Below are positions 1 through 64,000 of a stretch of DNA of 64,000 nt, in pieces. The stretch comes from Acidimicrobiales bacterium mtb01. GTDB lineage: Bacteria; Actinomycetota; Acidimicrobiia; Acidimicrobiales; Ilumatobacteraceae. The notes under the pieces were generated by a model. That model was not told where the DNA came from. It saw only the letters and a program-made list of their open reading frames with translations, and did no database searches. Each line of letters opens with the position of its first letter. Position 1 is the first letter of the stretch. Made by a program: the position numbers and the translations under genes. The stretch is from contig NBNI01000007.1 of assembly GCA_004379135.1 (NCBI GenBank), positions 607,501 to 671,500 on the forward strand. Reading direction: 5' to 3'.

Positions 1-313
1 TCTGCTTCCAGACGAAGTATTTCTCGGCCACCACGTGTTCGGTGTCGGCCAACAACGGGAACGGCAGTTCGTACTTGTCGGCGAACTTCTCCTGCTTGGC
101 GGGAGCATCGGGTGAGATCCCGATGATCGCGGTGTCGCCGATCTTCTTGGCGATGTCGCGCAGTCCGCACGACTGCTGGGTGCATCCGGGTGTGTCGGCC
201 TTCGGATAGAAGTACACGAGCACACGACGACCGACGTACGACGCGAGCGTGACCGTGCTTCCGTTCTGATCGAGGAGCTTGAACGCGGGAGCTTTCTTGC
301 CGGCTTCGAGCAT
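1..313 (-). CDS. bcp: Bcp-type thiol peroxidase (peroxiredoxin), 3' end outside window
   Basis: Thioredoxin-dependent peroxiredoxin that reduces hydroperoxides in the cytoplasm. About 104 N-terminal residues are visible, starting with ATG at 313 (M-L-E-A-G-K-K-A-P-A-F). The segment T-P-G-C-T-Q-Q-S-C-G carries the peroxidatic Cys and, five residues on, the second Cys typical of the BCP/PrxQ group; it is preceded by V-Y-F-Y-P-K-A-D, the usual strand before the active site. The gene runs off the left edge, so its C-terminus cannot be judged. No operon partner is visible in the window. Confidence 0.92.
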   Translation of the reverse strand, partial: MLEAGKKAPAFKLLDQNGSTVTLASYVGRRVLVYFYPKADTPGCTQQSCGLRDIAKKIGDTAIIGISPDAPAKQEKFADKYELPFPLLADTEHVVAEKYFVWKQ

Positions 314-329
314 GCTCGAACTGTAGTGA

Positions 330-665
330 CTAACCGTTGCCGTCGTTCGATCGACGACGTTCGAGCGGCTGCATCCCCCACTTGCCACGGCCGCGTGCGT
401 GGGCGTGATAGTGATCGGGGATGTTGCGCATGTTGTCGTCGATGTAGATCTCGTCCACGAAGTGCTCGCCGACGACCGACCGGAGAAGATCGTGCAATCT
501 CTGCTTCACGTCCGCGGGAGGGTTGGGATCGTGCACGCGCCACACGACCATCGGAACCGAACACACCTCGCATTCTGCGATCCAGCACAGATCGTCCTCA
601 TGAAACCACTCGGACAAACGAGCGGCCTCGCACAGGTCACACGCTCCAGGAGAGGAGTCCGCCAC
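330..665 (-). CDS. Small conserved-looking protein with paired cysteines
   Basis: A 111-residue soluble protein with a GTG start at 665. I do not recognise a named family with certainty. Two cysteine pairs are visible, C-D-L-C near residue 9 and C-E-V-C near residue 33, with Trp and His residues between them. This suggests a small metal-binding fold, a little like the N-terminus of some HIT-like proteins. The C-terminal third is basic (H-A-R-G-R-G-K). The sequence cggaac lies just before the start, with CAGACT six bases upstream resembling a leaderless -10 box. It sits 16 bases from the peroxiredoxin gene on the same strand, so the two could be co-transcribed. Function unknown. Confidence 0.6.
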   Translation of the reverse strand: MADSSPGACDLCEAARLSEWFHEDDLCWIAECEVCSVPMVVWRVHDPNPPADVKQRLHDLLRSVVGEHFVDEIYIDDNMRNIPDHYHAHARGRGKWGMQPLERRRSNDGNG

Positions 666-759
666 GTTCCGAGTCTGACACGACTCGCAACGAGCAGAAG
701 GTGACCGGCACGAGGCCGCTCACGACGGCGACTGACGCCGTCGACGATTCAGTTGTCGA

Positions 760-1293
760 TCAGAGTGCGGCCGGGTCGACGTCCGGGGGAAGAATCACGG
801 CGTCGATCACATGGATCACACCGTTGCTCGCCGCAACGTCGGCCGCCACCACATTGGCTCCATTCACCTGGACACCACCGTCGTTGGTGGTGACGGCGAT
901 GGTCTGACCCTCAACGCTCGGAACGTCACCGGCGGTCACATCGGCGGCCATGACCTTGCCGGCGACCACGTGGTAGGTGAGGATCTTCACGAGAACGTCC
1001 TTGTTCTCCGGAAGAAGGAGCTTCTCGAGAATGCCCGCGGGTAACGCCTCGAAGGCGGCGTTGGTGGGAGCGAACACCGTGAACGGGCCGGCTCCCTGCA
1101 GGGTCTCGACGAGACCAGCCGCCTGAACCGCGGCCACCAGGGTCGAGAAGTCGGCGTTGCCACTGGCCACGGCGACGATGTCGCCCGCCTCGGCGGCCGC
1201 CGCGGTGGTCTCGACGTTCGGTTCGTCGTCGCCGCAGGCGGCCAGGACGGTCAGGGCCACGGCGGTTGCCGCAGCCAGGAATGACTTGCGCAT
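760..1293 (-). CDS. Fasciclin (FAS1) domain lipoprotein
   Basis: Predicted exported lipoprotein of 177 residues. The signal peptide ends in a lipobox, L-A-A-C at about residues 16-19, followed by acidic G-D-D-E. A single FAS1 domain fills the rest: [33 protein letters not shown] and the closing [12 protein letters not shown]1 domains are adhesion or protein-binding modules at the cell surface. The ATG at 1293 is chosen because it starts the signal peptide and has a ggag ribosome site; reading from further upstream adds a non-signal extension. It lies downstream of trpA on the same strand but is separated by 142 bases and is probably an independent unit. Confidence 0.9.
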
Positions 1294-1435
1294 GGAATCT
1301 CCAATTCGGTTGGGGGGAGTTTCGGACAGGTGCGGGACGAGTCCGTTGAGCATCAGGGATCCTGAAACTCATTTCCTGCCTATCACGCTAAACGACCCTG
1401 CTCACTTATTTAGCAGTAAGTCCTTTGTCACGCTG

Positions 1436-2218
1436 TCAGCGGGTCGGCCAGTGGTGTTCGAGGGCTCCCCGGACCTCGGCGATGTAGTCGCCCACCGCCT
1501 CGGCCCCCGTTTCGAGAAGTCGCCGAACGACAGCCGCCCCCTGGATGACCCCATCGGCGACCCGCGAGGCCTCCACGGCCTGTTCAGCGTTCGACACTCC
1601 GACCCCCACCACCACCGGAACCTCGGTGAGTGGCTTCAAACGACCGGCCAGAGCGGTGGCGGTACCGGCCAAGGTGGCCCGCTCCCCTGTGACCCCGAGC
1701 AGACCGACCGAGTACACGAATCCGCGCGCCCGCTCGCAGATGCGCGGCAGGCGATCGTCGGGTGCGGTGGGAGCGGCCAGCATCACCGTGGCGATGTCGG
1801 CCGCATCGGCCGCCTCGCACCACGGGCCGGCTTCTTCGAGGGGCAGGTCGGGGACGATCGCTCCGGCGATCCCGGCCTGCGACAACTGTGAAGCGAACCG
1901 TTCGTGACCCGCGTGGTGAACGGTGTTGTAGTAGCACATCACGACCAGCGGGACGTCGACGTCGAGTCGGCGAACGTCGTTCAGGATCGACACCGGTGTC
2001 GCCCCGGCATCGAGGGCGCGCTGGCTGGCTTCCTGGATCACCGGACCGTCCATCACCGGATCGGAGAAGGGAATCCCGATCTCGATGGCGTCGCTTCCCG
2101 ACGCCGCCGCCGCGCGCACCGCGTCCTGCCATCCGGACAAACCTCCGGTGACGTAGGGAATGAGGATTTTCCCCCCGGCCTCTCGCCGCGCGCGCAGCGC
2201 GGACTCGAGCCGCTGCAT
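1436..2218 (-). CDS. trpA: Tryptophan synthase alpha chain
   Basis: Cleaves indole-3-glycerol phosphate to indole and glyceraldehyde 3-phosphate; indole channels to TrpB. The product is 260 residues, the normal length. The TIM-barrel signature I-E-I-G-I-P-F-S-D-P-V-M-D-G-P holds the catalytic Glu (residue 46) and Asp (residue 57). The phosphate-binding loop G-V-G-V-S-N appears later. The ATG at 2218 overlaps the trpB stop by one base (TGATG), implying translational coupling and a TrpA2B2 complex. It is the last gene of the trp block. Confidence 0.97.
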   Translation of the reverse strand: MQRLESALRARREAGGKILIPYVTGGLSGWQDAVRAAAASGSDAIEIGIPFSDPVMDGPVIQEASQRALDAGATPVSILNDVRRLDVDVPLVVMCYYNTVHHAGHERFASQLSQAGIAGAIVPDLPLEEAGPWCEAADAADIATVMLAAPTAPDDRLPRICERARGFVYSVGLLGVTGERATLAGTATALAGRLKPLTEVPVVVGVGVSNAEQAVEASRVADGVIQGAAVVRRLLETGAEAVGDYIAEVRGALEHHWPTR

Positions 2219-3393
2219 CAGGACAGGATCTCCATCATCTGTGCCACGTCCTTGTCGCCGCGACCGGACAGATTCATGAGCACCGTCCGACCCTGCAGCG
2301 ATCCGCTCTCGCGCACGATCCAGGCCAGCGCGTGAGCGCATTCGAGCGCGGGAATGATGCCTTCGGTGCGGGCCATCAACTGGAACGCGTCGATCACTTC
2401 GGCATCGGTCACCGTCGGATACTCGGCGCGGCCGATCGACGCGAGGTACGAGTGCTCGGGACCCACGCCCGGATAATCGAGACCGGCGGAGATCGAATGA
2501 GCCTCCTGCACCTGGCCGTACTCGTCCTGCATCAAGAAACTGCGCATGCCGTGCACGACACCGGGGACGCCACGCCCGACCGCGGCGCCACCAGCCGGCT
2601 CGACGCCGATCAGGCGGGCGTCGGTGTCGACGAAACCCGAGAAGATACCGATGGCGTTCGACCCGCCGCCCACGCACGCGACCACGACATCGGGGTCGGA
2701 TCCGAAACGCTCACTACACTGCTCGCGAGCCTCGTCGCCGATCACACGGTGGAACTGGCGAACCATCCACGGGTACGGATGCGGCCCCATGACCGAACCC
2801 AAGCAGTAGTGGGTGCTCTCGACCGACGCGACCCAATCGCGCATGGCTTCGTTGACCGCGTCCTTCAACGTGCGGCTGCCGCTGTGAACCGCTTCGACCT
2901 CGGCTCCGAGCAGCCGCATGCGGAAAACGTTCAGCGCCTGCCGTTCGACGTCGACCGCACCCATGTACACCTTGCATTCGAGACCCATGAGTGCGGCGGC
3001 GGTGGCCGAAGCGACCCCGTGTTGACCAGCGCCGGTCTCGGCCACGATGCGCTTCTTGCCCATGCGCTTGGCGAGCAAGGTCTGACCGAGCACATTGTTG
3101 ATCTTGTGCGAGCCGGTGTGGTTGAGGTCTTCGCGTTTCAGGACCAGTCGGATGCCGAGGCGTGCTCCGAGTTGATGGCACTCGGTGATGATCGAAGGGC
3201 GACCGGCGTATTCCTGCAGGATCGCCGACAGATCACCGCGGAAGATCGGATCGTCCCACGCATCGCGGAACGCCTGCTCGAGTTCTTGGCACGCGGGGAC
3301 GAGGGTTTCGGGGACGAACCGACCCCCGAACTCACCGAAACGGCCGGTGGCCGAGGGTTCGGACATGATCGAGCGGTCGACGGGTGCGGACAC
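2218..3393 (-). CDS. trpB: Tryptophan synthase beta chain
   Basis: PLP enzyme that condenses indole with L-serine to make tryptophan. The product is 391 residues. The PLP lysine lies in H-T-G-S-H-K-I-N-N (Lys97), the phosphate-binding glycine loop in G-G-G-S-N-A-I-G, and E-T-G-A-G-Q-H-G is the catalytic Glu region. All are intact. A GTG at 3393 is chosen; ATG at 3366 is a possible shorter start that still precedes the conserved [14 protein letters not shown]. It overlaps trpA by one base and follows trpF by 66 bases. Confidence 0.97.
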
Positions 3394-3459
3394 ACCTTCA
3401 TGTTCGCACCCGAACGAGTGGAAACCCCACCCGATTGACCTCGGGCCGGGTGAAGTCGG

Positions 3460-4113
3460 TTACTCGTCGGTCCAGTCGTAGACGAAGTCGTCGCCGGCTT
3501 CGAATTCGACCGGGGCGGCCGCGCGGGCGGCGGCGATGAAGCGGCGCACCTTCACGGCGTCCTTGCGCCCCGGGCTGCTCTCGACCCCGGATGACACATC
3601 GACCCCCCAGGGTTTCACGATCTCGATGGCCGAGGACACGTTCTCGGGAGTCAACCCGCCGGCCAGGATCAAACGCAGACCCCCGGGAATCTCGTCCACC
3701 AGTTTCCAGTCGAACAGTCGGCCGGATCCGGGCTCGGGGGCGTCCACGAGAACGAGATCCGTTCCGTACTCGTTGGCCCGCGCCGCCTCGGGCGAACCGG
3801 CCGACACGGCCTTGATGATCCAGCGGACGTTGTCGGCCAGCATCGCCACGTGACGGGAAGTCTCCCGACCGTGCAGCTGAACGGCCTTGACCCCGGCCCG
3901 ACTGGCAACGTCGAAGACGCGGTCGGGCAACTCGTCACGGAACACGCCGACGGTGAGGATCTCGGGTGGCAAGCGGCGCGTGATGTCGTACACCACTTGC
4001 GGCGCGACTTGTCGCGGCGACGGAGCGAAGATGAAGCCCACCGCATCGGCGCCCATGGCAACGGCGAGCAACGCGTCGTCCTCGTTGGTGATCCCGCAGA
4101 TCTTGACGAACAC
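3460..4113 (-). CDS. trpF: Phosphoribosylanthranilate isomerase
   Basis: Third step of tryptophan synthesis: Amadori rearrangement of PRA to CdRP. A monofunctional 217-residue TIM barrel that starts M-F-V-K-I-C-G-I-T with the catalytic Cys. V-Q-L-H-G-R-E appears mid-protein and the phosphate loop A-G-G-L-T-P-E-N-V near residue 150. The C-terminus (after G-V-D-V-S-S-G-V-E) extends by a short acidic tail. It is separate from trpC, not fused as in enterobacteria, and lies 41 bases after it. Confidence 0.96.
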   Translation of the reverse strand: MFVKICGITNEDDALLAVAMGADAVGFIFAPSPRQVAPQVVYDITRRLPPEILTVGVFRDELPDRVFDVASRAGVKAVQLHGRETSRHVAMLADNVRWIIKAVSAGSPEAARANEYGTDLVLVDAPEPGSGRLFDWKLVDEIPGGLRLILAGGLTPENVSSAIEIVKPWGVDVSSGVESSPGRKDAVKVRRFIAAARAAAPVEFEAGDDFVYDWTDE

Positions 4114-4154
4114 GCCTCCAAAGTACCGGCCGCGCCGGATTCGGTGGGCGACCT

Positions 4155-4949
4155 TCAGGCGATTCGCAACGAACGCAGAGCCGACGTCGGATCGCCCGAA
4201 CGCACGAGGGTTTCGCCCACCAGGATCGCGTCGTAGCCCGCTCGGCGCAGGTTCGCGGCGTCGGCCGTGTCGCGCACGCCGCTCTCGGCGATCCGGACGA
4301 CCGAGTCGGGGATCACATCGGCCATTCGCTCGGCCCGAGCGTGGTCGACCTCGAACGTGACGAGATCGCGCTGGTTCACCCCGATGGCCTGGGCCCCCGC
4401 CGCCAACGCCACCGCGAGTTCGTCCTCGTCGTGGATCTCCACGAGGACATCGAGTCCGCTGTCGAGCGCCAACCCGGACAGATCGACGAGTTCGCTCGGG
4501 TCAAGCGCAGCTGCGATCAACAGAATGCAGTCGGCCCCCATGAGTCGGGTGTCGAGGACATCGCGCTCGGCCGCGGTGAAGTCCTTGCGCAGGACCGGGA
4601 GACCCACCGCCGAGCGAGCCGCTCTCAGATCATCGACCGAACCGCCGAAGTGCGGGCCGTCGGTGAGCACGGAGATGCAGCTGGCACCACCGGCCTCGTA
4701 CTGGCGGGCCAGTACGGCCGGGTCGAGATCGGCGAAGAGATCGCCTTTGGACGGCGAGCGCCGTTTCACTTCGGCGATCACGGCCAGCGACGATTGGGCG
4801 TCGACGCGCAGACGCGACGCGAAGCCGCGGCACGGTTCGAGGTCGGACACGCGCGCGCGAAGATCGGCGACCGGACGCGAGTCGTCGGCCGCCCGTCCAC
4901 GATGGTGATCGAGGATGCGGTCGAGATAGGTCCCGCGCCGGGCCGTCAG
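4155..4949 (-). CDS. trpC: Indole-3-glycerol phosphate synthase with apparent CTG start
   Basis: Fourth step of tryptophan synthesis: ring closure of CdRP to indole-3-glycerol phosphate. The conserved barrel motifs are A-E-V-K-R-R-S-P-S-K-G, V-L-R-K-D-F, L-V-E-I-H-D and I-A-E-S-G-V. The first ATG/GTG in frame (GTG 4850) would remove the conserved N-terminal helix. Reading on upstream gives T-Y-L-D-R-I-L-D-H-H, a standard IGPS N-terminus, and between it and the preceding gene's stop there is no ATG, GTG or TTG. A CTG at 4949, six bases after an aagggag ribosome site and one base after the upstream stop, gives 264 residues, the family's usual length. The identity is certain; the CTG start is an inference. 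Confidence 0.93.
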   Translation of the reverse strand: MTARRGTYLDRILDHHRGRAADDSRPVADLRARVSDLEPCRGFASRLRVDAQSSLAVIAEVKRRSPSKGDLFADLDPAVLARQYEAGGASCISVLTDGPHFGGSVDDLRAARSAVGLPVLRKDFTAAERDVLDTRLMGADCILLIAAALDPSELVDLSGLALDSGLDVLVEIHDEDELAVALAAGAQAIGVNQRDLVTFEVDHARAERMADVIPDSVVRIAESGVRDTADAANLRRAGYDAILVGETLVRSGDPTSALRSLRIA

Positions 4950-4950
4950 G

Positions 4951-5256
4951 TCAGGCTCCCTTGCCGCCGAGCGGGGCCACGAACTTGAGGTCGGGCCGGC
5001 CGCCGAGGAACGGACCGATCGCCGGACCGAGGGCCTTGAAGGCTTCAGATCCCATGTGCTCGTTCAAGGCGTCCTGGCTCTCGTACATCTCGTACATGTA
5101 GAGCACATCGGCCTCGCTGGGGTCGGCGTGAAGGATGTAATAGATCGTTCCCTTCTCCGACTTCGCGGTTTCCAGAGCGGTTCCGAGTGCCTTGGCCAAC
5201 TCGTCACGCTTTCCTGGGGCGGCCGGGATCCGGGCCCACACAGCAACTTTCGACAT
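4951..5256 (-). CDS. Antibiotic biosynthesis monooxygenase (ABM) domain protein
   Basis: A 101-residue ferredoxin-like ABM-fold protein. Visible family features are an N-terminal strand V-A-V-W-A-R-I-P-A-A-P-G-K-R, the Y-Y-I-L-H-A-D-P strand, Y-E-M-Y-E-S-Q-D-A-L-N-E-H and a final strand. Relatives include YgiN-type quinol monooxygenases and small haem-degrading or uncharacterised dimers, so the substrate cannot be assigned. The stop lies one base before the trpC start, and the tail of this gene supplies trpC's ribosome site. It is therefore probably the first gene of the trp transcript here. Confidence 0.82.
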   Translation of the reverse strand: MSKVAVWARIPAAPGKRDELAKALGTALETAKSEKGTIYYILHADPSEADVLYMYEMYESQDALNEHMGSEAFKALGPAIGPFLGGRPDLKFVAPLGGKGA

Positions 5257-5300
5257 GACTCCCCCTTCGATGGTGAGGCCACGTGAAACGGCCCCGACGG

Positions 5301-5322
5301 AAAACTAGACCCTCGAGGGTCC
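5301..5322 (-). terminator. Rho-independent terminator of glyQS
   Basis: The perfect 14-base palindrome GACCCTCGAGGGTC (5308-5321) begins five bases past the glyQS stop and, on the minus strand, is followed by TAGTTTT. It can fold as a 5-6 bp GC-rich stem with a TCGA loop and a U-rich tail. It also separates glyQS from the ABM/trp block. Confidence 0.65.
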
Positions 5323-5325
5323 GGT

Positions 5326-6636
5326 TCAGAACCCGAGTCGCTGACGCAGAGCCGATTCGAGTTCGGCGATCGGCACACGTTGCTGCTCGGTGGTGTCGCG
5401 GTCGCGCACGGTCACGGCACCGTCCTCGAGCGAGTCGAAATCGACGGTGATGCACAGGGGGGTACCGATCTCGTCCTGGCGGCGATACCGCTTCCCGATC
5501 GACTGCGTGTCGTCGTAGTCGACCATGTAGCGGTCGGACAACGCGGAGAAGATCTGGCGCGCGAGTGGCGTGAGGGTGTCCTTCTTGCTGAGCGGGAGCA
5601 CCGCCACCTTGAAGGGGGCCAGACGCGGGTGGAGGCGCAGGATCGTGCGCGCCTCGCCCCCGACTTCGTCCTCGTCGTACGCCGCCAGCAGGAACGCGGC
5701 CATGGCTCGATTGACGCCGGCCGCCGGTTCAATCACGAACGGAACGTACCGCTCGTTCGTGGACTGATCGAAGAAATCGAGCCGCTGGCCCGAATGATTC
5801 GAATGCTGCGTGAGATCGAAGTTGGTGCGCTGGGCGATGCCTTCGAGTTCGCCCCAGCCCCACGGGTACATGAACTCGACGTCGGCGGTGCCGGCCGAAT
5901 AGTGGCTCAGTTCGTCGGCATCGTGCGCGCGGAGCCGGAGCATCTCGGAGGGAATTCCGAGATCGATGTACCACTGCAGGCGGGTCGAGCACCAGTACTC
6001 GTACCACTTCGGGCCCTCGGCCGGTGGGACGAAGAATTCGAGTTCCATCTGTTCGAACTCGCGCGTCCGGAAGATGAAGTTGCCGGGTGTGATCTCGTTG
6101 CGGAAGCTCTTGCCGACCTGGGCGATTCCGAAGGGCGGCTTCTTGCGGCTCGTCTGCAGAACGTTGCTGAAATTGACGAACATCCCCTGGGCCGTTTCGG
6201 GGCGCAGGTACACCTCGGCTCCCGAACCTTCGACGGGTCCGGCGTAGGTCTTGAACATGAGGTTGAACGCACGGGCGTCGGTGAGGCTGTTCTTCGCCTT
6301 GCAATTGGGGCACACCGTACGGTCCTCGAGATGATCTTCTCGGAATCGCTGCTTGCACTCCCGGCAGTCGACCAGCGGGTCGCTGAAGTTGGCCAGGTGT
6401 CCGCTGGCCTCGAACACCTGAGGCGGCCCGAGGATCGCGGCGTCGATGAGCACCACGTCGTCGCGCTTCTGGACCATCTCCCGCAACCACGACTCGCGCA
6501 CGTTGCGCAGCATCAGCGATCCGAGCGGACCGTAGTCGTAGCTCGAACGGAACCCTCCGTAGATCTCGGCCGACGGATAGACGAACCCGCGACGCTTGCA
6601 GAGGTTGACGATCTGTTCGAGGTCGGAGGCGGGCAC
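5326..6636 (-). CDS. glyQS: Glycyl-tRNA synthetase, homodimeric class II type
   Basis: Charges tRNA-Gly. The 436-residue single-chain (alpha2) form is the type found in actinobacteria, archaea and eukaryotes, unlike the alpha2-beta2 bacterial enzyme. N-terminal R-R-G-F-V-Y-P-S-A-E-I-Y-G-G and Y-D-Y-G-P-L-G are diagnostic. Two Cys pairs (C-R-E-C and C-P-N-C near residues 90-115) look like a zinc site. Motif 2 is F-R-N-E-I-T-P-G-N-F-I-F-R-T-R-E-F-E; the C-terminal anticodon-binding domain includes P-F-K-V-A-V-L-P-L-S-K-K-D. A GTG at 6636 is preceded, 8 bases away, by TAGAAT (6645-6650), suggesting a short or no leader. Its substrate tRNA-Gly(GCC) lies at 59.4 kb. Confidence 0.96.
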   Translation of the reverse strand: MPASDLEQIVNLCKRRGFVYPSAEIYGGFRSSYDYGPLGSLMLRNVRESWLREMVQKRDDVVLIDAAILGPPQVFEASGHLANFSDPLVDCRECKQRFREDHLEDRTVCPNCKAKNSLTDARAFNLMFKTYAGPVEGSGAEVYLRPETAQGMFVNFSNVLQTSRKKPPFGIAQVGKSFRNEITPGNFIFRTREFEQMELEFFVPPAEGPKWYEYWCSTRLQWYIDLGIPSEMLRLRAHDADELSHYSAGTADVEFMYPWGWGELEGIAQRTNFDLTQHSNHSGQRLDFFDQSTNERYVPFVIEPAAGVNRAMAAFLLAAYDEDEVGGEARTILRLHPRLAPFKVAVLPLSKKDTLTPLARQIFSALSDRYMVDYDDTQSIGKRYRRQDEIGTPLCITVDFDSLEDGAVTVRDRDTTEQQRVPIAELESALRQRLGF

Positions 6637-6681
6637 GGTTCTCTATTCTACGGGTTCGGTCGTGGCGCGGCTTCGGTCGCG

Positions 6682-7458
6682 TTACGAGTCGGACCGGGCA
6701 TCGTGGCGCTCGAAGATCGCCACCGAGCGCAACCGTCGTTCGACATGGAACTCGAAGGCTCGCGTGGCGATCGACGCCACCTCGACGACGACGGGATCGT
6801 CGAGGACCTGTTCACCCGGGCGGTGGGCCCGATCGAGGGCTTCGCCAAGGCGGCCATCGAGGACGTCGCGCAGCAACGCCAACGCTCCGGACGTGACCCC
6901 GACACCCGAACGGCAACCGCGACATTGGACTCCGCCGCGCTCGAGATCAATCGCCACGAGCGGGGTCGACTCCGACTCGACCTCCCCGCACACCACGCAC
7001 CGATCGAGTTCGGGACGAACACCTTCCGACGCCAGGAGACGGAGAAGGAATGCCGGCACCACGAGGGCCGATGGCCGCTCGGCCAGCGTCTTGCGCACGC
7101 CCACCAGCATGCGGAAGATCTCGGGTACCGGTTCCCGATCGGGTACGAGTTGATCGATCGCCTCCAGCACGGCCAGGCCTTCGGTCATGACATCGAGATC
7201 GCCGAACATCCGACCCGACGAATCGATCGTCTCCACCTGGTTGACGACGTCGAGGTTGGTGCCGCGGTGTATTTGAACCGCGACGTGGGACAGCGGTTCG
7301 AGTCGGCCGCCGAACTTCGAGTGCGTCTTGCGGACACCCTTGGCGACCGCTCGCACCTTGCCGTTCTCACGCGTCAGCATCACCACGATGCGATCGGCCT
7401 CTCCGAGTTTGTACGAGCGAATGACGACCGCTTCGTCGCGATACAGCCGACTCGTCAC
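6682..7458 (-). CDS. recO: DNA repair protein RecO
   Basis: Recombination mediator that helps RecA load on SSB-coated single strands in the RecFOR pathway. The 258-residue product has an N-terminal OB fold (L-Y-R-D-E-A-V-V-I-R-S-Y-K-L-G-E-A-D-R-I) and a helical C-terminal part with a four-Cys zinc site (C-V-V-C and C-R-G-C about 30 residues apart). The GTG at 7458 is chosen because upstream sequence translates to low-complexity arginine-rich residues and because it overlaps the preceding stop as GTGA. It is thus the second gene of a two-gene unit with the UppS-like gene. Confidence 0.93.
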   Translation of the reverse strand: MTSRLYRDEAVVIRSYKLGEADRIVVMLTRENGKVRAVAKGVRKTHSKFGGRLEPLSHVAVQIHRGTNLDVVNQVETIDSSGRMFGDLDVMTEGLAVLEAIDQLVPDREPVPEIFRMLVGVRKTLAERPSALVVPAFLLRLLASEGVRPELDRCVVCGEVESESTPLVAIDLERGGVQCRGCRSGVGVTSGALALLRDVLDGRLGEALDRAHRPGEQVLDDPVVVEVASIATRAFEFHVERRLRSVAIFERHDARSDS

Positions 7459-8027
7459 TCGATGACTCCGCCGAAGCGACGCTGGCGAACCGCGAACTCG
7501 TCGAGCGATCGTCCGATGTGCTCGACCGACAACGTGCTCCAGTCGGCGTCGATGTAGACGAGTTCGGCGTACGCCAACTCCCACACGAGAGCCGCGGGAA
7601 GGACCGACGGGTCACCGAGAACGATCACCAGGTCGACGTCGCCTCCCGAAGCGGCAACCTCCTTCTGCAACGACTCCTCGGTGATCGGTCCCGACAACCG
7701 GTTGATCGCCTCGACGAGATTCGCCCGGCCGTCGGGACGCGGGTCGGCGACGACCCGACAACCGTCCACCCGGACGTCTCGGCGCATGCCCGCTCTCGTC
7801 GCGACGTCGACGACTCCACCGTCGGAGGACGGAACGATGCGCATCGACTCGACGCCGGCGGCAGCGGCGGACGAGCCGATCGACGCGAGGCGCTCGGTCC
7901 ACTGCGCTTCGGTGAAACCGGCCCACTCGGCGACGGTTCCCGCGACGACGATCAACCGACGAACCCGCGCGGCGTCGCCGGACTCGGCGATGGTGGCGGA
8001 ACGGAGACGGCGCAACACGCCGTCCAT
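7455..8027 (-). CDS. Degenerate cis-prenyltransferase-like protein (NgBR/Nus1-like architecture)
   Basis: A 190-residue protein whose C-terminal half aligns by eye with undecaprenyl diphosphate synthase: N-L-V-E-A-I-N-R-L, I-T-E-E-S-L, V-D-L-V-I, then W-E-L-A-Y-A-E-L-V-Y-I-D-A-D-W and the tail F-A-V-R-Q-R-R-F-G-G. The N-terminal M-D-G-N-G-R-W-A pyrophosphate loop is missing, and the catalytic R-T-x-G-E-x-R-x-S-N-F segment is replaced by V-L-G-D-P-S-V-L-P-A-A-L. That combination (no catalytic residues, retained Arg-x-Gly tail) is characteristic of the NgBR/Nus1 accessory subunit of heteromeric cis-prenyltransferases. The gene is divergent from uppS (starts 26 bases apart) and overlaps recO by 4 bases. 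Homology is fairly clear; the subunit role is inferred. It could instead be a decaying paralogue. Confidence 0.72.
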   Translation of the reverse strand: MDGVLRRLRSATIAESGDAARVRRLIVVAGTVAEWAGFTEAQWTERLASIGSSAAAAGVESMRIVPSSDGGVVDVATRAGMRRDVRVDGCRVVADPRPDGRANLVEAINRLSGPITEESLQKEVAASGGDVDLVIVLGDPSVLPAALVWELAYAELVYIDADWSTLSVEHIGRSLDEFAVRQRRFGGVIE

Positions 8028-8041
8028 TGTGGCCTCACCGC

Positions 8042-8047
8042 TACCCT
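8042..8047 (+). promoter_or_regulatory. Leaderless-type -10 box of uppS
   Basis: TACCCT followed by six bases and the GTG at 8054. It decides between the GTG and the upstream TTG at 8027, which would lie before the predicted transcription start. Confidence 0.5.
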
Positions 8048-8053
8048 CGCATC

Positions 8054-8719
8054 GTGCACTTGGCCTGCATCATGGACGGAAACGGACGGTGGGCGACCCG
8101 GCGCCATCTGCCGCGAACCGCCGGTCACACCGCCGGCGAGGAGAATCTGGCCGAAGTCGTTCGCCAATGCGTGCGGCGCGACGTGGACTGGCTCACCGTC
8201 TTCGGGTTCTCCACCGAGAACTGGGTCCGCCCGCGACGCGAGGTGCGCCACATCCTTGGTTTGCACGAGAAGCTGTTCGGCCGGGTGGCCGAACTGAACG
8301 ATTTGAACGTTCGCATCACCTGGATCGGCCGTCCCTTCGACGACCCGTCGTCGCGCACACCGCGGTACGTGCAGCGAGCCATTCACAAAGCGATCGCCGA
8401 CACGAGCGCGAACACCGGCATGACCCTGACGGTCGCGTTCGACTACGGCAGCCGGGCCGAGATCGTCGACGCGGCCCGCCACGCCAAGTCTCGCGGCGGC
8501 TCGGTGTCCGCCGACGATCTGTCGCGCGCCATGTACTTGCCCGACATGCCGCCGGTCGACGTCGTCGTCCGCACGTCCGGGGAGCGTCGGGTCTCCAACT
8601 TCTTGTTGTGGCAGGCGGCCGGAGCACCCATCTTCTTCACCGACAAGACGTGGCCCGATTTCTCGGCCGACGACATCGACGCCGCTCTCGCTCTGGCACG
8701 TTCCCGTCAGGGTTCGTGA
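8054..8719 (+). CDS. uppS: (Un)decaprenyl diphosphate synthase, catalytic cis-prenyltransferase
   Basis: Adds isoprene units in cis to farnesyl diphosphate to make the lipid carrier for peptidoglycan. With the GTG start at 8054 the product is 221 residues. The catalytic loop I-M-D-G-N-G-R-W-A is intact, as are F-G-F-S-T-E-N-W and R-T-S-G-E-R-R-V-S-N-F-L-L-W-Q. The C-terminus is unusual: the family's R-E-R-R-F-G-G ending is missing and the protein stops at A-R-S-R-Q-G-S (an R-Q-G triplet is present but displaced). The adjacent divergent gene keeps that R-R-F-G-G tail, suggesting the two proteins may work as one enzyme. The downstream helicase gene starts 3 bases after the stop. Confidence 0.93.
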   Translation: MHLACIMDGNGRWATRRHLPRTAGHTAGEENLAEVVRQCVRRDVDWLTVFGFSTENWVRPRREVRHILGLHEKLFGRVAELNDLNVRITWIGRPFDDPSSRTPRYVQRAIHKAIADTSANTGMTLTVAFDYGSRAEIVDAARHAKSRGGSVSADDLSRAMYLPDMPPVDVVVRTSGERRVSNFLLWQAAGAPIFFTDKTWPDFSADDIDAALALARSRQGS

Positions 8720-8722
8720 ACC

Positions 8723-10621
8723 GTGCCCCGCGACAGGTCCCTGTCCATTCGCGACGCACTCGACGTCGCCACCGCCGCACTTTCGGACGCCGAGGATCGC
8801 CCCGGTCAACGCGCGATGGCCGAACACGTTGCGCACGCGCTCGACACCGGTCGCCACGTGGTCGTCCAGGCCGGTACTGGCACCGGGAAGACGCTCGGGT
8901 ACCTCGTTCCCATCGTGCTGTCGGGCCGCCGAGCCGTCGTCACCACGGCGACGAAGGCGCTGCAGGATCAGATCGCGCGCAAGGATCTTCCCCTCCTGCG
9001 CGACACCGTGGCCCGCGAACTGAAACGCGATCTGTCGTGGGCCGTCGTGAAAGGCCGCCAGAACTACCTGTGCCGCCAGAGACTGGCCGAAGCGAGTGGC
9101 GGGACCCCCACGTTGTCCGACGACATGCGACCGATACCCGCCAAGCGTCTCATCGAGTTGTCGAAGTGGGCCGACGAGAGTGTCACCGGCGACTTGTCCG
9201 AGTTCCCGAGTCGCCTCGACGCTGCCACCACGTCGGCCATCACCGTGTCGAGCGAGGAATGTCCGGGAGCTCGTCGTTGCCCAGCCGGCGGCGAGTGCTT
9301 CGCCGAGATCGCTCGCGATCGAGCCGCCGAGGCCGACATCGTCGTGGTGAACACCCATCTCTACGGACTCGACGTCGCATCGGCCGGTGCGGTTCTTCCC
9401 GAGCACGACGTCGTAGTGATCGACGAGGTCCACGGACTCGAGGACATCATGAGCGACAGCGTGGCCCTGTCGTTCTCGAGTGGCCGCCTGCGTTGGCTCG
9501 CGGGAGTGGCCGGACGAGTACTCGCGCAACCGGATCTCATCGATCGCATCACTCGCCAAGGGCCATTGCTCGACGAGATCCTCACGCCCAGAATCGGAAG
9601 TCGCCTCGCCTCGCCGCTCCCCTCCGATCTCACGGCGGTTCTCGCAGCCGCGCGTCTGGCGGTCAACGATCTGCTCGACGCGCTACGTGGCGTGAACACC
9701 TCCGACCTCGACGCCGACCAGCGCCGTCTGCGCGCCCAACAGGCGGCGACTCGATTGGCCGAGAATCTCGACCAGGCCCTGCGCATCGACGACACCTTCG
9801 TCCCGTACGTGTCGGGAACGATCGCCAGTCCCACCTTGGAGATCGCTCCGCTCGACGTGGCGCCGGTTCTCGCCGATGGAATCTGGTCGGGCCGCACGGC
9901 CATCCTGACGAGTGCGACAGTACCCGCGAACCTCCCCGGTCGGGTCGGACTGACGGAGGGGCAATACGACGCGTTCGACGTGGGGAGCCCCTTCGATTAC
10001 GAGAGCAACGCGTTGCTCTACTGTCCCTCGAAGTTCCCCGGGCCCAACACTCCCGAGTTCTCCCGTGCGATGCACGACGAGTTGTATCGCCTCATCGTGG
10101 CCGCCGGCGGACGGACCCTCGCGCTCTTCACGAGTTTCCGCGCGCTCGATCAAGCCGTGGAGAAGTTGCGGCCGATTCTCGACTTTTCTGTCCTCTCGCA
10201 ACGCGACGATGCCAACAAGAGTCGCCTGATCGACGAATTCAGCGCCGACGAATCGTCGTGCCTCTTCGCCACGGCCGGCTTCTTCCAAGGCGTCGACATC
10301 CCCGGCCGAACGCTCTCGTTGGTGACGCTCGATCGAATCCCGTTCCCCCGACCCGACGAACCCCTCCTGTCAGCGCGACGCGAACTGCTCGGAGACCGGG
10401 CCTTCCGTGAAATCGATCTGCCGCGCGCCGCGACGTCGCTCGCCCAAGCGTCGGGACGCCTCATTCGCTCGGCGTCCGATCGCGGCGTCGTGACGGTGTT
10501 CGATCCGCGTCTCGCGACGGCTCAGTACCGGAAACAATTGTTGGCCGCCATGCCGCCGATGAGGCGCACGGTGAACAGCGACGAAACCTGCCGATTCCTC
10601 GAATCGATCACACGGGCATGA
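8723..10621 (+). CDS. dinG: DinG/XPD-family Fe-S ATP-dependent DNA helicase
   Basis: Superfamily 2 helicase of 632 residues, probably acting on R-loops or damaged DNA. Walker A is Q-A-G-T-G-T-G-K-T near residue 50; the DEAH-type box is I-D-E-V-H-G-L near residue 235. Between them C of N-Y-L-C-R-Q-R and the cluster E-E-C-P-G-A-R-R-C-P-A-G-G-E-C supply four Cys for the Fe-S cluster typical of XPD/DinG. Helicase motif VI is A-S-G-R-L-I-R-S near residue 580. The GTG start lies 3 bases after uppS. The 3' end overlaps the convergent response-regulator gene by 14 bases. Confidence 0.9.
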   Translation: MPRDRSLSIRDALDVATAALSDAEDRPGQRAMAEHVAHALDTGRHVVVQAGTGTGKTLGYLVPIVLSGRRAVVTTATKALQDQIARKDLPLLRDTVARELKRDLSWAVVKGRQNYLCRQRLAEASGGTPTLSDDMRPIPAKRLIELSKWADESVTGDLSEFPSRLDAATTSAITVSSEECPGARRCPAGGECFAEIARDRAAEADIVVVNTHLYGLDVASAGAVLPEHDVVVIDEVHGLEDIMSDSVALSFSSGRLRWLAGVAGRVLAQPDLIDRITRQGPLLDEILTPRIGSRLASPLPSDLTAVLAAARLAVNDLLDALRGVNTSDLDADQRRLRAQQAATRLAENLDQALRIDDTFVPYVSGTIASPTLEIAPLDVAPVLADGIWSGRTAILTSATVPANLPGRVGLTEGQYDAFDVGSPFDYESNALLYCPSKFPGPNTPEFSRAMHDELYRLIVAAGGRTLALFTSFRALDQAVEKLRPILDFSVLSQRDDANKSRLIDEFSADESSCLFATAGFFQGVDIPGRTLSLVTLDRIPFPRPDEPLLSARRELLGDRAFREIDLPRAATSLAQASGRLIRSASDRGVVTVFDPRLATAQYRKQLLAAMPPMRRTVNSDETCRFLESITRA

Positions 10622-11297
10622 GGCGGTAGCCGATTCCGCGCACCGTGACGATCAGCCGGGGATCGTCGGCCTGATCCTCGATCTTCACGCGCAGACGACG
10701 AACGTGGGCATCGACGAGACGACTGTCGCCGAGGTAGTCGTAGCCCCACACGCGTTCGAGAAGTTGGTCGCGCGACAACACGATGTTCGGATGGTCGGCG
10801 AACTCGCACAGCAGGTTGAACTCGGTCTTCGTCAGCGACAGTTCGCGGCCGGCCTTGAGCACGATTCCCTGCTCTCGGCGCAGTTCGACGTCTCCGAACG
10901 TCAGGCTCGACGAGTCGACGGTCGGGTCGCCCTGGAGTTGCACCCGACGAAGATGCGCGCGTATCCGTGCCGCCAACTCCTTGGGCACCACCGGCTTGGT
11001 CACGTAATCGTCCGCCCCGGCCTCGAGTCCGGCCACCATGTCGTTGGTGTCGGTCTGGGCCGTGACCATCACGATCGGAACGATCGACATCGCCCGCAAC
11101 GCGCGACACACGTCGAAGCCCGACATGTCGGGAAGACGCAGGTCGAGCAGGACCAGATCGGGTTCGTCGGCGTGGAAGGCAGCCAGTCCTGTTCGACCAT
11201 CCGCCGCCTCGCGGACCTGGTATCCCTCGTCCTCCAGGGCCAGACGCAGCGCCAACCGGATCTGGTCGTCGTCCTCGATGAACAAGAGCGAGTTCAC
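10608..11297 (-). CDS. MtrA-like OmpR-family response regulator
   Basis: DNA-binding two-component regulator of 229 residues. The receiver domain has acidic E-D-D-D at residues 8-11, phospho-acceptor Asp52 in L-L-D-L-R-L-P and the Lys in T-K-P near residue 101. A winged-helix C-terminal domain follows (L-S-L-T-K-T-E-F-N-L-L, V-W-G-Y-D-Y, R-L-V-D-A-H-V-R-R-L-R, V-R-G-I-G-Y), closest by eye to mycobacterial MtrA. GTG start at 11297, with CAGAAT six bases before it. The kinase gene lies on the other strand, 267 bases away, and is the likely partner. Confidence 0.9.
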   Translation of the reverse strand: MNSLLFIEDDDQIRLALRLALEDEGYQVREAADGRTGLAAFHADEPDLVLLDLRLPDMSGFDVCRALRAMSIVPIVMVTAQTDTNDMVAGLEAGADDYVTKPVVPKELAARIRAHLRRVQLQGDPTVDSSSLTFGDVELRREQGIVLKAGRELSLTKTEFNLLCEFADHPNIVLSRDQLLERVWGYDYLGDSRLVDAHVRRLRVKIEDQADDPRLIVTVRGIGYRLMPV

Positions 11298-11387
11298 GGA
11301 TCGATTCTGCCCGGTCGAGAGAGGCGGCCGAATTCGTTACACAAAACGCACAATTCGCGCACGATCCCTTCACAGAGCGTCGGGAGA

Positions 11388-11511
11388 CTGACCACCGTTC
11401 ACGTCGGATCGACGGGGGCCGTCCTCCCCCTGGCCCTCGCCGATCCGGCGGAACCGGATATCTCCTTGGTCCGCCGCCCGACTCGCCGGAATTCCCCGAG
11501 TCGGGCGGCGT
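11388..11511 (+). ncRNA. Candidate structured small RNA, resembling actinobacterial 6C RNA
   Basis: The 267-base gap between two divergent genes holds three successive hairpins on the plus strand. (1) An outer stem ggatcg/cgatcc encloses ggcc/ggcc with the cytosine-rich loop gtcctccccct. (2) atccgg/ccggat has a five-base loop. (3) A 14-bp stem lies at 11472-11510. C-rich loops between paired stems, and the string gttcacgtcggatc before them, recall the 6C RNA family (Rfam RF01066) of actinobacteria. That match is from memory, not a search. It could instead be a long 5' leader of the kinase mRNA. Confidence 0.45.
11472..11510 (+). terminator. 14-bp perfect stem-loop upstream of the kinase gene
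   Basis: Arms 11472-11485 and 11497-11510 are exactly complementary (cgccgcccgactcg and its reverse complement) around an 11-base loop containing ggaattcc. No T tract follows. Its position, 54 bases before the kinase start, fits termination of a small RNA or attenuation into the kinase gene. Confidence 0.55.
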
Positions 11512-11564
11512 CATGTCCGGGCCCGAACGGGATCCCGGTCGGAACCCCGGGGTATTGGGGCAGG

Positions 11565-12965
11565 ATGTTGACCGTGGCCCGCTCCGTTCGATTGCCGTTG
11601 CGCACCCGCGTGACCCTGCTCTTCGTCCTGGTGGGACTCATCACGTCGCTCTCGTTGTCATTGGTCAGTTTCTTCGTGGCTCGCAGTTATCTCCTCGACC
11701 GGCGCGACGGTGTGGTCGAGCGCCAAGCCGTGACCAACGCCGAGCTCATTCGCTCGCAATTGGCCAATCGACGTTCGGAGGCCTTCGAACTCATCGGCAC
11801 GACGCGCACCGAACAGGGTGGCTTCGCCGTCCTGCACCTCGGTCGCGAAGACCTCTTCTTCTCCCAGGACCTGCGTTTCACCCAAGGTGCTTTCCCGGCC
11901 GAACTTCTGCGCAGCACCATCGACGGGGTCTCGTCGTACCAACGATTCTCGTTGGGGGACGACGCCTTCATCGCCATCGGCATCGCCATGCCGAGCGTGG
12001 ACGCCGCCTACTTCGAAGCCTTCCCGGTGGGCGACGAGCAACGAGCCATCACGGTCATCGGGTCGGCGCTCGTGATCGGAACACTCGTCATCGGCGTCAT
12101 TTCCGGGCTGGTGGGTTGGGCCGTCAGCCGACGCCTCCTGCGACCACTCGTGCGCGTCACCGAGGCCGCCGGCGCCATCGCACAGGGCGGCCTCGACGTG
12201 CGACTCGAACCCGAGGGCGATCCCGATCTCTCCACTCTCGTCACGGCGTTCAACGACATGGCCGACGCGGTACAGAGCCGAATCGAGCGCGAGACGCGTT
12301 TCGCATCCGATGTCTCGCACGAACTCCGAAGTCCGATCACCGCTCTCGCCGCGGCCGTCGAGGTCCTCGACGCGCGGCGCGCCGATCTTCCCGATCGGAC
12401 GCAACAGGCACTCGACGTGGTGTCGAGCCAAGTACGTCGTTTCGATCAGATGGTGCTCGACCTGCTCGAGTTGTCGCGGCTCGACGTGGGTATCACCGAC
12501 CTTCACCGCGAGGACATCGACCTACCCGCATTCGTCGGTCGCATCGCCCAGCGTTACGGCGCCGATGACGTACGCGTCGAAGTCGCCCCCGATTGCCCCG
12601 GTGTCGTGAACGCCGACAAACGCCGGCTCGAGCGCATCGTCGCGAACCTGCTCGACAACGCGCGACTGCACGGGGGCGGAGCGACGCGCGTGACGATCGA
12701 GCGATTCGCCGCCGCATCGGGCCCCGCGCACATCCGATTCGGCGTGGAGGACGCCGGACCCGGAGTGTCCCCAAGCGAACGGGCACGCATCTTCGAGAGA
12801 TTCGCCCGGGGTTCGGCCGGACGCTCACGCGCGGGCGGCACCGGACTCGGGCTGGCATTGGTGGCCGAACACGCGCGATCGCACGGCGGCTTGGCGTGGG
12901 TGGAGGACTCACCCACCGGAGGCGCACGATTCGTGGTTCAACTTCCCGAAGGAGCACGGTCATGA
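11565..12965 (+). CDS. MtrB-like sensor histidine kinase
   Basis: Membrane sensor kinase of 466 residues from ATG 11565. Transmembrane segments lie at about residues 16-38 and 160-187 with an extracytoplasmic loop of roughly 120 residues between. A HAMP linker follows (S-R-R-L-L-R-P-L). The phospho-accepting His is in D-V-S-H-E-L-R-S-P; the N box is N-L-L-D-N-A-R-L-H-G-G-G, the G1 box D-A-G-P-G-V and the G2 box G-T-G-L-G-L-A-L-V. Its stop overlaps the GerMN lipoprotein start by 4 bases (ATGA), the MtrB-LpqB gene order. The presumed cognate regulator is divergent rather than upstream in the same operon. Confidence 0.92.
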   Translation: MLTVARSVRLPLRTRVTLLFVLVGLITSLSLSLVSFFVARSYLLDRRDGVVERQAVTNAELIRSQLANRRSEAFELIGTTRTEQGGFAVLHLGREDLFFSQDLRFTQGAFPAELLRSTIDGVSSYQRFSLGDDAFIAIGIAMPSVDAAYFEAFPVGDEQRAITVIGSALVIGTLVIGVISGLVGWAVSRRLLRPLVRVTEAAGAIAQGGLDVRLEPEGDPDLSTLVTAFNDMADAVQSRIERETRFASDVSHELRSPITALAAAVEVLDARRADLPDRTQQALDVVSSQVRRFDQMVLDLLELSRLDVGITDLHREDIDLPAFVGRIAQRYGADDVRVEVAPDCPGVVNADKRRLERIVANLLDNARLHGGGATRVTIERFAAASGPAHIRFGVEDAGPGVSPSERARIFERFARGSAGRSRAGGTGLGLALVAEHARSHGGLAWVEDSPTGGARFVVQLPEGARS

Positions 12966-13615
12966 GAAGCGTGAAGACCGCCGCATTCGCTCTGTTGATC
13001 GCATCGATCGCGACCAGCGCGATCGCATGCGGTGTTCCCGAGTCGTCATCCAACCGGCCACTCGATCTCGACGCGGTGCCGGAGGTCTTCTCCGCAACCA
13101 CCACGACCACCCCTCCGACGACGACCTCGTCTCCGGTCGCCACGAGCACGACGCCGCCGGAGTCGACTTCGTCCACCGTTCCCGTGGAGGAAGTGACGAT
13201 GTTCTTCGTGGCCGGGAGCCAGGTCGTCCCGATCAGTCGTCTTCTTCTCGGTCCGGCGGCCCCGCCGCAAGTTCTCGCCGCACTCGTCGAGGGTTTGCCG
13301 GAGGGAGATCTGTCGGCCGGTTTGCGATCGGCGATTCCGGTCGGTCTCGCCAGCACGGTGACCGTCGAGCGGGGAAGCGCAACCGTGGATCTTCCCGATG
13401 CCTTCGTCAGCGGCCTGCCCGGTGCCGAGCAGCGTCTGGCCGTGGCTCAGATCGTGCTCACGCTCACTCGCCGGGCCGGCATCGGTCAGGTCGTGTTCAC
13501 GAGCGGTGATCGCCCACTGGCCGTTCCGCGCGGTCGCGGCGATCTCACCCGGCCGGGCGAACTGGTCGCCTGCGACGACTACTCGAACCTGCTGCCCACT
13601 GGCTTCTCGTGCTGA
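12962..13615 (+). CDS. GerMN-domain lipoprotein, short LpqB-like
   Basis: Predicted lipoprotein of 217 residues. Signal peptide with lipobox-like S-A-I-A-C near residue 20, then a Thr/Ser/Pro-rich linker (residues 40-75), then one GerMN domain: V-T-M-F-F-V-A-G-S-Q-V-V-P, V-L-A-A-L-V-E-G, V-T-V-E-R-G-S-A-T-V-D-L and a late Q-V-V-F-T. In mycobacteria LpqB binds the MtrB sensor domain. This protein lacks the long beta-propeller of LpqB and ends soon after GerMN. It overlaps the kinase gene by 4 bases, so a role in modulating that kinase is a reasonable inference. Confidence 0.82.
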   Translation: MRSVKTAAFALLIASIATSAIACGVPESSSNRPLDLDAVPEVFSATTTTTPPTTTSSPVATSTTPPESTSSTVPVEEVTMFFVAGSQVVPISRLLLGPAAPPQVLAALVEGLPEGDLSAGLRSAIPVGLASTVTVERGSATVDLPDAFVSGLPGAEQRLAVAQIVLTLTRRAGIGQVVFTSGDRPLAVPRGRGDLTRPGELVACDDYSNLLPTGFSC

Positions 13616-13616
13616 C

Positions 13617-14486
13617 TCAGTAGCCGAGTTGCTGCACCCGTTCGGGACGACGCTGCCAATCCTTGTCGACCTTCACCTTGAGTTCGAGGACGATGCCGGG
13701 CGGCAGTTGGCGACGAACTCGTTCGCGCACCTTCTTCAAGACGGCGCCGCCCTTGCCGATGACCATGCCCTTCTGACTCTCGCGTTCGACGAGGATTTCG
13801 CACCGCACCCTTGGCCACTCCCATTCGGTGACGCGAGTCGCGATGGAGTACGGAATCTCGTCGCGCATCTCGGCCAGCAATTGCTCGCGCACGAGTTCGG
13901 CGACCCAATCGGGGTCGGTCAGATCGCTGATGACGTCCTCGGGGTAGTAGAGAGGGCCCTCGGGAAGTTTCGTCGCGATGTGTTCGACGAGTGCGGCGAC
14001 ACCTTCACCGGTGCGAGCGGATACCGGGAAGTAGGCCTCGGCGTCGAGGAGTCCGGCTCGGGCCAACTGCTCTCCCACCGCGTCGCGGCTGGCCGCATCG
14101 CACTTGTTGACCACCACGATGGTCTTCGACAAGTCGAGTCGCGACGCGACCCACTGATCGCCGGTTCCGAACGGCGCCGTGGCATCCACGAGAAGACAGG
14201 CGACGTCGACGTCGGCGAGGCTTTCGATCGCGGCGGCGTTGACACGCTCTCCCAGAGCGGTCACCGGCTTGTGGAGTCCTGGCGTGTCGACGAACACGAT
14301 CTGCAGACCCGGACGCGTGAGCACACCACGGACCTGACGACGTGTGGTCTGGGGCTTGTCGGACACGATCGAGACCTTGCGGCCGCAGATCGCGTTCACC
14401 AGCGTGGATTTGCCGACGTTCGGACGACCCACCAGGGTCACGAAACCCGAGTGGACGACCTGGTGATCTGATGACTGATCGGACAT
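13617..14486 (-). CDS. era: GTPase Era
   Basis: Ribosome-assembly GTPase that binds 16S rRNA. 289 residues from ATG 14486 (a GTG at 14498 would add four residues). G1 is G-R-P-N-V-G-K-S-T; G3 is V-D-T-P-G-L-H-K-P; G4 is V-N-K-C-D. The C-terminal KH domain carries V-I-G-K-G-G-A-V-L-K-K. TATCGT, ten bases before the ATG, may be its -10 element. The gene stands alone between a signalling block and a membrane protein, away from its usual neighbours ybeY and recO. Confidence 0.95.
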   Translation of the reverse strand: MSDQSSDHQVVHSGFVTLVGRPNVGKSTLVNAICGRKVSIVSDKPQTTRRQVRGVLTRPGLQIVFVDTPGLHKPVTALGERVNAAAIESLADVDVACLLVDATAPFGTGDQWVASRLDLSKTIVVVNKCDAASRDAVGEQLARAGLLDAEAYFPVSARTGEGVAALVEHIATKLPEGPLYYPEDVISDLTDPDWVAELVREQLLAEMRDEIPYSIATRVTEWEWPRVRCEILVERESQKGMVIGKGGAVLKKVRERVRRQLPPGIVLELKVKVDKDWQRRPERVQQLGY

Positions 14487-14596
14487 CTCTTCGAACACGA
14501 TACGAGTTCGTCGACTGATATCGCGTCGGACGGCGAGCCGACACCGGAATGCCGTCTGGCATCCATCCGGGCATCCATCTGTGCGAACCTGTGTCC

Positions 14597-15025
14597 ATGT
14601 CCTCGCTCGACCCCCGCAATTGGTTCGACCGTCTCCAACCGCAGACGCTTCAGATCGCGACGCTGCTGCTGTATCTCAACGGCTTCTTCGCTCTCATCGG
14701 CCTCGTCGACGAATCCGACTGGATCGGCTTCGCTCGGGTCACCAAGGGCGGTCTCGGCCTCACTGTCGGATTGGCTGTCGTGGCGGCCCACGTCCTGGGT
14801 GGCTTCCTCATGGCCAACGATCGCCGACTGGGTTATTGGTTCGGGCTGGTGGCGGCTTTCTCTCCCTTCCTCCTGCGTTTCTGGGTCCTGGCCGACTTCG
14901 AGGGGATCGGGCTCTGGGACCGGATCTCGGGCAACAACACCTTGTCGCTGATCTTCGAGGTTGCGCTCTGTGCGCTCCTCCTGCACCCCCACAGCCGCGA
15001 GCACCAGCGGGTCTGGTACCGCTGA
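14597..15025 (+). CDS. Small integral membrane protein, unknown
   Basis: 142 residues from ATG 14597. Four hydrophobic stretches are visible, approximately residues 21-36, 52-74, 80-101 and 112-126, with Asp/Arg-rich loops (N-D-R-R-L-G-Y-W). I do not recognise the family. The C-terminus is hydrophilic and histidine-rich (H-P-H-S-R-E-H-Q-R). The MaoC gene follows 14 bases later but has its own -10-like box, so the link may be loose. Confidence 0.6.
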   Translation: MSSLDPRNWFDRLQPQTLQIATLLLYLNGFFALIGLVDESDWIGFARVTKGGLGLTVGLAVVAAHVLGGFLMANDRRLGYWFGLVAAFSPFLLRFWVLADFEGIGLWDRISGNNTLSLIFEVALCALLLHPHSREHQRVWYR

Positions 15026-15039
15026 CTACGATCGCCGCC

Positions 15040-15501
15040 ATGGCACCGCGCATCATCAACGGAACCGACGAACTCAAGTCGCTCGTCGGACAGCACCTCG
15101 GTTACAGCGACTGGTTGGAAGTCACCCAGGAGCGCGTCAACCAGTTCGCCGACGCGACCGGCGACCATCAGTGGATCCACGTCGACCCCGATCGCGCCAA
15201 GAAGGAGAGCCCGTTCGGCGGACCGATCGCCCACGGCTACCTCACGTTGTCGCTCGGACCCGTCCTCATGCCCCAGGTGGTCCTGACCACCGGCTACAAG
15301 ATGGGCGTCAACTACGGCTGCAACAAGGTGCGCTTCATGTCACCGGTTCCAGTCGGTGCCAAACTCCGACTCGGAGTGACTCTGATCGGCGTCGAGGACA
15401 TCGCAGGCGGAATCCAGTCCACCTATGCCTTCTCGTTCGAGTGCGAGGGTGCCGCCAAGCCGAGTTGCGTGGCCGAGGTGATCTTCCGCTCGTACGTCTG
15501 A
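15040..15501 (+). CDS. MaoC-like (R)-specific enoyl-CoA hydratase
   Basis: Hot-dog-fold hydratase of 153 residues, NodN/MaoC type. The catalytic motif is G-D-H-Q-W-I-H-V-D-P near residue 43, with the Asp and His dyad, followed by G-G-P-I-A-H-G-Y-L-T-L-S-L. It likely hydrates enoyl-CoA or a related thioester in fatty acid or sterol side-chain turnover. TACGAT (15027-15032) lies seven bases before the ATG at 15040. Neighbouring acyl-CoA ligase and dehydrogenase genes support a lipid catabolic context. Confidence 0.88.
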   Translation: MAPRIINGTDELKSLVGQHLGYSDWLEVTQERVNQFADATGDHQWIHVDPDRAKKESPFGGPIAHGYLTLSLGPVLMPQVVLTTGYKMGVNYGCNKVRFMSPVPVGAKLRLGVTLIGVEDIAGGIQSTYAFSFECEGAAKPSCVAEVIFRSYV

Positions 15502-15502
15502 G

Positions 15503-16489
15503 TCAGCGGAAGTTCGGAATCACGTCGGTCGCGAACAACTCCATCGACTCGGTGTCGGGGTAGTCGGCGCACCACGGGATGAACCCCTGGCAGCCGAGCG
15601 AACGATACGCCTCGATCTTCTCGCACACCTGCTCGGGAGTTCCGACCAGGTTGCCGGCGCGCCACGCGTCCAACGGCTCGCCCCACAGACTTCGCGTGCG
15701 ATCGATCTGCGATTCGTCGCGACGAATGAACAACTCCGGTGACCAGGTCATGCGGATCGTGTCGACGTCGCGACCGACGTCCGCGCAATGACGCCTCAGC
15801 GTGTCGCGCTTGCGGGCCCACTCCTCCGGGTTGCCTCCGAAGTTCGAGCAATCGCCATGCTGCGCAACCACCCGCAATGTCAACTGCTCCCCTCCACCTC
15901 CGATGAGGATCGGCGGGTGCGGGTCCTGCAGCGGCTTGGGGTCGCAATTGGCGCGGCTGAGTTCGTAGTACTTGCCCTTGTACGTGGTCTCGGCTTGGGT
16001 CCACATCGACCGAACGATCTCCACGCTCTCGCGCAGCATGCCGATGCGATCCTTCGGCTTGGGGAACTCGTATCCGTAGGCGCGGTACTCGTTCTCGTAC
16101 CAACCGGCGCCGATCCCCCATTCCAACCGACCGCCCGAGATCACGTCGACCGTCGAGGTGATCTTGGCCAGCAGTCCGGGATTGCGGTAGCTGTTGCAGC
16201 CGACCATCTGGCCGAGGCGGATCGTCGACGTCAATTGGCTGATGGCCGCCATGGCCGTCCAGCACTCGAACACCGCCTCGTGCGACGGACGCGGGACGTT
16301 GTGGAAGTGGTCGTACACCCAGATCGAGTCGAACCCGAGGCGCTCGGCCATCTGAGCGACTTCGACCGCCTTGTTCCACTTCGCGGTGGCGCCCTCGATC
16401 GACGACAACTCCATCTTCCAGCCTTGCGGCATGAAGACGCCGAACACGATGTCGCTGGACGGATGGCCGGTCACGGGTCGGTGGGTCAT
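15503..16489 (-). CDS. Luciferase-like (LLM) F420-dependent oxidoreductase
   Basis: 328 residues, bacterial-luciferase TIM barrel. Typical segments are F-G-V-F-M-P-Q-G-W at the N-terminus, A-E-R-L-G-F-D-S-I-W-V-Y-D-H-F, I-R-L-G-Q-M-V, N-P-G-L-L-A-K and G-R-L-E-W-G-I-G-A-G-W-Y. Such proteins use F420H2 or FMNH2; F420 is the likelier cofactor in actinobacteria, but the substrate is unknown. TAGCGT (16496-16501) six bases before the ATG fits a leaderless transcript. Its stop lies one base from the end of the MaoC gene (convergent). Confidence 0.88.
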   Translation of the reverse strand: MTHRPVTGHPSSDIVFGVFMPQGWKMELSSIEGATAKWNKAVEVAQMAERLGFDSIWVYDHFHNVPRPSHEAVFECWTAMAAISQLTSTIRLGQMVGCNSYRNPGLLAKITSTVDVISGGRLEWGIGAGWYENEYRAYGYEFPKPKDRIGMLRESVEIVRSMWTQAETTYKGKYYELSRANCDPKPLQDPHPPILIGGGGEQLTLRVVAQHGDCSNFGGNPEEWARKRDTLRRHCADVGRDVDTIRMTWSPELFIRRDESQIDRTRSLWGEPLDAWRAGNLVGTPEQVCEKIEAYRSLGCQGFIPWCADYPDTESMELFATDVIPNFR

Positions 16490-16551
16490 GGCGGCACGCT
16501 AACCCCGTACTGGTCTTGGCCTCGTCCTGGACGAAGGCTTAGGGTCGTCGC

Positions 16552-18165
16552 GTGAGGCAGTTCACCGTCGGCGAGATCCACGAAGCGATCGCGGCCACGC
16601 GTCCCGACCAGGAATGCCTCGTGTTCCGCGACCGTCGCCTCACGTGGGCGCAGGTCACCGAGCGCACGCGACGTCTCGCCAATTACCTCGACTCGTGCGG
16701 TCTCGGAGCACATGCCGAGCGGGACCGCATCCAGCCGCACGAAAGCGGCCAGGACCACCTGGCCATCTACCTGCACAACGGCAACGAGTATCTGGAGGCC
16801 ATGCTCGGCGCGTTCAAGGGTCGGGTCGCGCCCTTCAACGTCAACTACCGCTACGTGGCCGAAGAACTCACCTATCTGCTCACCGACTCCGCCGCCACCG
16901 CGATCGTGTTCCATTCGACCTTCGCGCCGATGCTGCAATCCGTCCGTGGATCCCTCCCGAAACTCCGGGTCTTCATCCAGGTGCCCGACACGTCGAACGA
17001 ACCTCTCCTCGATGGAGCGGTCTGGTACGAGGATGCGCTCGCGCAGTCGAGCGACGCCGCGCCCGCACCCGCATCACCCGACGACCTCTACATCCTCTAC
17101 ACCGGCGGCACGACGGGAATGCCGAAAGGCGTGATGTGGCGCCAGGCCGACGCGCTCGTCGAGTGCTTCGGCGGCAACAAGACCGCCGAATCGGTCGAGG
17201 AGTTCATCAGCACGCTCACCGGCCGACGTTCACTGATCGCTCCCCCGTTCATGCACGGAGCCGGCCACTGGGTGAGTTTCAGCACCTGGAACGGCGGGGG
17301 CACCGTGTTCGTGCCGTCGATCCCCGAGCGTCTCGATCCCGTCGACATGTGGTCCACCGTCGAGCGCGAGCGCATCGACTTCATGCTCATCGTCGGCGAC
17401 GCGTTCGCCCGGCCACTCCTCGACGAACTCAACCGCAACACCTATGACATCTCGTCGCTGACGGTCGTGCTGTCGGGTGGCGCACCGCTGTCGAGCCACA
17501 TGAAGGACGAACTCCTGGGCCACCATCCGTCCCTCCTCGTGGTGGACGGACTCGGATCGTCGGAGGCGGGCGGGCAGATGCAGCACCTCTCGACCCACGG
17601 AGCAGCCTCGACCGGCGCGTTCCCGGTGTCACCCGGCAATCACGTCCTGTCGGAGGATCTCACGCACGTCCTGAAACCCGGCCATGACGGCTTGGGCTGG
17701 CTGGCCAAGAGCGGCCGACTCGCGCTCGGCTACCTCGGGGATCCGGCCAAGACCGCGCGCACGTACCCCGTGATCGATGGCGTGCGCTACGTCATCCCAG
17801 GCGATCGTGCGGTGCTGCGGGCCGACGACATGATCGAACTCCGCGGTCGCGACTCGGTCACGATCAATTCCGGCGGCGAGAAGATCTTCGCCGAGGAAGT
17901 CGAAGCCGCCATCAAGCCGCATCCCGCCGTTCTCGACTGCGTGGTGGCCGGACGTCCGAGCGAGCGATGGGGCAACGAGGTCGTCGCCATCGTGACACTG
18001 CGTCCCGGAACCGACGTCACCGACGACGACCTGCTCGCCGAAGCGGCCCGGCACATCGCTCGGTACAAGCTGCCCAAGGCCTTCGTACGCGTCGATTCGA
18101 TCGTGCGATCGCCGTCGGGCAAGGCCGATTACCGCTGGGCGAAGGAAACCGCCGCCCGCGGTTGA
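16552..18165 (+). CDS. Acyl-CoA synthetase (ANL superfamily, FadD-like)
   Basis: Activates a carboxylic acid to its CoA ester through an acyl-AMP. 537 residues. The AMP-binding loop is Y-T-G-G-T-T-G-M-P-K-G near residue 183. The domain hinge and C-terminal motifs include G-D-R-A-V-L-R-A-D-D, I-N-S-G-G-E-K-I and the catalytic Lys in S-G-K-A-D-Y-R-W. Substrate not assignable; fatty or steroid-derived acids are plausible given neighbours. The GTG at 16552 is preceded by TAGGGT (16540-16545) and a six-base spacer. Convergent with the acyl-CoA dehydrogenase gene, with no bases between the stops. Confidence 0.9.
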   Translation: MRQFTVGEIHEAIAATRPDQECLVFRDRRLTWAQVTERTRRLANYLDSCGLGAHAERDRIQPHESGQDHLAIYLHNGNEYLEAMLGAFKGRVAPFNVNYRYVAEELTYLLTDSAATAIVFHSTFAPMLQSVRGSLPKLRVFIQVPDTSNEPLLDGAVWYEDALAQSSDAAPAPASPDDLYILYTGGTTGMPKGVMWRQADALVECFGGNKTAESVEEFISTLTGRRSLIAPPFMHGAGHWVSFSTWNGGGTVFVPSIPERLDPVDMWSTVERERIDFMLIVGDAFARPLLDELNRNTYDISSLTVVLSGGAPLSSHMKDELLGHHPSLLVVDGLGSSEAGGQMQHLSTHGAASTGAFPVSPGNHVLSEDLTHVLKPGHDGLGWLAKSGRLALGYLGDPAKTARTYPVIDGVRYVIPGDRAVLRADDMIELRGRDSVTINSGGEKIFAEEVEAAIKPHPAVLDCVVAGRPSERWGNEVVAIVTLRPGTDVTDDDLLAEAARHIARYKLPKAFVRVDSIVRSPSGKADYRWAKETAARG

Positions 18166-19404
18166 TCAGACCGGCAGATCGCCGGTGGCCTTCTTGGTGG
18201 TTCCGGCGTCGGTGAACGCCTTGATGGTGTTCTCGGCGATGCGCATCTGATGGATCTCGTCGGCACCATCGGCGAAACGCGCCCACCGCGCGTGCTGCAT
18301 CATGTTCGCCAGCGGAGTGTCGGTCGAGTAACCGAGGGCTCCGTGCACCTGGATGGCCCGATCGATGATTCGGTTGAGACTGTTGGCCACGAAGTGCTTT
18401 GCCATCGACACCTCGGTGCGGAAGTCGTCGCCGCGATCGATCTTGTACGCGGCATGGAGGACCATCAACTTGCACTGATAGAGTTCCATCGCCGAATCGG
18501 CGATCATCCATTGGACGCCTTGCTTCTCGGCGAGGTAGGAGCCGTGCGAATAACGCTTCAGCGAGCGGTCGACCATCATGTCGAGAGCCATTTCGGCCTG
18601 CGCGATCCAGCGCATGCAGTGGGCCAGACGAGCCGGTCCGAGCCGGTACTGGCCGAGACGGTGACCGTTGCCGCGTCCGCCCAGGATCTGCGAGTCGTGA
18701 ACCCGCAGATCGGAGATGACGATCTCGCTGTGGCCGCCGGGCCCATGCATCGTCTCGACTTCGCGCACGTTGTTCCAACCCTCGGCCGGCAAGTCGACGA
18801 TGAACGCCGTGTTCGCACCGCGCGAACCCTCCGGAACGTCCATCTCGGTACGCGCGATGAGGATGGCGAACTTGGCGCGGTTGGCGCCGGAGATGAACCA
18901 CTTGTGGCCGTTGATGATCCACTCGTCGCCGTCCTTGATGGCGTGGGTGCGGATCAACGTGGGGTCGGAGCCGGCCACTTCGGGTTCGGTCATGGCGAAG
19001 CACGACGACGTGACCCCGTTGCACAACGGCTTCAGGTACTTCTCCTTCTGCTCGGGTGTTCCCCAGTGCAAGAGGGTGTGCATGTTGCCTTCGTCGGGAG
19101 CTTGGCAATTGAGGACCCAGGGGCCGACACGCGTCTTGGCCGCCTCCGATTGCACCATCGCCAAGGCGACGTGGCCGAGACCCATGCCGCCCCACTCCTT
19201 GGGCATGTGCGGCAACCAGAGCCCCTGCTTCACGGCTTCTTTGCGGAGACGGATGAGTTCGCCCACGTAGGCGCGGTGCGACTCGGCGTCCATCTCCTCG
19301 CGGTGGCCGAACGGTTCGATGGCCGGCTTGATGGTGCCGTCCACGAAGTCCCGCACCCGGTCGCGAATCTGCTGATGTTCGTCCGACAACGTGAAATCGA
19401 TCAT
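18166..19404 (-). CDS. Acyl-CoA dehydrogenase (FadE-like)
   Basis: FAD-dependent alpha,beta-dehydrogenation of an acyl-CoA. 412 residues from ATG 19404, which has an aaggggg ribosome site. The product starts with the usual M-I-D-F-T-L-S-D-E-H-Q-Q-I-R-D-R-V-R-D-F-V. F-A-M-T-E-P-E-V-A-G-S-D-P-T is the flavin/substrate region; I-I-D-R-A-I-Q-V-H-G-A-L-G-Y-S is the C-terminal FAD-binding signature. Together with the adjacent ligase and MaoC hydratase it could form part of one beta-oxidation route. Confidence 0.93.
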   Translation of the reverse strand: MIDFTLSDEHQQIRDRVRDFVDGTIKPAIEPFGHREEMDAESHRAYVGELIRLRKEAVKQGLWLPHMPKEWGGMGLGHVALAMVQSEAAKTRVGPWVLNCQAPDEGNMHTLLHWGTPEQKEKYLKPLCNGVTSSCFAMTEPEVAGSDPTLIRTHAIKDGDEWIINGHKWFISGANRAKFAILIARTEMDVPEGSRGANTAFIVDLPAEGWNNVREVETMHGPGGHSEIVISDLRVHDSQILGGRGNGHRLGQYRLGPARLAHCMRWIAQAEMALDMMVDRSLKRYSHGSYLAEKQGVQWMIADSAMELYQCKLMVLHAAYKIDRGDDFRTEVSMAKHFVANSLNRIIDRAIQVHGALGYSTDTPLANMMQHARWARFADGADEIHQMRIAENTIKAFTDAGTTKKATGDLPV

Positions 19405-19504
19405 GGCGTCCCCCTTGAGCTCACGAATCCCCACTGATTCTGCCCGGCCGTGACCTCGGTCGGCGAGTCCGAAAGACCAGCGCACCCGGGCTTAGCCTGA
19501 CCCC

Positions 19505-20227
19505 GTGACGTCCGAACAGCAGCCCGCGTCCTGGGACACCGAGGCCCTGCCGAGTGGTCAGGCCAAGGTGACCGCCGTGCGCGAGATGTTCGACGCGATC
19601 GCACCGCGCTACGACCTCGTGAACCGCATCATGACCTTCCGTCTCGACGTGCGCTGGCGGCGCTACGCGGTGAAGCGCCTCTCACTCCCGGCCGGAAGCC
19701 GGGTTCTCGATCTCGCCAGCGGTACCGGAGATCTCTGCGTCGATCTGCGTCGCGCCGGCCTCAACCCGCTGTCGTTCGACTTGAGCTTCGGAATGCTGCA
19801 CGCCGACCGCAGCGGAGCGCCGCGCACCCAGGCCGACATCCTGAGATTGCCCATCGGCGACGCCTCGGTCGACGGCGTCACGTGCGGTTTCGCGCTGCGC
19901 AATCTCCTGGAGTTGCCGGCCTTCTTCGCCGAACTCGCCCGTGTCGTTCGGCCCGGCGGACGCATCGCCCTTCTCGACGTCGGCGTGCCGAAGAATCGAC
20001 TCGTTCGCTGGGGCAACGGCATCTACTTCGGCCGGATCGTTCCGAAGATCGGCGGCTGGCTGTCCGATCCGGCGGCCTACCGATACCTCCCCAAGAGCGT
20101 CGCCTATCTTCCGCCTCCCGAGTCGATGCTGGCCGAGTTGCGCCGGGTCGGGTTCTCCGACGCCGAGCATCGGGGACTGTCGGGTGGGATCACGCAGTTG
20201 ATGGTCGCCACGCGCGACGCGCGATGA
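19505..20227 (+). CDS. menG: Demethylmenaquinone methyltransferase
   Basis: SAM-dependent C-methyltransferase, last step of menaquinone synthesis (UbiE/MenG family). 240 residues. Family opening M-F-D-A-I-A-P-R-Y-D-L-V-N-R-I-M-T-F is present, SAM motif I is V-L-D-L-A-S-G-T-G-D-L, and post-motif D-V-G-V-P-K-N and Y-L-P-K-S-V-A-Y match the family end. GTG at 19505 has TAGCCT (19493-19498) six bases before it. It overlaps menF by 4 bases (ATGA), which supports MenG over UbiE. Confidence 0.94.
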   Translation: MTSEQQPASWDTEALPSGQAKVTAVREMFDAIAPRYDLVNRIMTFRLDVRWRRYAVKRLSLPAGSRVLDLASGTGDLCVDLRRAGLNPLSFDLSFGMLHADRSGAPRTQADILRLPIGDASVDGVTCGFALRNLLELPAFFAELARVVRPGGRIALLDVGVPKNRLVRWGNGIYFGRIVPKIGGWLSDPAAYRYLPKSVAYLPPPESMLAELRRVGFSDAEHRGLSGGITQLMVATRDAR

Positions 20228-21408
20228 GAGCCGTCACGCGCCCTCTCGATCACGAAGTCGACCTGAACGACGTCTGTCGGCACGATGGTTTCCTGTTCGT
20301 GCGCAGTGGTGTCGGAGTGGCCGGACGTGGCCGCGCCCTGACCATCGATGCCGACGCGGTCGTCGACCATCTCGCGTCCATCGCGCACGACGACGAGTCC
20401 GGCGGACGAGCCGGCCCGATCGCTCTCGGCTGTCTTCCGTTCCGCCCCGGAGCACCGGCCGAGTTCGTGATCCCCTCGGTGATCGCGCGCAAGACCGTCG
20501 ATGGCGGTGTTTTCCTCACGACGGTCGGGCAGCCATCCGAGTCCGATCTCCGTCTCGATGACCGCTCCGACGGTCCGACCGCACCGACGTTCCGCGTCGG
20601 GCCGCGCACTCCCATCGACACGTATCGGCGCGCGGTCGACACCGGCCGGGCGGCGGTGCGCCGCGGCGACCTGACCAAGGTCGTCATCGCGCGTGAAGTC
20701 GGTGTCGACAGCGATCAGCCGCTCGATGTGCACGCGATCCTCCTGCGACTGCGGGCCGCCTTCGGAGCCAGCTATCGCTACAGCATCGACGGCCTCCTGG
20801 GCGCGTCACCCGAACTCCTGGTCGCGGTCGACGGCGATGTGGTTCGTTCGCATCCGTTGGCCGGCACGACTCCACGCACCGGCGACCCCGCGACCGACGA
20901 GGCCCTGGCCCGCAAACTCGTCGCCAGCATGAAGGATCAGGTCGAACACCGTGTCGTGATCGACGTCGTTCACGACACGTTGCTGCCGTGGTGCAGTTAT
21001 CTCGACTGGGAACCCGAACCCTCGGTGATCAAGGTGGCGAACGTCCAACATCTCGGAACGCTGATCGAAGGCAGGCTCTCGGAGCCGCGGCCCGATGCGG
21101 TCACGCTCGCTCGCCTGCTCTCCCCCACTCCGGCCCTCGGCGGCCATCCGCGGGAAGCCGCGATCGAACTCATCGAGTCCGTCGAGGGATTCGATCGTGG
21201 TCGGTACGGCGGAGCGGTGGGCTGGGTCGACGCCGCGGGCAACGGCGAGTTCGCGGTGACCATTCGCTGCGCCGAACTGTCAACCGATCGCCGATCGGCG
21301 CGCTTGATCGCGGGCGGGGGAATCGTGGCCGACAGCGACGTCGACGCCGAATTGGCCGAGACCCAGGCCAAGTTCCAGGCGATGCTGTCAGCGATCGTCA
21401 GGCCGTAG
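20224..21408 (+). CDS. menF: Isochorismate synthase, menaquinone pathway
   Basis: Converts chorismate to isochorismate. 394 residues. The chorismate-binding fold is clear: Y-S-I-D-G-L-L-G-A-S-P-E-L-L, H-P-L-A-G-T-T-P-R, V-Q-H-L-G-T-L-I-E-G and G-R-Y-G-G-A-V-G-W-V-D. A lysine-containing T-K-V-V-I-A-R-E segment precedes them, as in MenF/EntC. The menG overlap and the convergent menD gene (11-base 3' overlap) put it in menaquinone rather than siderophore synthesis. Confidence 0.93.
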   Translation: MRAVTRPLDHEVDLNDVCRHDGFLFVRSGVGVAGRGRALTIDADAVVDHLASIAHDDESGGRAGPIALGCLPFRPGAPAEFVIPSVIARKTVDGGVFLTTVGQPSESDLRLDDRSDGPTAPTFRVGPRTPIDTYRRAVDTGRAAVRRGDLTKVVIAREVGVDSDQPLDVHAILLRLRAAFGASYRYSIDGLLGASPELLVAVDGDVVRSHPLAGTTPRTGDPATDEALARKLVASMKDQVEHRVVIDVVHDTLLPWCSYLDWEPEPSVIKVANVQHLGTLIEGRLSEPRPDAVTLARLLSPTPALGGHPREAAIELIESVEGFDRGRYGGAVGWVDAAGNGEFAVTIRCAELSTDRRSARLIAGGGIVADSDVDAELAETQAKFQAMLSAIVRP

Positions 21409-23059
21409 CAGCGGCGACCGCCGCGTGCAGTTGCCGGTGCACGTCGAGGTCTCCTCGGCGATCGGTCGCAACGACCATCAGAGACGGACCCGGGCGCGAC
21501 AACGCCTCTTCCAATTCCGGAATCGAGGTGATGACGGACGTCGAAAGCCCGTGCGCGCGACCGAAAGCGGCGATGTCGGTTCCGTGCGGCGTTCCGAACA
21601 ACTTCTCGAAACGGGAGCCTTCGACCACCGAGGCCTGCGGGAGATAGTGGAAGATCCCGCCGCCGTCGTTGTCGGTGACGACGATGCGCAGGTCGAGGCC
21701 CCGGCCGGACAATCCGGCCAGCGACGACGAATCGTGGAGCAGCGCCACGTCGCCGATCGACACACCCACCGGGCCGCGCGTGGCCACGGCGACTCCGATC
21801 GCGGTGGCGATCACTCCGTCGATTCCGTTCGCGCCGCGATTCGAGTGCACGACCAACTGGTCGCAACGACCGCCGAACCACTCGAGGTCGCGCACCGGCA
21901 TCGACGACGACACGACCACATGAGCACCGCTCGGAAGTCCGCCCACCAAAGTTCGTGCCGCCGTGGGACCTGACAAGGGCAGACCCGCGCACGCGCGCGT
22001 GACCGCATCCGAGGCGGAGGCTTCGGCCCGGCACCACGCCGCACTCCATGATTCGTCGACGGGCGCGACCAGGCGAGCGAGCGACACCGCCCAAGCGCTG
22101 GGCTCGGCGACCACGTGGACTCCGATTCGACCATCCGGGTCGAAGTACTGCGAATGCGCCGACACGTGGATCTGCTCGACCCCGAGCGACGCGAACCACT
22201 GAGCCGTCACCTTCGAAGCGGGCGGCTCCCCGACACGAAGCACGACCTCGGGTCGATGGGCCGACGCGAAGGATTCGCAGCGGATCAACGAATCGAAATG
22301 CCGAACGACACGTGGACCACTGCAATGCGCCCGCGGTTCGGCGAACACGGGCCAATCGAGAGCCGCCGCCAACGCATCGACCGAATCACCCGATCCGCGA
22401 CCAGCGACGATCACACCCCGACGCCCGGACACGCGGGCCGCCAACGCCGCGATCGCGTCGCTCGACACGCTCGCTTCACCGCGATGCGACTCGATCGCGC
22501 GATGGGCCGTCTCCTCGACGGACGCGTCGCCCACCAGTGGCTCACGGAAGGGAAGATTGAGGTGAACCGGTCCCGGCCGACCCGACAACGAGGAATCGAC
22601 GCAGTGCGCGGCCAAAGACGGCCAACGCGCCTTTGTCGACCATTCGGCCACACCCGGATCGTGGAACCAGCGAACCGACGACCCGTACATCTTGATCTGG
22701 TCGATCGTCTGAGGAGCACCGACATCGCGCAGTTCGGGCGGACGATCGGCGGTGACCACGAGAAGGGGCACGGCCGACAGATCGGCCTCGATGACCGCCG
22801 CGTGGAAGTGGGCCGCCGCCGTACCGCTGGTGCACAACGCGACGGCCGGACGACCCGTGACGAGGCCGTACCCCAGAGCCGCGAACGCCGCCGAACGCTC
22901 GTCGAGCAGAACCTCGACCCGCCAACCGGGTGAGCCGTCGAGCGCCAGGGCCATGGGAGTGGAGCGGGATCCGGGCGCGACGAAGGCCGTGTCGACACCG
23001 AGGGCCGACCACTGGGCGACGAGGGTCGTGCAGAACGACGCTTGAACATCCGCGGCCAC
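21398..23059 (-). CDS. menD: SEPHCHC synthase (2-oxoglutarate decarboxylating)
   Basis: TPP enzyme joining isochorismate and 2-oxoglutarate. 553 residues. N-terminal V-A-P-G-S-R-S-T-P-M-A-L-A, E-R-S-A-A-F-A-A-L-G-Y-G-L and T-S-G-T-A form the PYR domain; N-R-G-A-N-G-I-D-G and D-N-D-G-G-G-I-F-H-Y-L-P-Q form the PP domain. The GTG at 23059 is selected because TAGCGT (23067-23072) lies seven bases upstream and the protein then starts directly with the family's N-terminal helix. Confidence 0.94.
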   Translation of the reverse strand: MAADVQASFCTTLVAQWSALGVDTAFVAPGSRSTPMALALDGSPGWRVEVLLDERSAAFAALGYGLVTGRPAVALCTSGTAAAHFHAAVIEADLSAVPLLVVTADRPPELRDVGAPQTIDQIKMYGSSVRWFHDPGVAEWSTKARWPSLAAHCVDSSLSGRPGPVHLNLPFREPLVGDASVEETAHRAIESHRGEASVSSDAIAALAARVSGRRGVIVAGRGSGDSVDALAAALDWPVFAEPRAHCSGPRVVRHFDSLIRCESFASAHRPEVVLRVGEPPASKVTAQWFASLGVEQIHVSAHSQYFDPDGRIGVHVVAEPSAWAVSLARLVAPVDESWSAAWCRAEASASDAVTRACAGLPLSGPTAARTLVGGLPSGAHVVVSSSMPVRDLEWFGGRCDQLVVHSNRGANGIDGVIATAIGVAVATRGPVGVSIGDVALLHDSSSLAGLSGRGLDLRIVVTDNDGGGIFHYLPQASVVEGSRFEKLFGTPHGTDIAAFGRAHGLSTSVITSIPELEEALSRPGPSLMVVATDRRGDLDVHRQLHAAVAAATA

Positions 23060-23066
23060 GTCCCGA

Positions 23067-23072
23067 ACGCTA
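23067..23072 (-). promoter_or_regulatory. Leaderless-type -10 box of menD
   Basis: TAGCGT on the minus strand, seven bases before the GTG at 23059. It fixes the start within a much longer open frame and faces the divergent box of the dsbA-like gene 35 bases away. Confidence 0.5.
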
Positions 23073-23106
23073 CGGCCGCGAAACCGAGCAGCCCTCGTCC
23101 AAGCCG

Positions 23107-23112
23107 TAGGGT
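23107..23112 (+). promoter_or_regulatory. Leaderless-type -10 box of the DsbA-family gene
   Basis: TAGGGT, seven bases before the GTG at 23120. It supports that start over the upstream GTG at 23111, which overlaps the box. Confidence 0.5.
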
Positions 23113-23119
23113 GACCGAT

Positions 23120-23791
23120 GTGACGGCTTCTCTGACCATCGACATCTGGTCCGACGTGGTGTGCCCGTGGTGCTTCATCGGCAAACGGCGATTCGAAGCC
23201 GCGTTGGAGCGAGTACGGGCCCAGGCTCCCGACCTGCGGATCGACGTTCGATATCGCGCGTACCAACTCGACCCGAATGCGCCGAGCACGTCCTCGACTC
23301 CGGTCCGCGAGGCCTACGCGCGCAAATTCGGCGGGCCCGAACGCGCCGACGCGATCCTGCTCCATCTCACCGAGACGGCCGCCGCCGACGGTCTCGACTT
23401 CCGCTTCGACATCGCCCAGCGGTCGAACACCGTGTTGTCGCATCGAGTCCTCTGGTGGGCCGCCGAGACCCACGGCCTCGCGGCGCAGGCGCGCGTCAAG
23501 GAGCGTCTGCTCCAGGCCTACTTCACGGAGGGCGAGAATGTCGGCGATCCGCAACGACTCGCCGCGATCGTCGCCGACGAACTCGACGTCCCAGTCGATT
23601 CAGTCGTCGAATTCCTCGAGTCCGGAGTCGGGAACTCCGAAGTCGCCGGCGAACTGCAACGTGCGGTCGAGCACGACATCACCGGCGTGCCCACCTACGT
23701 GATCAACGGTGCCTGGGCCATTCCCGGAGCCCAGGATCCCGACACCTTCGAACGCGTCCTTCTTCGCGCCGCCGCCAACGCGCGTTCATGA
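23120..23791 (+). CDS. DsbA-family oxidoreductase, FrnE-like
   Basis: Thioredoxin-fold protein of 223 residues with no signal peptide. Active site V-V-C-P-W-C-F-I-G-K-R-R near residue 15, then the long helical insertion and a cis-Pro region G-V-P-T-Y-V-I-N-G. This matches cytoplasmic FrnE/2-hydroxychromene-2-carboxylate isomerase-like proteins rather than periplasmic DsbA. Substrate unknown. It overlaps menH by 4 bases, so the two are probably co-translated. Confidence 0.88.
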   Translation: MTASLTIDIWSDVVCPWCFIGKRRFEAALERVRAQAPDLRIDVRYRAYQLDPNAPSTSSTPVREAYARKFGGPERADAILLHLTETAAADGLDFRFDIAQRSNTVLSHRVLWWAAETHGLAAQARVKERLLQAYFTEGENVGDPQRLAAIVADELDVPVDSVVEFLESGVGNSEVAGELQRAVEHDITGVPTYVINGAWAIPGAQDPDTFERVLLRAAANARS

Positions 23792-24570
23792 CCGACTCGC
23801 TCCACTACGCCACGGTCCGTCGACCGGGAAACTCGCGTCACCTCGCCTTCGTTCACGGCTTCACCCAAACCTCGCGCTCGTGGACACCCCTCCTCGCCGC
23901 TCTCGGCGACGACATCGACGCCACGTGCCTCGACGCTCCGGGGCATGGCGACTCCGCACTGGTTCGTGGCGGCGTTTCACGGTCCGCGACCCTCGTGGCC
24001 AACCGGATCCGCGAGATCGATCGTCCGACGGTGCTCGTCGGCTACTCGATGGGAGGACGAATCGCTCTCGATCTGGCCGTCCGTCATCCGGACGTGCTCA
24101 GCGGACTCGTTCTCATCGGTGCGACGGCCGGATTGCGAACCGAAGTCGAACGAACCGAACGACGGCAACTCGACGAGGAACTCGCACGGCGAATCGAGTC
24201 GATCGGGGTGGAGGGTTTCCTCGACGAGTGGCTCGCGCAGGAATTGTTCGCGACTCTCGCTCCCGAACTGCGTGATCGAGGCGATCGCCTGCGCAACACC
24301 GCGGCTGGTCTGGCGGCGAGTCTGCGCGAGTGCGGGGTCGGGTCGCAGGAGCCGCTCTGGGACCGCCTCTCCTCGCTCCGTGTTCCGGTCCTGCTCATCG
24401 TCGGCGAACTCGACACCAAGTTCCGCGCGATCGCCGAGCAGATGCGTGCATCGATCGGCGCGAACGCCACCATCGAAGTGATCGGTCGGGCCGGTCACAC
24501 CGCCCATCTCGAACGGCCGAGCGACGCAGCAGGCGTCGTGCGACGCTGGCTCGAGGCCGAAGTTCCCTGA
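23788..24570 (+). CDS. menH: Alpha/beta hydrolase, probable SHCHC synthase
   Basis: 260-residue alpha/beta hydrolase. The oxyanion region is H-G-F-T-Q-T-S-R-S-W, the nucleophile Ser lies in G-Y-S-M-G-G-R-I-A-L-D-L, a late Asp in V-G-E-L-D-T-K-F and the His in G-R-A-G-H-T-A-H-L-E. The G-Y-S-M-G-G-R form and the men neighbourhood support MenH, which eliminates pyruvate from SEPHCHC. The assignment by context is likely but not proven, since hydrolases of this family are easily confused. Confidence 0.82.
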   Translation: MTDSLHYATVRRPGNSRHLAFVHGFTQTSRSWTPLLAALGDDIDATCLDAPGHGDSALVRGGVSRSATLVANRIREIDRPTVLVGYSMGGRIALDLAVRHPDVLSGLVLIGATAGLRTEVERTERRQLDEELARRIESIGVEGFLDEWLAQELFATLAPELRDRGDRLRNTAAGLAASLRECGVGSQEPLWDRLSSLRVPVLLIVGELDTKFRAIAEQMRASIGANATIEVIGRAGHTAHLERPSDAAGVVRRWLEAEVP

Positions 24571-24600
24571 ATCGAACGTCTCTGACGGAACGTCCGGCGT

Positions 24601-25464
24601 TCAGCCGACGACGGCGATGCCGATGGTTGTCAGGGCTCCGACGATCAACTGGAATCGACCGGTGTCGGCGAGAACGGCGATCAGAGCGCGTCCACGAACA
24701 CCCCTCATGACTCCACGCACCGGTTTGCGCAACCATGGAAACGCCAGGAGCCCGACGAGCGCCCCCGGTCGCCAGGGCGCTGCGATCACGAGCAGCCCGA
24801 GCGCGGCCAGCATGAAACCGGCGTAGAGCCGACGGGTGCGTTCGTCGCCGAGTCTCACCGCGAGTGTTCGCTTGCCGACCTTGGTGTCGCCCTCGATGTC
24901 GCGAAGATTGTTGGTGACGAGAAGCGCGCAGGCGAGCGACCCGGCGGACGAACCGATCAGCCACGAGACGAACGGGAGCCGTTCGATCACCACGTACACG
25001 GTGCCGAGCGTGGCCACCAGCCCGAAGAAGACGAACACGAAGACTTCGCCGAGCCCGAGATAGCCATACGGCTTGGGTCCTCCGGTGTAGCCCCACGCGG
25101 CCAGGACCGCGACGACACCGACCAGGATCAGCCACCACGTGGTCGATGCGGCCAGGATCAAGCCGGCCAGCGCCGCCACGCCGAACGCCGAGAACGCCGC
25201 CTGTTTGACTTCGCTGGGTGTGGCGAGTCCGGACGCCACCAACCGGGTGGGTCCGACACGCTCGTCGTCGGTTCCACGTACTCCGTCGCTGTAGTCGTTC
25301 GCGTAGTTCACGCCCACTTGCAGAGCCAGGCTCACGATGCCCGCCGGCACGACCCGCCACCACGCAGCACCGCTCTCCCCCACGGCCAACGACGCCCCCA
25401 TGGCCACCGGCACCACCGCGGCCGGCAACGTGCGCACGCGAGCACCCACGATCCAGCGGTTCAC
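24601..25464 (-). CDS. menA: 1,4-dihydroxy-2-naphthoate polyprenyltransferase
   Basis: UbiA-family membrane prenyltransferase of 287 residues with about nine transmembrane segments. It attaches the polyprenyl tail to DHNA. The first Asp-rich motif is N-Y-A-N-D-Y-S-D-G-V-R-G-T-D; the second is N-N-L-R-D-I-E-G-D-T-K-V-G-K-R-T. The GTG at 25464 is preceded by TAGTCT (25471-25476) with a six-base spacer. Convergent with menH. Confidence 0.94.
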   Translation of the reverse strand: MNRWIVGARVRTLPAAVVPVAMGASLAVGESGAAWWRVVPAGIVSLALQVGVNYANDYSDGVRGTDDERVGPTRLVASGLATPSEVKQAAFSAFGVAALAGLILAASTTWWLILVGVVAVLAAWGYTGGPKPYGYLGLGEVFVFVFFGLVATLGTVYVVIERLPFVSWLIGSSAGSLACALLVTNNLRDIEGDTKVGKRTLAVRLGDERTRRLYAGFMLAALGLLVIAAPWRPGALVGLLAFPWLRKPVRGVMRGVRGRALIAVLADTGRFQLIVGALTTIGIAVVG

Positions 25465-25470
25465 ACGGTG

Positions 25471-25480
25471 AGACTAACCT
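25471..25480. promoter_or_regulatory. Overlapping divergent -10 boxes, menA / amidase
   Basis: The ten bases agactaacct read TAGTCT on the minus strand (toward menA) and TAACCT on the plus strand (25475-25480, toward the amidase). The menA box gives a leaderless start; the plus box leaves a 21-base leader that includes a gaggggg ribosome site before ATG 25502. Confidence 0.45.
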
Positions 25481-25501
25481 TCGCGTCGAGGGGGTCGAGT
25501 G

Positions 25502-26902
25502 ATGGAACTCTGGAAGAAGAACGCCGCCGAATTGGCCGCGATGATCGCCAAGCGCGAGGTGTCGAGCCGAGAAGTCGTCGACGCGCATCTGGCTCGCATC
25601 GACGAGGTCAACCCGCGTCTCAACGCGGTGGTTCTTCGGTTCGACGCCGACGCACGAGCCGCCGCCGACCGCGCCGATGCGGCCGTTCGATCCGGTGACC
25701 GACTGGGTCCGCTGCACGGTGTTCCGTTCACCGTCAAGGAGAACATCGACCTCACGGGCACACCCACGACCAGCTCGGTGCCGGCCCTGGCCGAGGCGGT
25801 GTCGGGCAGTGACGCTCCCGTCGTCGAGCGCATGCGTGGAGCCGGGGCCATTCCGATCGGACGCACGAATCTTCCCGACATGGGACTGCGCATCCACACC
25901 GATTCCGCGCTCCACGGCCTCACACGCAACCCATGGCACCACGATCGGACCGCCGGCGGATCGAGTGGCGGCGAAGGGTCCGCACTCGCATCGGGAATGA
26001 GCCCCATCGGACTCGGCAACGACGTCGGCGGGTCGCTGCGCAATCCCGCTCACTGCTGTGGAGTGTCCTCCATCAAACCGACAGTCGGCGTCATTCCGTA
26101 CGCCACCGAGATTCCACCCACCGCTCTCAATCTCGCCTTCCAACTCATGGTCGTCGAAGGGGTCATGGCCCGACGCGTGTCCGACGTCCGCATCGGTTTC
26201 GACATCGTTCGCGGTGCGCACGTTCGCGACCCTTACTCGGTGCCGGCCAATCTTCGCGGCGCACCGACCGATCGCAAATGGCGCGTCGCGGTTCTGGCCG
26301 AACCGCCGGGCGGACGAACCGATCCCGGAATCGCCGCCGTCGTCCGCGCGGCCGGCAAGACCCTCTCCGATGCCGGTCACCACGTCGAGGAAGCGACGCC
26401 ACCCGACTACGAGGAGTGCATCGACATGTGGGGCGCCACGCTCAATGGCGATCTGGCGATTGTCCAACCCCTCCTCGAAGCGGTGATGGGCGATGGTGGT
26501 CGCACGTTTCTCCAATACGGCCGCGAACTCCTTCCGAACGCCGATCAGGCGACGATGAGCGCCATTCACATGCGTCGCTTCGAGGTGGCCGCCAAGTGGT
26601 CCCAATGGTTCGACACGTACGACGTGATGCTCTGTCCCACCTGGTCGATGGCCGCCTTCGAACACGGGGCCGACATCGCGTCGCTCGACGGAGCCAAGGC
26701 CACGTTCGAAACATTCCGAGCGGTGCTGGCTCCCAATTTGTTCGGCAGTCCGGCCGCCGTCATTCCGGCCGGCCACTCCGATGGATTGCCGGTCGGCGTG
26801 CAGGTCGCGTCATGGCGTTTCAACGACCTCGTGTGCCTCGACGTCGCGGCCCGTCTCGACGAGGCCATGGGAGTCCGGACACCCATCGATCCCACCTGGT
26901 GA
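25502..26902 (+). CDS. Amidase signature family hydrolase
   Basis: 466 residues. The Ser-Ser-Lys triad is visible: Lys in F-T-V-K-E-N-I-D, cis-Ser in the A-G-G-S-S-G-G-E-G-S loop and the nucleophile Ser in G-N-D-V-G-G-S-L-R-N-P-A-H. The family hydrolyses amides (indoleacetamide, aryl amides, Glu-tRNA amidation). The lack of gatB/gatC nearby argues against GatA, so the substrate is unknown. A GTG three bases earlier (25499) is an alternative start. It lies between menA and menE but has no known role in that pathway. Confidence 0.9.
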   Translation: MELWKKNAAELAAMIAKREVSSREVVDAHLARIDEVNPRLNAVVLRFDADARAAADRADAAVRSGDRLGPLHGVPFTVKENIDLTGTPTTSSVPALAEAVSGSDAPVVERMRGAGAIPIGRTNLPDMGLRIHTDSALHGLTRNPWHHDRTAGGSSGGEGSALASGMSPIGLGNDVGGSLRNPAHCCGVSSIKPTVGVIPYATEIPPTALNLAFQLMVVEGVMARRVSDVRIGFDIVRGAHVRDPYSVPANLRGAPTDRKWRVAVLAEPPGGRTDPGIAAVVRAAGKTLSDAGHHVEEATPPDYEECIDMWGATLNGDLAIVQPLLEAVMGDGGRTFLQYGRELLPNADQATMSAIHMRRFEVAAKWSQWFDTYDVMLCPTWSMAAFEHGADIASLDGAKATFETFRAVLAPNLFGSPAAVIPAGHSDGLPVGVQVASWRFNDLVCLDVAARLDEAMGVRTPIDPTW

Positions 26903-26926
26903 TCGACTGCGCCATAGCCTGACCTC

Positions 26927-28054
26927 GTGACCCGCCTGGTGGCGCTCGATCTCCCGGGCGGTGAATCATTCGTCAGGCACGTGGTCGACATCTGGTCGAT
27001 GGGCGACGCGGTGCTTCCGATCGATCAACGTCTCCCCCCGGCCGCCAAGACTCGTTTGCTCGAACTTCTTGGTGCCCATGAGGTGATCGATGCGACTGGC
27101 CACGCCTCCCTCGCGACCGGTCGTGCGCTCGAAAGCGGCGATGCGCTCGTGATCGCAACCAGTGGAAGCACCGGCGACCCCAAAGGAGTCGTCCACACGC
27201 ACTCCTCCATCGCGGCTTCGTCGCGAGCATCGATCGCCCGCTTGAACGGTTCTTCATCCGACCACTGGTTGGCGTGTCTCCCGCTCGCTCACATCGGCGG
27301 CTTCTCGATCATCAGTCGGGCGCTCGCATGCGGGGCGTCGCTGACCGTTCGGCCGGCCGCCGATCCTGATTCGATCGCCGCCGCGGCCCGGTCCGGCTGC
27401 AACCGGACGTCGCTCGTTCCCACGCTCCTCGGCCGCGTCGATGTGACGCCTTTCGAGACGGTTCTCATCGGCGGCGGTCGTCCACCCATCGATCGGCCCG
27501 CGAACGTGATCGCGACGTACGGACTGACCGAGACCGGAAGCGGCGTCGTGTACGACGGCTGGGCGTTGGACGGCGTGGAACTCTCCATCGGGGACGAGGA
27601 CGAGGTGCTCGTTCGCGGCCCCATGCTCATGCGGGGTTACCGGGATGGCATCACGTCAATAGATGCTGGCGGCTGGCTGCACACCCGGGATTCGGGCTCG
27701 CTCGATCGAGATGGACGACTCTCCGTCAGCGGACGCCTCGACGATCTGATCAAGACGGGCGGCGAAAAAGTGTGGCCGGAGCAAGTCGAGCGCGTGCTCG
27801 ACGAGCATTACCCCGATCGAAGTTCGTGCATCGTGGGCGTGCCCGACGCCGAGTGGGGCGAGTCGGTGGTTCTGGTGACCGATCGGCCGGGCCTGGTTCT
27901 CGACGAGGTGCGCGGGCGCATCAAGGAATACCTCCCGGCTCGATGCGCCCCCAAACGCATCGTCGTCGCCGATACTCCGCGAACGACCAACGGAAAGATT
28001 CGCCGCTTGGATGCGCGCGCCATCGCCGAAAGAGCCCTCGACGACGCCGACTAG
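26927..28054 (+). CDS. menE: o-Succinylbenzoate-CoA ligase
   Basis: Short ANL enzyme of 375 residues, consistent with actinobacterial MenE. The adenylate loop is A-T-S-G-S-T-G-D-P-K-G-V; Y-G-L-T-E-T-G-S-G, H-T-R-D-S-G and T-G-G-E-K-V-W-P-E-Q-V-E follow; the catalytic Lys is in T-T-N-G-K-I-R-R. The N-terminal domain is trimmed compared with fatty-acyl ligases. GTG at 26927 has TAGCCT (26915-26920) six bases before it. Confidence 0.9.
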   Translation: MTRLVALDLPGGESFVRHVVDIWSMGDAVLPIDQRLPPAAKTRLLELLGAHEVIDATGHASLATGRALESGDALVIATSGSTGDPKGVVHTHSSIAASSRASIARLNGSSSDHWLACLPLAHIGGFSIISRALACGASLTVRPAADPDSIAAAARSGCNRTSLVPTLLGRVDVTPFETVLIGGGRPPIDRPANVIATYGLTETGSGVVYDGWALDGVELSIGDEDEVLVRGPMLMRGYRDGITSIDAGGWLHTRDSGSLDRDGRLSVSGRLDDLIKTGGEKVWPEQVERVLDEHYPDRSSCIVGVPDAEWGESVVLVTDRPGLVLDEVRGRIKEYLPARCAPKRIVVADTPRTTNGKIRRLDARAIAERALDDAD

Positions 28055-28063
28055 GGTCGCGTC

Positions 28064-28861
28064 ATGTCACGTCTCACGGGAAAGGTCGCACTCGTCACCG
28101 GTGCGGCATCGGGAATCGGCCTGTCCACAACTCGACGGCTCTTGGACGACGGAGCCATGGTCGTCGCGGGCGACATCGACGAAGCAGGACTCGCGTCCAT
28201 CTCTCCGAAGACGTCGTCCGATCGACTCGTCACCGCGCGCTGCGACGTGACTCAAGAGATCGACGTCGAGAATCTGGTCTCGCTCGCGGTCTCGCACTTC
28301 GGCGGTCTCGACATCGCCATCGCCAACGCCGGCGCCGGTGGCTTCGCACTGCTCACCGAGCATCCGCTCGACGAATGGAGACGCGTCATCGACCTGTGCC
28401 TCACCGGCGTCTTCCTCACGATCAAGCACAGCGGAGCCGTCATGCGCGACAACGGATCGATCGTGACGGTCGCCTCCTTGAACGCCATCCAACCCAGTCG
28501 GGGCATGGCCGCATATTGCACCGCCAAGGCGGGCGTGGCGATGCTCACGCGAGTGGCCGCCATGGAACTCGGGTCGCGCGGAATCCGCGTCAACACCGTT
28601 GCTCCCGGCTTGGTGCAAACCAACGCCACCGGAACCTTCTTCGCCATTCCCCCGATCGTCGAGGAATTCAACGAGAACGCGCCGCTCGGGCGTTACGCGT
28701 CACCCGACGAGATCGCTTCCGTGATCGCCTTCCTCGCCAGCAGCGACTCGTCGTACATGAGCGCGTCGTTCCTGTCGATCGACGGTGGTGGCAACACCGG
28801 GCGCTACCCGAACCTGCCGGCGATCTTCGAGCAGATCGGTTTTCAGTCGCCTACGACCTGA
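28064..28861 (+). CDS. Short-chain dehydrogenase/reductase
   Basis: NAD(P)-dependent SDR of 265 residues. Nucleotide-binding T-G-A-A-S-G-I-G, N-A-G-A-G-G, catalytic Ser in T-V-A-S-L-N and Tyr-x3-Lys in Y-C-T-A-K. The C-terminus has D-G-G-G-N-T-G-R. Substrate not assignable. TAGGGT (28052-28057) lies six bases before the ATG at 28064. The 3' end overlaps the convergent CorC-like gene by 19 bases. Confidence 0.9.
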   Translation: MSRLTGKVALVTGAASGIGLSTTRRLLDDGAMVVAGDIDEAGLASISPKTSSDRLVTARCDVTQEIDVENLVSLAVSHFGGLDIAIANAGAGGFALLTEHPLDEWRRVIDLCLTGVFLTIKHSGAVMRDNGSIVTVASLNAIQPSRGMAAYCTAKAGVAMLTRVAAMELGSRGIRVNTVAPGLVQTNATGTFFAIPPIVEEFNENAPLGRYASPDEIASVIAFLASSDSSYMSASFLSIDGGGNTGRYPNLPAIFEQIGFQSPTT

Positions 28862-30129
28862 GCTTCGATCAGCGAGACGCGCACTTTTCGGATGCGACGA
28901 CCCTCCAGTTCGGACACCGTGAAGCGCCATCCTTCGAAGTCGACGTGTTCGCCGACCACCGGGACGTGCTCCAGCGTTCCGAAGATGAAGCCGCCGATCG
29001 AGTCCCACTCCTCGTCGGGGATTCGGGTGGAGAGTCGATCGTTCACATCGCCCACGCTGGTCGCCCCGTCGACCAGGAAGTCTCCGTTGGGCAGGGCGGT
29101 GATGTCGACGTCCTCGTCGTCGTACTCGTCGGCGATCTCGCCGACGAGTTCTTCGAGACAGTCCTCGAGGGTGATGAGCCCGGTGATCGAGCCGTACTCG
29201 TCGGCCACCACCGCCAGATGGAACTTGTTGGCCTGCATCTCGCGCATCAATTTCGAGACCGGCTTGTTCTCGGGAACGACCACGACGCGCCGCATCTGAG
29301 CCGATACCGAGTTATCGCCGCCACCCGACCTCTCGATCCGAACGAGGTCCTTCATGAACGCGATGCCGATCACGTCGTCGTCATCGTTGATGACGGGCAA
29401 TCGGGAGAAGCCGTGTTCGATCGAGACTCCGATGGCAGTATCGATTGACGTCGACTGATGCACCGTCACCATGTCGGGCAGAGGGACCATGATTTCTCGA
29501 GCGACCGTGTCGCCGAATTCGATCACCGACTCGATGAGGTCGCGTTCGTGCTTCTCGATGACTTCTTCGATCGCGGCCGCCTCCACGACGCCGAGGAACT
29601 CCTGTTCCTTCACGAACGGCCCCTCTTCGAGTCCCTTGCCCTTGACGATCACGTTGGTGAGACGGATCAAACCGCGTGAGATCAGACGGAGTGGTGGGAA
29701 GCGGACCAGCACACGAATTCCGCGAGCCGACATCAGTGCCGCCCGCTCGGAGAACAGAACGGCGTAGGTCTTGGGCACCGCCTCGGCCAGGACGAAGAAC
29801 ACGAGAACGTTGGCCACCACGCCAACCGCGACACCAACCGGACCGAAAGCGCGCGACGTGATGACGCCGGTGAGCGTCGCCTGCACGGTCTGGCAGATGT
29901 TGACGGTCAGGAGAAGCGGATTGACCCACTTCTCGGGCTCCTCGATCAGATCGATGAGAGCCCGACCCTGGCGGGGGCGCCTCTCGGCCAGGGCGGCCGC
30001 CTTGGGCTTGGTCATGCGCGAGAGCCCCATCTCCGCGACGGCGAGGAAGATGAGAACGAAGAGGAGCAGCACGACGACGAGGAGCAGGAGCCAGTCGAGG
30101 CTGGTGAAGGCAGCGACGAATGCGATCAC
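28843..30129 (-). CDS. CNNM/CorC-type membrane protein (DUF21, CBS pair, CorC_HlyC)
   Basis: 428 residues. An N-terminal DUF21 domain with about four transmembrane segments (residues 10-170), then a CBS pair (M-V-P-L-P-D-M-V-T-V and V-V-V-P-E-N-K-P-V), then a CorC_HlyC domain (G-D-F-L-V-D-G-A-T-S, I-G-G-F-I-F-G). The family is linked to magnesium or cobalt homeostasis. The GTG start overlaps the ybeY stop by 4 bases; phoH-ybeY-corC is a classical actinobacterial operon. Confidence 0.92.
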   Translation of the reverse strand: MIAFVAAFTSLDWLLLLVVVLLLFVLIFLAVAEMGLSRMTKPKAAALAERRPRQGRALIDLIEEPEKWVNPLLLTVNICQTVQATLTGVITSRAFGPVGVAVGVVANVLVFFVLAEAVPKTYAVLFSERAALMSARGIRVLVRFPPLRLISRGLIRLTNVIVKGKGLEEGPFVKEQEFLGVVEAAAIEEVIEKHERDLIESVIEFGDTVAREIMVPLPDMVTVHQSTSIDTAIGVSIEHGFSRLPVINDDDDVIGIAFMKDLVRIERSGGGDNSVSAQMRRVVVVPENKPVSKLMREMQANKFHLAVVADEYGSITGLITLEDCLEELVGEIADEYDDEDVDITALPNGDFLVDGATSVGDVNDRLSTRIPDEEWDSIGGFIFGTLEHVPVVGEHVDFEGWRFTVSELEGRRIRKVRVSLIEAQVVGD

Positions 30130-30719
30130 GGCATGTCCTGTCGGAATCGGCTCGGGGCCGGGCCGTTCCAGTGGTGTTCCATCAGGAGCGCGCGCTCACG
30201 TGCCCACATGCGATCGCGCTCCTCGTCGGTGGCGTGATCCCAGCCGAGAACGTGCAGGATCCCGTGGACCACGAGGAGTGCGAATTCGTCGTCGAGCGTG
30301 CCGGCGTGCGTGTCGGCCTGACGAGCCGCCACCTCGGGGCAGATCACGACGTCGCCCAGGAGGAGCGGGAGATCGCCACGATCGACCGGCGAACGATCAG
30401 GTGATCGCGATCCGCCCGATGGTCCGGCCATAACGTCGACGACTTCGCCGCCGTCGATCGGGAACGACAGCACGTCGGTCGAGCCATCGGCACCCATGTG
30501 CTCGCGATTGAGTTCGGCCATGTCGGCCTCGGCGATGAAGAAGATGCTCAGTTCGGTGCCGCCGCGCACACCTTCGGCCGACAGGACCTTGCGGGCCAGG
30601 CCCTGCCAGCGCAAGACGTCGACCGGAACGACGTCTTGTTCGTCGGCGCAGAACACCTCGGGGTCGACGTCGCCGCCGATGCGCGTCTTGCGCCGGAATC
30701 GCGGAGGTCCGAGTGTCAC
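30126..30719 (-). CDS. ybeY: Endoribonuclease YbeY
   Basis: Zinc-dependent rRNA-maturation nuclease, 197 residues. The metal motif is H-G-I-L-H-V-L-G-W-D-H, and S-T-D-V-L-S-F-P precedes it. It is somewhat longer than the usual 150-180 residues because of a Gly/Ser/Asp-rich insert after V-V-D-V-M-A-G-P-S-G-G (about 20 residues). GTG at 30719 overlaps the phoH stop (GTGA). Confidence 0.94.
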   Translation of the reverse strand: MTLGPPRFRRKTRIGGDVDPEVFCADEQDVVPVDVLRWQGLARKVLSAEGVRGGTELSIFFIAEADMAELNREHMGADGSTDVLSFPIDGGEVVDVMAGPSGGSRSPDRSPVDRGDLPLLLGDVVICPEVAARQADTHAGTLDDEFALLVVHGILHVLGWDHATDEERDRMWARERALLMEHHWNGPAPSRFRQDMP

Positions 30720-31675
30720 GAACGACCCTCGCTCGATCGCTCGTACGCAGCCACGATGTCGGCCACGATGCGGTGGCGCACCACGTCGCCCTTGTCGAGG
30801 TGGACGAAATTCAAACCATCGATTCCGGCGAGAGTCCGTTCGAGGCCCACCAACCCACTCCGACCGCCGGGCACGTCGATCTGCGTGGTGTCGCCGGTGA
30901 CGACCACCTTCGATCCGAATCCGATGCGCGTGAGGAACATTTTCATCTGCTCGGGGGTGGTGTTCTGCGCTTCGTCGAGGATGATGAACGAATTGTTGAG
31001 CGTGCGCCCGCGCATGAAAGCCAGGGGCGCCACTTCCACGGTCTGGCGTTCGATGAGCTTCTGGGCCGCCTCGAGATCGACCATGTCGTACAACGCGTCG
31101 TAAAGCGGTCGCAGGTACGGGTCGATCTTGGCCATCAGGTCGCCGGGCAGGAACCCGAGTCGCTCCCCGGCCTCGACCGCGGGACGGGTGAGGATGATCC
31201 GCTGCACCGACTTGGACTGCAGGGCATGCACCGCCATGGCCACCGCCAACCAACTCTTTCCGGTACCGGCCGGCCCGATCCCGAAGGTGATGACGTTGGA
31301 GCGAATTGCATCGATATAACGCTTCTGCCCGGCGGTCTTCGGACGGATCGACCGGCCCTTGGCGCCGCGCAGAACCTCGTCGGTGAGCACCCGGGACGGA
31401 CGTTCATCGGCCTGGACCATGCCGATGCTGCGACCGACTACGGCCTGGTCGAGCGCTTCGCCCCGCTGCAGGACCAGCACCAACTCCTCGAAGAGTTTGG
31501 CCACGGTGTCCGACTGGGGGCCGAGGATCGTGACCTCGTTGCCGCGCACCGATATGTCGGTGTCGGGAAAGGCGGTTTCGATGGCACGCAGATGGGAATC
31601 CCGCGACCCCAGCAGGGCCGGCATCAAGTGGGTTCCCGGAACGACGACGGTGGACGTACTACTTGGAGGTGCCAT
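30716..31675 (-). CDS. phoH: PhoH family ATPase
   Basis: 319-residue PhoH-type ATPase/predicted RNA helicase. KH-like N-terminus, then Walker A G-I-G-P-A-G-T-G-K-S and Walker B F-I-I-L-D-E-A-Q-N. The ATG at 31675 is chosen; it lies about 25 bases after a probable transcription start and overlaps a 13-codon open frame that begins at 31700. First gene of the phoH-ybeY-corC unit. Confidence 0.93.
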   Translation of the reverse strand: MAPPSSTSTVVVPGTHLMPALLGSRDSHLRAIETAFPDTDISVRGNEVTILGPQSDTVAKLFEELVLVLQRGEALDQAVVGRSIGMVQADERPSRVLTDEVLRGAKGRSIRPKTAGQKRYIDAIRSNVITFGIGPAGTGKSWLAVAMAVHALQSKSVQRIILTRPAVEAGERLGFLPGDLMAKIDPYLRPLYDALYDMVDLEAAQKLIERQTVEVAPLAFMRGRTLNNSFIILDEAQNTTPEQMKMFLTRIGFGSKVVVTGDTTQIDVPGGRSGLVGLERTLAGIDGLNFVHLDKGDVVRHRIVADIVAAYERSSEGRS

Positions 31676-31700
31676 CGTGGGGTGTCGGGCGTGGGCCCAT
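31659..31700 (-). other. Leaderless 13-codon upstream open frame overlapping the phoH start
   Basis: TAGCGT (31707-31712) is followed after six bases by ATG 31700, which reads M-G-P-R-P-T-P-H-D-G-T-S-K and stops at 31659, 16 bases inside phoH in another frame. No Shine-Dalgarno precedes the phoH ATG at 31675. Translation of the short frame could therefore bring ribosomes to it. Inference only. Confidence 0.35.
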
Positions 31701-31708
31701 GCGCACAC

Positions 31709-31737
31709 GCTAGCCGACCGAAGACGGGTCGGCTAGC
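31709..31737 (-). terminator. 11-bp inverted repeat between AcuI-like gene and phoH
   Basis: Exact arms gctagccgacc (31709-31719) and its complement (31727-31737) around a seven-base loop, starting seven bases past the AcuI-like stop. It probably ends that transcript, although there is no T tract. The phoH -10 box TAGCGT lies on its distal edge. Confidence 0.5.
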
Positions 31738-31743
31738 ACGCCA

Positions 31744-32742
31744 CTACGCCGTGGGCTTCACCACGTACCGACCGGTCACGCCACCTTTCAGAATCGTCGT
31801 CAGAACCTCGTCGAGGGCGTTCAGATCGATCTCCTGCCCGATGGCGGCGAGGCCAGCCGGCTTGAGATCGGTGGCCAGACGGGCCCAGCACGCGATGCGT
31901 TCGGGCATGGGCGTCTGCACGGTGTCGACCCCGAGAAGCGACACACCGCGGAGGATGAACGGCATCACGGTCGAGGTGAACGAGGCGCCCCCGGTGAGGC
32001 CGCTGGCCGCCACCGCTCCGCCGTACTTCAGTCTCTTGAAGATGTTCGCCAACGTGGTTCCGCCCACGCAGTCGACCGCACCCGCGTAGGTCATGGTCTG
32101 CAGCGGCCGCGGATCGTCGGCGGCCAGTTCGTTGCGGTCGATGACCGCCGCCGCACCGAGCGAAGCGAGGTAGTCGGCCGCCGAAGCCTTGCCCGAACTC
32201 GCGACGACTTCGTAGCCGAGTCCGGCCAGCATGGACACCGCCATGCTTCCGACACCACCCGTCGCACCGGTCACGAGCACCGGACCGTTGCCCGGGCGAA
32301 GACCGTGCCGTTCGAGCGCGATGATCGACATGGCCGCGGTGAACCCTCCGGTGCCGATGACCATCGCGTCACGCGTCGTCATCCCGCTCGGCAGCGGGAT
32401 CAGCGATTCGGCCGACACACGACAGAACCTCGCGTAGGCACCGTGTTCAGCCGTCCCGAAGTCGTAGCCGTGCGCGATCACCCGATCGCCCACCGCGAAC
32501 GACGACCCGGCCGGATCGACCACCCTTCCGGCCATGTCGATGCCGGGAATGAGGGGTGAGATCCGCGCGACCTTGCCGGCCGCGGTCGACGCCAAGGCGT
32601 CCTTGTAATTGACGCTCGACCACTCGACCTCGACGAGCACTCCCTCGGGGGTGATGTCGCTCAGACCGATCATGCGCACTCCCCGAGTGGAGTTCTCTCC
32701 ATCGTTGGAGAAGACGAAGGCGGGGAAGGTTTCGGCGCTCAT
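31744..32742 (-). CDS. MDR-family acrylyl-CoA reductase/quinone oxidoreductase, AcuI-like
   Basis: Medium-chain reductase of 332 residues without catalytic zinc. Typical YhdH/AcuI motifs: S-S-V-N-Y-K-D-A-L-A, P-L-I-P-G-I-D-M-A-G, G-T-G-G-F-T-A-A-M and NADPH-binding V-T-G-A-T-G-G-V-G-S-M-A. AcuI reduces acryloyl-CoA with NADPH; the exact substrate here is inferred from family only. TACTGT (32749-32754) lies six bases before the ATG. Confidence 0.86.
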   Translation of the reverse strand: MSAETFPAFVFSNDGENSTRGVRMIGLSDITPEGVLVEVEWSSVNYKDALASTAAGKVARISPLIPGIDMAGRVVDPAGSSFAVGDRVIAHGYDFGTAEHGAYARFCRVSAESLIPLPSGMTTRDAMVIGTGGFTAAMSIIALERHGLRPGNGPVLVTGATGGVGSMAVSMLAGLGYEVVASSGKASAADYLASLGAAAVIDRNELAADDPRPLQTMTYAGAVDCVGGTTLANIFKRLKYGGAVAASGLTGGASFTSTVMPFILRGVSLLGVDTVQTPMPERIACWARLATDLKPAGLAAIGQEIDLNALDEVLTTILKGGVTGRYVVKPTA

Positions 32743-32796
32743 GAAACGACAGTAGCGGTCGAGCCGTCACCGGGTCGTGCCCACTACTCTTCGTGC

Positions 32797-34119
32797 GTGG
32801 CGCGCTATTCGAAGGGTCGATGGACGAACTGGGCCGGCAACCAGGTCGCGCATCCGCACCACGTCCACCGACCCAGCGACGAGGAGCAACTCGTCGACAT
32901 CGTGCAGCGGGCCGCCGACGAGGGACGCACGGTCAAAGCGGTCGGCACGGGTCATAGTTTCACCGCGACGGCGATCACCGATGGCCATCTGCTACGACTC
33001 GACGCACTCGCGCACCTCTCGAACGTCGATCGCGATCGAGGCACCGTCACGGTGGGCGCGGGTATCACGATCGATGCCCTCAACAACGTCCTCCACGGCC
33101 TCGGCCTCGCACTTCCCAATCTTGGCGACATCGCGTACCAGACCATCAGCGGCGCCATCGCCACATCCACCCACGGCACCGGGCGTCACCTCATCGGCTT
33201 GGCCGGTCAGGTCGAGCGGTTGCGCCTGGTCGACGGAACCGGGCGCGTCCACGACCTCGGCCCCGAGCACGGCGAGGTTTTCCAGGCGGCCCGCGTGAAC
33301 GTGGGCGCCCTCGGAATCGTGAGCGAATACACGCTCGGTGTGGTGCCGGCGTTCCGGCTTCGCGCCCAGGAAGGCGCCCGCAAACTCGACGACCTACTGG
33401 AGAACCTCGACTCGTTGGTCGATGGCAACGATCACTTCGAATTCTTCTGGCTCCCCCACACGCCGTGGGCCCTCACCAAGCGCAACAACCGCACCGACGA
33501 GCCGGTGCCGACGCGCACCGCGGTCGATCGCGCCCGTCACTGGTGGTCGAAAACCTTCATCGAGAACATCGGCTTCGGCGCATTGTGCGAGATCGGTCGC
33601 CGCCGACCGTCGCTCATCCCCCGACTCGCCACGGCCCTGCCCTCCAGCGGCCAGTCGACGTACGTGAACGACAGCTTCCGGATCTACGCGTCGAAGCGCA
33701 TCGTGAAATTCCTCGAGATGGAGTACTCGATTCCGCGCCAGCATTGCGCGGAGGCGCTGGGTCGAATCCGCTCCATGATCGACGCCCGAGGCCACCTGGT
33801 GAGCTTCCCAGTGGAGGTGCGCTTCACCGCCGCCGACGACATCACGCTGTCGACCGCCCACGGTCGCGAATCCGCCTACATCGCGGTGCACATGTACAAG
33901 GGAACGCCGTGGCCGGTGGCCGAGCGCTACTTCCGCGACGTCGAGGAGATCATGGCGAGCTACGCCGGTCGTCCCCACTGGGGGAAGCTCCACTTCCGCT
34001 CGGCGGCCGATCTGGCCCCGCTCTATCCGAAGTGGGCGTCGTTCATCGAGGCGCGCAACGAGCTCGACCCGAGTCGCGTGTTCGCCAACGATTACACCCG
34101 CCAGGTCTTCGGCAACTGA
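32797..34119 (+). CDS. FAD-linked sugar-lactone oxidase (ALO/GulLO family)
   Basis: 440 residues. The N-terminal FAD domain has V-G-T-G-H-S-F-T-A-T, a likely covalent-flavin His motif, and G-A-I-A-T-S-T-H-G-T-G. The C-terminal ALO domain ends with P-H-W-G-K-L-H-F, the H-W-x-K signature. Relatives oxidise D-arabinono- or L-gulono-1,4-lactone or alditols. GTG at 32797 with TACTCT (32785-32790) and a six-base spacer; divergent from the AcuI-like gene with a gap of only 54 bases. Confidence 0.88.
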   Translation: MARYSKGRWTNWAGNQVAHPHHVHRPSDEEQLVDIVQRAADEGRTVKAVGTGHSFTATAITDGHLLRLDALAHLSNVDRDRGTVTVGAGITIDALNNVLHGLGLALPNLGDIAYQTISGAIATSTHGTGRHLIGLAGQVERLRLVDGTGRVHDLGPEHGEVFQAARVNVGALGIVSEYTLGVVPAFRLRAQEGARKLDDLLENLDSLVDGNDHFEFFWLPHTPWALTKRNNRTDEPVPTRTAVDRARHWWSKTFIENIGFGALCEIGRRRPSLIPRLATALPSSGQSTYVNDSFRIYASKRIVKFLEMEYSIPRQHCAEALGRIRSMIDARGHLVSFPVEVRFTAADDITLSTAHGRESAYIAVHMYKGTPWPVAERYFRDVEEIMASYAGRPHWGKLHFRSAADLAPLYPKWASFIEARNELDPSRVFANDYTRQVFGN

Positions 34120-34629
34120 TCAGCGACCCATCACGATCGCGTCGCCGGACTTCCACTCGGCGTGGGCACGACGCCAACGATCGAACACCTTGAGAATATG
34201 CGGCGGATCGCCGTGGATCTCGGTGAAGCCGCCCGTGACCGACCGGGTGTCGAAGTACGATGCGTTCACACCATCGGCGTACAGCTCGCAGGCCGGCTCG
34301 AACCCGAGATCGAGGAGTCGCTGACGCTCGGCTGCGAAGTCGGACACCAAATAGGCCACGTGGTGGAAACCCGACTCCCCCGGCCCGTACATGTCGCGAT
34401 AGATCGACGGGTGGTCGTCGTGTTGCTGGATGAACTGGATCATGAGGTCACCCAGGTACCCGAACGCGTACGACACGTCGGCCTCCACGGGAGTACCGCG
34501 ATACGCGAAGGTGTCGGTCTTGTGGTGCGATGCGATCGCGAACGGTCCCGCACCGAACAACTCGTGCCACCGGGCGATGGACTCCTCGATGTCGGTGACG
34601 AAATAGGCATGCTGGAACAGGCGGATCAC
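34120..34629 (-). CDS. VOC (glyoxalase/dioxygenase) superfamily protein
   Basis: 169 residues from GTG 34629, chosen because TAGGTT (34638-34643) lies eight bases upstream and the protein then starts V-I-R-L-F-Q-H-A-Y-F-V-T-D. Two beta-alpha-beta-beta-beta units are visible: the first ends in Q-F-I-Q-Q-H-D, the second begins G-F-H-H-V-A-Y-L-V and contains T-E-I-H-G. Metal ligands plausible at the His and Glu residues. Substrate unknown; similar to epimerase/glyoxalase entries. Its stop abuts the lactone oxidase stop. Confidence 0.8.
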   Translation of the reverse strand: MIRLFQHAYFVTDIEESIARWHELFGAGPFAIASHHKTDTFAYRGTPVEADVSYAFGYLGDLMIQFIQQHDDHPSIYRDMYGPGESGFHHVAYLVSDFAAERQRLLDLGFEPACELYADGVNASYFDTRSVTGGFTEIHGDPPHILKVFDRWRRAHAEWKSGDAIVMGR

Positions 34630-34708
34630 GGGGATGGAACCTAACCCGGATCGCCGGGTTCCCATCTACGCTGGGAACCGCCGCACCGGCGACGACGACT
34701 CATCCCGC

Positions 34709-35212
34709 ATGAAACGACTGCTTCTCCCCTTCCTCATCGCACTGGCGGCCTGCGGGTCGAGTGCCTCCAGCAATCCGGATGCCAGCACGGGTCCGACGCT
34801 TGGGTCCACGCAGGACACAACCGAGTCGACGATCGCCACAGGAAATGAAGCGGCAGCGGTGACGACCCAGACGGGCCCCGAATCGTCAGTCGCCACCCCG
34901 CCACTCGCCACGAAGGCCCCCGCACCGTCGGTTGCACCGTCCGCACCCGCTTCCAGCACCCCTTCGAACGGCCCACGTTCTCTGATGTGCGACGCCGACG
35001 CCGGGTCGGCTCCCACGTTCGCGGTGGCGGCGGGAACGAGCGTGACCCTGGTGGCAACCAGTGCCGACGAACGCGAGTTCCACCTTCACAACTACGACAT
35101 AGAACTCAGCGGAACACGAGTCACGTTCCAGTTCGCGGCGACCATACTCGGACCCTCGCAACTCACGTTGCATCCGGGACACGAGGTGGTCTGCACGGTG
35201 GTCGTCAGCTGA
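34709..35212 (+). CDS. Cupredoxin-like lipoprotein
   Basis: 167 residues. Signal peptide with lipobox L-A-A-C at residues 12-15, an 80-residue Ser/Thr/Ala/Pro linker, then a small beta domain: A-A-G-T-S-V-T-L-V, F-H-L-H-N-Y-D-I-E-L, V-T-F-Q-F-A-A-T and L-T-L-H-P-G-H-E-V-V-C-T-V. This pattern (H-x-H then a closing strand with His/Cys) resembles cupredoxin domains, but the usual Met ligand is not evident. It ends by overlapping the convergent DUF1775 gene by 8 bases. Confidence 0.68.
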   Translation: MKRLLLPFLIALAACGSSASSNPDASTGPTLGSTQDTTESTIATGNEAAAVTTQTGPESSVATPPLATKAPAPSVAPSAPASSTPSNGPRSLMCDADAGSAPTFAVAAGTSVTLVATSADEREFHLHNYDIELSGTRVTFQFAATILGPSQLTLHPGHEVVCTVVVS

Positions 35213-36035
35213 CGGTCGCGCTGGCGACCGTCAGTCCGTTCCAGGTGAACGTCACGACCGAGCCGGCCTTCAGAGCGGAAGCCGCCGTCCGCGAAATGGC
35301 GCCCGAAGCATCCCCGAGCGGATTCAAGGCGACGGTCCCGAGTGTCGTGCCTCCCGATCGCACGTCGATCCTGCTGTTGCGCCACACCGACGAGAAGTCG
35401 ACGACGTAGTTGAGCGCACCGCTCTTGGTGAGCGAGACCTGCGCCGGTTGAGCCGCCCGGAACAACAGAGAGATCAACTGGTTTCGCAGCAAAGCCAGGT
35501 CGGCGGCATTCGCAACCTTGTCGTCGGCCGACACCAACGTGAGGGTCGGGGAATCCGCACCCACCCAGTTCTCCACGGTCAAGCCGGTATTGGCCGATCC
35601 CGCTTCCGTGAAATCGCAATACTGCGCGGCGGTGAACGAAATCTTGTCACCTGCTTTGCCATTCAGGGTTGCTCGTACGCCGAAGTCGCGAACCTGCCAA
35701 TCGGGAAGACGATCGGCCGGGGTGTTGGCGGTCCACACGACCTGAGTGGTGGTCGTGCCGACGAGCGTGCGGGTGATGGTCCAACCCGGCTGCTGAAACG
35801 GCTTCACGCCGGTCACCGAGGCCGGGATGTCGACCACGAACTTGTTGGTCGGATTGCCGTCGCATCCGTGCGGCACCCGGAAGTAGAAGGCGTTGTTGGC
35901 GCCGGCCGTGAAGGTGGTGCCGTACGTGACGATCGAAACGTGAGCCGAGGCGGACGAGGCGAACGCCGCCAGGGAACACGTCGACGCGAGGGCGACGGCG
36001 GCAAGAGTGCGGCGCGTGCGGGCGGATACGGACAT
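35205..36035 (-). CDS. YcnI-type DUF1775 copper-binding exported protein
   Basis: 276 residues. ATG 36035 has a strong aaggagg ribosome site. A Sec signal peptide ends S-S-A-S-A, leaving His as the first mature residue (H-V-S-I-V), as in the YcnI/DUF1775 family, where the N-terminal His takes part in copper binding. F-R-V-P-H-G-C-D-G, F-V-V-D-I-P and G-W-T-I-T-R follow in the family's order. The C-terminal third is a separate Ala/Ser-rich region of unknown role; no transmembrane anchor is obvious. Confidence 0.84.
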   Translation of the reverse strand: MSVSARTRRTLAAVALASTCSLAAFASSASAHVSIVTYGTTFTAGANNAFYFRVPHGCDGNPTNKFVVDIPASVTGVKPFQQPGWTITRTLVGTTTTQVVWTANTPADRLPDWQVRDFGVRATLNGKAGDKISFTAAQYCDFTEAGSANTGLTVENWVGADSPTLTLVSADDKVANAADLALLRNQLISLLFRAAQPAQVSLTKSGALNYVVDFSSVWRNSRIDVRSGGTTLGTVALNPLGDASGAISRTAASALKAGSVVTFTWNGLTVASATVS

Positions 36036-36106
36036 GAGATGACCTCCTTGGGGTTGACGGAGACGAGTCGTTCCTCGGAGCGTTTCGGTTCCCGTGAATC
36101 GGGAAT

Positions 36107-38083
36107 TCAGCGTCGCCGCGCCGCCCACCGGCGGCCGACTCGATGCACCGTTCCCGCGAGCCCTTCGGGGTTCTTCACGGCCATGAACACGAGACCGAGG
36201 GCTCCGACGATGATCTCCCAGCGTCCGAACTCGATGCCGAGCCGGGCCCAACCGGAATCGAGGGCCTTGAAGCCGATGCCATCGGATGCGAAGACTCCGG
36301 CCAGGATCGCACCCGAAATCGACGCGATACCGCCGAGATACGCGAAGGCCAGCAGAACCAGCGACGAGAAGAACGAGTACGAGTTCGCCGAGACCGACCC
36401 GAACCGATACGCGATCAACGTGCCCATGAGGCCGGCGATGAAGGACGACAACGCGAAGCCGAGCAGTTTGGTGCGGGCGACGTCGATCGCGATCGCCTCG
36501 GCGGCGCGTTCGTTCGAGCGGACCGACAAGAACTTGCGGCCGGTATCGCTGCGTCGCACGTTGGCAACGACCAACGCGATCAGAGCGACCACGATGGTGA
36601 CCATGACTCCGAAGATCGGCCGGTACGGGTCGTCGTCGCTCCGCAGGCCGAGATTGACACCGAACAACTCGGGACGACGCACCGGTGCACCACCGCTCGA
36701 CAAATCACCCACGAACACCGAGTTCTTGAAGATGAACTCCTGCACGGCGATGCCACCGGCCAGCGTGACGACGGCCAGGTTGACTCCACGCACCCGGAGG
36801 GCGGGAATGCCCACCAGCACCCCGAAACCGGTGGCCACGAGAGCCGCTGCCAATGGCGCGATCGGGAAGGGCAGCCCGATGCGTTCGGTGAGTCGCGACA
36901 GAGCGAACCCGGCCACACCCGCGATCGTCATCTGAGCGAGCGAGATCTGACCGAGATAACCGGTGACGACGACCAGCGACAAGGCCAGCCCGCAGAACGT
37001 GACCGACGTGAGCAGAGCCAAACCCCACGTGTCGGGAATGGTGACGAACGCGATGATCACGGTCGCCACCGCCAATACCGCCTGGCGAGGTCGCAGTTCG
37101 CCGTCTCCCACCGCGGCCAAGCGACCCGAATCGAGCGCTCCGCGTTCGGGAATTCGCTTCCCCATGATCACGAGAGCGGCGACCACCGCGACGAATACCA
37201 ACCCATCGCGCAGTCCAAGGGTCGGCAACCACGAGAAATCGGACTGCAACGCGGGCGCGAGTGACTGGACGATGCCGATGAGAAGTCCGGCGGCGACCGT
37301 CCAACCGAACGACATGAATCGTCCGACCAGAGCCGCACCCAGAGCCGGCACCATCAACTGCGTGAAGAGCAGAGGCGACAACTGGAAGATCGGCGCCGCA
37401 AGAATGCCGACGATCGACGCGATCATCGACGCCGCGACCCAGGTGAAGATAGCAAGGCGATCGGCCGCGAAGCCCAGAAGTACGGCGCCCTTCTCCGACT
37501 CGGCCGACGCACGGATGGCCAGACCCTGGCGGGTGAAGCGGAACACGGCCCAGAACGCGGCGCCGAGGACGACGGCGATTCCGACGAGCCACAGGGCGTC
37601 CACGTCGATCACCAGATCGTCGTTCAGGCGCAGGACTCCGCCGGGCAGAGTGGACGGAAGGTTGATGCTGCTCGACCCGTCGAAGCGGACGCCGATCATG
37701 CCCTGCAGGGCGAGCAGGACGCCGACGCTCGCGACCAACTTGGCGAGCAGCGGCGACGAGCGAAGAACTCGGAAGATGAGGACGTACGCCAAGGCGCTCA
37801 CGAAGGCCGCGGTGGCGATGGTGATCACGATCGCCGAGGCGATCGTGACACGAACGTCATCACCACCGAAGCGATGGGCCTGCCACGGACCAGGGATGAA
37901 GATCGGATAGCGCGCGTTGGTGCGCAGGTCGTAATACACGTAGGCCGACCACGCGCAGATCGCTCCGAAACTGAAATTCACCAGTCCCGACCCGCGGGCC
38001 GTGATGACCAGACCCAACCCCATGAGCGCGTACACCGCGCCGGCGCCCAAGCCGGCCAGGATCGCTGCCAGGTAGATCGTCAT
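36107..38083 (-). CDS. Fused LivH-LivM branched-chain amino acid ABC permease
   Basis: A single 658-residue membrane protein. Residues 1-300 match LivH (G-A-V-Y-A-L-M-G-L-G-L-V, G-S-G-L-V-N-F-S-F-G); residues 330-640 match LivM (L-V-V-V-T-G-Y-L-G-Q-I-S-L-A, G-I-P-A-L-R-V-R-G-V-N-L-A-V-V-T-L). The two halves are normally separate subunits. ATG 38083 lies 5 bases after the binding-protein gene. No ATPase genes (livG/livF) are in the window, so the motor proteins must be supplied from elsewhere. Confidence 0.9.
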   Translation of the reverse strand: MTIYLAAILAGLGAGAVYALMGLGLVITARGSGLVNFSFGAICAWSAYVYYDLRTNARYPIFIPGPWQAHRFGGDDVRVTIASAIVITIATAAFVSALAYVLIFRVLRSSPLLAKLVASVGVLLALQGMIGVRFDGSSSINLPSTLPGGVLRLNDDLVIDVDALWLVGIAVVLGAAFWAVFRFTRQGLAIRASAESEKGAVLLGFAADRLAIFTWVAASMIASIVGILAAPIFQLSPLLFTQLMVPALGAALVGRFMSFGWTVAAGLLIGIVQSLAPALQSDFSWLPTLGLRDGLVFVAVVAALVIMGKRIPERGALDSGRLAAVGDGELRPRQAVLAVATVIIAFVTIPDTWGLALLTSVTFCGLALSLVVVTGYLGQISLAQMTIAGVAGFALSRLTERIGLPFPIAPLAAALVATGFGVLVGIPALRVRGVNLAVVTLAGGIAVQEFIFKNSVFVGDLSSGGAPVRRPELFGVNLGLRSDDDPYRPIFGVMVTIVVALIALVVANVRRSDTGRKFLSVRSNERAAEAIAIDVARTKLLGFALSSFIAGLMGTLIAYRFGSVSANSYSFFSSLVLLAFAYLGGIASISGAILAGVFASDGIGFKALDSGWARLGIEFGRWEIIVGALGLVFMAVKNPEGLAGTVHRVGRRWAARRR

Positions 38084-38088
38084 CGCGA

Positions 38089-39354
38089 TCAGAATTCCAG
38101 CACATCGAGGGCCGACACCTGCGCGCCCCCGAAAGCCGGTTCGATTCCGTTCGCCGTGTAAAAAGCAAACGGAATCTCGAACAGGCACACGCTGGGAAGG
38201 GCAGGAACCGAGCCGCACTTCAGTGGTGCATCACTGGCCCAGAAGCGACCCCGGCCGGAGCGGAAGGCATCGTTGATCGCCTCGCCACCGATCGGAGCGT
38301 CGAGGTTCGCCGCGACCTTCCAGATGGTGAGCAACTGATCCCAGCCGAGCGAGGTGAAACCGTATCGATCGATTTGCTCGGGTCGATTGCCGGTCACCTC
38401 GGCGACGTACTTCCTCATTGTTCGCGAGTCGTCCGATTCGGGGCCGCCCGAAGCTCCCGCGAAGTACCAACCGACGGCCGCGTCACCCACGGCGTCGATC
38501 ACGGAATCTCCGAGACACGCCGTCGAAGCGAAACTCGGAACGTCGATACCGAGATCGGCCCGCGCCCGCATCAGGCCGACGCAGCCGGCCTGGCTATAGA
38601 ACACGATGATCGCGGTGGGGTCGAACGCCGCCGCTTGCTGCATCAACGACCGGTACCCGGCATCCGACTCGGTCTCGCCGCCCTTGATGATCGCGAACTC
38701 CGCTCCCCCAGCCCGCAAAGCCGGTTCGAGGTAGGTGAGCGCGTCGGCGGTGGCCGCACTGTCGGCGGCGATGACCGCCACCCGTTTCAGACCCAGGTAC
38801 TTCTCGCTGACAATGGCGTTGGCGGTAGCCGCTTGGACCACCAGGTTGCCGGCCGTGATGTACACCGCGTTCGCCGAGTAGTCGCCGGCGAACACCGGCA
38901 CGGCGCCGATCACGGGGATACCAGCCGACTCGAACGTGCCATAGGCGACGAAGAGATCGAGCCCGATCATCGCCATGTCGACTCCTCGCGCGGCCAGATC
39001 CTGGGCGCAGGCCTGCGATGACTCGGGGCTGGCCTGAGTGGCGCAGACGACCAACTCGAGCGGTCGACCACCGAAACCGCCGAGTTCGGAGTTGATGTAT
39101 TCGGCCGCGGCTCGGAAGGCGATCGAGAAATCGGGGAAGTCGACACCCGGGTTTCCTTCGCTGTTGACGACGCCGATCACGAACGGCTCACCTGTCGGGG
39201 CGGGCATGGTGGTCGCCGTCGCGACCGCCGAACTGCTGGAGGCCAACGCGGTCGGCAAGGACGTGTCGGCGGACGCCTCGAAGCCGGGTTTCGGTTCGAC
39301 GCACGACGCGACGGTCAGGCCGGCCACGAGCACGAGTGACCACCGCGCCATCAC
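38089..39354 (-). CDS. Periplasmic-type ABC substrate-binding lipoprotein (LivK family)
   Basis: 421 residues. Signal with lipobox T-V-A-S-C near residue 18. The type-I binding fold has I-G-V-V-N-S-E-G-N-P-G, V-D-M-A-M-I-G-L-D, V-A-V-I-A-A-D-S-A-A and L-G-W-D-Q-L-L. The ligand is probably an amino acid or related small molecule. GTG 39354 (with ATG as the second codon) lies seven bases after TAGCGT (39362-39367). Co-transcribed with the fused permease. Confidence 0.88.
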   Translation of the reverse strand: MMARWSLVLVAGLTVASCVEPKPGFEASADTSLPTALASSSSAVATATTMPAPTGEPFVIGVVNSEGNPGVDFPDFSIAFRAAAEYINSELGGFGGRPLELVVCATQASPESSQACAQDLAARGVDMAMIGLDLFVAYGTFESAGIPVIGAVPVFAGDYSANAVYITAGNLVVQAATANAIVSEKYLGLKRVAVIAADSAATADALTYLEPALRAGGAEFAIIKGGETESDAGYRSLMQQAAAFDPTAIIVFYSQAGCVGLMRARADLGIDVPSFASTACLGDSVIDAVGDAAVGWYFAGASGGPESDDSRTMRKYVAEVTGNRPEQIDRYGFTSLGWDQLLTIWKVAANLDAPIGGEAINDAFRSGRGRFWASDAPLKCGSVPALPSVCLFEIPFAFYTANGIEPAFGGAQVSALDVLEF

Positions 39355-39382
39355 ATTTCAGACGCTAGCCAAAGCCGGAGAG

Positions 39383-39991
39383 TCAGCAGTCGACCAGTAC
39401 GCGAGCGAGTGCCGTCTTCTCGGCCGGATCGACCGAGAGCGACCACGTGGCCTTCACCCCGACCCATTCGATGGCGTATTGGCACCAGTACTCGCGCCGA
39501 GCCGGCATCCATTCGGCCGGATCACGATCGCCTTTGGAGCGGTTGCTCGAAGCGCTCACCGCGATCAACGCGAAGGCCGTGCCCAGGTCGTTGGCGAAGG
39601 CTTGTCGACGCTCGGCGGTCCAAGCCTTGGCACCAGAATCCCAGGCCTCCTTCAGAGCGACCACATGATCGATGTCGAAGGACGAGGAGTTGGTGGTGGA
39701 GCGACCGTCGTAGACCGAGAACCACTGCCCGCCGGAAATCGAACAACGGCTTCCGATCCGCACCGGGCGCAACGATTCGGCGATCAACACCTCGCGGCGT
39801 GTGTCGCAGCCGTCGCGATCCCCGTCGATCCAGTGCTTGAAAGACGAACGGTTGTAACCCGATCCGTCCTCGGGAGCGACGACGAGCGTCTCGAGAACCT
39901 GCAGCGGTGTCGGACCGGGCGCGGCCGAACGAACCGGACTCGACCCGAACAGGAAGAAGAGAAGAACGAGGAACGCGATCCCGCGGCGCAC
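39383..39991 (-). CDS. Secreted HNH (DUF1524-like) nuclease
   Basis: 202 residues. An N-terminal hydrophobic signal (F-L-V-L-L-F-F-L-F-G) ends near S-A-A-P. The nuclease core includes D-G-D-R-D-G-C-D-T-R, F-D-I-D-H-V-V-A-L-K-E-A-W, S-A-S-S-N-R-S-K-G-D and a late W-C-Q-Y-A. This is the DUF1524/GmrSD C-terminal HNH pattern in a single-domain exported form, probably degrading external DNA. GTG at 39991 with TAGCGT (39998-40003) and a six-base spacer. Confidence 0.85.
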   Translation of the reverse strand: MRRGIAFLVLLFFLFGSSPVRSAAPGPTPLQVLETLVVAPEDGSGYNRSSFKHWIDGDRDGCDTRREVLIAESLRPVRIGSRCSISGGQWFSVYDGRSTTNSSSFDIDHVVALKEAWDSGAKAWTAERRQAFANDLGTAFALIAVSASSNRSKGDRDPAEWMPARREYWCQYAIEWVGVKATWSLSVDPAEKTALARVLVDC

Positions 39992-40054
39992 GACGTCACG
40001 CTAGGCGACCCCGGTCGCAACTCGACCCACCCGTGTCGTTTCAGTGTGACATCG

Positions 40055-40882
40055 TCACTGGCTCTTCGTGGCGGTCTTGCCGGCGTTGTCGGTGACGGTC
40101 GCCGACACCTTGCTCGTGAGCATGACCGACGACTTGCAGACCCAGGTCGACTCGGTGGTCGACGAATCGGTGATGCGAGTGGCCTGCACCGTCGACTTGT
40201 TCACGGGATTGGTGAAGACGCACTCGACCTTCACGATGTCCTGGCCACCGAGTCCCGCTTCCTTGACGCGCACCGTGGCTTCCAATGCTCCGGGCAAGGT
40301 CTTGGTGACGATCGACGTGATGGACGGCGAGCCTCCTCCGGCGTTGCCGATAGTCGGGGCCGGCGAACCGACGACGACCGTGGGAATCACGAGAGTCGGA
40401 ATCGACTTCGGAAGTGTCGGGATGGAGATCGACGCGTTCGGGCCGAGGGATGACGACGGAATCGACACACCGGGAGCAAGGGTGAACGTGGGCGAACTCG
40501 GAGCGGCTCCGCCCGAGCCGGCTCCCTGCGGCGCAGCCGCCGGGGCTTCGGTGGCCGAGGCAGCGGCGGCAACCGTGGTCAGCGCCGTCTGATCGGTGCT
40601 GTCGTCGGCGCCATCGTCGGCGGGCACGATGATCGGATCGACCCCGAGCTCCTCCCATTGCTTCGGGGTGACCAGCTCTTCGAGGCCGGGATTCCCGGTC
40701 ACGAGTTCGGTGACCGCTTCGACGTCTCCGGCCTGGATGCTCGCCTGCAGTTGGGTCAGGAGGTCAGCGAGTTGCTCCTCGGTGATCTCGGTCGAACCTG
40801 ACTCGTCGTCACCGCACGATGCCAAACCCCACAACGAGACGGCCACCAGCGCGACCGCTGCTCCACGCCGGACCTTCTTCAC
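40055..40882 (-). CDS. Hypothetical lipoprotein with Ala/Ser/Pro-rich centre
   Basis: 275 residues. Lipobox L-A-S-C followed by acidic G-D-D-E. A short helical region (E-E-Q-L-A-D-L-L-T-Q-L-Q-A-S-I-Q-A-G-D-V) resembles small lipoproteins that track population turnover repeats. Then a low-complexity linker (I-P-T-L/V-I-P-T repeats) and a C-terminal beta domain with two Cys (V-E-C-V-F, W-V-C-K). It resembles DUF4333-type tails loosely, but I cannot assign it. Strong ggaggagg site six bases before GTG 40882. Confidence 0.6.
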   Translation of the reverse strand: MKKVRRGAAVALVAVSLWGLASCGDDESGSTEITEEQLADLLTQLQASIQAGDVEAVTELVTGNPGLEELVTPKQWEELGVDPIIVPADDGADDSTDQTALTTVAAAASATEAPAAAPQGAGSGGAAPSSPTFTLAPGVSIPSSSLGPNASISIPTLPKSIPTLVIPTVVVGSPAPTIGNAGGGSPSITSIVTKTLPGALEATVRVKEAGLGGQDIVKVECVFTNPVNKSTVQATRITDSSTTESTWVCKSSVMLTSKVSATVTDNAGKTATKSQ

Positions 40883-41047
40883 GACGAACCTCCTCCGAGG
40901 GACCGATGGCCTGGTGGCCTTCGAACTGGCTTCGATTCTACGAACCAGGCCTGGGGATGACCAGGATCAGTCCGACTTCCTTGACGAATTCCAGAAATTC
41001 TTCTCATTCTCCGTAACAACGTCACTGCCTGTTCCGATGACCCGGTC

Positions 41048-42499
41048 GTGAATCGTCCCCTCCGTCTCATCTCCTTCGCCATCGCCACCAGCACTCTCGT
41101 CGGATTCGGAGCCAACGTGGCCTCTGCCGCTCCCAGCGCCGCCGCCGACCCCTCCGCCTACATCGTGAGATTCGCGCCGGCGTCCGATGCCCGGGGTGAG
41201 GCCTCGAGCCTCGCGAGTTCAGGGATCGGCGTCACCCGAGTCTTCGAAAATGTCTTTCCAGGCGCCGTCGTGCTCGCCAACGGCAAGCAGATCGAAGCCC
41301 TGCGCCGAAACCCTCGTATCGCCGGCGTCGAACCCGACTCGCGCGTCACGATCGACGCCAGTCAGACCGGAGCGCCCTGGGGCCTCGATCGCATCGACCA
41401 GCGCGCGCTACCGCTCTCGGGCTCGTTCAACTACTCCAATGGCTCGACGGCGGTCATGGCCTATGTCGTCGACACCGGGGTTCTCGCTTCCCATACAGAG
41501 TTCGCGGGGCGCGTTGTCGCCGGCTTCAGCAGTATCAGCGACGCCAATGGCACCACCGACTGCAATGGTCACGGGACCCACGTCGCTGGCACCATCGCCG
41601 GAACCACCTACGGCGTCGCAAAGACTGCCTCTGTCGTTCCGGTGCGTGTTCTCGATTGCGCCGGCTCGGGCACCTGGTCGGGAGTGATCGCCGGTCTCGA
41701 CTGGATCGTCGCCCACCATCAGGCGGGAGTGCCCGCCGTGGCAAACATGAGTTTGGGAGGTGGAGCGAGTTCGAGTGTCGATGCCGCCGTCCAGTCGGTG
41801 ATCAATGATGGCGTGACCGTCGTGGTTGCCGCCGGCAACAGCAACTCTGACGCGTGCACCACGTCTCCGGCCCGCGTCCCCGGCGCCATCACCGTGGCTG
41901 CTTCGGATTCGACCGACACCCGCGCTTCCTTCTCGAACTTCGGAACCTGCGTCGACCTCTTCGCTCCCGGAGTTGCCGTCACGTCGGCCTGGTCGAACGG
42001 ATCGACCAACACGATCTCCGGCACATCGATGGCGTCGCCGCACGTCGCCGGTGCAGTCGCTTTACTCTTGTCGTCGAGCCCCACGTCCACTCCGGTCGAC
42101 CTCTCGTCTCGCCTACTGAACGTTGCGACCCAGGGCGTGGTGAAGAACCCAGGAATCGGGTCGCCAAACCGACTCCTGTTCGCTGGGTACGTATCGGAGC
42201 CCACGCCCATCGCGGCGCCCGGAGCCCCGACCAACGTCGGCGCGACCGCCGGGAAGCGATCGGCTTCGGTGTCGTGGACACCCGGTCCCAACGGAGGCTC
42301 CCCCATCACGTCGTTCGTCGTGACCGTCCACTCGAATGGAACTCGGATCGGAACCGTTTCGGTCGCCGGAACGACCACCAAGGTGACCATCAGCGGACTG
42401 GCCGGAGGCACCAGCTACTCGTTCACGGTTCGGGCCACGAACACCGCAGGAACGAGTCCCGAATCGACGCCCTCGAACACGGTGACCGTCCGACGCTGA
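41048..42499 (+). CDS. Secreted subtilisin-like serine protease with C-terminal FnIII domain
   Basis: 483 residues. Signal peptide (ends near A-S-A-A-P), inhibitor-I9 propeptide (Y-I-V-R-F through V-E-P-D), then the S8 catalytic domain: Asp in Y-V-V-D-T-G-V, His in C-N-G-H-G-T-H-V-A-G-T, oxyanion Asn in A-A-G-N-S-N, Ser in G-T-S-M-A-S-P-H-V-A-G. A fibronectin type III domain (A-P-G-A-P-T-N-V to T-V-T-V-R-R) closes the protein. An intact, probably active extracellular protease. GTG start at 41048; no clear -10 box or ribosome site was found. Confidence 0.93.
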   Translation: MNRPLRLISFAIATSTLVGFGANVASAAPSAAADPSAYIVRFAPASDARGEASSLASSGIGVTRVFENVFPGAVVLANGKQIEALRRNPRIAGVEPDSRVTIDASQTGAPWGLDRIDQRALPLSGSFNYSNGSTAVMAYVVDTGVLASHTEFAGRVVAGFSSISDANGTTDCNGHGTHVAGTIAGTTYGVAKTASVVPVRVLDCAGSGTWSGVIAGLDWIVAHHQAGVPAVANMSLGGGASSSVDAAVQSVINDGVTVVVAAGNSNSDACTTSPARVPGAITVAASDSTDTRASFSNFGTCVDLFAPGVAVTSAWSNGSTNTISGTSMASPHVAGAVALLLSSSPTSTPVDLSSRLLNVATQGVVKNPGIGSPNRLLFAGYVSEPTPIAAPGAPTNVGATAGKRSASVSWTPGPNGGSPITSFVVTVHSNGTRIGTVSVAGTTTKVTISGLAGGTSYSFTVRATNTAGTSPESTPSNTVTVRR

Positions 42500-42525
42500 A
42501 TCAGCACCGGCTGGACCTACACGAG

Positions 42526-42600
42526 TGGAGGCGATGCTGGGAATCGAACCCAGGTGGAGGGCTTTGCAGGCCCTTGCCTCAACCACTCGGCCACATCGCC
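42526..42600 (-). tRNA. tRNA-Cys (GCA)
   Basis: On the minus strand, acceptor GGCGATG pairs with CATCGCC. The anticodon arm AGGGC-CTGCAAA-GCCCT carries GCA, and the T arm is CTGGG-TTCGATT-CCCAG. Discriminator T and an encoded CCA (42526-42528) follow. Confidence 0.95.
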
Positions 42601-42601
42601 A

Positions 42602-42620
42602 CTCTCCGGAGACCGGAGAG
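42602..42620. repeat. 8-bp inverted repeat beside tRNA-Cys
   Basis: ctctccgg / ccggagag around aga. It lies immediately upstream of the tRNA gene on the minus strand, and about 100 bases past the protease stop on the plus strand. It could end protease transcripts, but there is no T tract. Confidence 0.4.
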
Positions 42621-42701
42621 AGTCGTCACCCTACCGTCCGCGTGACGGGGAACCGCTGGAAGAAGTGGCCCGGTCAGGCCCAGGTCTGCGACATTGTTGG
42701 G

Positions 42702-43919
42702 ATGCGTCGTATCGCCCTCATCCCTTCCATCGTCGCCGTCGTCGTGCTCGCATCATGCGGAGGGGATGGTTCCTCTGAGCAGTCCCCCGCCACCGAAGCG
42801 CCTGCTGTATCCGAACCGTCCAGCACGGAGGCCCCGGCCACCGAGGCTCCCACCACCACGCTCGACCCGGTGGCTCTCGCAACCGCCTACTCCGAGCCGG
42901 GCGAATTCCCCGTCGGAGTCACCACTCTGCAACTCGCAGCGGGCAACCAAGTGGAGATCTGGTACCCGGCCGTGGCCGGTTCGAGCGGCACCGAGTCGTA
43001 CGACATGCGCGACTTCGTCCCCGAAGCCATCAAGAATCTGCTCACCGCCGATGTACCGGCCGTGTACGAATACGCGGCCACTCGCGACGCCGACGTGGCC
43101 GACGGACAGTTCCCCGTCGTTCTCTTCTCGCACGGATTCTCCGGTATGCGCCTGCAGAGCACGTTCCTCACGTCGCACCTCGCGAGCTGGGGCATGATCG
43201 TGGTGTCCACCGATCACTGGTCGCGCGACTTGTTCCACGTGCTGAGCGCCCCAGTCGGCGACCGTGAGTCGGCGGTGGGTGAATTGCTCGCGAGCCTCGA
43301 CTTGCTCGTCGCCGAAGGATCTTCGGCCACCAGTCGCTTCGCTGGTCACGTCGATGACACGCGTGTCGTCGCAGTCGGCCACAGCGCCGGAGGTGGGACC
43401 ATCCTCGGTGCCGCCGACGACGAACGTGTCGACGCGTACATCTCGCTCGCTTCGGGCGTGGGTATCGGCCGCGACACGGCCACCACCGCACCACTCGAGT
43501 TGCCCGCCAAGCCCTCGTTCTTCATGGCCGGTGCTCTTGATGCCGTCACTCCGCCCGACACGGTGACCCGCCCGGCCTACGAGCAGGTGCCGGGCCCGAG
43601 CCGTCTCTGGGTGATCGACGGAGTCGGCCACAACGGATTCGACGACTTCTGCACGTTCGGCAACGGCACCGGCATCATCGGTGTCGCCGAGGCGTCCGGG
43701 CTCGGTCCGCTCCTCGAGGCCCAGCCGCAGTTGAAGACGCTCGGTGAGGACGGTTGCTTGCCCCCGGCCGCGCCAGTCGCCGACGCGTTCCCGATCATCC
43801 GCCACGCCGTCACCGCTCAGTTGCGGGTGTGGTTCGGGATCGACGCCAGCCCGGTGGGCCTCGGCCCCGAAGTCGTCGGCGCCTATTCGCTCGCGGTCGA
43901 GGTCTCCGAGAAGGCCTGA
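42702..43919 (+). CDS. Alpha/beta-hydrolase lipoprotein (PAF-acetylhydrolase/dienelactone-like)
   Basis: 405 residues from ATG 42702. Lipobox V-L-A-S-C, Ser/Thr/Pro-rich linker to about residue 55, then a hydrolase domain: V-V-L-F-S-H-G-F-S-G-M, nucleophile in V-G-H-S-A-G-G-G-T, M-A-G-A-L-D-A-V-T (acid) and G-V-G-H-N-G-F (His). Resembles bacterial PAF-acetylhydrolase-like or chlorophyllase-type lipases acting at the cell surface; the substrate is unknown. Confidence 0.83.
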   Translation: MRRIALIPSIVAVVVLASCGGDGSSEQSPATEAPAVSEPSSTEAPATEAPTTTLDPVALATAYSEPGEFPVGVTTLQLAAGNQVEIWYPAVAGSSGTESYDMRDFVPEAIKNLLTADVPAVYEYAATRDADVADGQFPVVLFSHGFSGMRLQSTFLTSHLASWGMIVVSTDHWSRDLFHVLSAPVGDRESAVGELLASLDLLVAEGSSATSRFAGHVDDTRVVAVGHSAGGGTILGAADDERVDAYISLASGVGIGRDTATTAPLELPAKPSFFMAGALDAVTPPDTVTRPAYEQVPGPSRLWVIDGVGHNGFDDFCTFGNGTGIIGVAEASGLGPLLEAQPQLKTLGEDGCLPPAAPVADAFPIIRHAVTAQLRVWFGIDASPVGLGPEVVGAYSLAVEVSEKA

Positions 43920-43970
43920 CGCGACGGGCTGGCTCTATGCGGGGCTCGCCTCGCATGAGAACATGAGTCC

Positions 43971-45647
43971 ATGGGGACACAAGGGTCGATCGTTCTTCGC
44001 GGTGGTCTGGTCGTCGACGGCACGGGCGCACCGGGCCGAATCGCCGACGTCCTGATCGAAGGCGATCGCATCGCGGCGATTGGACAGGGCCTCGAGGGCG
44101 ACCACGTCGTCGACGCGGCCGGCCTCGTCGTCACGCCTGGCTTCATCGACATTCACACTCACTACGACGCCCAAGTGTTCTGGGATCCGGCACTGAGTCC
44201 GTCGTGCTTCCACGGCGTCACCACCGTCGTGGCCGGCAATTGCGGTTTCTCCATCGCACCCACCAAGGCGACCGACCGCGATCTCATCGTGCGCACGATG
44301 GAGAAGGTCGAGGACATGGAGCCGGCCACCTTGCACTCGGGTGTTCCGTGGGAATTCGAGTCATTCCCCGACTACCTCGACGCGGTGCGCCGACGCGGCA
44401 CGGTTCTCAATTACTCCGCGTACATTGGGCATACGCCACTCCGGGTGTTCGTCATGGGCGACGAGGCGGTCGGTCGCGAGGCGACCGACGACGAGATCGT
44501 GGCGATGGCCGATCTCATTCGTGAGGCCATGGACGCCGGGGCCGCCGGATTCGCCACCAGTTTCGCCGTCACACATCGCGGTGCCGACGGACAGCCCATT
44601 CCGAGTCGTTGGGCCGACAAGCGCGAAATCGCGGCTCTCTTCCGCGCCGTGGGCGACAGCGGACGTGGTGTGATCGGCGTGAACGGCGGCGAGGGCCTGA
44701 GCTTCACCGATTGCTACGAACTGCAGCCGGTGGCCGGTGCACCGCTCACGTACACCGCGATCCTCACCACCAACACCGGCGCCCACGTGAAGGCGATGGA
44801 GATCCACCGAGCCGGCATCGAACGAGGCGCCGACGTGTGGCCGCAGGTGTCGTGTCGACCGCTGTCGTTCTCGCAGACGATGGTCGAGCCGTTCACTCTC
44901 AACACCAATCCAGTGTTCGCCGAACTCATGCCCCAGTCGATCACCGAGCGTCGTTCGGCCTACGCCGATCCGGAGTGGCGACGTCGCGTGCGCGAGGCAT
45001 GGGACGCCGGCCAGGGAATCGTTCCGCGCTGGGACAGCTTTGAGATCATGGAAGCCCCGGCCTCCCCCGACCTCGTCGGCCGTCGCCTCACCGCGATCGC
45101 GGCCGACATGAACGCCGACCCGTTCGATGCTCTGCTCGAGATCACTCTCCTCGAAGGCGACCTGCTGCTGCGCGTGAAGGCGCTCTTGGCCAACGACGAC
45201 GTCGACGGCATCGAGGTCCTGCTCAACTCCGACCACTGCACCCTCGGGCTCTCCGATGCCGGCGCCCACGTCGGCCAGTTGTGCGACGCGGTTCTCTCGA
45301 CCGACCTCCTGGGCAACTGGGTGCGCGAGCGGCGAGCCCTCACCCTCGAACAAGCCGTGAACAAACTCACCAAGGTTCAAGCCGATCTCTTCGGTTTCAC
45401 CGACCGCGGAGTCCTGCGCGAGGGCGCGTTCGCCGACGTGGTGGTGTTCGATCCAGCCACCGTGGGCCCCGGTCCGGTCCGACGCGTGCGCGACTTCCCG
45501 GCCGATGGCGAACGGCTCACCGCCGACCGCCCCACCGGGATGGTGCACACGTTCGTGAACGGCCGCGCGGTGGTGCGCGATGGAGAGTTCGTCGAGGCCA
45601 GCCTCGACGAACGACCGGGCCGGCTCGTGTCGCCCGATCCTCGCTGA
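43971..45647 (+). CDS. N-acyl-D-amino-acid deacylase-type amidohydrolase
   Basis: 558 residues. Amidohydrolase fold with the metal motif G-F-I-D-I-H-T-H-Y-D-A-Q near residue 55, G-V-T-T-V-V-A-G-N-C-G-F, a late S-D-A-G-A-H-V and the C-terminal composite beta domain (G-A-F-A-D-V-V-V-F-D-P). Matches the D-aminoacylase/DAN subfamily often annotated in actinobacteria; the true substrate is uncertain. It is followed at once by a convergent P450 gene. Confidence 0.88.
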   Translation: MGTQGSIVLRGGLVVDGTGAPGRIADVLIEGDRIAAIGQGLEGDHVVDAAGLVVTPGFIDIHTHYDAQVFWDPALSPSCFHGVTTVVAGNCGFSIAPTKATDRDLIVRTMEKVEDMEPATLHSGVPWEFESFPDYLDAVRRRGTVLNYSAYIGHTPLRVFVMGDEAVGREATDDEIVAMADLIREAMDAGAAGFATSFAVTHRGADGQPIPSRWADKREIAALFRAVGDSGRGVIGVNGGEGLSFTDCYELQPVAGAPLTYTAILTTNTGAHVKAMEIHRAGIERGADVWPQVSCRPLSFSQTMVEPFTLNTNPVFAELMPQSITERRSAYADPEWRRRVREAWDAGQGIVPRWDSFEIMEAPASPDLVGRRLTAIAADMNADPFDALLEITLLEGDLLLRVKALLANDDVDGIEVLLNSDHCTLGLSDAGAHVGQLCDAVLSTDLLGNWVRERRALTLEQAVNKLTKVQADLFGFTDRGVLREGAFADVVVFDPATVGPGPVRRVRDFPADGERLTADRPTGMVHTFVNGRAVVRDGEFVEASLDERPGRLVSPDPR

Positions 45648-45648
45648 C

Positions 45649-46905
45649 TCAGCCCGGCGTCACCTCGTACCGGATCGGCAGGGTCTTCAAGCCGCCGACG
45701 AAGATCGTCTTCATCCACTTCGGCTCGCCGACCAACTCCACGTGCTTCAGGCGCGGCAGGAGCTCCTTGAAGAGAGCCTTGAGTTCCATGCGCGCGAGCA
45801 TCGCTCCGAGGCAGTAGTGCACGCCGAATCCGAACGAGAGATGCTTGTTCGGCGAGCGTCCGACGTCGAAGCGGAACGGATCGGGGTGAGCATCCTCGTC
45901 GCGGTTGCCCGACGGATACGACAGCAGCACCGACTGGCCCTTCCTGATCGTGGTTCCGCGCACCACGTAATCCTCGGTGGCCGTGCGCATGAAGTGCTTG
46001 ACCGGTGCGACCCAGCGGATCATCTCGTCGACGGCGGTGTTCATGAGGGACGAATCGTTCTTCAGGCGCTCCATCTGGTCGGGATTCTCCATGAGGGCGA
46101 GCAGACCACCGGCCATGGCCGACGCGGTCGTGTCGTGCCCGGCCGTGGCGGTGATCACGTAGTACGAGATCGTCTGCATGTCGGTGAGCGGCTGGCCGTC
46201 GATCGTGGCGTTGGCCACCACCGAGGCCATGTCGTCGGTGGGCGTGGCGCGACGATCCTGGGTCAACTTCGTGAAGTAGACGAAGAAGTCCTGGATCACT
46301 TCGATGATCGCAGTCGGATCGCCGTCGCGCTGCATGTCCTCGTCGAGACCGCCGAACAACTCCTGCGTCAACTTGAGCATGCGCGGGTAGTCGGACTCGG
46401 GCAGGCCGAGAATGGAGAGGATCACGTTGAGCGGCATGAACATGGCGATGTCGCGGACGAAGTCGCACCGATCGCCCATCTCGACCATCTTGTCGACGTA
46501 GCGCTTGGCGAAGCCGGCCAGCACGCCTTCCAGCTTCGACAGGTTCTTGGGTAGGAACCATTCGGCGGTGACGTTGCGCAGGTTGCGGTGCTCCGGGTCG
46601 TCGACATGAATGAGGGTGCGAAGCATGTCGCCGTTCTGCTGACGGCGGGCGTCGTCCATGGCCGAACCGAGCACCGGTCGCGGTTCGTTGAGGAAGATCT
46701 GATTTCGCGCCTCGATGTCGAAGATGTCGGCCGACTTGGTGATGGCCCAGAACGGGTTGAAACCCTCGCCCTCCACCCAGTGAACGGGACTCTCTTTGCG
46801 GAGCAGCGCGCACGCCCGATGGAAGTAGTCCTCGTCGGCGTACGCCGCCGGATCGACGAAGACGTAGCCGGCCTCGGCCACACTGCTCGGTACTCGCTCG
46901 GACAT
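45649..46905 (-). CDS. Cytochrome P450
   Basis: Soluble P450 of 418 residues. Haem-binding F-G-F-G-V-H-Y-C-L-G, I-helix A-G-H-D-T-T-A-S and E-x-x-R in D-E-M-I-R-W are all intact. ATG 46905 has a gaggggag ribosome site two bases away. No ferredoxin or reductase gene is adjacent. Substrate not assignable; a sterol or fatty acid hydroxylase role is possible in view of the nearby CoA enzymes. Confidence 0.94.
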   Translation of the reverse strand: MSERVPSSVAEAGYVFVDPAAYADEDYFHRACALLRKESPVHWVEGEGFNPFWAITKSADIFDIEARNQIFLNEPRPVLGSAMDDARRQQNGDMLRTLIHVDDPEHRNLRNVTAEWFLPKNLSKLEGVLAGFAKRYVDKMVEMGDRCDFVRDIAMFMPLNVILSILGLPESDYPRMLKLTQELFGGLDEDMQRDGDPTAIIEVIQDFFVYFTKLTQDRRATPTDDMASVVANATIDGQPLTDMQTISYYVITATAGHDTTASAMAGGLLALMENPDQMERLKNDSSLMNTAVDEMIRWVAPVKHFMRTATEDYVVRGTTIRKGQSVLLSYPSGNRDEDAHPDPFRFDVGRSPNKHLSFGFGVHYCLGAMLARMELKALFKELLPRLKHVELVGEPKWMKTIFVGGLKTLPIRYEVTPG

Positions 46906-46940
46906 GGCTCCCCTCTCGACGACCCCTATTGTTGCCCACC

Positions 46941-48185
46941 ATGACCTCCGACCACAGCCCCGAACTCGACGAGGAACTCGACTTCACCGTGGCCCTCAAC
47001 CGAGGGGGACGCGGTCCAGCCGGCCACCCGACGCGCTCCGAGATACGCCTGCTGTCCCCCGACTTCTACGCCGATTTCGACGAACTGACCGGCTGGATGC
47101 GTCGCGAGGCGCCCCTCTATTGGGACGACGAGACCGGCATCTGGGGCGCGGCCAGCCACGAACTGGTCTCGATGATGAGCCGCGAGTGGCACACCTTCTG
47201 CTCGGGCAAGGGATCGCGCCCGGAGAGCTCGGTTCCGTCGATGATCAACTTCGACGCGCCCGAGCACACCAAGCGACGTCGCCTCGTCGGCAACGGCTTC
47301 ACGCCCCGGCGAGTGGCCGATCACGAACCGTATCTGCGGACCAAGGTCACCGAACTGATTGACGCAGTCATCGACAAGGGATCGTGCGACGTCGTCGCCG
47401 ACATCGCCACACCGCTGCCCATGTTCATGATCGGCCAGTTGATGGGACTTCCCGAGCATGATCACGACCAACTGCTCCACTGGTCCGATCTCTTCGCCAC
47501 CGGCGGCGAAGAGGTGCGCGACGAGGTCATCCAGGCCGTCATGAACTGGAACACCTACATCATGGGCCACGTCGAGGAGCGCCGGAACACCGATCGGCAA
47601 GACCTCGTGAGCCTCGTCGTCAACGCCGAGTGGGAAGGTCAGCAACTCACCGACGTCGACATCATGTTCGAGACGATGCTCGTGCTCGTAGGCGGCGACG
47701 AAACGACGCGCCACGTGATCTCGGGTGGAGTGGCGGCACTGCTCCAACACCCCGACCAGTTGCGCACGTTGCAGGACGACCCGAGCCTCCTGCCTTCGGC
47801 CATCGAGGAGATGCTGCGCTGGGCCACGCCCGTGCGCAACATGAACCGCACCGCCACCAAGGACGTCGATGTGGCCGGTCTCCGGGTCCGCGAGGGCGAC
47901 CGGGTGCTGCTCCTCTACCCGTCGGCCAATCGCGACGAGAAGGTGTTCGCGAATCCGTTCGACTTCGACATCACCCGATCACCCAACGAGCACGTGGCGT
48001 TCGGCGCCTACGGTCGCCACCACTGCCTCGGCGCGCCGCTGGCGCGGCTCGAACTGCGGATCCTGTTCGAGGAATTGCTGGCCCGTCTCGACGACATGGA
48101 GTTGGCCGCTGACGACGTTCCGTGGCGCCGCGGCAATTTCGTGCTCGGACCGAATTCGGTCCCGATCACGTTCAGGGCGAAGTGA
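46941..48185 (+). CDS. Cytochrome P450 with one-residue variant haem loop
   Basis: 414 residues from ATG 46941, which has TATTGT (46927-46932) eight bases before it. I-helix G-G-D-E-T-T-R-H and E-E-M-L-R-W (ExxR) are normal; the G-G-D-E-T-T form recalls CYP125/CYP142-like sterol oxidases. The haem loop reads F-G-A-Y-G-R-H-H-C-L-G, so Phe is eight residues before Cys rather than seven. Divergent from the other P450 by 35 bases; a likely functional pair. Confidence 0.9.
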   Translation: MTSDHSPELDEELDFTVALNRGGRGPAGHPTRSEIRLLSPDFYADFDELTGWMRREAPLYWDDETGIWGAASHELVSMMSREWHTFCSGKGSRPESSVPSMINFDAPEHTKRRRLVGNGFTPRRVADHEPYLRTKVTELIDAVIDKGSCDVVADIATPLPMFMIGQLMGLPEHDHDQLLHWSDLFATGGEEVRDEVIQAVMNWNTYIMGHVEERRNTDRQDLVSLVVNAEWEGQQLTDVDIMFETMLVLVGGDETTRHVISGGVAALLQHPDQLRTLQDDPSLLPSAIEEMLRWATPVRNMNRTATKDVDVAGLRVREGDRVLLLYPSANRDEKVFANPFDFDITRSPNEHVAFGAYGRHHCLGAPLARLELRILFEELLARLDDMELAADDVPWRRGNFVLGPNSVPITFRAK

Positions 48186-48822
48186 GCAGGTCGCTCCAAC
48201 GGTCGATCTCGGCCTGAGCCACCACGACCATCCGGTTGCCGCCGCGTGCGCACGCGGGCACCGACGGCACTTCGTCGTGCCACGACACAGCGAGACTCGA
48301 CCAGCGGCGATCGTCGTGGATGATCGTGCCCTCGATGCTGAACGCGGCGGTGGTTCCGCTCGGCGCGACGTCGCGCGGCGAAGCCGACAGATCGAACATC
48401 ACGTAGCGACCAGGTCGGATCGGGGAATGTGACGCGGCCGGCAGCGCACCCACGATCACCGTGTAGTCCATACCCGCGTCCTTGTGCACCCGCTTCTCCT
48501 TGAAGTCGGGACGATCCTGCATCTCGATGAACGACCGACGCGTCGGATACTTGACGATTCCCATGCGATCCCACTCGCCGTCGGCGCCCTGGGCGACGAC
48601 TTTGCCGTGGAACGCCACGTGGGCACCGATCTTCTTCAGCACCTCGACCGGCGAGTACTTGTCGTCGGCTTCGATGCCGGAAATCGCCACGCCACCTCCA
48701 CCGCGGTATTCGGCCACCGTCTTGTACTTCATGAAGTTGACCATGTAGATCGGACCGTCGGCCGCCGGATCTCGGCCGGCCAGGTCGGCGGCGTAGTCGA
48801 AGTCGATCTTTCCGAAGCGCAT
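48172..48822 (-). CDS. Dimeric alpha/beta-barrel-like hypothetical protein (DUF1330-like)
   Basis: 216 residues. I-Y-M-V-N-F-M-K-Y-K near the N-terminus, F-H-G-K-V-V, and W-D-R-M-G-I-V-K-Y-P-T-R-R-S-F-I-E-M resemble DUF1330-type ferredoxin-like domains; the C-terminal 80 residues form a second, unrecognised domain. TACGTT (48829-48834) lies six bases before the ATG. The 3' end overlaps the second P450 gene by 14 bases. Confidence 0.65.
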   Translation of the reverse strand: MRFGKIDFDYAADLAGRDPAADGPIYMVNFMKYKTVAEYRGGGGVAISGIEADDKYSPVEVLKKIGAHVAFHGKVVAQGADGEWDRMGIVKYPTRRSFIEMQDRPDFKEKRVHKDAGMDYTVIVGALPAASHSPIRPGRYVMFDLSASPRDVAPSGTTAAFSIEGTIIHDDRRWSSLAVSWHDEVPSVPACARGGNRMVVVAQAEIDRWSDLLTSP

Positions 48823-48869
48823 GGCGCGAACGTATCAGAGTCGACGGGACACTCACCTATGGTTGGGCC

Positions 48870-49439
48870 ATGACCAACGCGCTCGTCCTCGATTCGCTCC
48901 GCCGGCGCATCGTCGCTCTGCATTCGCTGTACGAGGACGCACTGGACACGATGGACCTGTCGCACGTCAACCATTTCGAACGCGACGGTGTCGTCCCCAT
49001 CGCGTTCTCGTTGTTCCACTACGTGAACGTGCACGACGGATCGTTCATGTTGCTGACCGGCCAGGCTCCCGTCTGGAACGAAGATTGGCAGTCGCGAGTC
49101 GGCCTCACGATCAACGACCACGGCAAGCACCGCACGGTGGACGACATGGTGCACCAGCGGATCGGTGACATCGACGCGTTCCGCGACTACATGCGCGCGG
49201 TCTTCTCGCGCACCGAGAACTGGCTGGCCCAACTGTCTCCCGACGATCTCGACCGGGTCGTGATCGGCCGACCGTTCCCGCCGCAGATCGCATCGACCTT
49301 CTCGGCCCGGGTGGCCGGCGAACCCGGCATCACGGTTCTCGACGGATTCGAGTGCTGGATCTATCAGCATGGTCTGCGCCACATGGGCGAGATCGAACTG
49401 GCGCGCGGCCTGGTCGGCCTGCAGGGCATGACCAGCTGA
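48870..49439 (+). CDS. DinB-superfamily-like protein
   Basis: 189 residues, mostly helical. Histidines suited to a DinB/YfiT metal site are at F-H-Y-V-N-V-H and Y-Q-H-G-L-R-H-M-G-E. The closing R-H-M-G-E-I-E-L-A-R-G is typical of the last helix of this superfamily. Function unknown; such proteins include thiol-dependent transferases. TATGGT (48858-48863) lies six bases before ATG 48870. Confidence 0.7.
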   Translation: MTNALVLDSLRRRIVALHSLYEDALDTMDLSHVNHFERDGVVPIAFSLFHYVNVHDGSFMLLTGQAPVWNEDWQSRVGLTINDHGKHRTVDDMVHQRIGDIDAFRDYMRAVFSRTENWLAQLSPDDLDRVVIGRPFPPQIASTFSARVAGEPGITVLDGFECWIYQHGLRHMGEIELARGLVGLQGMTS

Positions 49440-49440
49440 G

Positions 49441-50796
49441 TCAGACCGCGGCGAACAGGACGCCGGGATTCATGACCCCGTCGGGATCGAGCGCGCCCTT
49501 GATCGCTCGCATGGCCTCGATCTCGGCCGCTGATCGACTCAGATGCAGCCAGCGCGCCTTGGCCACGCCGATGCCGTGCTCGGCCGAAATGCTCCCGCCT
49601 TCGGCGACCACCGCGCGAAGCACCGCGTCGGTCACTTGGTCGTCGTGGCCGCTCGCTCCCGACACGTTGACATGCATGTTGCCGTCGGCGGCGTGGCCGA
49701 ACACGAAAGTGCGTGCACCCGGCGCCACCGCGCTCACGACACCGCCGATCGACGTCACGAAACCCGACAACCGATCGATCGGAACCGTCACGTCGAACTT
49801 CAAAGGAGGTCCGAGCGTATTGATGGATGGCGTGTGTTCATCGCGCAGACGCCACAGCGCGTCGCGTTGCGAGGGAGTCACGGCGATGGCCACATCGCGG
49901 AGGCCGGACACGCTGTCGAGGATGGACCCGAGGCTCTCGCTCTGGTCGTCGAGAGCAGAGCACTCGACGAGGAGATAGGCCGCTGCGCGCGGAATCGGCG
50001 ATTCGACGCCGACCGTCGTTTCGACCAATTCGACACCCGAGTCGAGCATCAGTTCGGCCGCATCCACCGTGTCGAGCGAACGGCACACCGACGCCGTCGC
50101 TTCGACCGCGGCGTCCACGCGATCGAACCCGGCCAGCGCGGTGACCCTGACCGGCTGTTCGGGAACCAAGCGGACGCGAACGGCCGTGACGATGCCGAGC
50201 GTCCCTTCGCTTCCGCAGAGCAGCGATGCGAGGTCGAAACCGGTGTTGTCCTTCACCAGACCCTGCAAGTGCGAGACGACCTCACCCGTACCGAGCACGG
50301 CTTCCACGCCCACGATCTGCTGGCGCGTCATGCCGTAGCGCACCACGTTGATGCCACCGGCGTTGGTGGCGACCGAACCGCCGACGGTGGCCGAACCGCG
50401 CGCACCGAAGTCGACGGCGTAGCGCAGGCCGGCGGCCCGGGCGGTTTCGTGCAAATCGTGGATGGTGACGCCGGCTCCGACGGTCACCTGCCGCGAGAGC
50501 GCGTCCACCGGGCCGATGTGCCTCATCCGTTCGAGCGACACCACCACTTCTCCGCCGCGGGGCACCGAGCCGCCGACGAGTCCGGTGTTGCCGCCCTGGG
50601 GTACCAGCGCGACTCCGGCTCGGCGCGCCCAGGCGACGATCGCCGCCACTTCAGCGGTGTCGGCCGGCCGGACCACACAGGCGGACCGGCCCGAATAACG
50701 GCGGGTCCAGTCGACTTCGTAGCGGTCGAGGTCGGCGACGAGAACGTTGGCCGACCCGACGATCGCGGCCAACTGCTCGACGATCGCCCCGGACAC
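49441..50796 (-). CDS. FAD-linked oxidase, GlcD/D-2-hydroxyacid dehydrogenase type
   Basis: 451 residues from GTG 50796, set by TACTCT (50803-50808) six bases upstream. The FAD-binding P-Q-G-G-N-T-G-L-V-G-G motif and G-S-V-A-T-N-A-G-G are followed by the C-terminal cap domain with F-G-H-A-A-D-G-N-M-H and S-A-E-H-G-I-G. Likely oxidises a 2-hydroxyacid such as D-lactate or glycolate. It has no GlcE/GlcF partner in the window. Confidence 0.9.
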   Translation of the reverse strand: MSGAIVEQLAAIVGSANVLVADLDRYEVDWTRRYSGRSACVVRPADTAEVAAIVAWARRAGVALVPQGGNTGLVGGSVPRGGEVVVSLERMRHIGPVDALSRQVTVGAGVTIHDLHETARAAGLRYAVDFGARGSATVGGSVATNAGGINVVRYGMTRQQIVGVEAVLGTGEVVSHLQGLVKDNTGFDLASLLCGSEGTLGIVTAVRVRLVPEQPVRVTALAGFDRVDAAVEATASVCRSLDTVDAAELMLDSGVELVETTVGVESPIPRAAAYLLVECSALDDQSESLGSILDSVSGLRDVAIAVTPSQRDALWRLRDEHTPSINTLGPPLKFDVTVPIDRLSGFVTSIGGVVSAVAPGARTFVFGHAADGNMHVNVSGASGHDDQVTDAVLRAVVAEGGSISAEHGIGVAKARWLHLSRSAAEIEAMRAIKGALDPDGVMNPGVLFAAV

Positions 50797-50856
50797 GCAT
50801 TCAGAGTACCCGTACCGACCTAAGGTGGAATCGCTCGCACGAGGGGGAGGCGACAC

Positions 50857-51906
50857 ATGGGTGAGACGCCGCGCGTCATGTCGGAGGTGACGGCCGAATG
50901 GCTGTCGTCGGTTCTCGAATGCCGGATCGCTTCGATACGTATCGAGGTCATCGGAGCCGGCGAAGGCTTCATGGGCCAACTGGCTCGCGTCCATCTCGAC
51001 GGAGCGGGCTGCCCCTCGTCGGTCATCGTGAAGATGCCCACCGCCGATCCCGGTGGGCAGATGATCGGGCAGATGATGCGCGTGTGGGAGCGCGAGCACC
51101 GCTTCTACACCGAGGTCGCTCCGCACATGCACGGAGTGCGCATCGCCGAATGCCTCTACTCGCGCACCGACCCGTACGTGCTCATCCTCGAGGATCTCCA
51201 TCCGCGCCGCCCGGGCGACCAGGTGGCCGGTCCGACCGCCGACCAGGCCCGCACCGCCATCGACACCGCCGCCGATCTGCACGGTTCGTGGTTCGACCAC
51301 CCCGAACTGAAGTCGCTCGACTGGATGCCCGACATCTCCGACCCCATGAGCCTCTCGGTCGGAACCATGTTCGAGATGGGCTGGCCAACGTTCCTCGCTC
51401 GCTACGGCGATTCACTGCCCGAACGCGTGCTGCGCTGGTGCGAGGGATTCGCGCCGCGGGTGACCGACTGGATGACGAAGTACCTGCCGTGGCCCAACAC
51501 CCTCATCCACGGCGACTTCCGCCTCGACAACATGTTCTTCGACTCCGACGGATCGATGACTCTCATCGACTGGCAGTTGTCGATGCGGGCTCCGAGCACC
51601 ACCGACCTCGTGTACTTCCTCGGCACGAATCTGCCCTCGGCGATGCGTCAGGAGATGCAGACCAAGCTCATCGACCGCTATGCGAAGCGGCTGCGCACTC
51701 ACGGCGTCCCCGACGAATGGAGCGACGTCGAACGGATCACAGTCGGATACGCCGAAGGCGTCCTGTTCTACTGCACGTCGTTCGCGGCCAGCATCCTCAC
51801 GCTCGACACCGCGAACGAGCGCGGCGCCGCGCTGATGGACGCCCTCGTGCGCCGGGCGTTCTCGGCCGCCGACGACCTGAACGCCGGCGCCGGACTCGGA
51901 CTCTGA
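50857..51906 (+). CDS. Phosphotransferase (APH/ecdysteroid-kinase-like)
   Basis: 349 residues. Protein-kinase-like fold with the catalytic loop L-I-H-G-D-F-R-L-D-N and the metal-binding I-D-W-Q-L. Lys in V-I-V-K-M-P binds ATP. Many actinobacterial relatives sit beside acyl-CoA dehydrogenases (FadE36-like); the substrate here is unknown. Strong gagggggagg site before ATG 50857; TAAGGT about 30 bases upstream is a likely -10. Confidence 0.85.
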   Translation: MGETPRVMSEVTAEWLSSVLECRIASIRIEVIGAGEGFMGQLARVHLDGAGCPSSVIVKMPTADPGGQMIGQMMRVWEREHRFYTEVAPHMHGVRIAECLYSRTDPYVLILEDLHPRRPGDQVAGPTADQARTAIDTAADLHGSWFDHPELKSLDWMPDISDPMSLSVGTMFEMGWPTFLARYGDSLPERVLRWCEGFAPRVTDWMTKYLPWPNTLIHGDFRLDNMFFDSDGSMTLIDWQLSMRAPSTTDLVYFLGTNLPSAMRQEMQTKLIDRYAKRLRTHGVPDEWSDVERITVGYAEGVLFYCTSFAASILTLDTANERGAALMDALVRRAFSAADDLNAGAGLGL

Positions 51907-51913
51907 CGCTCGA

Positions 51914-52579
51914 TCAGCGGCGTATCGCTCGCAGATCGACGGCCGCCCGGCCTCGCTCGCGCCCCTCGCGCTCGAAGTGCGTCTCGATCCGCCACGTCGG
52001 TCGTTCGTCTTCCACCCGCACGAAGTTCGGGTCGGCGGCGAGAACGCCGCGCATCTGCTGCGCATAAGCAGCGACGTCGGTGGCCAGCCGCAACGATCCC
52101 CCGGACTTCAGCACTCGAGCGATTCGGGCCATCCGCTCTGAGGTGACGAGACGGCGGTGCGACTGGGCGTTCTTCGGCCACGGATCGGGGAAGAAGGCCC
52201 AGACCTCGTCGATGGACGCGTCGGGCAGTCGGTCGAGGAAGACCAGGGCGTCGCCCTCCACCACGCGCAGATTGCCGAGACCGAACGCGTCGATGTCCGC
52301 CAGCAGACGGGCGATACCCGGTCGGTGCACGTCGACCGCGATCAAGCCGACGTCTGGATGCGATCGCGCGAACGACGAGGCGAGATCCCCGTTCCCCGAT
52401 CCGATCTCCAGACGAATCGAACGTCGATCCGGAAACGACTCGACGAGGTCGAGCACGGGACCGGTTTCGGCGAGCGCGAAGAGCGGCGCCAGCCGTTCGT
52501 ACACCGCCGCGCGCTCCGTGCCGAGCCGACGCCGCCGTGGTTTGAACGTGCGGGCCGTGGGTCGGGGCGACGCTTCCAT
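51914..52579 (-). CDS. trmB: tRNA (guanine-N7-)-methyltransferase
   Basis: Methylates G46 of tRNA. 221 residues from ATG 52579; GTG 52615 would add 12 residues but would place the start one base from the divergent gene. TACCGT (52589-52594) nine bases before the ATG favours the shorter form. SAM motif L-E-I-G-S-G-N-G-D-L and the family signature F-F-P-D-P-W-P-K-N are present. Confidence 0.92.
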   Translation of the reverse strand: MEASPRPTARTFKPRRRRLGTERAAVYERLAPLFALAETGPVLDLVESFPDRRSIRLEIGSGNGDLASSFARSHPDVGLIAVDVHRPGIARLLADIDAFGLGNLRVVEGDALVFLDRLPDASIDEVWAFFPDPWPKNAQSHRRLVTSERMARIARVLKSGGSLRLATDVAAYAQQMRGVLAADPNFVRVEDERPTWRIETHFEREGRERGRAAVDLRAIRR

Positions 52580-52616
52580 CGGCCGGCCACGGTAGCGACG
52601 AGTAGCGTCGCTCACG

Positions 52617-53027
52617 ATGGAGATCCAATTGCAGGTGGTCCTGGCCGACTACGCCGTGACCCACGACGGCAAGGTGATGATGGCCGGTGCGGGCTGGTCG
52701 CAAGTCGGTTCGGGTGTCTTTACGAGCGCCCTCGCCCTCATGGCCAAGATCCCGTGGGACATGACCGAGAAGCGGATCCGGATCCACGCCGAACTCGTGG
52801 ACGAGGATGGTCGGAACGTGCTCGTGAATGCGTCCCCGCTCGCGTTCGACATCGATCTCGAAGTCGCCCGCCCGTCGCATCTACGCCCCGGTTCCGATGT
52901 CGACCAGAACCTCGCGATCCAGATTCCACCCATCGCGCTGGCGCCCGGGCGCAGTTACGAATGGCGCATCACCGTCGACGGCCGCGGCCGTCGCGAATGG
53001 AACCGCACGTTCTTCGTGCGCGAGTAG
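52617..53027 (+). CDS. Conserved hypothetical protein (DUF6941-like)
   Basis: 136-residue, beta-rich soluble protein. Visible pattern: V-V-L-A-D-Y-A-V near the start, I-H-A-E-L-V-D-E-D-G-R-N-V-L-V, I-P-P-I-A-L-A-P-G-R-S-Y-E-W and a closing F-F-V-R-E. It recalls the DUF6941 family of actinobacterial proteins, from memory. TAGCGT (52603-52608) eight bases before the ATG. Function unknown. Confidence 0.65.
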   Translation: MEIQLQVVLADYAVTHDGKVMMAGAGWSQVGSGVFTSALALMAKIPWDMTEKRIRIHAELVDEDGRNVLVNASPLAFDIDLEVARPSHLRPGSDVDQNLAIQIPPIALAPGRSYEWRITVDGRGRREWNRTFFVRE

Positions 53028-53124
53028 AGCCGTCATCATTCGACTCGCCTGACGACCGCGTGTCGTCGGACGCTCCTATTTTCGAGGCGTCACCCGAGAC
53101 GACCGCGAACCCAAAGGAGCCGAC

Positions 53125-53574
53125 GTGGCATCACTGCTCAGGAAATCGATCTTCGACACCGACTGGCCGGCTTGGCCGGCCTGGTCAACATTGCGGAGCC
53201 CCTTCGATCGGAACGACGGGCTGATCGACATGCTGGAGGACACGGCGATCCGAGTCGAGGAATTCGAACTCGACAAGAATTTCGTCATCCGCGCCGAAGT
53301 GCCCGGCATCGACCCCGACAAGGACGTCGACCTGTCGATGTCGGACGGCGTGCTGCGCCTCATGGTGCACCGCCAGAAGGAAAGCCGTGCGACCGACGCC
53401 CGCCACTACCGCAGCGAGTTCCGCTACGGATCGTTCACCCGACTACTCGTGCTGCCGGCTGGGGCGTCGGAAGACGACATCAAGGCGACATACGAAGGCG
53501 GCATCCTCGAGGTGCGGGTGCCAATGAACGGCGCCAAGGCCAAGGAGAAGCGCATCGCCATCGCGAAACGCTGA
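53125..53574 (+). CDS. Small heat-shock protein (Hsp20/alpha-crystallin)
   Basis: ATP-independent chaperone of 149 residues. The alpha-crystallin domain runs from about residue 38: F-V-I-R-A-E-V-P-G-I, D-G-V-L-R-L-M-V-H-R-Q-K-E, F-R-Y-G-S-F-T-R-L-L-V-L-P and the closing G-G-I-L-E-V-R-V-P. The C-terminal I-x-I is I-A-I-A-K-R. GTG at 53125 follows aaaggag with good spacing; TATTTT at 53077-53082 is a likely -10, giving a normal leader. No HspR or CIRCE-like inverted repeat was seen. Confidence 0.93.
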   Translation: MASLLRKSIFDTDWPAWPAWSTLRSPFDRNDGLIDMLEDTAIRVEEFELDKNFVIRAEVPGIDPDKDVDLSMSDGVLRLMVHRQKESRATDARHYRSEFRYGSFTRLLVLPAGASEDDIKATYEGGILEVRVPMNGAKAKEKRIAIAKR

Positions 53575-53580
53575 GCGCCG

Positions 53581-55059
53581 TCAGGCCGGCTTCACCCCGT
53601 ACGCCTCGCACAGCGTCTTCATCTCGTCGAAGTGCAGATCGAGCAGATCCCACAAGTCGGGCACCAGTTCGCGGCAGGCGATGAGTCCGAAGTCGAGTCG
53701 GTCGAGGTAGCTGTGCACGGTGATGTTGAGGCCCATTCCGTCGGTCACGATCGACACCGGGATGTAGTTCTCGAGCCGCGCTCCGCTCAGATACATCGGC
53801 TGACGAGGACCCGGAACGTTGGAGATCACGACGTTGTTGGGCAACAGATTGGCCCGATCGGCCCACCGCAGGCGCGAGGCCAGCCGGGCGGCCGCGGTGG
53901 CGAGGATCGGCGAGGTGGTCTGGGTTCCCTCGGCGATGGTGTCGGCCGGCAGAAGATCGAACTGACGCTTGGCCGCTTCCATGGCTTCATGGCACTGGGC
54001 GATGCGCTCGATCGGATCGGCGGTGGTCGTCGGCAGGTCGGCGATGATGCCCGACACCATGTTGGTCCACGGAACCTCTTCTTCTCCGGTGCGCAACGAC
54101 ACCGGAACCATGGCGCGCAGCGGTCGATCGGGCAGCGCATCGTGCTGGATCAGATAGTTGCGCAGGGCGCCGGTGCAGATGGCCATGACGACGTCGTTGA
54201 CGGTTCCACCCGATGCATTCTTGAGCGCCTTCAACGTCTCGAGCGACGCCGACCGCATGGCGAAACGGCGGTGCGCGGTGATCGTCTTGTTCCACGGCGT
54301 CGGCGGGGCCGGAGTGAGCGGCAGACGCACGCGATCCTCGGCCTGCGGCTGCTCGGGGTCGGGCCGACGGGTCACCGCTCGCAACGTGGCCCGAGCGCGA
54401 CGCGTGATCGTGCTCGCCGGGTCGAACCCCAGTGAATCGAGAACACCTTGGGCGACTCGCAACTGGAAGCGCAGAGCCTTGACCGGATTGCTCGCCAACT
54501 TGGCCACCGCACGCTGCAGTAGCTCGGCGTCGGTGACCGGTTCGTCCGGGACGATGGGGACCGGCGTCAGATCGGGCTGCGCGTCGGGAGTCGCGTCGGT
54601 GAGCATGTTGAGCAGCACGACACCCGCGCCACCATCGATCGTCGAGTGATGGAACTTGGTCATGAGGGCCCAGCCGCCGTTCTGGAGACCTTCGATGACG
54701 TATACCTCCCACAACGGTCGCGAGCGGTCGAGCGGGCGGCCGAAGATGCGCGCGACCTGATCGGCCAGTTGCCGATCGTCACCGGGCGGAGCGAGGCCTA
54801 GGTGCCGAACGTGGTAATCGAGATCGAAGTCGTCGTCGGACACCCAGTACGGATGATCGAGACCGAACGGGACGTCGCGCAGTTTCTTGTGCAGCGGATC
54901 GGCCCGACCGGCCACCGCCTCGAAACGCCGATACACGACCTCGTACGGATCGAACTCGGGCGACGGGCGGCTGTACAGACTCAGGCCCGACACGTGACCG
55001 AACGTGGTGGAGGTCTCGAGATGCAGGAAAGTGGCGTCGAGCCCCGACAGCTGCCTCAT
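53581..55059 (-). CDS. Wax ester synthase/diacylglycerol acyltransferase (WS/DGAT)
   Basis: Makes wax esters or triacylglycerol from acyl-CoA. 492 residues. The active-site H-H-S-T-I-D-G (HHxxxDG) is near residue 137; N-D-V-V-M-A near residue 290 and N-V-P-G-P-R-Q-P near residue 405 are family motifs. N-terminal L-S-G-L-D-A-T-F-L is standard. TACGGT (55066-55071) lies six bases before ATG 55059. Indicates storage lipid synthesis. Confidence 0.94.
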   Translation of the reverse strand: MRQLSGLDATFLHLETSTTFGHVSGLSLYSRPSPEFDPYEVVYRRFEAVAGRADPLHKKLRDVPFGLDHPYWVSDDDFDLDYHVRHLGLAPPGDDRQLADQVARIFGRPLDRSRPLWEVYVIEGLQNGGWALMTKFHHSTIDGGAGVVLLNMLTDATPDAQPDLTPVPIVPDEPVTDAELLQRAVAKLASNPVKALRFQLRVAQGVLDSLGFDPASTITRRARATLRAVTRRPDPEQPQAEDRVRLPLTPAPPTPWNKTITAHRRFAMRSASLETLKALKNASGGTVNDVVMAICTGALRNYLIQHDALPDRPLRAMVPVSLRTGEEEVPWTNMVSGIIADLPTTTADPIERIAQCHEAMEAAKRQFDLLPADTIAEGTQTTSPILATAAARLASRLRWADRANLLPNNVVISNVPGPRQPMYLSGARLENYIPVSIVTDGMGLNITVHSYLDRLDFGLIACRELVPDLWDLLDLHFDEMKTLCEAYGVKPA

Positions 55060-55091
55060 GGGGGAACCGTACCCCCGATCCGGAATTCCCT

Positions 55092-55763
55092 CTACTCGAC
55101 AGTCGTCGGACCCGCCAGACCGTTCCCCAGGACGATGTGGTGCAGCAGATTGCGGTGGGTGAAAATCCAGGCCAATTGCGTGCGGTTGGCCAGACCGGAG
55201 CGGATGAGCATGTGGCTCACCCGGTTTCGGATGGTCTGAGGCGACATGTGAACCACCTCGGAGATCTCCTGATCGGACAGACCGATCGCGATGAGGTTCA
55301 GGATCTCGATGTCGACGTCATCGCGGGTCATCAACGGCAGGTCGAGATGACGGGGCGGCCGATCGACACGTCTCCAGAGCGGATCATCGTCGAGGGCGAA
55401 CTTGCCCTGGCCGATATTGGCGATCGCAGTTCGAATTTCGGGCAGCGGGCGACCCAGGTCCACGACGTCGTCGAACCCGGCGTGGGCCACCTTGATCTTG
55501 AGGGCGTTCGTGACCGGATTGGCGGCCACGACGATCGGCGACTCGGAACAGCCGGCCTGTCGGAGGTACTCGCTGAGGAGAAACGCGAGCTCTGTCATGA
55601 ACCGTCCGACGATGACGACATCAGGCTTGAGGTCGGCGAGTTGCGCCACCAGTGACGGGTCCATTTGATACGTGGGCAGCACGTCCACGCGACCGAGTTC
55701 GGCCAGGGTGCTCGCGAGATCAGGGGCCTCGTCGACGACGAGACGGCCCAGCACGACCCTCAC
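55092..55763 (-). CDS. LuxR-family regulator with divergent receiver-like domain
   Basis: 223 residues. The N-terminal 120 residues resemble a receiver fold (P-D-V-V-I-V-G-R-F-M-T-E; A-G-F-D-D-V-V-D-L-G-R-P) but the usual phospho-Asp position in V-I-V-G-R is not acidic, suggesting phosphorylation-independent control. The C-terminal HTH contains I-A-I-G-L-S-D-Q-E-I-S-E and S-P-Q-T-I-R-N-R-V-S-H-M. Two inverted repeats upstream (55818-55836, 55854-55865) may be its operators. Confidence 0.82.
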   Translation of the reverse strand: MRVVLGRLVVDEAPDLASTLAELGRVDVLPTYQMDPSLVAQLADLKPDVVIVGRFMTELAFLLSEYLRQAGCSESPIVVAANPVTNALKIKVAHAGFDDVVDLGRPLPEIRTAIANIGQGKFALDDDPLWRRVDRPPRHLDLPLMTRDDVDIEILNLIAIGLSDQEISEVVHMSPQTIRNRVSHMLIRSGLANRTQLAWIFTHRNLLHHIVLGNGLAGPTTVE

Positions 55764-55817
55764 GAGCGGATCCGATCAGCGACTCCCGACCCGAATGGAG
55801 GCGAACTGACTCCCACA

Positions 55818-55836
55818 GGTTTTGGCTACCAAAACC
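55818..55836. promoter_or_regulatory. Perfect 8-bp inverted repeat, candidate operator
   Basis: GGTTTTGG-cta-CCAAAACC, 55 bases upstream of the LuxR-type gene's start. The dyad and position suit a regulator-binding site. Confidence 0.4.
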
Positions 55837-55853
55837 ATCGAAAGCAATGACCG

Positions 55854-55865
55854 GTACAAATGTAC
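55854..55865. promoter_or_regulatory. Short dyad, candidate operator or promoter element
   Basis: GTACA-AA-TGTAC, 91 bases upstream of the LuxR-type gene, on the boundary side of the tRNA-flanked element. Confidence 0.3.
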
Positions 55866-55895
55866 TTGGACCGTCGAGTCAGACGGTTAGGGCAG

Positions 55896-55905
55896 GGGGC
55901 GCCCC
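55896..55905. repeat. GGGGCGCCCC palindrome, possible former tRNA-Gly terminator
   Basis: Within gggcagggggcgccccgaccc, just outside the left tRNA-derived repeat. If the element between the two repeats were removed, this palindrome would follow the tRNA-Gly 3' end on the minus strand at about 16 bases. Confidence 0.35.
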
Positions 55906-55921
55906 GACCCTCTCGATTCAC

Positions 55922-55966
55922 TGGAGCGGACGACGGGATTCGAACCCGCGACCCTCACCTTGGCAA
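55922..55966 (-). repeat. Detached tRNA-Gly 3' end (att site, distal copy)
   Basis: 45 bases identical to 59363-59407; covers the 3' half of the tRNA, from the anticodon loop through the T arm and acceptor to CCA. Identity ends abruptly in the anticodon loop. No 5' half follows, so it is not a working tRNA gene. Confidence 0.9.
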
Positions 55967-56080
55967 CCGCGTCAATCCCGTCCACGGTGTTCGTGGAGTT
56001 CGTGCCGTGTTGCCCTGTAAGGGTTTGAGTTTCCTCTGGTGTCGTCCTGTTCGCTGTTTTCGTCCTGTGTCGCCGGCTCG

Positions 56081-56098
56081 TTGTGACATTTTGTGACA
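56081..56098 (+). repeat. Paired TTGTGACA repeats near the left boundary
   Basis: Two TTGTGACA copies with ten-base periodicity (one helical turn), followed by accgaatcggag. The same arrangement is found at 59292-59309 near the right end. They resemble recombinase arm-type sites in placement; protein-binding is an inference. Confidence 0.5.
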
Positions 56099-56139
56099 AC
56101 CGAATCGGAGCCCTCAGCATACGTCTGAAACGGCCAGAG

Positions 56140-56165
56140 GCGGGCCGCCCCGTGGGACGACCCGC
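56140..56165 (-). terminator. Terminator-like hairpin after the first anti-sigma gene
   Basis: An 11-bp stem including two G-U pairs with a four-base loop. The arms are identical to those at 57696-57721 while the loops differ (cacg against aacc on the minus strand). Located about 28 bases past the stop at 56194; no long T tract. Confidence 0.6.
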
Positions 56166-56193
56166 GTCCGAAGTGGAGCAGCGCGTGGCGTTC

Positions 56194-57096
56194 TCAGTCC
56201 CCCGGTGAAACGGTGGTCGCCGGGTCGCCGAGCGGCGTCACGACGCCCTGGTCCGACACCTTGGTTTCAATGGTGGTTTCCGGCGAAAGCTGCACTGGTG
56301 CTTCTTCCTCGGGACCGAACGGAAGGTCGAAACCTTCGTCGGTCAATTTGTTCACCATTGCCACGAGCCCCGAGACCTCACCGGGGATCCATGCGATGTA
56401 TCGGCCCCACCGTTCGCTCTTTGTCGCAGCGACTGTTTCGATGCCATCAACCTTGATGTATGGATCCCAGTTCTCACCGTCGGGCAGATACCCGACAATC
56501 ATGGTTGCCATGAACGATTCTGTGCCGTCATTTCCGTCAATCTTGACAGTGATTGTGCCCGGCGTCTTCCATCCATTTCCGTCGTTGCCGTCGTTCGGGC
56601 CCATCGGCATGTCATTGACGGACACGCTGCCATCTGCGAACTGGACACACAGGACTGCATGGCTGGGAGTGAAATACACGGCTGTGGTCGTTGTGCCGCG
56701 CACATCAATCAACGCGGGATCGAGCATGTCTTGAGGAAATGTCGCCACTGTGGCACCTTCGTATCCGGCCAGGGTCTCGTTCGTGATATGGCAGTTGTTC
56801 TTGGTTTGCTTGATGAGATCATCTGTCGGCGCCGAGGGAATCGCACTCCAGGCAGCCTTTGCGACATCAACCTTGCCGGAAGATGTTCCGCCGATGAACG
56901 ACCCGGCCAGGGCCGTGACGCAGAGAGTTGCAGCTGCCGCGGTGCCCACAAGCAACCGCTTGCCTCGTCTGGTCGAGATCGGCCGCACGTTCATCACAAC
57001 GGGCGTTTCACGGTACTCGGCGGTGCGACGCATCAGATAATCACCTGCGCGGCCGAGCACGTCGTCCAGTTCTTGGGACTCGTGTGGGTGGTTCAT
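56194..57096 (-). CDS. Membrane-anchored putative anti-sigma factor, copy 1
   Basis: 300 residues from ATG 57096 with an ggagga ribosome site. Short cytoplasmic N-terminus (residues 1-45), one transmembrane segment at about 47-69, then an exported domain of about 230 residues. The block from R-L-L-V-G-T-A-A-A-A-T through F-I-G-G-T-S-S-G-K and W-S-A-I-P is nearly identical to copy 2, and D-V-R-G-T-T-T-T-A-V-Y-F-T is shared further on; other regions differ widely. The start overlaps the upstream sigma gene by 4 bases (ATGA). Role inferred from gene order and topology; no ZAS-type H-x3-C-x2-C motif is present. Confidence 0.6.
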   Translation of the reverse strand: MNHPHESQELDDVLGRAGDYLMRRTAEYRETPVVMNVRPISTRRGKRLLVGTAAAATLCVTALAGSFIGGTSSGKVDVAKAAWSAIPSAPTDDLIKQTKNNCHITNETLAGYEGATVATFPQDMLDPALIDVRGTTTTAVYFTPSHAVLCVQFADGSVSVNDMPMGPNDGNDGNGWKTPGTITVKIDGNDGTESFMATMIVGYLPDGENWDPYIKVDGIETVAATKSERWGRYIAWIPGEVSGLVAMVNKLTDEGFDLPFGPEEEAPVQLSPETTIETKVSDQGVVTPLGDPATTVSPGD

Positions 57097-57623
57097 GACT
57101 GTTCCTCCAATGGAAGGGTTGTTGCGGTTGACGGAGACAACAGCGGATCGGTGAATGCAGTCGAGCGGAGACGAGCAATCCCCCGGTGCACATGGTGGTT
57201 GACCACCGCGCGAGTCACGCCGAGAAGGTCGGCCACCTCCGCGTAGGTCCAGCCGAAGGCGTGCACCAACATGACGCACACACGCTGGTCGGGGTTCAGG
57301 CCGGCCAACATCTGCAACGTGTCATGGAGCTGCATATCTTCGTGGACGACGTCGGGGAAACGGCTGGGGAACGTGTTGCGGTTCATCCATCGCACATGGC
57401 TGCGCGACTTCGACTGGGCGACGCGGTAGAGGTACCCGAGAGGGTTCTCCATCGCGATCACCTTCCGCCGGTATTCCCAGGCGTATTCCTCGACTTCTGA
57501 ACACAGGTCGCTTCCGACCTCGATCCCCCACTTGGACACCAGTGCCGGCAGAAGACGCGACCTGATCTCATCGATCAACGCGTCGAAGCCGTCCGGGTAT
57601 CCGTGGTTTCTCGTGTTCTCCAT
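57093..57623 (-). CDS. ECF-like RNA polymerase sigma factor, copy 1
   Basis: 176 residues from ATG 57623. Region 2-like segment A-M-E-N-P-L-G-Y-L-Y-R-V-A-Q-S-K (N-x-x-x-Y-L-Y-R-V is common in ECF factors) and region 4 L-N-P-D-Q-R-V-C-V-M-L-V-H-A-F-G-W-T-Y-A with helix-turn-helix V-A-D-L-L-G-V-T-R-A-V-V-N-H-H-V-H-R-G. Regions 2 and 4 are joined without other domains. It is the same length as copy 2. Upstream it has a motif shared with copy 2, suggesting self-regulation. Confidence 0.72.
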   Translation of the reverse strand: MENTRNHGYPDGFDALIDEIRSRLLPALVSKWGIEVGSDLCSEVEEYAWEYRRKVIAMENPLGYLYRVAQSKSRSHVRWMNRNTFPSRFPDVVHEDMQLHDTLQMLAGLNPDQRVCVMLVHAFGWTYAEVADLLGVTRAVVNHHVHRGIARLRSTAFTDPLLSPSTATTLPLEEQS

Positions 57624-57656
57624 CACCCCTCTAAACCCCAAGACACCCACAAGTGT
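57624..57656 (-). promoter_or_regulatory. Shared promoter-like motif before sigma copy 1
   Basis: On the minus strand: ACACTT, 15-16 bases, TTTAGA, then ggggtg and ATG. The same order and spacing are present before copy 2 (59189-59222) while nearby non-coding sequence differs. Candidate site of autoregulation; the ggggtg could also act as a ribosome site. Confidence 0.5.
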
Positions 57657-57695
57657 CCCAAAGAATCCTCGGATTGGTGTCCACAACGCAACGAG

Positions 57696-57721
57696 GCGGG
57701 CCGCCCGGTTGGACGACCCGC
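57696..57721 (-). terminator. Terminator-like hairpin after the second anti-sigma gene
   Basis: Same 11-bp stem as 56140-56165, with loop aacc on the minus strand. It separates the two modules, 28 bases past the stop at 57750. Confidence 0.6.
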
Positions 57722-57749
57722 CTCCGAAGCGGAGCAGCGCATGAAGAGC

Positions 57750-58661
57750 TCAGTCTTGGGGAGGCTCCGCGACCGTGCTGTTGGGTGCCACCGAGAAACC
57801 AAGACTCCCGGTGGTCGCACCTACTACTCGTTCTTCGCCTGTCTTCGTGTTGACGAACGTGATCTTGAAGTTTCCGGCCGTGGGAACCCACGCCACGAAA
57901 CGCTCCATTGCCCCGTTCACCGAGGCCTTCGTGCGTTCGACTCCAGGTGCATCAACGTAGGCCTCCCATTGGGACTCGATGATCTTGTCCGACTCGCCGG
58001 TTGAGTTCGGGTCGCTACCTGAAATGCTCGGAGGAAGAAAACCGAGAATCATCGTGGCCGAAATGTCCGAGAACAAGTCGAGTGCGATCGGTTCCTGCCA
58101 TGCGGACTCATTGGAACGTGTCATAGCGACCTCAGGCGCATCAATGCTCCCATCGCCAAACTGCACACACATCTTTGCTGTAGTCCATGTGAAATACACG
58201 GCCGTCGTTGTTGTGCCGCGCACGTCAACCAACGAAGGCTCAAGCATGTAGTCGGGAATCGAGTTGGGAGAAATCGGTGGGATCGAGCGCCCCAAAGTTT
58301 CCAACTGCACTGCAGTCTCACTCTTCGCGAGAATCTCTGCGGTGATGCCACAGTCCAGCTTCACCTTGTTGACCTGCTCTGCTGTCGGCCTTGCAGGCAC
58401 TGCGCTCCAGGCGGCCTTGGCGACATCGACCTTGCCCGATGACGTTCCGCCGATGAACGAACCGACGAGTGCCGTGGCGCACAGGGTTGCCGCCGCGGCG
58501 GTACCGACAAGAAGGCGTCGGCCGCGTGCCCCGTCAACCTTCATAACCGGCTGTTCCATCACGGGGTGTTCGAGGTATTCGGATCCGCGACGGGCGAGAT
58601 GCCCGGCTGCCCGGCGAAGGGTGGCCTCGATCTCCATGTCCATTTCGTCAATGGTGTTCAT
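57750..58661 (-). CDS. Membrane-anchored putative anti-sigma factor, copy 2
   Basis: 303 residues. Cytoplasmic N-terminus rich in Glu/Met (residues 1-48), transmembrane segment at about 49-71, exported remainder. Shares with copy 1 the juxtamembrane block G-S-F-I-G-G-T-S-S-G-K-V-D-V-A-K-A-A-W-S and D-V-R-G-T-T-T-T-A-V-Y-F-T, but the distal domain differs (short insertions, different Cys positions). The ATG overlaps the sigma stop by 4 bases (ATGA). As for copy 1, the anti-sigma role is an inference. Confidence 0.6.
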   Translation of the reverse strand: MNTIDEMDMEIEATLRRAAGHLARRGSEYLEHPVMEQPVMKVDGARGRRLLVGTAAAATLCATALVGSFIGGTSSGKVDVAKAAWSAVPARPTAEQVNKVKLDCGITAEILAKSETAVQLETLGRSIPPISPNSIPDYMLEPSLVDVRGTTTTAVYFTWTTAKMCVQFGDGSIDAPEVAMTRSNESAWQEPIALDLFSDISATMILGFLPPSISGSDPNSTGESDKIIESQWEAYVDAPGVERTKASVNGAMERFVAWVPTAGNFKITFVNTKTGEERVVGATTGSLGFSVAPNSTVAEPPQD

Positions 58662-59188
58662 CTGATGTTCTCCTTGTTCTGAGACTGTGTGGTTCGATCG
58701 GCGAGAAGCGGGTCGTCAAAGTGATCGGTGCGCAGGCGGGACATGCCGCGATGGACGTGGTTGTTCACGTCCGATCGCTTCATGCCGAGCAGACTGGCCA
58801 CCTCGTTGTAGGTCCAACCGAAGCCGTGGACGAGGAGCACGCAGGTGCGCTGATCGGGCGAGAGCGCCGACAACATCTGGAGCATGTCGTGGAGTTGCGG
58901 GTCCTCATGGACCACGTCGGGGAAACGGCTCGGGAACGTGGTGCGCTTCGACCACCGTGTGTAGCGACGGGCCTTCGATTGTGAGACCCGGTAGAGGTAG
59001 CCGAGGACATTCGACATGCCGAGTAACCGGTCACGGTTCTCCCAGGCGTACTCCTCGACCTCGCAGCAGATGTCCCCGCCGACCTCGACCCCCCACTTTG
59101 ACCAAAGGACGGGAAGCAACTGGGCGCGCATCTGGTCGATCAGTTCGTCGAACGAGCCTGGGCGACCAGAGCCGGAATTGGTGTCCAT
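58658..59188 (-). CDS. ECF-like RNA polymerase sigma factor, copy 2
   Basis: 176 residues from ATG 59188 (GTG 59191 is an adjacent alternative). N-V-L-G-Y-L-Y-R-V-S-Q-S-K in region 2, then F-P-S-R-F-P-D-V-V-H-E-D shared exactly with copy 1, and region 4 S-P-D-Q-R-T-C-V-L-L-V-H-G-F-G-W-T-Y with helix-turn-helix V-A-S-L-L-G-M-K-R-S-D-V-N-N-H-V-H-R-G. Nearest gene to the intact tRNA. Confidence 0.72.
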   Translation of the reverse strand: MDTNSGSGRPGSFDELIDQMRAQLLPVLWSKWGVEVGGDICCEVEEYAWENRDRLLGMSNVLGYLYRVSQSKARRYTRWSKRTTFPSRFPDVVHEDPQLHDMLQMLSALSPDQRTCVLLVHGFGWTYNEVASLLGMKRSDVNNHVHRGMSRLRTDHFDDPLLADRTTQSQNKENIR

Positions 59189-59222
59189 CACTCCCCTAAG
59201 ACCCCCGACATCCCCGAAGTGT
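59189..59222 (-). promoter_or_regulatory. Shared promoter-like motif before sigma copy 2
   Basis: ACACTT, about 16 bases, CTTAGG, then ggagtg and ATG on the minus strand, matching the motif before copy 1 with one gap. Both also carry a TGTC in the spacer. Confidence 0.5.
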
Positions 59223-59291
59223 TTCAGGGCTCAACGAAGCTTTCAGGCCGTTGCAGGAGACCCCGGAAACAGGGCTCACACCGTCACTTTC

Positions 59292-59309
59292 TTGTGACAA
59301 GTTGTGACA
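59292..59309 (+). repeat. Paired TTGTGACA repeats near the right boundary
   Basis: Same pair, same ten-base phase and same orientation as 56081-56098, followed by tcggag. Located 53 bases inside the tRNA-Gly end. Confidence 0.5.
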
Positions 59310-59339
59310 TCGGAGATTCCGATACTCGGAACCTTCCGG

Positions 59340-59362
59340 AAACCCTTGCAAATAAAGGGTTT
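59340..59362 (-). terminator. Terminator of tRNA-Gly
   Basis: Perfect 8-bp stem AAACCCTT/AAGGGTTT with a seven-base loop, directly following the tRNA 3' CCA on the minus strand. Confidence 0.65.
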
Positions 59363-59407
59363 TGGAGCGGACGACGGGATTCGAACCCGCGACCCTCACC
59401 TTGGCAA
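59363..59407 (-). repeat. att-type 45-base repeat within tRNA-Gly
   Basis: 3' part of the intact tRNA, identical to 55922-55966. See the mobile element entry. Confidence 0.9.
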
Positions 59408-59438
59408 GGTGATGCTCTACCAACTGAGCCACGTCCGC
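59363..59438 (-). tRNA. tRNA-Gly (GCC)
   Basis: 76 bases including encoded CCA. Acceptor GCGGACG/CGTCCGC, D arm GCTCAGTTGGTAGAGC, anticodon arm TCACC-TTGCCAA-GGTGA with GCC, T arm CGGG-TTCGAAT-CCCG. Intact despite hosting the element. Confidence 0.96.
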
Positions 59439-59492
59439 AGCACCCGGAACACTATCGCCGAGCGCGTCCTGCCCAACCCGGCCCGCACCCGG

Positions 59493-60392
59493 TCAGGGGG
59501 CTTCCAACGCCTCCGCGCGCGACCGACCCCACACGGTTCCGGCCAGACCACCCAGCACCAGCACGGCCCCCACGACCTTGTTCCAGCCGAGCGACTGGTC
59601 GTAGATGAGCCAGGCCCCCACCACCGACACCACCGGCCCCAACAACGTGAGCAACGACGTGACCGTGGCGTCGAGATGGCGACTGGCCCACGTGACAAGT
59701 CCGTGGCCCACCAATCCTGGTCCGAGGATCATGCCGGCGAGCAACAGGTAGTCCTTGGCGTTCACCGCTGTGAGGTCATCGGACGCGACGAGACACCACG
59801 GAGTGATCACGATCGACCCGACGAGGAACACACCCGACAAGAAGGTCCACCCATCGACGCCCGCATCTCGCGTGCGCTTGAGGATGATGAAGTACACCGT
59901 CCAACAGGTCACGTTCACCAGCGCGAACAGATCACCTTTGAGCGAAGCGCCGTCGCTGTTCGAACCGACCAGCACTACAAGCACCAGACCGAACAACGAC
60001 ACGAAGGCGAAGGGAAGCCGTCGCAACTCGGTGCGCTCACCCAACAGTCGACCGAGGCCGAGCACCATGAGAGCGGGTGTGAGGTGCGAGATGAGCGTGG
60101 CGGCCGCGATCGAGGTGGTACGGGCGGCCTGGAATCCGAACGTCATCGAGAGTCCGAAGAACACGCCGGGCACGACGCACTTCTTGAGTACGGCGAGCGT
60201 CATTGGTTGACCCCACACCCGGGCGGCGACGAACATCACCGGGGTTCCGAGCCACATGCGATAGAGCGCCACCGTCGTGCCGTCGACGCTCATGCCGCGC
60301 ACCATGAGCGGACCGAGACCCCACGCCACCACGGCAAGAAGAACCGCCGGGACGGCGACGTCGTTCGAGTCGCGTGTGGCCGGGACGGTCAC
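59493..60392 (-). CDS. EamA/DMT-family transporter
   Basis: 299 residues with about ten transmembrane segments in two homologous EamA halves (first begins V-L-L-A-V-V-A-W-G-L-G-P-L, second D-L-F-A-L-V-N-V-T-C-W-T-V-Y). Exporter of unknown metabolite. GTG 60392 overlaps the preceding small gene as GTGA. The C-terminus ends in a short basic tail. Confidence 0.88.
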   Translation of the reverse strand: MTVPATRDSNDVAVPAVLLAVVAWGLGPLMVRGMSVDGTTVALYRMWLGTPVMFVAARVWGQPMTLAVLKKCVVPGVFFGLSMTFGFQAARTTSIAAATLISHLTPALMVLGLGRLLGERTELRRLPFAFVSLFGLVLVVLVGSNSDGASLKGDLFALVNVTCWTVYFIILKRTRDAGVDGWTFLSGVFLVGSIVITPWCLVASDDLTAVNAKDYLLLAGMILGPGLVGHGLVTWASRHLDATVTSLLTLLGPVVSVVGAWLIYDQSLGWNKVVGAVLVLGGLAGTVWGRSRAEALEAP

Positions 60393-60610
60393 GAGGCCTT
60401 CGGACGCAGATCGACCCGGAGAACAAGAACTCCATCCTCGATCGTCGCCTGGGCGTCGCCGATGATCGCGAAATCCTGGAAGTCGCGTTGGGCCTGCTCG
60501 ATGAAGTGCTGGCGTTCCTGACCCGCAACGGGCGGGAGCGGGCGCTTCTTCACGGCGGCGGCCCGGTCGCGGAACCTCTGGAGCATCGCATCGAGATCGA
60601 GTTCGGCCAT
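60389..60610 (-). CDS. Small conserved-looking cytoplasmic protein
   Basis: 73 residues. N-terminal helix L-D-A-M-L-Q-R-F-R-D-R-A-A-A-V-K, central F-I-E-Q-A-Q-R-D-F-Q-D-F-A and a beta hairpin D-G-V-L-V-L-R-V-D-L. The family is not recognised. Overlap with the transporter start (4 bases) suggests co-translation. Confidence 0.65.
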   Translation of the reverse strand: MAELDLDAMLQRFRDRAAAVKKRPLPPVAGQERQHFIEQAQRDFQDFAIIGDAQATIEDGVLVLRVDLRPKAS

Positions 60611-60660
60611 GTCTCCACGGTAGACCGCGCGGCGTCCGCGGGTCGGGTTCTCGACGACGC

Positions 60661-61155
60661 TCAGCGACCGAGCAACGGATCGATCGGCGACGAACCGCCA
60701 CGTTCGATCGGACCCGAATTCACCGGATCGGTGTCGTACAAATCGGAGTCCTCGTCCAGATCGTCGAACAGGCCGTCCACCGCCACAGCAACTGGCTCGT
60801 CCGACGCGAATTCGATGGACGCCGGGATCTCGTCGTCGACGGATGATTGAGCCACGTCGACGTCAGCCAGCGACTCCTCGCTGACCGGTTCGGGAACCGC
60901 GATCACCGCGCCCGGGCGAGCCACGTCGAGAGCCTGGCGCCGTTCGATCTGATTGCCCAGTTGCCAACGTTTCGAACTCATCACCACCAACGGTGCGAGT
61001 GCCTCGGGGTCGGGGCGGGTCGATCGCCAGAACCACACGGTGATGACGGCGAGAGCGACGCCGGCCGCCACCAACGCAAGCGCGACGACCAGAACCACTG
61101 CCGAACTACCGGTGTCACCCACGGAGCGGGTGTCGATACCGGCCAGCCAGGTCAC
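60661..61155 (-). CDS. Single-span membrane protein with acidic tail, unknown
   Basis: 164 residues. One transmembrane segment at about residues 17-43, then a basic juxtamembrane part and a long acidic, disordered cytoplasmic tail (D-D-L-D-E-D-S-D-L-Y-D). GTG at 61155 with CATAAT six bases upstream. No family recognised. Confidence 0.6.
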   Translation of the reverse strand: MTWLAGIDTRSVGDTGSSAVVLVVALALVAAGVALAVITVWFWRSTRPDPEALAPLVVMSSKRWQLGNQIERRQALDVARPGAVIAVPEPVSEESLADVDVAQSSVDDEIPASIEFASDEPVAVAVDGLFDDLDEDSDLYDTDPVNSGPIERGGSSPIDPLLGR

Positions 61156-61204
61156 CCCGTCATTATGTCGCGCCCGGGACCGACCGCACCTGGATCGCGA
61201 CGGG

Positions 61205-61963
61205 TCATCGTTGGTGCTTCGGACACCAGAACGTAGTCCGACCTCCCACCGTGGCCCGACTCAGGATCGCCCCGTCGCGCGGACATGCCGAACCCGGAAC
61301 GCGCAGTTCCACGCTCACCCGTCCGGTGTGGCTGCCACCGCGCTTGGCGAGTTGCGGCAGCACCACGCGCATCCGCGCGTGGATGATGTCGACGGTCGCC
61401 GCGTCGAGTTTCTTTCGGCGCGGGTCGACATCGGCACGCCACAGGATCTCGTCGACCAGCATGTTGCCGAGTCCGGCGACGGTCGACTGGTCGAGCAGCA
61501 CCGCCTTGATGGGAGTGTTGCGGCCGCTCACGCGTTCGCGGAACTCCCGCCGCCCGATCGTCATCGCGTCGGGACCGAGCCCCTCTCCATGGTGCGAGGG
61601 ATGAACGCGCGCGAATCGCCGCGGGTCGCTGACGCACAAGAAGCCCTGTCCGAACGACAGTCCGAAGCGGATCCACTTCGAATCATCCGAAGCCGCGTAC
61701 GACAGTTCGTCGATGGGCGATCGGCCGTCCACGATGATGCGACCAGCCATTCCGAAGTGCAAGTCGACGGCGAGCGACGATGTGTGCAGGGTCAGAACCT
61801 TGCCGAGGCACGTCACATCGTTGATTCGCTTTCCCTCCAGGCTCCGCACGATCTCCGGGTCGGCCACGACGAGCGAATCGAGATGCGTCACCCTCGACAC
61901 CCGGCGACCGATCACTCGCCGCGCCGCCTCGGCGTACATCTCCACTTCGAGGATCTCGGGCAC
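61205..61963 (-). CDS. Fpg/Nei-family DNA glycosylase with variant zinc finger
   Basis: Base-excision glycosylase/AP lyase of 252 residues. After Met removal Pro is first (P-E-I-L-E-V-E), the catalytic nucleophile, with Glu next; K-V-L-T-L-H, L-H-F-G-M-A-G and G-L-G-N-M-L-V-D-E-I-L-W-R-A are family motifs. The C-terminal zinc finger reads C-P-R-D ... F-W-C-P-K-H instead of two C-x2-C pairs, so ligands two and four are Asp and His. Probably still folds, but zinc binding is uncertain. GTG start at 61963. Confidence 0.9.
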   Translation of the reverse strand: MPEILEVEMYAEAARRVIGRRVSRVTHLDSLVVADPEIVRSLEGKRINDVTCLGKVLTLHTSSLAVDLHFGMAGRIIVDGRSPIDELSYAASDDSKWIRFGLSFGQGFLCVSDPRRFARVHPSHHGEGLGPDAMTIGRREFRERVSGRNTPIKAVLLDQSTVAGLGNMLVDEILWRADVDPRRKKLDAATVDIIHARMRVVLPQLAKRGGSHTGRVSVELRVPGSACPRDGAILSRATVGGRTTFWCPKHQR

Positions 61964-62043
61964 ATCCCATTGTCGATCCGCCTCCCCCGCTCCGTCGCAT
62001 CGGCGACGGTCGAAACCCCGACGGCGTGTGGGACAATGAGCAC

Positions 62044-62424
62044 ATGACCGACACGCTCATCGGCATCCTTGGCATCGCCGGCTGCATCGCCATGCTCTGG
62101 GGTGCGTCGAGAATCGAGCCGCACTGGGTCAGCAAGGACGGTCGTCGATTCGTGTGCCGCGTGCAGACGCTCGGCTCCCACGACCTTCCCGACGGACCGT
62201 GGCGCGAGATGCGCGCATTCGTCGACGGCTCGAACCTCGTGATCAGCTCTCGATCGCGCCGAGCCAAGCGCTTGGGCGGCACCTATCGGGTGGCCGGTCG
62301 GGCTCCCGAGACACCGGCCAACCGGGCCATCTTCGTGCTCCAGGGCGATTCGCGCCTCCTGCTGCGCATCCCGGCCAAGAGCCGGGCCACGAGCACACTC
62401 GACTCGCTCGTCAACGAGCGTTGA
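62044..62424 (+). CDS. Small single-span membrane protein, unknown
   Basis: 126 residues. Transmembrane segment at about residues 4-22 (L-I-G-I-L-G-I-A-G-C-I-A-M-L), then a cytosolic beta-rich domain with R-R-A-K-R-L-G-G-T-Y-R-V-A-G and L-Q-G-D-S-R-L-L-L-R-I-P. GACAAT lies six bases before ATG 62044. Overlaps the 3' end of metX by 14 bases (convergent). Confidence 0.6.
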   Translation: MTDTLIGILGIAGCIAMLWGASRIEPHWVSKDGRRFVCRVQTLGSHDLPDGPWREMRAFVDGSNLVISSRSRRAKRLGGTYRVAGRAPETPANRAIFVLQGDSRLLLRIPAKSRATSTLDSLVNER

Positions 62425-63565
62425 CGAGGAAGTGTCGCAACGGCGGCCCCACCTGATCGAGGTCGATCAGGAACGAATCGTGTCCGTGCGGTGAATCGAT
62501 CTCGATGTACTCGGCCGGAACACCGCGGTCGACGAGCATGTCGCGGATCTGGATCTGCTGGTACGCCGGATACAGCATGTCGCTGTGGATGCCCAGCGTC
62601 AGAGTGGGCACGTTGATCCGCGCCATCGCGGCGTCGAGTCCGCCGCGACCTCGTCCGATGTCGTGGAGATCCATCGCCTTGCCGATCACGAGATACGAGT
62701 TGGCGTCGAAACGGCGAACGAGTTTGTCGCCGTGGTATTCGAGGTAACGCTCGACTTCGAATTTCTGATCGATCGACTTCAGGGCGTTGTCGCCACCGAC
62801 GATCTGGCGCCCGAACCGCTCGGTGAACACGTTGTCGCTCCGGAAGGTCACCTGGGCGACCATGCGCGCGGTCGACAGACCTTCGTGGGGGCCATCGCCC
62901 GGTACCGCGTCGTAGTAGTCGCCGCCGCGCCACTTCGGGTCGGTCATGATCGCACGGCGACCGATGGAACCCCAGGCGATCTGCTGAGCCGATGCTTGTG
63001 CGCACGTGGCGATCGGAACGATCGATGCGACTCGGTCGGGGTACGTGGTGGCCCACTCGAGCACCTGCATGCCACCCATCGATCCGCCGATGATCGCATG
63101 CCAACGGCCGACGCCGAGATGATCGGCCAATCGCACCTGGGCGCGCACCATGTCGCGAATCGTGACCACCGGAAAGCGCGAACCGTACGGCTTGCCGTCG
63201 TCGGGATGCGGCGAAGCCGGACCCGTCGTTCCCTGGCAGCCACCGAGCACATTCGTGCACACCACAAACCATTCGTTCGTGTCGATCGCGAGGCCGGGTC
63301 CGACCGCGGTCTCCCACCAGCCGGGTGTGGGATGGCCGAGATCGGCCGGGCCCGCCACATGACTGTCGCCGGTCCAGGCGTGACACATCAGCACCGCGTT
63401 GCTCGCATCGGAGTTCAGCGTTCCCCACGTCTCGTACGCGATCACCACGCCGTCGAGGACCTGACCCGAGTCGAGCGCCAACTTGCGGTCGAGCGACAAG
63501 AACTGCCGATGACCCACGGGGTCGTTCGGACGCCAGGCGCCCGACACGGGCACTGCATCGTTCAC
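62411..63565 (-). CDS. metX: Homoserine O-acetyltransferase
   Basis: Acyl-activates homoserine for methionine synthesis. 384 residues from GTG 63565, which follows aaaggag. Alpha/beta-hydrolase fold: H-A-W-T-G-D-S-H near residue 60, nucleophile Ser in I-G-G-S-M-G-G-M-Q, late Asp and the His in S-P-H-G-H-D-S-F. MetX acts with acetyl- or succinyl-CoA; residues deciding this cannot be read reliably here. Controlled by the SAM riboswitch just upstream. Confidence 0.93.
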   Translation of the reverse strand: MNDAVPVSGAWRPNDPVGHRQFLSLDRKLALDSGQVLDGVVIAYETWGTLNSDASNAVLMCHAWTGDSHVAGPADLGHPTPGWWETAVGPGLAIDTNEWFVVCTNVLGGCQGTTGPASPHPDDGKPYGSRFPVVTIRDMVRAQVRLADHLGVGRWHAIIGGSMGGMQVLEWATTYPDRVASIVPIATCAQASAQQIAWGSIGRRAIMTDPKWRGGDYYDAVPGDGPHEGLSTARMVAQVTFRSDNVFTERFGRQIVGGDNALKSIDQKFEVERYLEYHGDKLVRRFDANSYLVIGKAMDLHDIGRGRGGLDAAMARINVPTLTLGIHSDMLYPAYQQIQIRDMLVDRGVPAEYIEIDSPHGHDSFLIDLDQVGPPLRHFLVNAR

Positions 63566-63603
63566 TTCGGGCTCCTTTCGTCGACTCGTCGCGGCAGGTG
63601 ACC

Positions 63604-63722
63604 CATCCAGGGAAGCTTCGTTGCCGGCGAGCCGGCCACATCCCCACCGCACGAGGCGGCAGGAGGCACCTTGGGGCTTCCGCCCAGGTTGCCGGGCCCG
63701 ATCGCTCGGGCCGCTCTGGATG
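63604..63722 (-). promoter_or_regulatory. SAM riboswitch (SAM-I/IV clan) upstream of metX
   Basis: P1 arms are exact (minus-strand CATCCAG at 63722-63716 and CTGGATG at 63610-63604). Between them lie AGAGCGGCCCGAG, then the conserved CGGCAACC and AAGGTGCC blocks, in SAM-I/SAM-IV order. It ends 38 bases before the metX start. Likely lowers metX expression when SAM is plentiful; subtype not resolved. Confidence 0.82.
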
Positions 63723-63743
63723 AGACGAGGTCAGGTTACCGAC

Positions 63744-64000
63744 TCAGCGGTAGCGCTCCTCGGTGGTTTGGTGCTCGGGCAGACCCACCAGGTCGGTGAA
63801 CTCGTCGAAACGACCCGGTCGCACCGCCCCGAGAGAACCCTGTGCGGCCAGCGTGGACGCCGCGCGCGCCATGGCGTCGACGGCCGCGAACAGCAGTCCG
63901 ACCGGCGACACCAGGAGCCGGAATCCGCGCTCGATCAAGTCGTCGGCCGCGAGATGGGCGATGCCGCCCTTCTCGGCCATGTTGGCCACCAGCGGCACGT
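63744..64000 (-). CDS. C-terminal part of an isocitrate lyase/PEP-mutase family enzyme, 5' end outside window
   Basis: About 85 C-terminal residues are visible: P-L-V-A-N-M-A-E-K-G-G, then I-E-R-G-F-R-L-L-V-S-P-V and E-E-R-Y-R at the end. This matches the last barrel strands of 2-methylisocitrate lyase/carboxyvinyl-carboxyphosphonate phosphorylmutase-type proteins. The catalytic region lies beyond the window, so the reaction cannot be named. Confidence 0.8.
   Translation of the reverse strand, partial: VPLVANMAEKGGIAHLAADDLIERGFRLLVSPVGLLFAAVDAMARAASTLAAQGSLGAVRPGRFDEFTDLVGLPEHQTTEERYR

Follow-up and report, generated by a model that had tools for sequence, protein, structure and literature searches.

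A 3.4-kb integrase-less element at a tRNA-Gly gene of an Acidimicrobiales bacterium carries two sigma/putative anti-sigma modules between candidate phage-type attachment arms

Organization of the locus

In the 64,000-nucleotide stretch of the Acidimicrobiales bacterium mtb01 genome analyzed here (the window), a tRNA-Gly gene is followed by a compact segment bounded by an exact 45-bp direct repeat, with a spacing of 3441 bp between its copies (Table 1). The segment contains four minus-strand ORFs, which form two tandem modules of a sigma factor gene and a gene for a membrane-anchored partner, with the stop codon of the former and the start codon of the latter sharing four bases (ATGA) in each module. 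The modules are paralogous (61% identity between the sigmas and 48% between the partners), and each has its own leader and hairpin. This layout agrees with the first-pass annotation, which had described only two paralogous sigma/membrane units in the same orientation with a four-base overlap. The same annotation had noted the lack of an integrase in the cassette, which held up: the ORFs of at least 80 aa leave no room for one, and none of the seven tyrosine-integrase matches in the genome falls within the element. The gene set of PICIs and phage satellites (their own integrase together with regulatory, replication or packaging genes) is absent from the element, and its DNA had no match among plasmids.

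The 176-aa lengths of the sigmas are counted from ATG starts at 57623 and 59188, with longer versions of the ORFs beginning at TTG 57686 and GTG 59191. Both proteins match sigma region 4 (PF08281) above the Pfam cut-off. Region 2 gave no Pfam match in either of them, and a structural model of the sigma (mean pLDDT 65) has helices at the position expected for this region. Among the first 16 matches of the module 2 sigma in the PDB, the best are ECF sigmas, with modest query TM-scores of 0.28–0.59. The identity of the 176-aa proteins as sigma factors is well supported. The partners, of about 300 residues, have no match in Pfam or NCBIfam at E-values up to 1, including to any anti-sigma domain (e.g., zinc-binding), and their fold has no PDB match at E-values up to 0.001; PADLOC likewise returned no match for the element proteins. 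A low-confidence model of the module 2 partner shows an N-terminal helix, a hydrophobic helix at residues 46–69 and a beta-rich outer domain. From the gene arrangement, we infer that the partners are anti-sigma factors, i.e., candidate inhibitors of their cognate sigmas. Of the sigma/anti-sigma profiles that had been anticipated, the sigma part stood, with region 4 matches and ECF sigmas as the best structural matches, while the partners showed neither a family nor a confident fold.

Table 1. Features of the tRNA-Gly locus (positions are those of the window)
Feature	Position	Strand	Evidence
LuxR-type gene, far flank, outside the element	55092..55763	-	GerE match; 53% homologue directly after the G011 tRNA-Gly
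Detached attachment core copy (attR side)	55922..55966	-	Exact 45-bp repeat
Integrated element body, 3,396 bp, oriented with the tRNA	55967..59362	-	45-bp repeat bounds; absent from relatives
P-side candidate arm-type site TGTCACAAAATGTCACAA, -153 from T-loop GTTC	56081..56098	-	Sequence; Dori/Mao1 -156, REQ2 -134
Strong hairpin region closing module 1	56137..56199	-	Fold energy -32.6 kcal/mol
Module 1 membrane-anchored partner, putative anti-sigma, 300 aa	56194..57096	-	4-bp overlap with sigma; 48% identical to module 2 partner
Module 1 ECF-like sigma, 176 aa	57093..57623	-	Pfam Sigma70_r4_2, 9.5e-13
Strong hairpin region closing module 2	57693..57755	-	86% identical to module 1 copy; fold energy -35.5 kcal/mol
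Module 2 membrane-anchored partner, putative anti-sigma, 303 aa	57750..58661	-	4-bp overlap with sigma
Module 2 ECF-like sigma, 176 aa (59191 if GTG start)	58658..59188	-	Pfam Sigma70_r4_2, 1.5e-13
P'-side candidate arm-type site TGTCACAACTTGTCACAA, +77 from T-loop GTTC	59292..59309	-	Sequence; similar position in Dori, Mao1, REQ2
Attachment core copy within the tRNA (attL side)	59363..59407	-	Exact 45-bp repeat
Intact tRNA-Gly(gcc), target gene	59363..59438	-	ARAGORN
EamA transporter, tRNA-side flank, outside the element	59493..60410	-	Adjoins tRNA-Gly in many relatives

Insertion at the 3' end of tRNA-Gly

The repeat coordinates and ARAGORN concur with the earlier description of one repeat copy inside an intact tRNA-Gly and the other detached from it: no tRNA is predicted at the detached copy, and there is no third copy of the core across positions 52000–62000. 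As an exact match the repeat is beyond chance, and the relatives compared at tRNA-Gly confirm that it is an att duplication. All 18 relatives read at this site have a single copy of the core; in 14 of them the reading covers more than 5 kb, and in the remaining four the sequence past the tRNA is shorter than 1.5 kb. Six further loci of the set L007–L030 had no core to read and are outside the 18. In one genome, G011, the tRNA-Gly joins the same far flank directly (gtgaatcg), followed by a LuxR homologue. Given these single core copies and the joined flank, the 3.4-kb segment is a real insertion of foreign DNA, and it was placed at the tRNA-Gly 3' end by site-specific recombination. Among 23 congeners, several of them incomplete, no match to the sigma was better than E = 1.9e-4, and none of the 15 congeners read at tRNA-Gly has a larger version of the element. 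The check for empty sites that had been proposed as a possible refutation was thus run and left the reading in place.

Arm-type pairs in the element and in phages

A perfect TGTCACAA pair, missed by the first-pass annotation, lies inside each end of the element. The 2.56-Mb genome (97.66% complete) contains exactly two copies of the arrangement TGTCACAA-N2-TGTCACAA, one near each element end, and there is no damage to the core or to either arm pair. The modules take up the interval between these pairs, leaving about 100 bp on either side. Such pairs are a mark of tyrosine-integrase attachment sites. Judged by sequence and position, the element ends together make up the complete halves of a phage-type attP. 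The repeat, the single-core relatives and the arm pairs on both sides bear out the earlier identification of a tRNA 3'-end att signature of the tyrosine-recombinase type.

For comparison, we examined five phages from the top 13 of 1,898 records with related integrases, along with phage Giles, chosen by name. In three of them, sites with the order pair–core–pair adjoin the integrase gene, at positions close to those of the element relative to the T-loop GTTC (Dori, -156/+75; Mao1, -156/+74; REQ2, -134/+71; element, -153/+77). In the attP of each of these phages, as in the element, a tRNA 3' core is flanked on both sides by a co-oriented TGTCAC-type pair, and the distances nearly match those of the element. 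The phages differ from it in being phages with an integrase and a phage genome, in using the core of another tRNA and in the spacing of the far-side pair (4 versus 3 in the element). In Sbash and ThulaThula, the motif at the corresponding positions is altered (the far side found by script, the near side by eye), and Giles has no arm pairs. The module 2 partner had no match in phages. In viral contigs, the tRNA-plus-arm pattern had 0 matches, and there was no confirmed match to the module 2 sigma and partner. Three pair–gap–pair scans of these contigs returned one contig apiece: L233 and L235 were rejected as attP, their sequence being judged repeat-rich or coding DNA, and in L234 the pairs flank a tRNA-like core near a sequence that matches an integrase profile weakly (20.6 bits, under the Pfam cut-off). 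The arms of L234 are reversed relative to the tRNA, and it therefore lends only loose support.

Within the family, the TGTCACAA pair was present in two of 221 genomes, namely the present one and G107, where a tRNA-Val precedes it by 57 bp. Scanning 84,980 species, we identified 35 loci in which a pair stands at the tRNA-side distance from a T-loop motif. ARAGORN predicts a tRNA at 29 of these 35; about two of the scan loci would be expected by chance (hand arithmetic). Two of the loci, L139 and L168, are chance-like. At 11 of the 35, the nearer end of an integrase-like ORF is within 60 bp of the pair. The ORF is directed at the tRNA in each case, and the pair is hence not the promoter of that ORF. 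No second exact pair was found in 27 of the 30 genomes with a tRNA-side pair, in a search whose range excluded the phage far-side spacing of 4; perfect pairs on both sides are thus not the rule.

Search for a helper integrase

No helper was found, and the genome, at 97.66% completeness, has no other exact arm pair. The one of its seven tyrosine-integrase matches that was typed with Pfam, encoded at tRNA-Leu(taa) (C1:1113907), has an arm-binding domain. It was rejected as the cognate enzyme, with no TGTCACA pair at up to two mismatches, and its locus has no second core in the sequence examined. An integrase search across the order gave matches in 150 of 397 genomes, with up to four candidates scored per genome; among the 30 related integrase loci listed from it, none has an arm pair and none is at tRNA-Gly.

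Origin of the element

The element was probably either moved by the enzyme of another element or stripped down to a remnant, the two alternatives already raised in the first-pass annotation. The completeness of the attP halves tilts us toward the former, and we give slightly better than even chances to a non-autonomous integrative element that was inserted by the integrase of another element acting in trans. A tyrosine integrase reading the TGTCACAA arms, provided by a co-resident phage or integrative element, would have made the insertion, and the same enzyme could excise it. The cargo, made up of stress-type regulators, would act as a bicistronic switch: the sigma would be kept bound by the membrane protein and, once an external signal frees it, would drive its own promoter and target genes. 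The second module is a diverged paralogue, so that the two modules may answer to two signals or control two regulons. Counting against this trans reading, the searches described above gave no helper, perfect pairs on both sides are not the rule among the genomes scanned, intact arms are also expected after a recent deletion, and the P' pair, about 100 bp upstream of the module 2 sigma, could be regulatory.

The close rival, which we hold to be a serious possibility at somewhat below even chances, is a remnant of the CIME type: a larger prophage or integrative element with an integrase, of which an internal deletion left the ends and the two modules. CIMEs are defined in this manner (PMC5704250), and the failure to find a helper in the genome fits such an origin. 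In 11 of the 35 comparator loci, an integrase-like ORF stands by the P' arm, where the module 2 sigma is now. Two loci are in decay: L153 has an integrase-like fragment between 27-bp repeats (noted by eye and missed by the profile search), and L157 retains mmpS-mmpL and one arm only. In L157, the nearest integrase-less comparator, the far arm is absent, and it looks like a remnant for this reason. The present element, in contrast, has a perfect core and two perfect arm pairs, no integrase remnant among its ORFs of at least 80 aa, and modules that fill the space between the arms to within about 100 bp of each. Further, no larger version exists in the 15 congeners read at tRNA-Gly, and the cargo relative in G110 is also bounded by repeats with no integrase seen.

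We consider it improbable that the TGTCACAA pairs are promoter or operator sites of the sigmas and hence uninformative on the integrase. One pair is indeed situated about 100 bp upstream of the module 2 sigma, and TGTCACA presumably resembles the -35 motif of ECF41-type promoters. However, the other pair is located past the final gene of the element, isolated phages have similar pairs around tRNA cores next to annotated integrases, the motif in Sbash and ThulaThula is altered but sits at the same places, and the integrase-like ORF of the 11 loci faces the tRNA, so that the site is not its promoter. There is next to no chance that the genes are ordinary ancestral ones next to a tRNA whose duplication is either coincidental or old: distant sigma kin in G030 and G041 do lie near tRNA 3' ends in the absence of distant att copies, and closeness to a tRNA alone accordingly proves little, but the exact 45-bp repeat, the congeners searched without the sigma and the arm pairs at both ends speak against this view, and the empty sites in relatives refute it.

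Cargo relatives and wider significance

The closest kin of the cargo that we found are in G586, G110 and G029, all of other genera. In G110, the relative belongs to a cassette array built on repeats of the ybaK 3' end, and in its single module the sigma is module-1-like (80%) and the partner module-2-like (60%), as if sigma and partner had reassorted between modules. The kin in G029 lie near the 3' end of the tmRNA gene. A tRNA is present in three of the 36 sigma loci examined (the present locus, G030 and G041), with G030 having only local tRNA-end repeats; a general tie of the sigma family to tRNAs was rejected. It is a tentative and rather unlikely generalization that integrase-less sigma/anti-sigma "regulator cassettes" circulate in this lineage via several site-specific recombination systems (an attP mimic at tRNA-Gly borrowing a phage integrase, the ybaK arrays of G110 and the tmRNA of G029), with sigma and partner reassorting.

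The element is a clean and minimal example from nature: it has the two halves of a complete phage-type attP and no other mobility function. Its size of 3.4 kb makes testable the idea that phage or ICE integrases move the cargo of others, with the arm sites as passport. If this is true, switches of transcription would be among the goods that travel horizontally, and att-flanked cassettes with no integrase may be common and would be missed by searches keyed on integrases; scanning for arm sites is one route to finding them. The arrays of ybaK 3'-end repeats may prove to be the larger discovery.

Comparison with known systems

In the literature searched, mainly outside subscription papers and in part as excerpts, TGTCACA arms, ybaK arrays and a sigma-only integrase-less element were not found. 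With regard to the cargo, the element resembles SigE-type actinobacterial ECF systems in region 4, the modelled ECF-like helices and the overlapping gene for a membrane-anchored partner. Its sigmas score below the cut-off of the NCBIfam SigE-fam_strep (59.1 and 52.9 versus 141.55 bits), and its partner differs in belonging to no known family.

With regard to mobility, PICIs and helper-embedded PICIs, as presented in the available part of PMC10111431, are helper-dependent and, like the element, have an attP with a doubled, co-oriented motif on both sides at unequal distances; they differ in encoding their own integrase. CALIN (integron cassettes without an integrase) and MITEs (PMC11389934, available in part) similarly retain recombination sites acted on by an enzyme in trans, with attC sites or transposon ends in place of a tRNA att with phage-type arms. 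A 12-kb region of Vibrio albensis at the GI-24 site (PMC6360697) is comparable in occupying a known island site with no integrase identified, whereas it is larger and has CRISPR-Cas cargo, and the part of the paper available describes neither att halves nor arms for it.

The first-pass statement that no element of this form had been described proved too strong in the light of CIMEs, att-flanked elements without an integrase. These cis-mobilizable elements retain attL and attR, with the genes for integration and transfer absent (PMC5704250, available in part), as does the element. In the Dehalococcoides ssrA case, the target is likewise a gene 3' end, that of tmRNA (PMC3146451, available in part). 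The element differs in that no adjacent helper element or accretion is seen at tRNA-Gly, in that decay is here only a candidate origin, and in a cargo that consists of two sigma/partner modules alone.

Insertion at tRNA-Gly

The element is an insertion at tRNA-Gly. In agreement with the first-pass annotation, an exact 45-bp direct repeat, the core, has one copy within an intact tRNA-Gly(gcc), forming its 3' portion, and one detached copy, with four minus-strand genes, two tandem paralogous units, in the 3,396 bp between them; its claim that the cassette lacks an integrase also stands, as all seven tyrosine-integrase matches in the genome lie outside the element. GC is about 0.58–0.63 in windows of the element versus 0.62–0.70 in the surroundings. 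tRNA-Gly and EamA co-occur in many relatives, and the empty-site comparison proposed in that annotation found a single core copy in every relative read, namely the 18 of 24 loci from other genomes (L007–L030) that contain the tRNA-Gly core (15 congeners, three other genera); no second core was seen beyond the tRNA, over 5.3–15.8 kb in 14 of these and over 0.8–1.4 kb, too short to show a far core, in four. In the relative G011, GTGAATCG directly follows the tRNA, as in the window's far flank, succeeded by a 53% identical LuxR homologue, and the flank DNA of the two is 61% identical over 825 columns; what directly follows the tRNA in G001 and G013 is, by eye, a wax-ester-synthase-like gene. We regard it as near certain that this is an integrated element that has complete att halves and lacks an integrase.

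Coordinates of the element's features and of other loci observed
Feature	Location	Strand	Remark
Core copy, detached	55922-55966		exact 45-base repeat
Arm pair TGTCACAA-N2-TGTCACAA	56081-56098		P (far) side
Arm pair TGTCACAA-N2-TGTCACAA	59292-59309		P' (tRNA) side
Core copy in tRNA-Gly	59363-59407		exact 45-base repeat, 3' part of tRNA
tRNA-Gly(gcc), intact	59363-59438	minus	
Arm-domain integrase at tRNA-Leu(taa)	G000:C1:1112670-1113991		own genome
Single sigma–partner module	L129:13676-15084 (G110:C236)		
tRNA-Val(tac) with arm	L134:4402-5300 (G107:C237)		
mmpS-mmpL locus	L157:2006-5478		M. numidiamassiliense
YbaK cassette arrays	G000:C3:202081-205250 (L254:6082-9248); L255, L256, L257, L258, L259; L129:13429-17186		

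Cargo Proteins and Their Relatives

Each unit couples a 176-residue sigma gene to a gene for a partner of about 300 residues, overlapping by four bases (ATGA). A separate leader precedes each unit, where by eye a similar stretch, GGGACACTT or GAAACACTT, comes ahead of the start; a strong hairpin (−35.5 or −32.6 kcal/mol) closes the unit. The units are 61% identical in the sigma and 48% in the partner. Both sigmas score above the Pfam cut-off for region 4, with no Pfam match for region 2 in either; a two-sequence model (mean pLDDT 65) places helices where regions 2 and 4 would lie, and the PDB structures that it matches best are ECF sigmas (best E 6.2e-05). The partner matches no family, and its model (mean pLDDT 58), with an N-terminal helix, a hydrophobic helix at 46–69 and a beta-rich outer domain, has no confident PDB match. 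The anti-sigma role proposed earlier is therefore read from the overlapping operon layout, and we call the partner a putative anti-sigma.

The cargo is patchily distributed, as expected for transferred genes. The module 2 sigma found no match better than E 1.9e-4 in 23 congeners (completeness 53–97%), and its partner, searched against 221 family genomes, gave strong matches only in its own genome, G110 and G029, with four more at E 3.6e-4 to 9.7e-4. Across 397 order genomes drawn, with up to eight candidates scored in each, 46 had sigma matches at E ≤ 1e-15, and among the matches listed G586 was the only genome besides the own one reaching 65% identity. The G029 match, a 65% identical partner fragment at a contig edge, lies about 730 bp past the 3' terminus of a tmRNA encoded on the other strand. 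In the single G110 module the sigma is nearer module 1 (80% versus 62% identity) and the partner nearer module 2 (60% versus 46%); the pairs therefore appear reassorted, suggesting partner exchange.

The G110 module sits between copies of a repeat of about 190 bp, present three times on the contig, coding for the C-terminal ~58 residues of a tRNA_edit (YbaK-like) protein; no integrase was seen by eye among the ORFs inspected. Such repeats also end each cassette of one-strand arrays, whose cassettes are often single-gene and about 0.6–2.5 kb long. At least 14 of the 221 family genomes have a contig with no fewer than three copies, the most upstream copy having a long, full-length-like frame in seven of those 14. 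Several boundaries share a GGTTNCCNAAACCAA-like motif, and Pfam matches of cassette genes in two arrays were varied (hydrolase, methyltransferase, TrmO, DinB, MerR, PNPOx). The contig of the own-genome array has no tyrosine-integrase match. The arrays resemble an integron-like or tandem-accretion cassette system, apparently one not described before; a literature search on them found nothing.

Arm Sites

The TGTCACAA-N2-TGTCACAA pair occurs twice in the window, both times within the element, and in none of 100 shuffled windows at up to two mismatches. Among the 221 family genomes it was found only in the own genome (these two sites) and once in G107, the reversed pattern giving none. The G107 site, an identical arm TGTCACAACTTGTCACAA with similar flanking bases, lies 57 bp past a tRNA-Val(tac) 3' end, against 53 bp past tRNA-Gly in the window; the contig ends 748 bp later, leaving the cargo only partly visible.

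We scanned 84,980 species for a T-loop motif followed after 56–86 bases by TGTCACA-N3-TGTCACA and obtained 35 loci, 22 named as Mycobacteriales by our count. ARAGORN reports a tRNA at 29, with 49–71 bp from its end to the pair. A profile built on an integrase of the own genome found integrase-like ORFs with the nearer end no more than 60 bp from the pair at 11 loci (some fragmentary or truncated where the locus stops), farther downstream at three and on the opposite side of the site at one; 20 gave none, eight of these covering about 1 kb or less downstream. All four of the integrases scanned by Pfam match Phage_integrase, three also Arm-DNA-bind_4. A second exact pair in a genome is unusual at the one spacing searched, because 27 of the 30 source genomes searched, out of 35, have the pair exactly once (present in 30/30; reversed control 0). 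Defence-like genes lie beside the tRNA in several elements with this arm site: PRTase-CE with an ORC-CDC6-like ATPase in L141 (Pfam), an AbiEi-like gene slightly below cut-off in L158, and assignments by eye only in L135, L155 and L167.

Mobilized Element or Remnant

Mobilization in trans by another element's integrase has, in our judgement, marginally better than even chances. No helper was found among the integrases examined. Matches to the integrase of scan locus L148 occur in 150 of the 397 order genomes (up to four candidates scored in each); of the best 30 loci, 19 have a tRNA, none tRNA-Gly, and none the arm pair at up to two mismatches. Five scan loci, from Mycobacterium and Tsukamurella, are at a tRNA-Gly(ccc); three of their cores differ from ours at 13–14 of the 45 positions, the other two at more than 14. 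One of the seven own-genome integrases, which carries the arm-binding domain, was rejected as helper, being without this arm; it lies directly downstream of tRNA-Leu(taa), probably in another integrated element, with no second core in the stretch examined.

That the element is instead a deleted remnant of a larger one is possible, at somewhat short of even odds. Among the 35 scan loci, none longer than 8 kb, two contain a second, exact copy of their core. The L157 locus has a tRNA-Pro, a detached 26-bp repeat, an mmpS-mmpL operon and an arm on the tRNA side, with none on the far side at up to four mismatches and no integrase found, and a Nocardia locus (L153) has a 27-bp repeat and, by eye, an integrase-like fragment. 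Both have the appearance of remnants; the window element, by contrast, retains its two arms.

Comparison with Phage and Satellite Attachment Sites

The integrase of scan locus L160 is 51–54% identical to those of phages Dori, Mao1, Sbash, ThulaThula and REQ2, five picked from the best rows of 1,898 records. The Dori, Mao1 and REQ2 genomes each have a tRNA-like core, adjoining the annotated integrase, with a TGTCAC-type pair to either side, with far-side spacing of 4 and one mismatch in each pair of Dori and Mao1 and in the P' pair only of REQ2. Sbash and ThulaThula have an altered motif (TGTGCCA type) at corresponding places (far side by script, near side by eye), and Giles is without a TGTCAC-type motif. 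As described in PMC3203893, paired arm-type sites flank the core in cluster K mycobacteriophages and the arm pairs of Giles and L5 are in direct orientation; in helper-embedded PICIs, according to PMC10111431, a doubled motif stands in the same orientation to either side of the attP centre.

The window element, too, has co-oriented TGTCAC-type pairs on each side of a tRNA core, at distances from the T-loop GTTC (−153/+77) nearly equal to those of Dori (−156/+75), Mao1 (−156/+74) and REQ2 (−134/+71). From this likeness in sequence and position we conclude that its ends probably make up a complete phage-type attP, one half each, with the arms as putative integrase sites. We class the element as a variant of CIMEs, att-flanked elements without an integrase, or of other helper-dependent elements.
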